Source of the DNA: a virus | DNA: 24,688 bases | Virus record (IMG/VR): IMGVR_UViG_3300046334_000001 | Coordinates: 1-24,688 of that record | Strand: one strand, 5' to 3' | Shown: piece after piece, positions 1 through 24,688 of the stretch | How the letters are laid out: each line of letters opens with the position of its first letter | Position numbering within the stretch: the stretch's first letter is position 1 | Position numbers and translations under genes: made by a program | The notes under the pieces: model-generated | The model's input: the letters and a program-made list of their open reading frames with translations, nothing else | What the model was told of the DNA's origin: nothing | Database searches by the model: none

Positions 1-793
1 TGCCTTCGTCCTGTGCGTTGAACAATGCACCGATACCAGTGTATGTTGTGCGTGGCGATTCTGATAGGTCTGATCCACCGTTGTCGTAAGTGGTTGGTGT
101 GTTGTCCTCGCTGTCAACTAGGTCGTCAATTTCAGTCACTACCTCATTGATATCGGCGACCAAGGTGTCCGTGATTGAATCCAAATCGTCAATGTTGTCA
201 GCAATCTTCTTGAAGATACCATCTTCCCAAATGTCACCGTTAAATGCTCCGTCCAGCAAGCAACCGCCAATTTCGCCAGGAATGATGCTGCCGATTTTGT
301 CGATGAGGTCCTTACCCTTGCCCAGGAAGCTTTGCATTGCATTTTCTAGAACGTTGGGGATTTGGATAGGATCAAGCGGTGCAGAACAGAAGTTGATCAT
401 GTTGGCGATATTGGTGATCTCACCCAGCACCTGATTGATACGTCCTAGAACCTGATCCAGCTTCAAGTGACTCAGGAATTTATCCAGAGCAGCGTCCAAT
501 TTTGCCAGCGCATCATAAAGCACCTGCTGCACTTTGCCTATAATGCCGCCCAACAGTTCTTTGAGATTGAGACTGATACAAATTTGGATGTTGGGTAGCT
601 TGAGCCCGCGTCCAGCCAGCAATGAACAGATGATTTCCTTGAGGTTGAAATCCATCTGGGCACTGACGACCAGTCGGCCAATATCAGCCACACTGCCCGA
701 CAGTTGCGCATTGAGCGAGTTCTGTGAACTCAGATAGTCCGTTGCACTTGCGATTCCATTAGGGAAATCTTTGAATCTACTTGTTAATGCCAT
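1..793 (-). CDS. Virion structural protein (3' end outside window)
   Basis: The frame is open from ATG at 793 to the window edge, giving 264 codons without a stop; the C-terminus is missing. The start (MALTSRFKDF) overlaps the stop of the upstream PAAR-lysozyme gene by one base (TAATG), so the two are translationally coupled. The protein is mostly alpha-helical, with hydrophobic and amphipathic heptad-like stretches around residues 75-130 and 150-185. An acidic segment follows at about 195-230, then a Thr/Ser/Asp-rich stretch. No enzymatic motif or signal peptide is visible. Placement after a spike-tip lysozyme under a late promoter suggests a baseplate, tail or other virion part. This role is inferred from context only; the family was not recognised. 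Confidence 0.75.
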   Translation of the reverse strand, partial: MALTSRFKDFPNGIASATDYLSSQNSLNAQLSGSVADIGRLVVSAQMDFNLKEIICSLLAGRGLKLPNIQICISLNLKELLGGIIGKVQQVLYDALAKLDAALDKFLSHLKLDQVLGRINQVLGEITNIANMINFCSAPLDPIQIPNVLENAMQSFLGKGKDLIDKIGSIIPGEIGGCLLDGAFNGDIWEDGIFKKIADNIDDLDSITDTLVADINEVVTEIDDLVDSEDNTPTTYDNGGSDLSESPRTTYTGIGALFNAQDEG

Positions 794-1689
794 TATTGTG
801 GTCCATTGACTGGGCCGCCGCCCCCGCCTGTCATGCCGCCGTCAACCGGGCAATCGTGATCGCCTTCCATCAACTTACGTGCATTTTCCTGTCTTGCAGC
901 CAGGTTTGCTGTTTTCTCTGCTGGTCGTTCGTAACCTCGCATAAAGTATTCAGCCGCTTGGGCTGGGTCTTGGATAGTTTTGTATTCTGCCAGTGAGTAA
1001 CCTTTACTCCAATGGTTACCGTCATTGCCGTTGAGTTCGTATTGCAAATAGTTGTAGTTTGCTGCATCAGTGGTAGGATCAAGCCCATTGGCCGCAGCAT
1101 ATTCCTCAAAGCTGTCACGCCGTCCATATGACCACTGTAGCCATCCACGACCAATACCATTACCATATTCGATGTCTGCTCTGAACTGGTCACTTTCATG
1201 AAGGATGTTACCCACCATACCAGCCGCTGCGGCTGGACTGTAGCCATCTGCAATCAACTGATTGTAGACGTCAACGCCCTTACAGAACCCTTCACTATTA
1301 GAATTCACGTCTTTTACTCCTGGATCAACAGGAGCAGGCTGAGCACTTCCGCCGCCACTCCCCGCGCCAGGTCCTCCGGCACCACCTGCGCCACTGCCCC
1401 CGCCTCCGCCACCACACGCAAACACATTGGGGCTTGCGCCCACTGCATACGGGTTGATGTGGCCTGCAAGGTCAGGAAGTGCTGCGCTACCTTTGAGCAC
1501 AACCCGTTTACCATTGATGTAGACTGACCCGTCATTGTTGCTGGCAAGCAATCTGCCATCAAAGTGCGTATCCATATCGTCTTGCACACTGGCAAGAAGA
1601 TCGTTTACGTATACGTTGGACTGTCCGCTTACAATGGTTGTAGCAGCACAACTTCGGGTGTCAGTGTTACGATGGACTGGTATGCTCAA
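793..1689 (-). CDS. PAAR-like spike tip fused to tail lysozyme
   Basis: The 298-residue protein has two domains. Residues 1-92 look like a PAAR-type spike-tip domain: a small Gly-rich beta protein with candidate metal ligands H6, C14, H42 and H77. A Gly/Ala/Pro linker spans about 93-120. Residues 130-285 resemble the phage tail lysozyme family (GMVGNILHES, then GRGWLQWS), with E in the HES motif a candidate catalytic acid. Known family roles: PAAR proteins cap membrane-piercing spikes, and tail lysozymes cut peptidoglycan during DNA entry. The start is TTG at 1689, chosen because AAGGAG sits 6 bases upstream and no ATG fits. That SD lies inside a hairpin next to a late promoter. The stop overlaps the next gene's start by one base. 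Domain calls come from motifs, not an alignment. Confidence 0.8.
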   Translation of the reverse strand: MSIPVHRNTDTRSCAATTIVSGQSNVYVNDLLASVQDDMDTHFDGRLLASNNDGSVYINGKRVVLKGSAALPDLAGHINPYAVGASPNVFACGGGGGGSGAGGAGGPGAGSGGGSAQPAPVDPGVKDVNSNSEGFCKGVDVYNQLIADGYSPAAAAGMVGNILHESDQFRADIEYGNGIGRGWLQWSYGRRDSFEEYAAANGLDPTTDAANYNYLQYELNGNDGNHWSKGYSLAEYKTIQDPAQAAEYFMRGYERPAEKTANLAARQENARKLMEGDHDCPVDGGMTGGGGGPVNGPQ

Positions 1690-1693
1690 GGGT

Positions 1694-1709
1694 TACTCCT
1701 TACGGAGTA
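1694..1709 (-). promoter_or_regulatory. Hairpin masking the lysozyme ribosome binding site
   Basis: On the minus-strand RNA, UACUCC pairs perfectly with GGAGUA across a GUAA (GNRA) tetraloop. The 3' arm holds the GGAG of the Shine-Dalgarno used by the TTG start at 1689. The 5' arm overlaps the last two bases of the late promoter octamer and lies before the expected late start site. Late RNA should therefore lack this arm, while read-through RNA from the genes upstream should carry it and be poorly translated. Confidence 0.65.
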
Positions 1710-1715
1710 TTTATC
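1708..1715 (-). promoter_or_regulatory. T4-type late promoter GATAAATA
   Basis: GATAAATA matches the T4 late octamer TATAAATA at 7 of 8 positions and lies 19 bases before the TTG start of the PAAR-lysozyme gene. It overlaps the last codon of the upstream small protein gene. It is followed by CTCC, as in the GATAAATACTC promoter near 11257. Confidence 0.6.
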
Positions 1716-2040
1716 CCGTGATAAAGCCAGGTTTGCTTGATGGGGACAGATCCAACCCACTTACTTGTTGAGTGTAGGCATCTTTGAACTGTTTATTGGT
1801 TCCCACGGCGGTGATTACAGCCTGCTTGTTAAACTTGATCTCGGCGTTGCCACCAGTCAAATAGTCACTGGACATGATAAACGGTGCAAGACCGATCTGT
1901 CCTTGACCAGTTGGGACTGGAACGACTGGCTTGCGCAAAACAATACCGGCATCATCATCGCTAACATAATAGCCAATGACTTCTTCGCCACTCACCAATT
2001 TGATGGTGATAACGTCGTTTACTTTGTGTGTAACTAGCAT
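1711..2040 (-). CDS. Small Sm-like phage protein
   Basis: The 109-residue protein begins directly after the glutaredoxin stop (TAAATG). Its first half alternates beta strands: VITIKLVSGEEVIGYYV at residues 10-26, then GIVLRKPVVPVP. This looks like a small Sm-like or SH3-type barrel that presents a conserved SGEE-x-IG turn. A motif LAPFIMSSD follows. The C-terminus is polar and includes YTQQVSG. Small proteins of this pattern are common in T4-like marine phages and have no known function. No catalytic residues are evident. The fold is an inference from the strand pattern only. It is the last gene of the ribonucleotide reductase unit, and its 3' end carries the late promoter for the lysozyme. 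Confidence 0.7.
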   Translation of the reverse strand: MLVTHKVNDVITIKLVSGEEVIGYYVSDDDAGIVLRKPVVPVPTGQGQIGLAPFIMSSDYLTGGNAEIKFNKQAVITAVGTNKQFKDAYTQQVSGLDLSPSSKPGFITG

Positions 2041-2298
2041 TTAGACTCCTGGGTTTCCTGTCCACATATTGTGGTTATCGTAGTATTCGCAAAGCGCATT
2101 ATAGTTGCCTACGTATTCGCCGTGCAAGAAAATCTGAGGCACAGTTTTTGCGCCAGGCACTGCTTCTCGCAGTTGATCCACGGACCATTGGCCCGAAGTA
2201 AGATTTCTTTCCTCATACGGAATTCCGCTGCGCTTGAGCATCGACTTGGCTTGCTCGCAATAGCTGCAACCATCCTTGCTCCATACAATCGCTGTCAT
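2041..2298 (-). CDS. grx: Glutaredoxin
   Basis: An 85-residue glutaredoxin. The redox motif C11-S-Y-C14 follows the first strand (TAIVWSKDG). The cis-proline motif TVPQIF is at 52-57, and the GEYVGNYN loop follows. The start is ATG at 2298, because GGAGG lies 6 bases upstream; a longer frame from 2328 would overlap the macrodomain gene without an SD. Phage glutaredoxins supply electrons to ribonucleotide reductase. Here the reductase lies four genes upstream on the same apparent transcript, so this is the likely partner that re-reduces its C-terminal cysteine pair. The upstream stop codon ends at 2300, one base before this start. Confidence 0.92.
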   Translation of the reverse strand: MTAIVWSKDGCSYCEQAKSMLKRSGIPYEERNLTSGQWSVDQLREAVPGAKTVPQIFLHGEYVGNYNALCEYYDNHNMWTGNPGV

Positions 2299-2299
2299 G

Positions 2300-2737
2300 T
2301 TATCCCTCCATTTCATAGATATAGACATCGTAGTCTTCTAGTAGGTTTTCTACCAATATGCTGACTTGATCCCAGCTGAGTCCGCCTCGACCACATCCAA
2401 TACGTGGCATTGCAATAGTGTGCAGTCCACGACGTTCCATGTAGTCAGCAATTTCAGCTAGGCAATATCCCACGGCGGTGAGGTCAGCATATTGTTTCCC
2501 ATCGTAACCGTAGTTTTGTTGTGTGAACGCATTGACCCAGATTTGGTCATTGTGTTCGATGAACTGACAGGTGCCCAGTGTTTTGGACTCGTGTGATAGA
2601 TAGGCTTCACGTATCTCTGGATAACGCTTGCGTATTGCTCCTGCCACCCCTGTTCCAAATCCGCCCGAGCAATTGACCCCGTGAGCAATTACCTGCTCAC
2701 GGGCTAGAGTTACGTCACCTTGTTTGTAGTGTATCAT
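2300..2737 (-). CDS. Macrodomain (ADP-ribose-binding) protein
   Basis: A 145-residue macrodomain. The start is ATG at 2737 (MIHYKQGDVT), with GGAG 9 bases upstream; this fits the usual macrodomain N-terminus better than the longer frame from 2812. Visible motifs are GDVT near residue 7, HGVNCSGGFGTGVAGAI at 19-35 (ribose and phosphate loop), and MPRIGCGRGGLSW near 109-121. The pattern is close to ADP-ribose-1''-phosphate phosphatase and TARG1-type macrodomains, which remove or bind ADP-ribose. The Asp that TARG1 has in its GCGLD-type loop is not evident here (GCGRGG). The gene overlaps the preceding one by 23 bases. Possible roles are NAD metabolism next to nucleotide synthesis, or reversal of host ADP-ribosylation defence. 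Family is confident; substrate is unknown. Confidence 0.88.
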   Translation of the reverse strand: MIHYKQGDVTLAREQVIAHGVNCSGGFGTGVAGAIRKRYPEIREAYLSHESKTLGTCQFIEHNDQIWVNAFTQQNYGYDGKQYADLTAVGYCLAEIADYMERRGLHTIAMPRIGCGRGGLSWDQVSILVENLLEDYDVYIYEMEG

Positions 2738-2987
2738 CGATAAAGTCTCCGCCAAACGTGATCTTGAAAAGTGTAGCATCTTCCAGGTTGGCAAATCGAT
2801 AAAGTTTGCCATTGTTGCTGTCAGTTATGCAAGGTATGTCTTGTGTAATCACCCATTGGTTGCATTCACACGCCGTCTCTTCAGTCAAGTAGTTTTTGAA
2901 CTTGATGACGTAAGGGAAGCCTGTGACTACTCGTTCCACATTTCCTTGCAGAACTTTCATCCAGGGCTCTTGATCACTTAGTGTCAT
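2715..2987 (-). CDS. Small unknown protein, paralogue A
   Basis: A 90-residue protein starting at ATG 2987 (MTLSDQEPWM). GAGGAG lies 7 bases upstream, which favours this start over a frame reaching 3017. Its C-terminal half (YRFANLEDATLFKITFGGDF) closely matches the end of the gene just upstream (VYFRELEHATMYKLVFGGDC), so the two look like tandem paralogues. It has two Cys around residues 53-55 (CECNQW) and one at about 64. It overlaps the upstream gene by 14 bases and the macrodomain gene by 23. The aromatic, beta-rich ending GGD-x-I(D/E)(D/E) recurs in both. No known family was recognised. Confidence 0.7.
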   Translation of the reverse strand: MTLSDQEPWMKVLQGNVERVVTGFPYVIKFKNYLTEETACECNQWVITQDIPCITDSNNGKLYRFANLEDATLFKITFGGDFIDDTLQTR

Positions 2988-3243
2988 CAGTTGACTCCTC
3001 AATACAGTCACCGCCAAAAACTAGCTTATACATTGTTGCGTGTTCTAGCTCACGAAAGTAAACACGCAAGCCAAATGTGTCTGGATTGACAGTATTGCGA
3101 TAGTAACCTAAATTATCGTGACACCACTGTCCCACCTCATTGTGTCCCGGTTGGTAGCTTGGTGTTTCGACGCAGATGTGATACCACCCGTCGTCGAAAC
3201 ACCAACTTGCTCGTGAGTTGTATCTAGTGCCCATTGATGGCAT
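2974..3243 (-). CDS. Small unknown protein, paralogue B
   Basis: An 89-residue protein rich in Trp, Tyr, His and Cys. Its ATG overlaps the ribonucleotide reductase stop by one base (TGATG). Residues 61-84 (VYFRELEHATMYKLVFGGDC) match the C-terminus of the next gene, indicating duplication and divergence. The N-terminal part has WCFDDGWYHICVETPSY. Candidate metal-binding or redox residues are C15, C24 and C40, though no standard spacing is seen. Its tight coupling to the reductase and glutaredoxin suggests an accessory role in that unit. That is inference; no family was recognised. Confidence 0.72.
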   Translation of the reverse strand: MPSMGTRYNSRASWCFDDGWYHICVETPSYQPGHNEVGQWCHDNLGYYRNTVNPDTFGLRVYFRELEHATMYKLVFGGDCIEESTDDTK

Positions 3244-5462
3244 CAGATCTCACATGCTCCAGCGGCGCAAGCTGCGGCGCCCATGGTATCAATGTCAGTA
3301 AACTGTTTCTTGCCCAAACCAGTCTTGAAGTCGATGGGTTGCATGTTCTGCTGGATCTTGGTCCACTTGTGTAGCAAGTATACGTCTTTCAAGCAGTATT
3401 CGGCCATCTTCTCGTCACCTTCAAAATAGTTGTTGGCAAACTTCTTGAAGCGACGGATCCATTCCGCACCCAAGTCCTTTGCTTCACCAACATTCTGTGC
3501 GCTTTCATTTTGCGCGGCAAATGTAGCACTCCACAGGTCGATGTGACCCTTTGTGGCTTCTACAATCAAGCCGCTTGCGAACAATGCTGCGCTGCCGTAA
3601 CGGTCAACCAGTTGCTGTTCAGTGAGCACTTCAGTAAATGGTGCTTGATTGAAGTCCTTGTCACCGCTAGCTGAGATAAAGCTGATGCCAGCAAAGCTCT
3701 CACGGTTGGTGAACAGATAGTCCTCAACTTCGTCCCACTGATTGTTGGCCACTTGCACCGTGTTTGATACGTTGTGACGAACTGTTGGGTCCACGCACAG
3801 GCTTTCATCAGTGCCTGCTTCAATCCAGCTGTTCTGCACAAGCTTGACCTTGTCAAGAAGCTGCACCCCATATAGCTCACGTTTGAACAGTGAACCCTTG
3901 GGCGCAATAACAGGGAAGCTAACCACATAGTCCGTGCCGTTGGTTGACCACACACTTTCTTCAACCATGTATGGGTTGGTATCAGCGAACAGACGAGCAA
4001 CTTCCGTGTCCTTGTTCATCTGCACATTGCGGATATAGCGAGGAGAATGGTCGCCATGGATACCGCTTGATGTTCCTAGCAACACACTTGCGTTTCCGCT
4101 TGGCTTGACGCATGTGGTGCGGGCTGCTGGATTGATTCCGATCAGCTTGGCAACTTGACGGTTGACACGCTTGACCAGTTCTGCACCTTCGCGCAGTGTT
4201 TCTTCATTGAAAAGGATCTCTGGGTTGTTCATCCAGCCCGTCAAGCTGACGCCGATGAGAGCTTCACGGTCAAAGATCTTCTTGCTGACAGAGTCCAGGA
4301 ATTTGAAGTCAGTGTAGCCAGCCTGCAAGGTTCCTAGGATAGCACCAGCACGGCACACCTTGAGGAATTCTTCCTTGGTAGTGCACTTGGCGCCGTTACC
4401 TTCGCTGAGGTTACAACCTTGCCAGCCTGAGATCTTTTCGTTGGTCTCTGGGTCGATCCAGACTGGATACTTGCCGATCTCAACGCATGGGTTGAAGGTG
4501 TGCTCTGTGCTTTCCACAAACACAAAACCGGGTTCACCAAACTGACGAATGCTCTTCATGATGTTCTTGAATTGATCACGATCAGCTTCACTGCGAACAA
4601 TCACTGCGCTGTTGTTTGAACGTCCACGCTGTGGGTTCTCTTCATACCAGTTGCCAGTCTTGGCTGAGATCATTTCCTGGTCATCAGGGCTGAACAAGCA
4701 GATGGTGGCACTACGACGAACACCGCCGGCCAGAACAGCATCGGCGGCGTGCATACAGATGTCGTATACTTCAATCGGGCGTAGGGTATTGCGACCCGCC
4801 AGCACTGTGCCCTGAATCAGGTGCTCAATCTTGTCCAATGCTTTGCGCAGTGGTTCAGGTCCTGGTGCTTTGAAGCCACCGCTGATCATCGCACCCTTAG
4901 GGCGGATCTTGCTGAGGTCAAAATACACACGACGACCTTCGTATTCAGGATGCTTTCCACCGCCCACAAAGAAGCTGGACATAAGGACGTCAAGTGCTGT
5001 AGCCCAGCCCTCAATACTGTCCTCGACTTCATGAATCTTCGCTTGGCCCTTGCGCTGAGTTACCTTGGGTAGACGAGCAACGTGGTGACGCTGAACTGAA
5101 AAACCAGCGCCAGCACCACACAACAGGATGTAGAAAATTTCACCAAAGAATGCAGGACGGTCGGCATAACTTGAAGTGCAGTTATACATACGCATTTGGT
5201 GCTTGAGGATTTGATCACCACCAAATTGGAGAGCACGTTGAGCGCCCAACACATACTTGAGTTTGTAAAGTGCTTCTGCTTCGTCGATCAGCAACGATAG
5301 TTCTTCGTTGAGGTAATCCTTGTAGAACTGGCGGTGCATGGACATAACACGGGCAACACTTTCTTCCCATGTCTCGTAACGGCTATGTTCTTCGCTCCAG
5401 CGGCTATAGCCTTCGTAAAATTTTGCTTCACCCATAAGTGCGCGGGTATCGACGTCTTTCAT
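3243..5462 (-). CDS. nrdJ: Class II (B12-dependent) ribonucleotide reductase
   Basis: A 739-residue monomeric adenosylcobalamin-dependent ribonucleotide reductase, similar in length to the Lactobacillus RTPR type. It reduces ribonucleoside triphosphates to deoxynucleotides for phage DNA synthesis. Motifs seen: C95 in MYNC and C350 in GWQGCNL (the active-site disulfide pair); NPCVEI at 324-329 with the radical cysteine C326 and E328; KPSGNASVLLGTSSGIHGDH near 455-475; and a C-terminal CAAGACEI with C732 and C737, the shuttle pair recharged by thioredoxin or glutaredoxin. AGGAG lies 6 bases before ATG 5462. No intein or intron interrupts it. The Val in NPCVEI, where many family members have Gly, is mildly unusual. 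A glutaredoxin gene lies downstream in the same unit. Confidence 0.95.
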   Translation of the reverse strand: MKDVDTRALMGEAKFYEGYSRWSEEHSRYETWEESVARVMSMHRQFYKDYLNEELSLLIDEAEALYKLKYVLGAQRALQFGGDQILKHQMRMYNCTSSYADRPAFFGEIFYILLCGAGAGFSVQRHHVARLPKVTQRKGQAKIHEVEDSIEGWATALDVLMSSFFVGGGKHPEYEGRRVYFDLSKIRPKGAMISGGFKAPGPEPLRKALDKIEHLIQGTVLAGRNTLRPIEVYDICMHAADAVLAGGVRRSATICLFSPDDQEMISAKTGNWYEENPQRGRSNNSAVIVRSEADRDQFKNIMKSIRQFGEPGFVFVESTEHTFNPCVEIGKYPVWIDPETNEKISGWQGCNLSEGNGAKCTTKEEFLKVCRAGAILGTLQAGYTDFKFLDSVSKKIFDREALIGVSLTGWMNNPEILFNEETLREGAELVKRVNRQVAKLIGINPAARTTCVKPSGNASVLLGTSSGIHGDHSPRYIRNVQMNKDTEVARLFADTNPYMVEESVWSTNGTDYVVSFPVIAPKGSLFKRELYGVQLLDKVKLVQNSWIEAGTDESLCVDPTVRHNVSNTVQVANNQWDEVEDYLFTNRESFAGISFISASGDKDFNQAPFTEVLTEQQLVDRYGSAALFASGLIVEATKGHIDLWSATFAAQNESAQNVGEAKDLGAEWIRRFKKFANNYFEGDEKMAEYCLKDVYLLHKWTKIQQNMQPIDFKTGLGKKQFTDIDTMGAAACAAGACEI

Positions 5463-5474
5463 TTTGCTCTCCTG

Positions 5475-5978
5475 TTATTGTTTTTCTTGTTGTCTCTGCA
5501 TCACGTCTCGTATAGTCCAAGACTCTTGCACTGACAGATAGGAGTCAACCTCACTGATAGGAGTTACACGGCTGAACGGTGAGTTCAGCACATAACGATC
5601 CTTCCAAATTGCTACGATATATTCGTCATGGTGATAGTTGTCGAGAACACGGGCGAGTTCAATGTGTGCATGTTGATCCATGAAATGCATTGTGTAGCCC
5701 ATCGCGAGTCCCTTACTATACTTACAGCACTCACCACTATCGATTATTTCCCACACGTTGGGCCAGGCGTTTGGATCATAAGGATCCATTGATACACTCA
5801 CCAGCGGGACCATTTCCCACCAGTTGCTGATCTCGGCTAGCAAGAACACAGGATCGTCCATGCAACTAGGATACCTAGCCTGCAGGTCTAACCTGAATTC
5901 TCTCCATCGTGTGAGGCGTTCGTCGGGTGAACGCAACCACAAATTACGTAACTGACTGATTTTACTCAGTTGTTCCAA
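5475..5978 (-). CDS. Unknown phage protein
   Basis: A 167-residue protein. The longest frame starts at TTG 5978 (MEQLSKISQL); an in-frame TAG lies just upstream, and the next Met is residue 40, so TTG is the likeliest start although no good SD is seen. The N-terminal third is helical and basic (LRNLWLRSPDERLTRWREF). The rest is rich in Trp, Tyr and His. A CC pair lies near residue 84 and HHDEYIVAIWKD near 115-126. It is not clearly an enzyme, and the family was not recognised. It is 12 bases upstream of nrdJ and is probably co-transcribed with it. Confidence 0.7.
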   Translation of the reverse strand: MEQLSKISQLRNLWLRSPDERLTRWREFRLDLQARYPSCMDDPVFLLAEISNWWEMVPLVSVSMDPYDPNAWPNVWEIIDSGECCKYSKGLAMGYTMHFMDQHAHIELARVLDNYHHDEYIVAIWKDRYVLNSPFSRVTPISEVDSYLSVQESWTIRDVMQRQQEKQ

Positions 5979-6063
5979 TGTCGTTGACTATGTTGTTTTT
6001 AAACAACGTATAGTGCGCCAGATATGCTATCTGCATACATGTTGCGTCTATCCCGCCGTGTGA
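5979..6063. repeat. Non-coding gap with two perfect small palindromes
   Basis: This 85-base gap before the nrdJ unit holds two inverted repeats. GTTGTTT-TT-AAACAAC is at 5992-6007 and CAGATA-TGC-TATCTG is at 6019-6033. On the minus-strand RNA both form hairpins in the 5' leader. No U-run follows them, so neither is a standard terminator. A 13-codon ATG frame (MYADSISGALYVV) crosses the gap but is not supported as a gene. Confidence 0.45.
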
Positions 6064-6741
6064 TTATTTATCGAGGTCGTAAAAAAGGGCTACTCTTTCA
6101 GCCCATTTTTCACTATACTCTTTGAACTCATCTCGGCTGAGCTCAAACAACTGAAACTCGCAATCTCTACTGCACATAAAGATGGCAACGTTTTCAATCT
6201 CAGTGTCAAAAAGTGCGTTGTGGGCCATGCCATAAGCAGAGCCCTGCATGAAGTAGTCGTCAATCCACTCGCGCTTTTTGGGTTTGTTGGTTTGCTTGAA
6301 ATCCATGATGGTGGGTTTGTTTTTCCAGACTCCAACCAAGTCTGTGGTGCCAGCGTAAAGCCCTGGGTAGTAGAGTCCTACCTCAGTGCCCCAGATCTCG
6401 TCAAGGTGTGGACGGATGTTCTCGATCACAGTATCAGCCATTCGACGGGCGACAATGTCAAGCAGAGAACCACCTGGAGTATAAGTGTCTTCCTTGAGCC
6501 AAGTCTCGAGATTCTTGTGCATTAGGGTTCCGACGTTTGCAGCTTCACGTGTGATACGCGCTGCTTCGCCATGACCCACACGGTTGCGCCACTCATTGAG
6601 TGCCGCCACACTTTCCTGTGGTTTGGTTTGATCCAAGATGGTGGTAACGCTGGGGAGGAATCCGCTTTCGGTGTCATACAGCCGTTTGCCGTCTACACGC
6701 TGTCGCTGGATCTCCTGATAGGGGAATCTGTCTACAATCAT
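6064..6741 (-). CDS. RecB/MGME1-type PD-(D/E)XK exonuclease
   Basis: A 225-residue nuclease with the five motifs of the RecB, Cas4 and MGME1 group. These are GTLMH with H75; E120 in WGTEVGLYY; D134 in GTTDLVG; D147-x-K149 in IMDFKQT; and Q166-x-x-x-Y170 in MQGSAY. The Asp, Asp and Lys residues hold two metal ions for cutting DNA ends. T4-like marine phages carry similar short exonucleases. A likely role is DNA recombination, repair or recycling of host DNA; the exact substrate cannot be told. The start is ATG 6741. A sigma70-like promoter ends 6 bases before the ATG, so the mRNA may be leaderless. The stop codon overlaps a late-promoter-like octamer. Confidence 0.85.
   Translation of the reverse strand: MIVDRFPYQEIQRQRVDGKRLYDTESGFLPSVTTILDQTKPQESVAALNEWRNRVGHGEAARITREAANVGTLMHKNLETWLKEDTYTPGGSLLDIVARRMADTVIENIRPHLDEIWGTEVGLYYPGLYAGTTDLVGVWKNKPTIMDFKQTNKPKKREWIDDYFMQGSAYGMAHNALFDTEIENVAIFMCSRDCEFQLFELSRDEFKEYSEKWAERVALFYDLDK
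6065..6072 (-). promoter_or_regulatory. Possible late promoter GATAAATA before the nrdJ unit
   Basis: GATAAATA is present, but it is also the final codons of the exonuclease gene (Asp-Lys-stop), so chance cannot be excluded. If active it would drive the 5475-5978 gene and nrdJ late in infection, with a leader of about 85 bases carrying two hairpins. Confidence 0.35.
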
Positions 6742-6747
6742 AGACTC

Positions 6748-6776
6748 ATATTACATTGATTTCATTGGAAAGTCTA
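6748..6776 (-). promoter_or_regulatory. Sigma70-like promoter of the exonuclease gene
   Basis: A -35 TAGACT and a -10 TAATAT are separated by 17 bases; each matches the consensus at 4 of 6 positions. Only 6 bases (GAGTCT) lie between the -10 and the ATG. Transcription should start at or next to the start codon. The same layout occurs at the primase and uvsW promoters, which raises confidence. Confidence 0.5.
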
Positions 6777-6785
6777 GAGGTATTT

Positions 6786-7013
6786 TTAACGTATGACGGC
6801 TTCGTTGACGCGATCCGCCATGTTGTCCAACTCGTTATGCATTTCGTAGATGTCATCAATTGACAGACCTGCCTGCTCGCCATATTTTTGTAGCAAGTGA
6901 TCCGCTGCGTATAGAGCTTCTGCAATACGGTCGGCATATTTCTGCTGTTCAGCATAGTCCTCATTGACTTGAGCTGGCAAGCCTGCCAGCTGCTTGATAC
7001 GATCAATATCCAT
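6786..7013 (-). CDS. Small helical protein with LAGL motif
   Basis: A 75-residue acidic, helical protein. ATG 7013 overlaps the stop of the preceding gene by one base (TAATG), and GGGAG lies about 11 bases upstream. It opens with MDIDRIKQLAGLPAQVNE, which echoes the C-terminus of the 7634-8203 protein (LDRLRKLAGLNKG) and that of the 9964-10956 protein (WLKRRAGLS). The rest is a predicted helical hairpin (ADRIAEALYAADHLLQKYG, then DIYEMHNELDNMADRVNE). It is the last gene of a late unit of virion-type proteins. The function was not recognised; a role in head or tail assembly is inferred from context. Confidence 0.7.
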   Translation of the reverse strand: MDIDRIKQLAGLPAQVNEDYAEQQKYADRIAEALYAADHLLQKYGEQAGLSIDDIYEMHNELDNMADRVNEAVIR

Positions 7014-7630
7014 TACCAATAAATCTCCCAGTAAAATGTATTGTCAGTTGCGGTGTTTTTCTTGGCAAGGATGTTGTAGCCCAAGTTCTGGAAGTGGTTG
7101 ACAACTTGTGCGAACTCGTATGCTTTCTTGCGGTCATCTTGGACACCAGTCCACATGTTGTAGTAGGCAACACTTGTAGGAGTTGTAGCGGCAACAATGC
7201 TGGCTGTAATCCCCACTGTAGCGTTGGTGGTTCCTGCGCCGATAGTCAGTGTCCATTCGTCTTGTGGGCATTGATAGGTTAGCACAAGATTTTCTGTTGC
7301 ATTTTTAGATGCAACCAATCCTTCAATCGTCGCATCATTGATGGCGGCGACGATCTGGTCAATATCAAAAGCAGCACTTAACACCACAGTTTCACCTGCC
7401 AGGATAATTGTTTCGTTCGCGATACCAATCACTGGGTTGGCAACAATGCCTGTGACGACAATTGTAGGGGTGCTCTCAGTCATTGTGGTCCCATCATTGA
7501 CTGATGCGTCAAGTTCGCCTGCCAGCGCCGCTGTAATGATTGCGCGGCTGATTGTGTCAACTTCGTTGTAGATAACCATGTCTGTTGTGGTTACTGTTCT
7601 TGCTTGTGTTGCAGATAGTTCGTATGCCAT
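7013..7630 (-). CDS. Virion structural protein
   Basis: A 205-residue protein. The first two thirds are rich in Thr, Val, Ala and Ile and predicted to be beta (for example AGETVVLSAAFDIDQIVAAI). The C-terminal third reads YYNMWTGVQDDRKKAYEFAQ, then VVNHFQNLGYNILAKKN. This ending, a helix that follows a (W)TGVQDDR-like turn, recalls conserved structural proteins of T4-like marine phages. No signal peptide or catalytic motif is seen. It lies between two small virion-type genes under the same late promoter. Structural role probable; precise position in the virion unknown. Confidence 0.72.
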   Translation of the reverse strand: MAYELSATQARTVTTTDMVIYNEVDTISRAIITAALAGELDASVNDGTTMTESTPTIVVTGIVANPVIGIANETIILAGETVVLSAAFDIDQIVAAINDATIEGLVASKNATENLVLTYQCPQDEWTLTIGAGTTNATVGITASIVAATTPTSVAYYNMWTGVQDDRKKAYEFAQVVNHFQNLGYNILAKKNTATDNTFYWEIYW

Positions 7631-7633
7631 GTG

Positions 7634-8203
7634 TTATCCCTTATTTAATCCAGCCAATTTACGCAACCGGTCTAGACCTTCATTTTTCGGTCCAGGTTCC
7701 ATAGCGGCATCGCCGCCCCATTTCCACTTCTCGCCGGCTGCGCCTCGACGCGCCAATTCATCGCGAGCAAAATCGCGTTGCTTGCCCAGGCCATAGTTCT
7801 TTTTGGCCATGAGTTCAGCCGTGCCCATGTCACGATACTGTGCTGCGGGATCGTATGGGGTGTCAGTATCTTCGCCCATTCCCTTGGTTGCTTGGTTTGT
7901 GGCAAGGTCATCAACGCGGTCAGCTTCTACGCCTTCAGCATCTTGACCCACCATCATGTCTGCATCGCTTGTGGCAATTTCAATCTTGTCAGAGTCAGCG
8001 GTGGACACAATGTCCAGTGTGCCAAGCAACTCCAACAAGCTGCCTTCATCAACTGCAAAGCCTTGCATTTCAAGGTCGTTGAGTAGGTTCTGTGTGTCAA
8101 CTTCGTCGATGCCTTCTGCACTAACTGCTGTCAGAAGAGTGATTATCTCTGAACGGAGATCCTCGTTATAATCATTCTCAGCTAGCAGTTGGTGCAAGCG
8201 CAT
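7634..8203 (-). CDS. Unknown late protein with C-terminal LAGL motif
   Basis: A 189-residue acidic protein. ATG 8203 overlaps the preceding stop by one base. Residues 1-70 are helical (LRSEIITLLTAVSAEGIDE, then LLNDLEMQGFAVDEGSLLELL) and look like a small folded domain. Residues 75-125 are acidic and probably disordered. Residues 128-160 (YRDMGTAELMAKKNYGLGK) are basic and helical. The end, EGLDRLRKLAGLNKG, shares the LAGL element with two other late proteins nearby. This arrangement suggests a scaffold or a processed head protein, with the tail peptide as a docking or cleavage signal, but that is inference. The family was not recognised. Confidence 0.7.
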   Translation of the reverse strand: MRLHQLLAENDYNEDLRSEIITLLTAVSAEGIDEVDTQNLLNDLEMQGFAVDEGSLLELLGTLDIVSTADSDKIEIATSDADMMVGQDAEGVEADRVDDLATNQATKGMGEDTDTPYDPAAQYRDMGTAELMAKKNYGLGKQRDFARDELARRGAAGEKWKWGGDAAMEPGPKNEGLDRLRKLAGLNKG

Positions 8204-8937
8204 TAGATGTCGTCTTTCATTGCACGACCAGTTGGGTCGTCTTCTCCAGCGTTGGCATCGTCGCCACCAAATTCATCGTCCATGCCGATATCGTCGCCCA
8301 TGTCATCCATGTCTCCCATACCATCCATGTCGCTGCCCATTTCGTCGCCGCCCATGTCACCACCAAGGTCATCCATACCACCCATGCCATCCATGTCGGT
8401 TGCAGGTGCTTGGCCTTGTGCTGCGCCAATTGCGTTGTCGTATTCTGTCTTGGCACCCTTGAGCGCTTCAACAAGTCCAGCTAGTGCAGCGTCAGCGGCG
8501 GTGGCAAATGAGTCTGCTTCGGCTGAGCCAACTTCGCTCTTCATAGCGTCAACGATGGGTAGCAAATCCTGAACCTGCATCTTGGCTGCATCTTCAATCA
8601 TGCCCTGGATCTTGTCGCTGAGTTCCTTGGCTGCAAGGATAACTTTTGCTTCTTCCATGCTCTCATCATCAAGACCTTCAGCAACCATGCTGGTTAGTTC
8701 AGTCTGGACGTTGGCTTGCATCCAAAGATCCAAACTCTCGGCAATCATGTTGAACTTGATGCGCTGGTTTAGGTCCTTATGTTCTGCAACACGGGCACGG
8801 GCTTTGTCTGCCATGCGACGAGCACGTTCACGGGTCATACCAGTGAACTTGAGGTTGTAGTCGTAATTTTCTGCGAGGGCGCGCGTTAGCTTATCTAGAG
8901 CATTTGGGCCTCGTAGTGTGAATTCTTTAAGAATCAT
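8203..8937 (-). CDS. Acidic late protein, scaffold-like
   Basis: A 244-residue protein. Residues 30-175 are predicted nearly all helical, with a basic stretch at 34-62 (GMTRERARRMADKARARVAE) and an acidic amphipathic part at 80-165. Residues 181-227 form a low-complexity tail of Asp, Gly and Met (DMDGMGGMDDLGGDMGGDEM). Late T4-like phages have similar helical structural or scaffold proteins; a helical core with an acidic tail would suit a prohead scaffold role. No protease or enzyme motif is seen. ATG 8937 follows GGAG by 8 bases. A late promoter lies 27 bases upstream. The role is inferred. Confidence 0.72.
   Translation of the reverse strand: MILKEFTLRGPNALDKLTRALAENYDYNLKFTGMTRERARRMADKARARVAEHKDLNQRIKFNMIAESLDLWMQANVQTELTSMVAEGLDDESMEEAKVILAAKELSDKIQGMIEDAAKMQVQDLLPIVDAMKSEVGSAEADSFATAADAALAGLVEALKGAKTEYDNAIGAAQGQAPATDMDGMGGMDDLGGDMGGDEMGSDMDGMGDMDDMGDDIGMDDEFGGDDANAGEDDPTGRAMKDDI
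8257..8397 (-). repeat. Low-complexity Asp/Gly/Met repeat in coding sequence
   Basis: This part of the 8203-8937 gene encodes degenerate GDMDGM/GMDDLGGD-like units. In DNA it shows as repeated CCATGTC and CATCCAT words on the plus strand. The unit length is not constant, so this is internal low complexity rather than a clean tandem array. Copy number may vary between isolates. Confidence 0.6.
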
Positions 8938-8963
8938 GTCAGATCTCCGTTTTGTCTGTGTTG

Positions 8964-8971
8964 TATTTATG
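8964..8971 (-). promoter_or_regulatory. T4-type late promoter CATAAATA
   Basis: CATAAATA (7 of 8 to the T4 late consensus) lies in the 46-base gap before the 8203-8937 gene. A normal leader with GGAG follows. It probably drives the four genes from 8937 to 6786. Confidence 0.6.
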
Positions 8972-8983
8972 CGAAGGCATCAA

Positions 8984-9586
8984 TCAGAGAGCCTTGAGAA
9001 TTTTGATCTTGGCTGCGCTCAATCTTGTGCGAGCATTTGAATACTTGGCAGTGGTAACGTCGTATTGCACTGAGTTTTCGTTCAGTCTCTTGAGTCGGCT
9101 CTTGCAGCTATACAATTCCATCATTGCACCCACATACTCGCGGTCGAGATCCAACAAGCGGTTGAGACGATTTTCGTCTTTGGTGTATAGCAGGTGTTTG
9201 ACGACGCCCATGGCAGTTTCAAACAAGCCAAGGTCATCATACACCACTCGTCCATTGCGGTTGTCAACAATCTGATAGAACGTCTTGCCGATGCCTTCCT
9301 GGACTTGTTTTTTGTCAGTGCGAATGTCATAGCGTGATACCGATACCCCATCTTCCGTTCGCTTTGCTTGCACTGCCACGCCCAGTTCAGGCGTCACTTT
9401 GCTTTCAGTCACCACATTTTGGGCTACGTTGCCAGATACAGCCTGTAGCTTGCGCAACACATCAGCCATAGCCGCAGTTTCGTCACGTGAAGTGCTCACG
9501 CCTGGCTTGCTAGGTTTACCGGCGGTGGCTGCACCTACTTTGGCCAAGATGTTGGCCATTGCATCAACTTGATCTTTAGACGTCAT
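8984..9586 (-). CDS. Unknown late structural-type protein
   Basis: A 200-residue basic protein, starting at ATG 9586 with GAGGA 8 bases upstream. The first 30 residues contain DQVDAMANILAKV, and a related phrase recurs at 35-47 (DETAAMADVLRKLQAVSG), which hints at an internal duplication of a short helix. Residues 75-120 look beta (DGVSVSRYDIRT, then FYQIVDNRNGRVVYDDLGLF). The C-terminus is a basic coiled helix (DREYVGAMMELYSCKSRLK). The family was not recognised. It ends a late unit, shortly before the next late promoter. Confidence 0.7.
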   Translation of the reverse strand: MTSKDQVDAMANILAKVGAATAGKPSKPGVSTSRDETAAMADVLRKLQAVSGNVAQNVVTESKVTPELGVAVQAKRTEDGVSVSRYDIRTDKKQVQEGIGKTFYQIVDNRNGRVVYDDLGLFETAMGVVKHLLYTKDENRLNRLLDLDREYVGAMMELYSCKSRLKRLNENSVQYDVTTAKYSNARTRLSAAKIKILKAL

Positions 9587-9746
9587 CGGTGGGTTCCTCT
9601 TGATAATACATTTGATTAAGTGCTGCGGCTAGAACATTGGGCTCGATTACATCAAGTCCACTACATTCAAAGCAGGGGAATCCGATCATGTCAGATCCCA
9701 GAAATCGTGTGTTACAGCATGGACAAGTCTGCCAGACTGGTATCAT
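9576..9746 (-). CDS. Small zinc-ribbon-like protein
   Basis: A 56-residue protein. It runs from ATG 9746 (MIPVWQTCPCCNTRF) to TAA at 9576. It has two knuckles, C8-P-C10-C11 and C25-x-x-C28, which would suit one zinc site. The start overlaps the upstream stop by one base (TAATG) and the end overlaps the next gene by 11 bases, exactly the spacing of its neighbours, which argues it is real. The C-terminal half (LAAALNQMYYQEEPTDDV) is a short acidic helix. A small DNA- or protein-binding role is plausible. The family was not recognised. Confidence 0.65.
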   Translation of the reverse strand: MIPVWQTCPCCNTRFLGSDMIGFPCFECSGLDVIEPNVLAAALNQMYYQEEPTDDV

Positions 9747-9964
9747 TACTCAACTCCCTTGTTGGTGTTTCGCTTGTAATAGATGCCGCGGTCATTGTCG
9801 CTAAATCGTTGCAGGACCCCTCGGCTGGTCAGCATTCTTGCAATCTCAGTTTGACGCTCAGTGAGGTCATCCTTGTAGGCTACGTTCTCGATGCTCTCGA
9901 TAAACTCATGCTCTTCTTTGGAAACAAAGGTGAGCATACCGCCACGTGTGATGACCGACTTCAT
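9746..9964 (-). CDS. Small unknown protein, winged-helix-like
   Basis: A 72-residue protein whose ATG overlaps the upstream stop by one base. The order is a strand (GGMLTFV), helices (KEEHEFIESIENV, then DDLTERQTEIARMLTSRGVL), and a beta turn (QRFSDNDRGIYYKR). This helix-turn-helix-strand order resembles a winged helix, with RQTEIARMLTSRGVL as a possible recognition part. This is a weak structural guess. Short proteins like this are usual in phage late regions. It could bind DNA or form part of the virion. Confidence 0.62.
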   Translation of the reverse strand: MKSVITRGGMLTFVSKEEHEFIESIENVAYKDDLTERQTEIARMLTSRGVLQRFSDNDRGIYYKRNTNKGVE

Positions 9965-10956
9965 TAGCTTAGTCCTGCTCTACGCTTGAGCCACTTGACC
10001 ATGTCCACCACTTTGATTTCTTCAGCTGGGCGTCCATCTTCTTCTGGGGTAGCAACTGATGGCTGCTCATCAGGATAGAAGCTAACATCGCTAACTGACG
10101 CTGTATCACCGGCTTCAGGATGAGCATCAGCCTGATCAGCTGGTGCTTGTGCCTGCGCTGGCTCGCCTGACTGTTGCTCGGGCTGAGCAGTTTTTGGCGG
10201 AAGCTTTTGTGCTGGTGGCTGCCCTGGTGCTGGTGCGGCTGATTTGGTTGGCGTTTGCCCTTGAGCAAGTGCTGCCTTAGCAGGAGCGGCTTTGGGTGGT
10301 GTTGCTGGTGCTGGGCTTGGTGCATCTTCTTCAACTGGATGATCCACGATATTGGAGATGCGCTTTTGCAACTTGAGGATATACTGCTTCAAGTGTGCTT
10401 TCTCTGCTGGTGATGTTGCAGCACGAAGTTCGGCTTTAGCGTGTTTGAGTTCTTCACGGTGGTGTGCTAGACGTTCTGCGTCACTGCCTGATTCTTCCAA
10501 TGGCTCTCCAGTATTTGGATCTAACTGTTGTGCATTGGGATCATTTGGATTGGCTGGATTGTTGACGTCAACCTTCTTGCTGGTGACTGCATTCTGTGCA
10601 CCGCTTGAATAGCTGCGGTTGGTCTGCACGGTGTTCTGTGTGCCTGGCTTTGCTGTAGGCTGTTGGCCTTGTGCAGTGCGTGGCAATGGACGGCTGCTAG
10701 CTTGTGACGTAGCTTGACGACCAGCGCCCATGGAGTATTCCATCTGTGGCATAGGTCCCAACACGCTCTTGATTTTCTCTGCATCCTGTGCAGTGTAGGC
10801 GCGATCCAACTCTAGCAAATCGCTAAGGCTGAGACCGTTAACGATCTCGTCTAGTGCGTCATCCTTGGGCTCTTGCTGATACACATCGCTGATGATTTTT
10901 TTCACCGCGTCACGAATGGTTCCGCCCATTTCTTCTAGATCTTCAAACAGTTTCAT
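9964..10956 (-). CDS. Pro/Ala/Gln-rich late protein
   Basis: A 330-residue protein starting at ATG 10956, overlapping the upstream stop by 4 bases (ATGA). Residues 1-70 are a helical domain (MKLFEDLEEMGGTIRDAVKK). Residues 75-150 are Gln, Ser and Asn rich and disordered. Residues 155-205 form a coiled coil (AERLAHHREELKHAKAELRA). Residues 212-290 are a Pro/Ala/Gln linker. The last part (DMVKWLKRRAGLS) is basic and shares the R/K-LAGL-type ending of two other late proteins. The layout of helical head, flexible linker and short tail peptide suggests a virion, scaffold or tether protein. The family was not recognised. Confidence 0.7.
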   Translation of the reverse strand: MKLFEDLEEMGGTIRDAVKKIISDVYQQEPKDDALDEIVNGLSLSDLLELDRAYTAQDAEKIKSVLGPMPQMEYSMGAGRQATSQASSRPLPRTAQGQQPTAKPGTQNTVQTNRSYSSGAQNAVTSKKVDVNNPANPNDPNAQQLDPNTGEPLEESGSDAERLAHHREELKHAKAELRAATSPAEKAHLKQYILKLQKRISNIVDHPVEEDAPSPAPATPPKAAPAKAALAQGQTPTKSAAPAPGQPPAQKLPPKTAQPEQQSGEPAQAQAPADQADAHPEAGDTASVSDVSFYPDEQPSVATPEEDGRPAEEIKVVDMVKWLKRRAGLS

Positions 10957-11240
10957 TTATTCAATGCCTTCACCATTTTGCTCGCAGGATTGATTTGTTT
11001 AGTTCGTTGCGCTTTGCGCGCCATGCGAGAACCTTTTTGTGCTTTAGTGCGACGCAAGGTAAAGCGTTTCTTCATATCTATTGGTGCACCACACTGGCTG
11101 GGGTCGCTTACAACTCGTCCCTTGCGCTTGCCATAGGTGCAGCGAAACTTACGGGCAATCTTCTTGCCCTTACGAGCCCATACCATTTTGGTTTCAACCA
11201 GTGGCTGACGATCTTCAACAATGATATCTGCAAGTTTCAT
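10953..11240 (-). CDS. Small, highly basic conserved protein
   Basis: A 95-residue protein, extremely rich in Lys and Arg after residue 20 (VWARKGKKIARKFRC, then KKRFTLRRTKAQKGSRMARK). Two Cys (C33, C49) frame YGKRKGRVVSDPSQ. The start is ATG 11240 with AAGGAG 5 bases upstream; a longer frame to 11285 would cross the late promoter. Similar basic proteins with a VWAR-x-KGK start occur in T4-like marine phages as conserved unknowns. Strong charge and late expression suggest nucleic-acid binding, for example with packaged DNA, but this is inferred. It is the first gene of a late unit. Confidence 0.78.
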   Translation of the reverse strand: MKLADIIVEDRQPLVETKMVWARKGKKIARKFRCTYGKRKGRVVSDPSQCGAPIDMKKRFTLRRTKAQKGSRMARKAQRTKQINPASKMVKALNK

Positions 11241-11256
11241 GTTCGCTCCTTTAGAG

Positions 11257-11264
11257 TATTTATC
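11257..11264 (-). promoter_or_regulatory. T4-type late promoter GATAAATA
   Basis: GATAAATA followed by CTC lies 16 bases before the ATG of the basic protein gene, with an AAGGAG between. It is placed just after a terminator hairpin, so it starts a new unit running to 8984. Confidence 0.65.
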
Positions 11265-11272
11265 AAGTCGCT

Positions 11273-11301
11273 GGCAAAAGAACACTGCCCGAAAGCAGTG
11301 T
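11273..11301 (-). terminator. Rho-independent-type terminator
   Basis: On the minus strand ACACTGC pairs with GCAGTGT around a TTTCGG loop (arms 11282-11288 and 11295-11301). TCTTTTG follows as a short U-rich tail. It lies about 20 bases after the stop of the 11321-11620 gene and just before the next late promoter. Confidence 0.65.
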
Positions 11302-11320
11302 CGCAGTCAACCTGTTTCAG

Positions 11321-11620
11321 TTACATAAAGGCAACCAATAACACGACAATGGTGCTGAGCAACCCACCAATGATTGTAGCAGCCGCACCCACGAACAACT
11401 TGTGTGTTCCTTGCACGTTGGCGGCATTTTCTTCACGTATCTTGGTCATGTTGACAGCATGTTCTTTACGAAATTCTGCCAGCTCGATTATGAGTGCGTC
11501 CATGCGCTCGTCGATGGTCTCGACTTTTTCAGCCAGCATGGCATAGCGTTGACGTGACATATCAACGTGAACTTCTAGATTTGATTTTTCAAGTTCGCTA
11601 CCGAATAGATCACTCATCAT
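11321..11620 (-). CDS. Coiled-coil protein with C-terminal membrane helix
   Basis: A 99-residue protein, starting at ATG 11620 with GAGGG 6 bases upstream (a second ATG follows directly). Residues 20-66 form a coiled coil (AMLAEKVETIDERMDALIIE). Residues 76-98 are one membrane helix (FVGAAATIIGGLLSTIVVLL). This layout resembles XhlA-type haemolysin and holin-accessory proteins, in which a helical bundle sits on the membrane. It has its own late promoter and terminator, so it is made alone. A role in lysis or in the virion is possible; no lysis partner is seen beside it. The function is inferred from topology only. Confidence 0.72.
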   Translation of the reverse strand: MMSDLFGSELEKSNLEVHVDMSRQRYAMLAEKVETIDERMDALIIELAEFRKEHAVNMTKIREENAANVQGTHKLFVGAAATIIGGLLSTIVVLLVAFM

Positions 11621-11626
11621 GCTTTT

Positions 11627-11655
11627 CCCTCAGTGATATTTATTGGTCACTGGGG
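11627..11655 (-). promoter_or_regulatory. Late promoter AATAAATA inside an inverted repeat
   Basis: AATAAATA (11637-11644) lies in the loop between CAGTGA (11631-11636) and TCACTG (11647-11652), extended by CCC and GGG with one bulged T. It drives the 11321-11620 gene. The flanking repeat could be an operator, or a hairpin in read-through RNA. Confidence 0.5.
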
Positions 11656-11672
11656 AAGAATTAGATAGCCAG

Positions 11673-12086
11673 TTAACTCATGACAAAATACAAGTTAACG
11701 TTATCCAGCGTGTCAAAAATGTTTACTGGAAACTCAAGTGTATTGTCCAAATCAGAAGTAATTGCAACGCCATTGGCATCCGACTTTAGAAAGGCGAGTT
11801 GATCCTCTCCATCACTCCAAGCCATGTCATGCTCAATGTAGAATTTTAGTGACCACACTGTTGCGGTAGCGTCAGTGTAAAATTTGCCAAAGTGCATTGC
11901 CGCCAATGGCTGGTCTTGATGGATTGTTACAACAGGATTGAACGGCTGCGCTCGCAAACCGATAGTCTGCAACAGCACGTTGAGGTTTTGTTGTTGGTGG
12001 TATTCACGAGTGTTGCTGTCACGAACACGAACTGTGCCAGTGTCAGTAATATCAACCAGCGTAAACGCTGTTATGAGATGGGTCAT
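11673..12086 (-). CDS. Conserved phage protein of unknown function
   Basis: A 137-residue protein whose ATG overlaps the upstream stop by 4 bases (ATGA). It begins MTHLITAFTLVDITDTGTVR, then REYHQQQNLNVLLQTIGLRAQP, and has a beta-rich rest (TVWSLKFYIEHD, then VNIFDTLDNVNLYFVMS). Conserved proteins with an ITAFTLFDIT-type start and a QxxNxxxLLQ helix are known in T4-like marine phages without a known role. No catalytic residues were picked out. It is the last gene of a late unit. Confidence 0.72.
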   Translation of the reverse strand: MTHLITAFTLVDITDTGTVRVRDSNTREYHQQQNLNVLLQTIGLRAQPFNPVVTIHQDQPLAAMHFGKFYTDATATVWSLKFYIEHDMAWSDGEDQLAFLKSDANGVAITSDLDNTLEFPVNIFDTLDNVNLYFVMS

Positions 12087-12790
12087 ACTAGGCTCTTACC
12101 GAGTTGGTATCCCAGTGCACCGCCCACTGTTGCAGCCGCAGCCATTGCCGCCGCTGTCTTGAGTGCGCTGTTGCCTTCTGGGCTCTTGGCATTGGGATCC
12201 AACAATCCATTGGTTTTGGCTAGGGTGGCAATCAGTGCACCAATCTCGCTGCGACGTGCATGAGCTCTGTAGAAAAATACCATACGAGTGAGCACTGTTC
12301 TTTTCTGATTGGTGGTTAGCGATGGCCAGTTCTGTGCTAGGCGACGGATTGAACGATAGTTGGAGTTGTTGATATACAACGCATTTTCAAGGCGTTGCAA
12401 AGTCATGCGAGCCATACCAGTGTTCAACACATTCTGGCTTGTCGCACGAAGATAGCGTATAATGGTGGGGACGTCAAGCTCAATGCGATCCAACAATGTG
12501 GTATCTGCTTCGCTGCTCAACAAGTCAGTTCGCTTTGCAGTAATTAGGTGAAAGCTGAGATACAAGTCCGTGCCCATTTGGCGGAAGTTGGCAAAGCGAT
12601 TGAATGTAGCGGTGCGCTCAGCATATTTTCTTGCTTGTGGTGCATACTCAAATTCATTATACAGGATCCAGAGAGCAATCATATCCATGAATGCATGATC
12701 GCAGACAATCCTAGCGTCAGTCTGCTTGATGGCGCTGGTGGTTCTATACTGATTGCTTTCAGTGAATTCGTTGATGAGTCTCAGTTCCAT
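12083..12790 (-). CDS. Helical protein with C-terminal glycine-rich membrane-like segment
   Basis: A 235-residue protein. Residues 15-200 are predicted helical throughout (for example AFMDMIALWILYNEFEYAPQ and ATSQNVLNTGMARMTLQRLE). Residues 208-232 are Ala and Gly rich (KTAAAMAAAATVGGALGYQL) and could be a membrane helix with a glycine-zipper look. A short linker (LDPNAKSPEGNS) precedes it. Strongly basic helices around 140-180 may bind nucleic acid or protein. The family was not recognised. It lies between the ligase-like protein and a conserved unknown in one late unit. Confidence 0.7.
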   Translation of the reverse strand: MELRLINEFTESNQYRTTSAIKQTDARIVCDHAFMDMIALWILYNEFEYAPQARKYAERTATFNRFANFRQMGTDLYLSFHLITAKRTDLLSSEADTTLLDRIELDVPTIIRYLRATSQNVLNTGMARMTLQRLENALYINNSNYRSIRRLAQNWPSLTTNQKRTVLTRMVFFYRAHARRSEIGALIATLAKTNGLLDPNAKSPEGNSALKTAAAMAAAATVGGALGYQLGKSLV

Positions 12791-12801
12791 GGTCTACTTT
12801 C

Positions 12802-13896
12802 TTAGCTTGGGCGCCAACGATGACGTGGCACCAGCTTGACTTTGTGCTTGAGGCTTACATAGCCTTCACCACCTGGTTGTCCTTTAGTTATCGCTCTGAT
12901 GTCAGTCTGTGCTGAGTCCAACTGGTCGATGATTTCGTTTTTGGCGTTGGCCATTGCACTGTGCAATCCCAATGCAGTGGCAAAACCATTGGGAATTTCT
13001 TCGTTGATTGAGGCAATCTTGGCTTGCTTGCCAGTGCTTACGCCTGAGTCAGGCAGCCATTTGACAAAGTTAGCCACATCTGCTGGACGACCAGCGCGAA
13101 CCATTTGGTTGCTGAATGTGTAGAGGATGTTGGGGATGTCGCTCAACCCCGGTCGCTTTTCAATCACTGCATCCACTGTGCGACCTTGACGGGCAACCAT
13201 GGATTCCAGTTCACGCAATACACTGTCGTCCAGTTTGGGAGGATGAGGAGCATATGTCTGACCCAGTGCCAGCACTGCATTTGTGTTCAGTTGACGAACC
13301 GTATCCTCGCCGATCACTGCGCTGTTGGTGCTATTCCATCCATCAAATCGCATATGCAGGGCAATACCCATCGTGGTCGAGTCAATACGGCGACCAATCT
13401 CTGAGCTGGAGTTGGCAATGTATGTGACCTGGTTAGGCGTAAACTCGATTCCCTTGCTGGTCTTCTGCTTGGGCGCTAGGGCTGGGGAGTAAAGCAAGTC
13501 TCCAGTGACAAAGCCACGGAAGCCTACTGGAACACTCGCCTCAAGCAATGGGAAGATCTTGATAAAGTCCTGTCCCATCACTTGACGCCAGTCCTCGCCC
13601 TTACCTGCTGTAGTGATGTATTCATGTGCAGCTTGCGCTGAACGCATGGGATTGTTTTTGGCCCAGTTGCCCTTGGTGCCCATACCAAAGTCGCCATTCT
13701 CGTCACGTCCGTAATACAGTGCAACCTTGCCATCCCACTTGATACTGAGATCATGTTGACCACTGGTTAGATCACGGAGAATTTCTAGAGCTTCACGTGC
13801 ACCATCGCTGCCATAAAAGATCACAAGGTCCTCTACGTGGTTGAGGTCCCTGCCCATCTTCTTGCGCTCATCTTCTGTGAGGTGTCGCAGTCTCAT
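12802..13896 (-). CDS. Ligase-like nucleotidyltransferase (KxDG)
   Basis: A 364-residue protein. The motifs I can place match the covalent nucleotidyltransferase (DNA/RNA ligase, capping enzyme) order. Motif I is K53-W-D-G56 (SIKWDGKVALYYG). A motif III-like RGFVTGDLLY is at 127-136. EGYV lies at 344-347, and KHKVKL with K350, K352 and K354 looks like motifs IV-V. In that superfamily the first Lys is the nucleotide-carrying residue. The C-terminus is short, so an OB-fold domain is not obvious. ATG 13896 overlaps the upstream stop by 4 bases. Its neighbour is a pol-beta NTase, so the pair may act on nucleic-acid ends. Not recognised as T4 gp30 or Rnl1/2; a motif-based call. Confidence 0.6.
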   Translation of the reverse strand: MRLRHLTEDERKKMGRDLNHVEDLVIFYGSDGAREALEILRDLTSGQHDLSIKWDGKVALYYGRDENGDFGMGTKGNWAKNNPMRSAQAAHEYITTAGKGEDWRQVMGQDFIKIFPLLEASVPVGFRGFVTGDLLYSPALAPKQKTSKGIEFTPNQVTYIANSSSEIGRRIDSTTMGIALHMRFDGWNSTNSAVIGEDTVRQLNTNAVLALGQTYAPHPPKLDDSVLRELESMVARQGRTVDAVIEKRPGLSDIPNILYTFSNQMVRAGRPADVANFVKWLPDSGVSTGKQAKIASINEEIPNGFATALGLHSAMANAKNEIIDQLDSAQTDIRAITKGQPGGEGYVSLKHKVKLVPRHRWRPS

Positions 13897-14804
13897 AGAT
13901 ACTTCCTGATCTCATCTGGAACGCCCAAGTCTTGGATTGACTTGTCTCGTGAAAGTGCGCCAGCCAACAGCTTGGCTATTTTGGGCCCATGGTTCTTTTC
14001 CACGGCTGTGAAAATGGTCTCAAAACTGTTGATGTCCTTTGCTGAGCCCAAGCGCAACTGTTGTGCAATCGCATCAGGAGTCTTCCAAGGTCCAGCAATG
14101 ACTTCATTTGTCTCTTGTTGAGTGAATCCTTCACCATTCTTCTTGGGCACAGGACGACGGATCACTCGCACCAATCCCAGCTTGCTGCTAAACATATAGC
14201 GCTCAACTTCCATTGGACGACCATCCGGAGTCTTGTCTGCACTCTCTTTGCGGTCAATGTATTGGCTCAGTGCGCCCAGGGCGATGTTGCGGTGTGCACC
14301 TTTGTAACGGCTTTCCTTGTCACTTGGTGAGTGATAGAACGTCTTGAGCCAATCAGGATCCTCGTCCATCATATAGTCGACCTGCACATATCCAGTGCGC
14401 TTTTTATCCGTTGCAATGTCTGGATTGTAGCCCTGGATCTTCACACGTGACATAACCACGAGAGGACCCTTCTTGGTCAACTCTACGATTGGGCTCTTGT
14501 TAACACGCTCAATAAATTGTGGGACTTGATCCTCAGGAATCTTGATGGCAACGTCAATGTCGCCGCTGAATTCCTTCTTGCCCACTGAACCCAAAACGTT
14601 GTTCTGCAGGTCGATACCCAAATCACGCTCAAGACGAGCAAGAGTGGGTTTGATTTCGCTGATATGGATTGCGCCTACGCCTTCCATATGTCCGCCTTCT
14701 TTAAGCCGTATTGGGGCTAGGTCGACACCAATTATTCTACCTTTGCGTGGACCACGCTCGTGGCGACGCTTATACCCCCCGCTTAGGACATCTTCTACTT
14801 TCAT
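13893..14804 (-). CDS. Pol-beta superfamily nucleotidyltransferase
   Basis: A 303-residue protein with the classic minimal-NTase signature. G72-S73 in LGSVGKKEFSGDIDVAI begins it, the metal aspartates are D82 and D84, and a third Asp, D143, lies in YVQVDYMMDE. Enzymes of this type transfer a nucleotide to RNA, DNA, protein or small molecules. The N-terminus (residues 1-45) is basic (SGGYKRRHERGPRKGRIIG). The C-terminal half is helical. It does not look like a CCA-adding or CRISPR-type enzyme, and its substrate cannot be told. The gene overlaps the start of the ligase-like gene by 4 bases, and the preceding small gene overlaps it by 35. Late expression is implied by the promoter at 15064. Confidence 0.7.
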   Translation of the reverse strand: MKVEDVLSGGYKRRHERGPRKGRIIGVDLAPIRLKEGGHMEGVGAIHISEIKPTLARLERDLGIDLQNNVLGSVGKKEFSGDIDVAIKIPEDQVPQFIERVNKSPIVELTKKGPLVVMSRVKIQGYNPDIATDKKRTGYVQVDYMMDEDPDWLKTFYHSPSDKESRYKGAHRNIALGALSQYIDRKESADKTPDGRPMEVERYMFSSKLGLVRVIRRPVPKKNGEGFTQQETNEVIAGPWKTPDAIAQQLRLGSAKDINSFETIFTAVEKNHGPKIAKLLAGALSRDKSIQDLGVPDEIRKYL

Positions 14805-15042
14805 TGACTCTTCTAATCCCTCGTTGAAACTTAACAGGATCCTGAGTGCGAATTGCGTTGATCAATCGTTTGATTAGATCTTGCGCAGTTTCTTCATCAT
14901 ACGATTCAGTGATCAAATTGATCAAATTCTCGGTTCCAGCAATGATATTTGTTGCCTTGCTTTCAATAAAGTGTTCTTTGTCCTTGTGGAGATCAATGCG
15001 ACTGATTTCCTCAAGAATACTACGAGTTCGCTTCTTCACCAT
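14770..15042 (-). CDS. Small conserved helical phage protein
   Basis: A 90-residue helical protein. ATG 15042 is preceded by GGATCACTTA, with GGA 7 bases upstream, and a late promoter lies 21 bases upstream. It begins MVKKRTRSILEEISRIDLHK, then IESKATNIIAGTENLINLI, then ETAQDLIKRLINAIRTQDP. Similar short proteins with a KR-x-R-x-ILEE start are conserved in T4-like marine phages. The order of helices and basic ends suggests a protein that binds nucleic acid or another protein. Function unknown. Its 3' end overlaps the NTase gene by 35 bases. Confidence 0.72.
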   Translation of the reverse strand: MVKKRTRSILEEISRIDLHKDKEHFIESKATNIIAGTENLINLITESYDEETAQDLIKRLINAIRTQDPVKFQRGIRRVNESRRCPKRGV

Positions 15043-15063
15043 TAAGTGATCCTTCTATAGGGT

Positions 15064-15071
15064 TATTTATC
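15064..15071 (-). promoter_or_regulatory. T4-type late promoter GATAAATA
   Basis: GATAAATA lies in the 32-base gap after the helicase gene and 21 bases before ATG 15042. It would drive the late unit 14770-11673, which includes the NTase and ligase-like pair. Confidence 0.6.
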
Positions 15072-15074
15072 GCG

Positions 15075-16451
15075 TCACTCAGCCCTGCGTAGCAAGGCCT
15101 TGAGTTTGTCACCGTTGGTAATAGCGGTTTCTGTTGATGTCACTGAAGATGGCTTGTCAGCTGGGCGTTTGGATAGCTTGTCATACAAGCTGCTTGAGGT
15201 CGCATCCTCAGCACCGTCCTCGCCCTCAGGCAAGTCGCTGATCCTCAAGCTTTCAATGTTGAACTCCAGGTCAACCTTTTGCCCAACACCACTGCTACTT
15301 CGTGTTTTCATGAACTGGATCTGCACCCGTCCACGCTCACGCATAGCACGGCTGGAGAAGATACCAATTACGTTGTCTGCTGTCTGGATCTTGCTCAAGC
15401 CGCCAGCGATGTGGCTGTGGTCAAATTCCACTTCGTCAACAGCGCCACGGTTGAGCTGGCTGGCAGTTGCAAACAGATAGTTGCCCTCCATGGCAAAGTT
15501 GCGCAGTTCTTCGCTAACATGCTTGTCCTTGAGGAATATGTTGTCTGCACTGATCTTTACCTTGGCTGGCATCATGAGGTCAAGGTAGTCAACCAGCACT
15601 GCATCAACCGTGATGTTGTTCTGGATCTGATACTCTTTGATGTAGGCGCGCAAGTCGTTGACGTTAATGCCGTTAGGTAGCTTTACAACTTGCAGGCGTC
15701 CAGATTTTTTGCCCTTCATGACAACTTTGAGGGCTACTTCGTCAATATGCTTGAACAGTTCTTTGCTTGCCATGCCAGTGTTCATGCTGTCAAGTCGCAT
15801 GGTGCACAAGTCTTCGCTAAGTTCTAGGCTGATGTAGACAACGTTGTGTCCACGCTCAACCCAATTGATAGCGAGGTTCTGCAAGAACAAGCTTTTGCCC
15901 GCGCCGCTACCACCAGCAAAGATGTTGAGCTCGCCGCGGTTGAATCCACCATACAGCAAGAAGTCAACTGCGGTCCAACCAGTGCTGGTTCCGCCTTTGC
16001 TTTCCATAACACGCTGTAGTCGTGCGGCTGGATTTTCCCAGTAGTTGGTGCCCAGTTCTTTGGCCAATCCAATCTGAACTGCCGCACGTATCAGCTCTTC
16101 AACTGCGCCGTATTCCTTGCGTTCCAGTTTGTCAGTGGATTGGAGAATGGCAGATTCAATAGCCTTGTGCCTGCAGAAACGCTCAAAGTCGTCCAGGAAC
16201 CATTTACGGTGGTCACCGCTTGCTTTGCCAATGTCCTGTAGATCCAGTCCTGTCTTGGCTTTGATCTGATTGAGCTCAGGGACCTTACCATACTCGTCCG
16301 CATACTCACGAACAAACTTGACACTCTCACGAATGCCTCTGTCAAAATACTTCTCATCAAGAATGCTGTTGCAACGCACGAACAGGTCGTGGTCGCTCAC
16401 TAGAAATTCCAAGTAGAGTCGCTGTAGTTCTGTGTTGTATTCCTCTGCCAT
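15075..16451 (-). CDS. gp41: Replicative DNA helicase (gp41-type)
   Basis: A 458-residue DnaB-family helicase of the T4 gp41 kind. The N-terminal helical domain spans about 1-140. The RecA core has Walker A GGSGAGKS at 180-187, Walker B VLVDYLDL with D288, an arginine-rich stretch at SSRAMRERGRVQ, and a motif MKTRSSS near 395. It unwinds DNA at the fork as a hexamer, loaded with the primase whose gene lies two positions upstream in the same unit. ATG 16451 overlaps the small gene's stop by one base. The C-terminus from about 420 is acidic and disordered (LPEGEDGAEDATSSS). Confidence 0.93.
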   Translation of the reverse strand: MAEEYNTELQRLYLEFLVSDHDLFVRCNSILDEKYFDRGIRESVKFVREYADEYGKVPELNQIKAKTGLDLQDIGKASGDHRKWFLDDFERFCRHKAIESAILQSTDKLERKEYGAVEELIRAAVQIGLAKELGTNYWENPAARLQRVMESKGGTSTGWTAVDFLLYGGFNRGELNIFAGGSGAGKSLFLQNLAINWVERGHNVVYISLELSEDLCTMRLDSMNTGMASKELFKHIDEVALKVVMKGKKSGRLQVVKLPNGINVNDLRAYIKEYQIQNNITVDAVLVDYLDLMMPAKVKISADNIFLKDKHVSEELRNFAMEGNYLFATASQLNRGAVDEVEFDHSHIAGGLSKIQTADNVIGIFSSRAMRERGRVQIQFMKTRSSSGVGQKVDLEFNIESLRISDLPEGEDGAEDATSSSLYDKLSKRPADKPSSVTSTETAITNGDKLKALLRRAE

Positions 16452-16738
16452 TACCCGTAAACCGTCCCTTTTCTCAATTCTGCCAAATCATAGTATCGCT
16501 GCTGGTCATATCCATGCAGCTTCCACATGACGTATTCTTCCTGTGTAAAATATAGCCGATACTCTGCAATGTGATTGGAGAAATCCGCTGTGGTAAACGA
16601 ACCCACTCCTGGTGGCACTGATCCCATTGTGTAGCTTTGGATCGTCACACAAACCGCCGGGCAGTTGCGCAATGGCGAGCCATACCAACTCCAGCGCGGT
16701 TCAGTCACCATTACATCTTCTACTGTAAACACTTGCAT
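16451..16738 (-). CDS. Small unknown protein between primase and helicase
   Basis: A 95-residue protein. ATG 16738 overlaps the primase stop by one base (TGATG) and its stop overlaps the helicase ATG by one base. It is rich in Tyr, Trp and Val (VTEPRWSWYGSPLRNC, then YRLYFTQEEYVMWKLHGYDQ). The C-terminal helix is basic and aromatic. Tight coupling between primase and helicase suggests a role in primosome assembly. The family was not recognised, so this is context-based only. Confidence 0.7.
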   Translation of the reverse strand: MQVFTVEDVMVTEPRWSWYGSPLRNCPAVCVTIQSYTMGSVPPGVGSFTTADFSNHIAEYRLYFTQEEYVMWKLHGYDQQRYYDLAELRKGTVYG

Positions 16739-17751
16739 CAGTCTCTAAGGTAGCGTTTAGCCAAAACTCGTATTTTGGTAGGATTATCCGTTGCTGCCGC
16801 CAAGACTGACCGCAGCACAAAAGCACGTCCATATTTTACACTTGCTTGGTTAGCGTCCTTGCAGGTTTCCATCCATTCAGGAAAGCTGATCGACCAACCT
16901 TGTGCGATTGCGGGCTCTACTAGTTCTCTACCAGCCTTGTCAGCATCAGGCAGCAATATTGTTCGTCTCTTGAGTTGGTTGATCAAGCTTGCTTGTTCAC
17001 GGCTCAATGAGTTGCTGCCTAGCGCAACTGCATCAATACTTATGGCGTCGAAATCGCCTTCTACCACGATCACCACGTCTCGGTCAGGATTTTGTCGATC
17101 AAGATTGAATACATGATGTGCTGGCTTGCTGACCAAATACTTGGGCGTCTCGCTGTTGGGAGGATTTCCGATGTATCGTGCGTTGTGCCCCACAATCTTT
17201 CCATGATAGCGGTAGGGCAGGATCATGCGCTTGCGATACTTGAAGTCCTTGCCGGTATAGGCCCAATCTGTCCAGTGCAACAGTTCGCGCTGGTCCAACA
17301 TGACGACGCCAGCTTCAAAGTTGGTGCCCAATGTGCCACTGGTATCCATCAGCAACTCTGCTCCCTCTGGCAGAGCAACCTCGGGCCATTGTGGCACATA
17401 CACCGGCTGGGCTGCTGGCACTGGATTGATCAGCTTGGCAGTCTCTTGTTCACGCATCAGTCCCAGAGACATACGTTGCAGTTCAGATTCTTCAACGCCA
17501 AATTGCTTGAGCAGCTTCTTGACTTTTCCACCAATCGCGCTGCCTGTCTTCCAGCCAGTCTTGTAACCACAGTTGAAGCAGTGGTAGACCCATTCATCTT
17601 CACTAAAGTGGAATCCACCACGACGTTTGCGGTCAGGACGAGTCTGCCCGTTAGCTACGCACACGGGGCAGTTGCCAGAAATCCAACCTGTGTTGTTCTG
17701 ACGCCAGGTAGCCGGCAAGCGGCTACGGACGAACTCGATGAAAAAATGCAT
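16738..17751 (-). CDS. gp61: DNA primase (gp61-type)
   Basis: A 337-residue primase of the T4 gp61 / DnaG-like type. The N-terminal zinc-ribbon has C28, C31, C58 and C61 (GNCPVC, then HCFNCGYKTG). The TOPRIM core has VVEGDFDAIS with E231 and PDADKAG with D269 and D271. It makes the RNA primers for lagging-strand synthesis and works with the gp41-type helicase, encoded in the same unit. ATG 17751 has no SD. A sigma70-like promoter ends 7 bases before it, so its RNA is probably leaderless. The stop is coupled to the next gene. Confidence 0.9.
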   Translation of the reverse strand: MHFFIEFVRSRLPATWRQNNTGWISGNCPVCVANGQTRPDRKRRGGFHFSEDEWVYHCFNCGYKTGWKTGSAIGGKVKKLLKQFGVEESELQRMSLGLMREQETAKLINPVPAAQPVYVPQWPEVALPEGAELLMDTSGTLGTNFEAGVVMLDQRELLHWTDWAYTGKDFKYRKRMILPYRYHGKIVGHNARYIGNPPNSETPKYLVSKPAHHVFNLDRQNPDRDVVIVVEGDFDAISIDAVALGSNSLSREQASLINQLKRRTILLPDADKAGRELVEPAIAQGWSISFPEWMETCKDANQASVKYGRAFVLRSVLAAATDNPTKIRVLAKRYLRD

Positions 17752-17758
17752 TAGAATC

Positions 17759-17787
17759 AGTATATTACAGAACGAACTGATTGTCTA
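17759..17787 (-). promoter_or_regulatory. Sigma70-like promoter of the primase gene
   Basis: TAGACA (5 of 6) and TATACT (5 of 6) are separated by 17 bases; 7 bases (GATTCTA) lie between the -10 and ATG 17751. The -35 sits in the loop and arm of the hairpin at 17771-17796, so a protein or structure could affect it. Confidence 0.6.
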
Positions 17788-17796
17788 TCAGTCGTT
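17771..17796 (-). terminator. Weak hairpin, possible terminator of the late gene
   Basis: AACGAACTGAT (17771-17781) pairs with ATCAGTCGTT (17787-17796) with one bulged A, spanning the stop of the 17788-18225 gene. No good U-run follows (CTGTAATAT), so termination strength is uncertain. Confidence 0.4.
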
Positions 17797-18225
17797 GAGG
17801 TTCACTGTTGTTTGATCTATCACGCTGACCACAAACCGTGGTAGGCTGCGAGTGGTCTGGACCAACATGGTGCGTCCCTGCTCGTCTTGATACTCGATGA
17901 CCATGCTATACAGGCCAGGTAACAGTGTGCTGGTGACCAGGTTGCCCATTACCAACTGTGCTGCGCCTGCTGTTAGCGCATGAGCAATAAGTGAACCAGA
18001 CCAAACTTGCGTGTTCTCGTTGTTAAAGATACGAGCCGTAACAGTGCGACCAGTTACCATGAATGGGCGTTGATTGTGGTCACGGAATGCAAAATACAGC
18101 ACCGCGTCCCAGCCACGATAGATTAGGATTGGGTCAGGGCTGTCGCTACCAATACGATAAGTGCCTGCACGGCGATCGTTGATTGGACTTGCAACTTGTG
18201 GGGTGTGATATGCAAAAACTGTCAT
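17788..18225 (-). CDS. Beta-rich late protein, likely virion
   Basis: A 145-residue protein. ATG 18225 was chosen because a late promoter lies 5 bases upstream (GATAAATA-TCTGC-ATG); a longer frame would cross it. The sequence is mostly beta (DPILIYRGWDAVLYFAFRD, then YSMVIEYQDEQGRTMLVQTT) with a fold that looks like an Ig or jelly-roll module of tail or fibre proteins. There is no SD, so a leaderless late mRNA is expected. It has a divergent partner, the only plus-strand gene. The family was not recognised. Confidence 0.72.
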   Translation of the reverse strand: MTVFAYHTPQVASPINDRRAGTYRIGSDSPDPILIYRGWDAVLYFAFRDHNQRPFMVTGRTVTARIFNNENTQVWSGSLIAHALTAGAAQLVMGNLVTSTLLPGLYSMVIEYQDEQGRTMLVQTTRSLPRFVVSVIDQTTVNLND

Positions 18226-18230
18226 GCAGA

Positions 18231-18238
18231 TATTTATC
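18231..18238 (-). promoter_or_regulatory. T4-type late promoter GATAAATA (leaderless)
   Basis: GATAAATA ends 5 bases before ATG 18225 (TCTGC between), where T4 late start sites usually fall. No SD can fit, so the transcript should begin at or near the ATG. Confidence 0.6.
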
Positions 18239-18260
18239 GCATTCACCAAGACGTCATGCG

Positions 18261-18268
18261 TATAAATA
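18261..18268 (+). promoter_or_regulatory. Perfect T4 late promoter TATAAATA
   Basis: An exact TATAAATA on the plus strand. It is followed by ATGGC and then ATG at 18274. The spacing of 5 bases mirrors that of the divergent minus-strand promoter at 18231, 22 bases away. Confidence 0.7.
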
Positions 18269-18273
18269 ATGGC

Positions 18274-18654
18274 ATGACAAACAATACCAGCATTCAAGAC
18301 CTCCTCGATGAGTATCCATTTTTAACCGTGGCAGTTTACGGCAAGAATGAATACATAGGCATCATCCAGAATCAAGATGCAAACTTGATTAGCATGTATA
18401 TCTACGAAGAGATCAAAACAACCGAGCTAAAGCAATTGTTCCTGGAATACGGCGCCGAATGGTGGTGGGAAACAAATCGACTGATTCCGATTAACATCAT
18501 CCTGGGTAGACGATTCCAACCATTCAAGGATGCATTACGCACATTCAATGTCAAAGACTTTGAAATCAAATACGGGCCCACAGTCTGTCTTAAAGACATC
18601 ATGCAGAAACGAGTTAAGCGCAAAAACGTTCAGCTAATTAGGCGGACAGAGTAG
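18274..18654 (+). CDS. Conserved phage protein, only plus-strand gene
   Basis: A 126-residue protein from ATG 18274 (MTNNTSIQDLLDEYPFL) to TAG at 18654; a longer frame from 18196 would cross the promoter. It contains VAVYGKNEYIGIIQNQD at 22-38, EWWWETNRLIPINIILG at 63-79, and a basic C-terminus (DIMQKRVKRKNVQLIRR). Conserved proteins with this YGxxEYIGIIQNxD and WWWExNRLIPIN pattern are known in T4-like marine phages without known function. It may regulate or bind nucleic acid. It is convergent with the oxygenase gene and overlaps it tail-to-tail by 17 bases. Confidence 0.8.
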   Translation: MTNNTSIQDLLDEYPFLTVAVYGKNEYIGIIQNQDANLISMYIYEEIKTTELKQLFLEYGAEWWWETNRLIPINIILGRRFQPFKDALRTFNVKDFEIKYGPTVCLKDIMQKRVKRKNVQLIRRTE

Positions 18655-19333
18655 CTTCGTAAACCATCAACTCGTCAACAACACTTTCTTCAACGTAATT
18701 CAAGAGCAGCATATACCGACGGGCATTGGTCACATTGGGCATCTGACTGTGCAGTGTTCTTGCATCCCACACAATCATTTCACCAAACTTCAGATCAGGT
18801 TGCACACACCCACGCATGAATTCGCCGGTGTAAGTGCCACGATAGCAGTCATTGATGTTCCAGAATCGCAGGTGGCTGCCTGGTAAGAACCCAGTCACTC
18901 CTGCGCCTCCTGTCATCTCGTGCATTGGAATACCCACTTGCATACCCAGTGGTTTCTTGTAGTGGCTATTCCAAGGAGCATGACGATGCGGGGTATCCAC
19001 ATGTGGACGCACTAGCGAATTTGCAGGCGTTACCACACTCACAGCCACACGATAGCAGATTGGCTGCTCTAGCACTTCTGATATTACCGTGTCCACTGTG
19101 CTACGGATTTCATGCACATAGCGGTTGTCATCCAGTGCACCAGTCCAGTAGTTTGCCCATTCAACGTTGGGCATGTTTTTGGCATGATATCCACCCTGGC
19201 TGTCGTGTCCACGATTGGGGACATCATAGTCAGGTTTGTAGTAGGAGAGCTCATAGAGGCTTCGCTGATTTTCGTTAGTCAGCTTGAATACCGCGTATCC
19301 ATCAACTTGAAGTTTTGTCAGTGCTAGGTCCAA
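18638..19333 (-). CDS. 2-oxoglutarate/Fe(II)-dependent oxygenase, PhyH-like
   Basis: A 231-residue oxygenase. The facial triad is H111-x-D113 (VRPHVDTPHR) and a distal His, H195 (ARTLHSQMPN), with an Arg at 205-206 that would bind 2-oxoglutarate. GFLPGSHLRFW at 149-159 fits the PhyH-type order. These enzymes hydroxylate small molecules, protein or nucleic acids; marine phages carry many with unknown targets. The start is TTG 19333 with GGAA about 7 bases upstream; no ATG fits the frame. It overlaps the polymerase-like gene by 32 bases and is the last gene of the uvsW unit. Confidence 0.85.
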   Translation of the reverse strand: MDLALTKLQVDGYAVFKLTNENQRSLYELSYYKPDYDVPNRGHDSQGGYHAKNMPNVEWANYWTGALDDNRYVHEIRSTVDTVISEVLEQPICYRVAVSVVTPANSLVRPHVDTPHRHAPWNSHYKKPLGMQVGIPMHEMTGGAGVTGFLPGSHLRFWNINDCYRGTYTGEFMRGCVQPDLKFGEMIVWDARTLHSQMPNVTNARRYMLLLNYVEESVVDELMVYEATLSA

Positions 19334-19904
19334 TTAGTTGTTCCGTCAGTAAATTCATATGCAATACTACCGCCATTGCATAAGAAAAAGAGTGCGACTT
19401 TTTGAAGTAATAGCCACCATCCGTCGGAGGGGTCCAGATTTCGCGCATGACCTGATCCCAGGACCTACCAACTAGGTGCCGCTTTGCTGGGCGGATCATT
19501 GCCAGCACTGCCGCCAGTTGCTCTAGGTCACGTGGCTGCATCTGCTTGCAAATGCTATGGTGACCACGCATATGAAACACCATGTCGCAAAACTCTTGCT
19601 CAGCCAGCAACTCCCACACAGGCTCTTGATCCAACAAGGCAACCATGTGCGCCTCGTCACGGACGCCTTTGTAGATGCCCACGTTGAGCACGTCGATCTT
19701 GAAATAACCCAGTGCTTCAGCTTCTGTGTAATCAATGCTGCATAGCCCAGTGAATGGATCCGTGGGCACTGGATGAAAGTAAACGCCTGTGTTGTGTTTC
19801 TTCACCGTGTTGCCAGTGCGATTGCTGGCAACAGCATGACGAAACAACTTGAGCACACGATCCCGGTCAGGAACGTCAATGTCAATGTCAGTTACGGTGG
19901 GCAT
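19302..19904 (-). CDS. Miniature DNA polymerase III alpha-like (family C) protein
   Basis: A 200-residue protein, starting at ATG 19904 with GAGGA 6 bases upstream. Its order matches the palm and fingers of DnaE. DIDIDVPDRDRVLKLF corresponds to the PDFDIDF segment with the two catalytic Asp (D8 and D10). LGYFKIDVLNVGIYKGV corresponds to the KFDFLGL segment with the third Asp (D71). VFHMRGHHSICKQMQPRDLE follows the VFQLES part, and FKKSHSFSYAMAVVLHM at 167-183 matches FNKSHSAAYA. The PHP domain, thumb and C-terminal parts are absent. It could be a small polymerase-like enzyme, a decoy or a repair factor. The family link is inferred from motif order; activity is unknown. Confidence 0.65.
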   Translation of the reverse strand: MPTVTDIDIDVPDRDRVLKLFRHAVASNRTGNTVKKHNTGVYFHPVPTDPFTGLCSIDYTEAEALGYFKIDVLNVGIYKGVRDEAHMVALLDQEPVWELLAEQEFCDMVFHMRGHHSICKQMQPRDLEQLAAVLAMIRPAKRHLVGRSWDQVMREIWTPPTDGGYYFKKSHSFSYAMAVVLHMNLLTEQLIGPSTDKTSS

Positions 19905-20403
19905 CAAAGATCCTCAATGAGTCACGTGCCACCATCAACAGCTCACCCAAGTAGTTCTTGCCCTGCCAATTTGCAGGATCACGAGCGTCAACGTCATCAG
20001 GTGCTAGCCCGATACCCCATATTTTGTCCATGGGCGAAGCTTCAGCAATCACGCGATTGCCAGTGGAAAGCAACAATTGTCGCAGTGATTCATTCTGCTC
20101 GAACTTGGCTAGGATGCCAGGCAGCACTTCTTCCAGGCAACATGCCTCCCAGTCAGCCTGATCAAAGTTTGCCACTTTGCGGCCCAACATCTTCTGTTCA
20201 CGTGGGTTCGTAGTCGCCATGATCTGTTGCTCAACCATGGTATCGCCAAACACGACGGCCTTGCGGCGCATCATGAACTGTTCAACGCAATTGTAGACTG
20301 TGCCGTCAATCTCAAATGGAGATTGGAACCAATTGCTCAGCACACCTCCCCAAAACAACACCACGCGGTCATCCATATATTCCCAGGGTTCTTGCTTGCT
20401 CAT
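19888..20403 (-). CDS. NADAR (YbiA-like) ADP-ribose N-glycosidase
   Basis: A 171-residue member of the NADAR (YbiA, DUF1768) family. ATG 20403 overlaps the preceding stop by one base, with GAGG 8 bases upstream; the GTG three codons earlier is less likely. Motifs: WGGVLSNWFQSPFEIDG near 18-34, YNCVEQFMMRRKAVVFGD near 37-54, ANFDQADWEACCLEEVLPG in the middle, and DKIWGIGLAPDD late. Known family members hydrolyse an N-glycosidic bond and some remove ADP-ribose from guanine in nucleic acids. In a phage this could undo host ADP-ribosylation defences or feed NAD metabolism. The macrodomain gene at 2300-2737 acts on related chemistry. Family confident; substrate inferred. Confidence 0.88.
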   Translation of the reverse strand: MSKQEPWEYMDDRVVLFWGGVLSNWFQSPFEIDGTVYNCVEQFMMRRKAVVFGDTMVEQQIMATTNPREQKMLGRKVANFDQADWEACCLEEVLPGILAKFEQNESLRQLLLSTGNRVIAEASPMDKIWGIGLAPDDVDARDPANWQGKNYLGELLMVARDSLRIFDAHRN

Positions 20404-20627
20404 TACATCCACCTCAATTTCATCATCACTATAAAGCTGGGGTCATCATAATACACCAGCATTCCTTCTCTGTGTGCACCGTGTTCTGCACACCACGTAT
20501 CAAACTCATGTTGCACCGGACCCCATCTATTATGATCTGTCAATAATAGGCAATAATCCGTTTCACCAGGCAAGTTATTATTGTTCAGCTGGATTACGCC
20601 TAATCCAGATGTGTCCTCAATCAACAC
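20403..20627 (-). CDS. Small unknown protein upstream of NADAR
   Basis: A 74-residue protein. GTG 20627 follows GGAG by 5 bases and was preferred over ATG 20648, which has no SD. The gene overlaps the PTH2-like gene by 11 bases and the NADAR ATG by one. Its sequence (VLIEDTSGLGVIQLNNNN, then DYCLLLTDHNRWGPVQHEFD) is rich in Asn, Asp and His and has a WGPVQHEFDTWC motif near 39-50. No enzyme family was recognised. The one-base overlap implies shared expression with NADAR. Confidence 0.62.
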   Translation of the reverse strand: MLIEDTSGLGVIQLNNNNLPGETDYCLLLTDHNRWGPVQHEFDTWCAEHGAHREGMLVYYDDPSFIVMMKLRWM

Positions 20628-20940
20628 GCGGACTCCACAGTTTAGCATATTTGAGCACGTTGGGCAACTGGTCGTTCTCACAAGGAACAGGCACTGCACA
20701 ACTCTTCTCAGCGTTGAGCGTGGTATTCTCGTGGCCCAAGTAGACACCTTCCAATGCAGCGATCTTGGCAAACTCTTTGCGGTTCACACGGACCACACAT
20801 TTCTTGAAGGAATCCTTCAGCCAGATCTGATACTGCTCATTGTCTATCATGGCCAGGTGTGCACCCAGAACAGTGTGCGCTACCAAAGTGGGAGTCATGA
20901 AGTCAGGCACTTCATCCAACACTGCAATATACATTTTCAT
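20617..20940 (-). CDS. Possible PTH2-like (peptidyl-tRNA hydrolase) protein
   Basis: A 107-residue protein. ATG 20940 overlaps the upstream stop by 4 bases and has GGAG 8 bases upstream. The order resembles PTH2: a first strand (KMYIAVLDEVP), a helix with H (VAHTVLGAHLAMID), a strand (KKCVVRVNRKEF), a GHENTTL loop, then PVPCENDQLPNVLKYAKLW. PTH2 enzymes free peptides from tRNA. The usual PTH2 active-site Lys/Asp signature cannot be confirmed by eye. It could instead be another small alpha/beta phage protein. The fold is a weak inference. Confidence 0.6.
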   Translation of the reverse strand: MKMYIAVLDEVPDFMTPTLVAHTVLGAHLAMIDNEQYQIWLKDSFKKCVVRVNRKEFAKIAALEGVYLGHENTTLNAEKSCAVPVPCENDQLPNVLKYAKLWSPRVD

Positions 20941-21608
20941 CTTGAGGACTCCAGTATGCTTTCTATCCACGAAATCGTGGGTTTGTTTACGTCTATCTTG
21001 CGCTGCCAGAATGGCAGATCGATTGTTTCCGCTATGTCAGTCAACAGCTCTACAGGCAAGCTGTCCAGCGACTGTTTTGCTCTGCTGTAGCCTAGCAGTA
21101 TCCAGGGAGATATCTTGCCCATCTTAATGTCGTTGACCAATGCGAAGGGCTTGACGTTCTCCCAGTATTTGGTCCAATGCCAGCCAGTGCGCTCACTCCA
21201 AGCTTCAGCGTGTAGCACGTAACGCTCAAGTGCTCGCTCTGCCGTTTCCTTCTTGCTTTGCTCTGCAAGGTAGCGGTTGTAGATGGAGTCCTTGCACCAC
21301 AAGTCAACCTGTGTGCGGTTCTTGATCAACCACTCCAAGTATCGTTCAGGTGCCAGCACTCTAGTCTCTAGCACATACAGGCCAAAACGCACAAAGGCGC
21401 CGTAGTATTGACTCTTCGCGAACTGCTCATATGTCTTGTCCACCTTGGCACCCATTGCCTGGCGATACCAGTCGCTGAAGAACTTGTGGGCTAACCTAAC
21501 GTGTTGTTCGTTACGCTGTAGCCAACGCTTCTTCTGCGGGCACATATGAGTCGCAACAGTGCGCTCTGCTTTGAACGCTTTGTCACAATATTCGCAGGTG
21601 ATGCTCAT
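20937..21608 (-). CDS. C2H2/C2HC-type zinc-finger phage protein
   Basis: A 223-residue protein. The N-terminus holds a zinc-finger-like C5-x-x-C8...H21-x-C23 pattern (ITCEYCDKAFKAERTVATHM). The rest is helical and aromatic (AHKFFSDWYRQAMGAKVDK, then YYGAFVRFGLYVLETRV). KISPWILLGYSR near 163-174 is a further marked segment. Proteins with this CEYCDK start are conserved in T4-like marine phages and have no known function. ATG 21608 overlaps the upstream stop by 4 bases. A nucleic-acid-binding role is likely from the finger but untested. Confidence 0.78.
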   Translation of the reverse strand: MSITCEYCDKAFKAERTVATHMCPQKKRWLQRNEQHVRLAHKFFSDWYRQAMGAKVDKTYEQFAKSQYYGAFVRFGLYVLETRVLAPERYLEWLIKNRTQVDLWCKDSIYNRYLAEQSKKETAERALERYVLHAEAWSERTGWHWTKYWENVKPFALVNDIKMGKISPWILLGYSRAKQSLDSLPVELLTDIAETIDLPFWQRKIDVNKPTISWIESILESSR

Positions 21609-22072
21609 TTGAAGTAGTCTTTGACCTTGTCCTTGGGCGTCCCTGCATCTTCCAGCATAGCCTTGATCTCAGCTTCTGTCATGCTGCCAATCAGGAAGGT
21701 GATCTCACTGTCGTTCATGTGTGGGTTCAACCCCAAGAAGAACTCGTGCAGCTTGGCGTTGCCCTTGGCTGTCTTGCTACGCTTGCCTGGTTTGATCCAG
21801 TTGTGAAACTGGTCCGTGCCAATGCCCACACACTGCATCAAGCGCATTTGAAGCTCAGGATGCAGCCGTAGGTCGTTAAAGTGCACATTAACAAGTTCGT
21901 TGGTCATTGTCAAGTAGTGTTCATTGATCTCATGAACGCGATTGCTGGTGCTAGAGCAGTAACGCATGAGAACCCACATACTGAGACTCTTGCGTTCTTC
22001 GTCAGTTAGATTGAGATACCAGTTGAAACGTCGGCGATCAATCGCTGCCATCTCTTCCTTGATTGTTGGCAT
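21605..22072 (-). CDS. Unknown helical protein, possible gp62-like
   Basis: A 155-residue protein. ATG 22072 follows AAGAGG by 6 bases. It contains DRRRFNWYLNLTDEERKSLS, SMWVLMRYCSSTSNRVHE, then MTNELVNVHFNDLRLHPELQ and FHNWIKPGKRSKTAKG. This helical order with a ...NE-x-N...HPELQ... stretch vaguely recalls the small clamp-loader subunit gp62 of T4-like phages, but the match is weak. The C-terminus (MTEAEIKAMLEDAGTPKD) is a separate helix. It lies in the uvsW unit, where replication genes are expected. Function uncertain. Confidence 0.7.
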   Translation of the reverse strand: MPTIKEEMAAIDRRRFNWYLNLTDEERKSLSMWVLMRYCSSTSNRVHEINEHYLTMTNELVNVHFNDLRLHPELQMRLMQCVGIGTDQFHNWIKPGKRSKTAKGNAKLHEFFLGLNPHMNDSEITFLIGSMTEAEIKAMLEDAGTPKDKVKDYFK

Positions 22073-22302
22073 TGTAAACCTCTTTTTCGTAGGTAGGAGT
22101 TGAATCGCTTCAAGATTTGGTTTTGTTTAGGACGCCCCAGGATGTCAATGTAACGCCCATAATACCTGAGCCAGCCGTCAGTGAAGATACCACCTGTAGT
22201 TCCAGTCATGGGTTGAACACCAATGATGTCTTGTGCTATGAGTCCAGGCATTACCCTGCGGATCATGGGCAACAGGACTGGATCAATTTGAGGTGATGTC
22301 AT
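22006..22302 (-). CDS. Small protein with gp23 capsid-like motif
   Basis: A 98-residue protein, ATG 22302 with AGGA 6 bases upstream. Residues 9-40 (VLLPMIRRVMPGLIAQDI, then IGVQPMTGTTGGIF) match the conserved gp23 major-capsid signature ([MV]-[IV]-RR-x-x-P-x-LIA-x-D-x-x-GVQPM-[ST]-G-x-TG-x-IF). A full gp23 is about five times longer. The rest is basic (RYYGRYIDILGRPKQNQILK, then SYLRKRGL). It overlaps the next gene by 67 bases, unusually long for this genome. It could be a capsid-binding peptide, a partial duplication or an interaction mimic. The motif is clear; the function is unknown. Confidence 0.7.
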   Translation of the reverse strand: MTSPQIDPVLLPMIRRVMPGLIAQDIIGVQPMTGTTGGIFTDGWLRYYGRYIDILGRPKQNQILKRFNSYLRKRGLQCQQSRKRWQRLIADVSTGISI

Positions 22303-22456
22303 ACCGTGTCCTAAACGTCACTTGTGTTGCTTGATAGAGCTGAGTCAGGCATTCATGCTGTATCACTGCTAACGGAATGTATGGGCAGTAGAAGAGCGCG
22401 GCGTCCATCTCCTTGCGTGGGGGCATTGGACGCAGGTCACGAAACTCGATTACCAT
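22283..22456 (-). CDS. Small unknown protein
   Basis: A 57-residue protein. ATG 22456 overlaps the upstream stop by 7 bases (ATGGTAA), a layout favouring coupled translation; no clear SD. The sequence is MVIEFRDLRPMPPRKEMD, then ALFYCPYIPLAVIQHECL, then TQVTFRTRYDITSN. Two Cys and an aromatic core are seen, without a known motif. It overlaps the gp23-motif gene by 20 bases. The family was not recognised; a longer frame to 22516 has no support. Confidence 0.58.
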   Translation of the reverse strand: MVIEFRDLRPMPPRKEMDAALFYCPYIPLAVIQHECLTQLYQATQVTFRTRYDITSN

Positions 22457-22950
22457 AAATGCATGATGTCCAAAACGTCTGGGATCTTCCCAGTCTCTTT
22501 GACGAAGAAGGCGCACATACTGCCAGGGTCATCGCTCAGTGGAATCGCCAGTATGTGTCCCTGCTTCAGTTTGGGAAAGTGCCATTTGACCTCGCTGTAA
22601 ATGTTGGTGATCTCGATAGGTTGATACTGCGGCATAAAGCTGCTGATCGGATTGAGTGTGAACGCACTGAAGCCTCTGTCGTTGAGGCTGGTGATCGGAA
22701 TCACCTCAGGGTCGCCACACTCACTATCACAAATTATCACGCTCCAGTCAATGGGCATCTTGAAGGAATGATTGCCAATTTGCAGCACGGCGGCAGGAGC
22801 ATTGAAAATCTCCAGGAACACCAGCGGCATAAAGTAGTAATCAGGATTGTGCTTATCGCTGTAGTCTAGCACACAATAGCGGATGTCGTCAATCTCATCT
22901 GGGACAAAATCCAACTCGTATGGTGTGTTTTCACTTGTTAAAATTCTCAA
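22450..22950 (-). CDS. Conserved unknown phage protein
   Basis: A 166-residue protein. The start is TTG 22950, overlapping the uvsW stop by 4 bases (TTGA). It is rich in beta strands and Pro, for example YYFMPLVFLEIFNAPAAVLQ, KMPIDWSVIICDSECGDPEV, TSLNDRGFSAFTLNPISSFM and EVKWHFPKLKQGHILAIPLS. The CDSECGDPE and SLNDRGF phrases look like conserved active or binding sites. No named family was recognised. Its place directly after uvsW suggests a role in replication or its control, inferred only. Confidence 0.7.
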   Translation of the reverse strand: MRILTSENTPYELDFVPDEIDDIRYCVLDYSDKHNPDYYFMPLVFLEIFNAPAAVLQIGNHSFKMPIDWSVIICDSECGDPEVIPITSLNDRGFSAFTLNPISSFMPQYQPIEITNIYSEVKWHFPKLKQGHILAIPLSDDPGSMCAFFVKETGKIPDVLDIMHLW

Positions 22951-24521
22951 GTTTTGGGGGCCTTTCCATTTGCATCCCCAAACAGTTCACTGATCTTCTT
23001 TTGATCCTTGCGCCAGTCCACCTTGGTAATCTTGAACGGATACTGGGCTTTGGTGTAGAACTTCTTGCGCTCAGTGAGGTGACTCTTGCTAAACTTGGCG
23101 CTGGATGTGATGTCGTAAATGTTTACGAAGTCCTTGTCAGCCGCCATGCGCAGTCCTCGCCCGATACTCTGAATCACGCGGATAAAGCTCTTGCCCGGTT
23201 CGATCAGAACCAAGTTGAAGATTCTGGGGATGTTGATACCCACGGCTGCTACACCATAGGTGGCCAGGATGATTTTGTCGTCCTGGTTGGAGATCTCTTT
23301 ATAGTGACCTCGTCTATCTTCGTTTTTCATTTCACCGCTAACGAATACGGTTCGTTCCTCTGGCAGTCGATCAAGCAGACCCTTGCCAGCGTTCACTCTG
23401 TCCACCAAGACCAACGTGTTGCCTGTCTTGGCTATAGCTTCTATCATTGCTGCAATGTAGTCCAGCCTACCAGTGTCTGTTGTGAGGTAACTGAGCTCGC
23501 TTTGATAGTTGTCGTAATGCACCGCATCCTGCATCTGGATGACGTCGACGTGGCAATTGCTCAATACGCCATCTTCCTGCAATGTATGTGCACTGAGTTC
23601 ACCAACCACTGAACCGATAGCCACTTTGAGGCCAATTGCAGCATGAGCGTCAGGTGGGATGGTTCCAGTCAATCCCCAACGAATAGGAATGTTGCGGAAC
23701 GGACCCACCAGCATTTTCTTGAGCACGTCAGCTTTGGCGCCGTGTGCTTCGTCCACAATCACAGCCATCACGCCTGACGTGAAATCTTCCAGTGACATAT
23801 CGCTTGTGCCAGCTTGGAAATTCTTCTGGATGATCTCTAGACTTTGCCAAGTGCAGATGGTGTGCGTCTTGCCATACTCTTTGCGGTCGCCGTAGTATAC
23901 GCCCACATCCAATCCTAGGTTGATGTAGTCTTCCTCAGTCTGTGACACCAAGCCCTTGTTGGGAACGATAACAATGGTGCGGGCGCCACCGTTGCGTCCA
24001 GTCATCATCTTATACATGACCAACTGTTCGTCAGTGAAGCTGCGCTCTACAAGGTCGCTGAGCCCGGCTGTGATTAGTGTCTTACCAGCACCAGTTGCCA
24101 CTTCCTGACAGCTTGCTTGATTGTTGAGGAAGTTGTTGATGATGTCGACTTGGTAGTCACGCAGAACTACAGGCTGCCCTGCGGCTGGGTGACCTTCAGG
24201 CCACACTCTGTCCGCAAAGTGGTCCATTTGGATGTTGTCAAAGCTAATCTCAAATCTGATGCGATTGTCCAGCAACGTGACATCGTAGCCATCATTCAGC
24301 AGAGTGGGCAGTATGTCCTCGAGGAGGTTGACATACGTCTTGCCGCCTACGTTGAAGAAGCTTACTTTGCCATCCCATCTACCCATCTTGTAAGCAGGGA
24401 CGTGGTATGCATGTGGCATAACAAAGCTGAACTTGTCAACCAGCTTGCGCCGTGTGGACGCCTCCAAACCATGTATCTTGCAGTTTACTTCATCTAGCAG
24501 TTCAATTTTAGCTTCACGCAT
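22947..24521 (-). CDS. uvsW: UvsW-type DNA helicase
   Basis: A superfamily 2 helicase of the T4 UvsW kind, 524 residues from ATG 24521. It has an N-terminal domain with FSFVMPHAYHVPAYKMGRWDG, Walker A ATGAGKT at 142-148, DEAH at 257-260, and motif VI QSIGRGLRM in the second RecA domain. UvsW unwinds branched DNA and R-loops and switches replication from origin-dependent to recombination-dependent mode. ATG 24521 gives an N-terminus (MREAKIELLDEVNC) that lines up with T4 UvsW; a GTG at 24566 in the same frame is the alternative (539 residues). A short upstream ORF overlaps this start by 8 bases. Confidence 0.93.
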   Translation of the reverse strand: MREAKIELLDEVNCKIHGLEASTRRKLVDKFSFVMPHAYHVPAYKMGRWDGKVSFFNVGGKTYVNLLEDILPTLLNDGYDVTLLDNRIRFEISFDNIQMDHFADRVWPEGHPAAGQPVVLRDYQVDIINNFLNNQASCQEVATGAGKTLITAGLSDLVERSFTDEQLVMYKMMTGRNGGARTIVIVPNKGLVSQTEEDYINLGLDVGVYYGDRKEYGKTHTICTWQSLEIIQKNFQAGTSDMSLEDFTSGVMAVIVDEAHGAKADVLKKMLVGPFRNIPIRWGLTGTIPPDAHAAIGLKVAIGSVVGELSAHTLQEDGVLSNCHVDVIQMQDAVHYDNYQSELSYLTTDTGRLDYIAAMIEAIAKTGNTLVLVDRVNAGKGLLDRLPEERTVFVSGEMKNEDRRGHYKEISNQDDKIILATYGVAAVGINIPRIFNLVLIEPGKSFIRVIQSIGRGLRMAADKDFVNIYDITSSAKFSKSHLTERKKFYTKAQYPFKITKVDWRKDQKKISELFGDANGKAPKT

Positions 24522-24588
24522 ACGCTTCAAAATTCCAGGTTGAAAACAGTCCGTGGATATCACCACCGACTGCTTCTGTAATGATCAT
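24514..24588 (-). CDS. Possible 24-residue leader peptide before uvsW
   Basis: ATG 24588 lies exactly 7 bases after a sigma70-like -10, the same spacing as at the primase gene. It opens MIITEAVGGDIHGLFSTWNF and stops after EAYA, 24 residues in all. Its stop overlaps the uvsW ATG (ATGCGTGA), which would couple the two. It is leaderless and untested; it may be a regulatory reading frame or a chance ORF. Confidence 0.35.
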   Translation of the reverse strand: MIITEAVGGDIHGLFSTWNFEAYA

Positions 24589-24595
24589 ATTGATA

Positions 24596-24624
24596 ACAAT
24601 ACACTTTTTCTCTATGAATGTCAA
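24596..24624 (-). promoter_or_regulatory. Sigma70-like promoter of the uvsW unit
   Basis: TTGACA (exact) and TATTGT (4 of 6) are separated by 17 bases. It is preceded by a strong hairpin that may end transcription from upstream. It would drive the unit from 24588 to 18638. Confidence 0.65.
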
Positions 24625-24642
24625 ATACTTATCGTAGAGAAG

Positions 24643-24664
24643 GGGCGGTAGAACCCTACCGCCC
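24643..24664 (-). terminator. GC-rich hairpin, likely terminator of the upstream gene
   Basis: GGGCGGTAG pairs perfectly with CTACCGCCC across a 4-base loop. On the minus strand it is followed by CCTTCTCT, not a full U-run, so it may need help. It separates the uvsW promoter from the gene beyond the window edge, of which at most a 3' tail could be present here. Confidence 0.55.
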
Positions 24665-24688
24665 TGCAACAAATTGTCGCTATCTTGA

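Follow-up and report, generated by a model that had tools for sequence, protein, structure and literature searches.

Judged from its sequence, the gene on the minus strand at positions 19302-19904 of the window (the whole 24,688-nucleotide stretch of viral DNA that was analysed) belongs to the split minimal DNA polymerase III alpha that was described, also from sequence, in 2021 (PMC7824862). It encodes the C-terminal half of that protein, referred to here as piece B; in related phages another gene, located far away, codes for the N-terminal half, piece A. Together the two pieces probably constitute a minimal family C nucleotidyltransferase or DNA polymerase with a shared active site, which would operate beside a family B polymerase. 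Homology, residue conservation, a complementary split, co-occurrence, gene context and purifying selection were all observed for this pair. The features of the window gene were as follows.

19302-19904, minus strand: piece B gene (phrog_11778), C-terminal half of split minimal DNA polymerase III alpha, 200 aa
19875-19889, minus strand: DIDID, equivalent to the metal-binding aspartates D401/D403/D405 of E. coli DnaE (roles, PMC3919608), invariant in 67/67
19785-19802, minus strand: KKHNTG, equivalent to the E. coli K510/H511/G514 region, with H and G invariant in 67/67
19680-19700, minus strand: KIDVLNV, equivalent to E. coli K553/D555 (D555 being the third catalytic aspartate), with K and D invariant in 67/67
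19488-19580, minus strand: fingers core VFH...LAAVLAMIRP, equivalent to DnaE VFQLES...VALFRP, from profile matches and alignment
19377-19406, minus strand: FKKSHSFSYA, equivalent to E. coli FNKSHSAAYA, H171 being the steric gate H760, with H and Y invariant in 67/67

The open reading frame starts with an ATG at 19904 and its stop codon ends at 19302. The first-pass annotation had reported that three DnaE motifs follow one another in this frame in the DnaE order and that the protein is about one sixth the length of DnaE. Both statements were confirmed, since DIDID (residues 6-10), KIDVLNV (69-75) and FKKSHSFSYA (167-176) lie in that order within 200 residues, compared with 1160 residues for E. 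coli DnaE. Its claim that all three catalytic aspartates of DNA polymerase III are present was also borne out: D6, D8 and D71 correspond, in order, to E. coli D401, D403 and D555, and equivalents of K553 and the steric-gate histidine H760 are present as well. The catalytic and metal-binding roles of the aspartates in family C polymerases (PMC3919608) and the steric-gate role of H760 in E. coli DnaE (PMC8485763) have been reported previously. In PHROGs, piece B was assigned to phrog_11778, "DNA polymerase" (E 1.8e-62), and was also matched by the DnaE profile phrog_405 (E 1.8e-9); the Pfam match to the polymerase III finger domain was sub-threshold. When a 55-sequence piece B profile was compared with the PDB, DNA polymerase III alpha chains ranked first (best E 7e-4) and PolC chains were not among the matches. 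The resemblance of piece B to DnaE is not due to chance.

Structure prediction yielded a family C palm and fingers, and no different fold. The AlphaFold models of pieces A and B had pLDDT values of 93.0 and 90.7, respectively. The 15 top structural matches of the piece B model were all family C polymerases (VIA Z 5.2-9.1), the first row from outside the family had a Z of 3.0, and matches outside family C, all at 3.0 or less, were disregarded. Piece B aligned over its full length with 5lew (Z 9.1), with residues 399-781 of E. coli DnaE (2hnh, Z 8.5) and with PolC (3f2c, Z 8.2); the rmsd values against family C structures were large (6-8 Å) because domains are missing or shifted. Residues 76-178 of piece A superimposed on 5lew at 2.3 Å (Z 11.9) and residues 82-178 on E. 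coli residues 279-393 at 2.6 Å, and again the top rows were all family C polymerases. From these alignments it follows that the two models tile the palm and fingers of DnaE, with the break at 393/399. Foldseek alone gave weaker E-values (3.4e-4 for piece B and 4.7e-3 for piece A) and the same top family.

Relatives of piece B were identified by tblastn in 64 phage records, nearly all of them from jumbo phages (among them Phosso, Atu_ph07, PA5oct, RaK2, CBB, GAP32, 121Q, Munch, XacN1 and SCTP-2), and in at least 597 metagenomic viral loci; the hosts of the phages span several bacterial groups. The equivalents of D401, D403, D405, H511, K553, D555, H760 and Y764 were invariant in 67/67 aligned members, the metagenomic set being biased at DIDID because one search pattern contained that motif. 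In the phage genomes recovered by plain tblastn, which are free of this bias, D-x-D-x-D was retained in 12/12 of those read. The conservation of the catalytic aspartates among homologues, which the first-pass annotation had left to be checked, was thereby confirmed. The median dN/dS (Nei-Gojobori) was 0.11 for piece B, over 195 pairs, and 0.113 for piece A; both pieces are under strong purifying selection.

Piece A (phrog_11127) carries the GRGS loop and corresponds approximately to E. coli residues 279-393, the nucleotide-binding part. The earlier suggestion that the window protein is a stripped-down polymerase palm and fingers was therefore correct in part: it is a greatly shortened family C palm and fingers in a T4-like phage, but not a stand-alone one, since its relatives encode the nucleotide-binding half of the palm in the distant piece A gene. 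When a full DnaE profile was run against four complete genomes, the N-part was matched at profile positions 357-436 in 4/4 and the C-part, the fingers region of piece B, at 579-809 in 3/4; in the fourth genome (GAP32) piece B is present as an annotated gene. In 11 jumbo-phage genomes piece A ended at the DnaE motif FERFLN (..EFLN/K/R) and piece B started at PDxDxD (PDIDID). The distance from the start of GRGS to the piece A stop codon was 33 residues in nearly all cases and 33-39 residues in 80/80 metagenomic loci, so that the stop fell within 6 residues of the junction in all 80 metagenomic copies. Most piece B loci started at, or a few residues from, DxDxD, many of them literally with MPDIDIDF; a methionine likewise occupies the position of E. 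coli DnaE that matches the start of piece B. There was no fused gene among 80 piece A and 80 piece B loci, and no intein in the jumbo-phage halves, where piece A terminates at the junction and a comparison with NCBIfam gave no match.

The two genes lay 15-224 kb apart in the 11 sampled jumbo-phage genomes. Eleven phage genomes and nine IMG/VR contigs contained both halves; piece A was among the matches listed for 57 of the 60 listed phage records bearing piece B, and of the eight IMG/VR contigs that reach 200 kb and carry piece A, seven also had piece B. The exception among these eight, the 359 kb linear contig IMGVR_UViG_3300035698_035310, gave no piece B even after a second search and may be incomplete. 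Piece A was not found in 20 contigs of at most 98 kb that bear piece B, because the genes lie far apart, and it was not found in the 24.7 kb window (best E about 5). The window phage would be expected to carry its own piece A outside this fragment.

Much of DnaE is missing from the two pieces. D403 and H511 are separated by 108 positions in E. coli and by 29 in piece B, which indicates that the thumb, the DNA-gripping part of a polymerase, is gone; approximately 80 thumb residues are absent between DIDID and KKHNTG. The D555-H760 spacing is 205 in E. coli and 100 in piece B, the fingers being cut to about half. The PHP, HhH2, OB and C-terminal regions are absent, and with the full-length DnaE profile nothing convincing was found in the four complete genomes beyond pieces A and B, the only other hit being one weak short match. 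With regard to the E. coli residues reported to contact the incoming nucleotide (PMC4374717), the equivalents of R362, G363 and S364 are kept in piece A (75/75), R709 may be kept as R142 of piece B (Arg in 60/67 by alignment), and R390 and R710 are changed, to E and to H/Y, respectively. A reading in which the LRRAMGKK fingers helix was wholly lost was dropped, as the alignment tentatively sets the conserved R142 on R709. With no thumb and with R390 and R710 changed, templated synthesis by the pair could be weak or lost.

The window carries T4-type replication genes, namely a UvsW-type helicase, a Toprim primase and a DnaB-type helicase, and the surroundings of piece B were conserved among its relatives.

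15075-16451, minus strand: replicative helicase (gp41/DnaB-like), conserved cassette, 48/48
16738-17751, minus strand: primase (gp61-like, Toprim), conserved cassette on the downstream side of piece B, in all 48 relatives whose downstream DNA is long enough
18196-18654, plus strand: phrog_11637, small convergent gene adjoining piece B, 74/80 loci, always on the opposite strand
20937-21608, minus strand: phrog_11058 protein, just upstream of piece B, 79/80 loci
22947-24566, minus strand: UvsW-type helicase, upstream cassette, 40/47 loci with enough upstream DNA

The products of phrog_11058 and phrog_11637 are candidate partners of piece B; the former has a possible N-terminal C2H2 finger, with a non-significant score. 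Piece A was followed by the gp44 clamp loader gene in 49/51 loci. A family B polymerase was present in 4/4 relatives' genomes tested, and none was detected among the window proteins scanned, which cover the 24.7 kb fragment only.

Other genes were noted in the window. A NADAR-domain gene (19888-20412, minus strand) lies just upstream of piece B, is missing from 80/80 related loci and is probably a recent insertion; a macro-domain protein, ADP-ribose related like the NADAR protein, is encoded at 2300-2812 (minus strand). Just downstream of piece B a PhyH-type 2-oxoglutarate oxygenase gene is inserted (18638-19333, minus strand), as in 5/80 relatives. The window also encodes a B12-dependent (class II) ribonucleotide reductase (3243-5462, minus strand), a glutaredoxin (2041-2328, minus strand) and a phage tail lysozyme (793-1689, minus strand) whose start weakly matches PAAR.

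In the mechanism proposed, piece B would supply the three aspartates, K553, the steric gate H760 and the template/fingers half, and piece A would supply the nucleotide-triphosphate loop GRGS (R362/G363/S364). The two would most likely associate without covalent joining and rebuild one DnaE-like active site, the product being a DNA polymerase that lacks the thumb, the PHP domain and a clamp-binding region. Such an enzyme might act alongside the phage's family B polymerase, where primase, helicase and clamp loader operate, its possible tasks including, for example, primer extension and gap filling. We infer in particular that the pieces associate physically, that they are catalytic and that they serve primer extension or repair.

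Other explanations were weighed against the same observations. The pair may be an active nucleotidyltransferase and not a templated polymerase, for instance adding nucleotides to RNA primers, ends or some other substrate, an activity known from many small Pol-beta-fold enzymes. Deletion of the thumb, reduction of the fingers to roughly half and replacement of the R390 and R710 equivalents, together with invariant metal and triphosphate sites, are consistent with such an activity; it is nevertheless an unlikely one, given that the steric-gate histidine is invariant and the fingers core conserved, both of which serve dNTP selection, and that the gene context is a replication cassette. Phages commonly target host replication, and a pair that imitates part of the host DnaE could be a decoy or inhibitor that mimics the host polymerase III core and disturbs host replication. 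This appears very improbable, because the catalytic aspartates and the K553 and H760 equivalents, needless in a decoy, are invariant, the regions through which DnaE makes host contacts (PHP, clamp motif and tau-binding domain) are exactly those missing, and the pair sits in phage replication operons across hosts of several bacterial groups.

Similarly poor odds attach to the idea that piece B alone serves the primase/helicase complex as a DNA-binding or regulatory subunit and no longer meets piece A. Piece B is indeed consistently near primase and helicase genes, with piece A tens of kilobases away near the clamp loader, but a metal site deprived of the triphosphate loop would serve no purpose, and the two halves retain their invariant parts and co-occur. 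If a bacterial dnaE had been captured, then disrupted by mutation or a homing element and left to degenerate without function, this would account for a protein much shorter than DnaE and for the description of piece A as a truncated alpha subunit in the phage CBB genome paper. The first-pass annotation had considered a family C relic, but the gene is not decaying: with a dN/dS of about 0.11, an invariant active site, an identical junction in 80/80 piece A genes and conserved copies in 64 phage records and in some 600 loci from metagenomes, this explanation is extremely improbable.

If the A-B pair is active as a shared-site polymerase, it would probably rank as the smallest polymerase of family C, with an active site divided between two chains. 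Its activity would show that the PHP, thumb and clamp-binding domains are dispensable, and many giant T4-like phages would then run two unrelated polymerases.

With regard to the origin of the split, the 2021 authors suggested that such pieces reflect ancient replicons (PMC7824862). In the phages Cellulophaga phi13:1 and Tenacibaculum Larrie a full-length DnaE is likewise interrupted at the FLN/PDxDxD junction, and an N-half broken there was also found in Bacteroides phage BS-TP1 and a gut phage.

L204 2646-6226, L205 2998-6598, L206 2803-4536, L207 2764-4548: split DnaE loci of Cellulophaga, Tenacibaculum and Bacteroides phages

Unlike the jumbo-phage pieces, the phi13:1 and Larrie proteins keep PHP, thumb and HhH2 and their halves are adjacent genes. 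Retention of the DnaE-specific D405 and the break point shared with these Bacteroidetes phages tentatively favour the splitting of a DnaE-type gene over an ancient-replicon origin, as a lead and not as a result. The N-halves of the Bacteroidetes-phage proteins have tails of 45-80 residues; that of BS-TP1 weakly matched Pfam Intein_splicing, with an E-value of 9.9e-4 that misses the curated cut-off; the remaining tails had no match to this family and NCBIfam found no intein. A more far-reaching reading is unlikely: the pair would be smaller than any other known DNA polymerase of family C and given over to extending primers before the family B polymerase takes over, and its split would have arisen by loss of a split intein at PDxDxD, of which Bacteroidetes-phage DnaE may preserve traces, the halves then self-assembling. 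The split polymerase with an intein reported for phage MIJ3 (PMC6892783) is a family B polymerase and has no relation to the A/B split. The family B polymerase of Deifobo, a phage related to MIJ3, lies in two frames (OR805293.1, 88827-92604).

A family C-like protein had been regarded in the first-pass annotation as unexpected in a T4-like phage, but Iyer et al. (Viruses 2021, PMC7824862) had already reported, from sequence, that the "group 2.2" jumbo phages encode a minimal polymerase III in split form in addition to a family B polymerase. The window gene matches their stand-alone C-terminal unit with the Mg2+- and template-binding parts, and differs in coming from an uncultured virus whose N-terminal partner is not on the fragment. 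New here are the exact invariant junction, the structural complementarity, the synteny statistics and the same split site in Bacteroidetes-phage DnaE, where one tail is weakly intein-like. PolC, the Gram-positive family C polymerase, shares the fold by structure comparison but has Asn at the D405 position (PMC3919608), where the window protein has D10 and 67/67 aligned members have Asp. The dnaE of actinophages (Pharpay, Beyoncage) is also in two genes, adjacent or nearly so, and was rejected as an instance of the same split, as its break lies between PHP and an unbroken core; the Staphylococcus phage SA 1306 match was an ordinary full-length dnaE. Cyanobacterial DnaE is likewise encoded by two genes, with a split intein at the FNKSH motif through which the halves are spliced, whereas the phage split has no detected intein and lies at PDxDxD. 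Compared with bacterial DnaE, a single chain in which PHP and (HhH)2 accompany the Pol3 core almost universally in cellular organisms (PMC3919608), the phage version is divided in two, totals about 370 residues and lacks the PHP, thumb, (HhH)2, OB and tau-binding domains; common to both are the palm metal site, K553, the steric gate H760, the fingers core and, in the partner protein, the GRGS loop.
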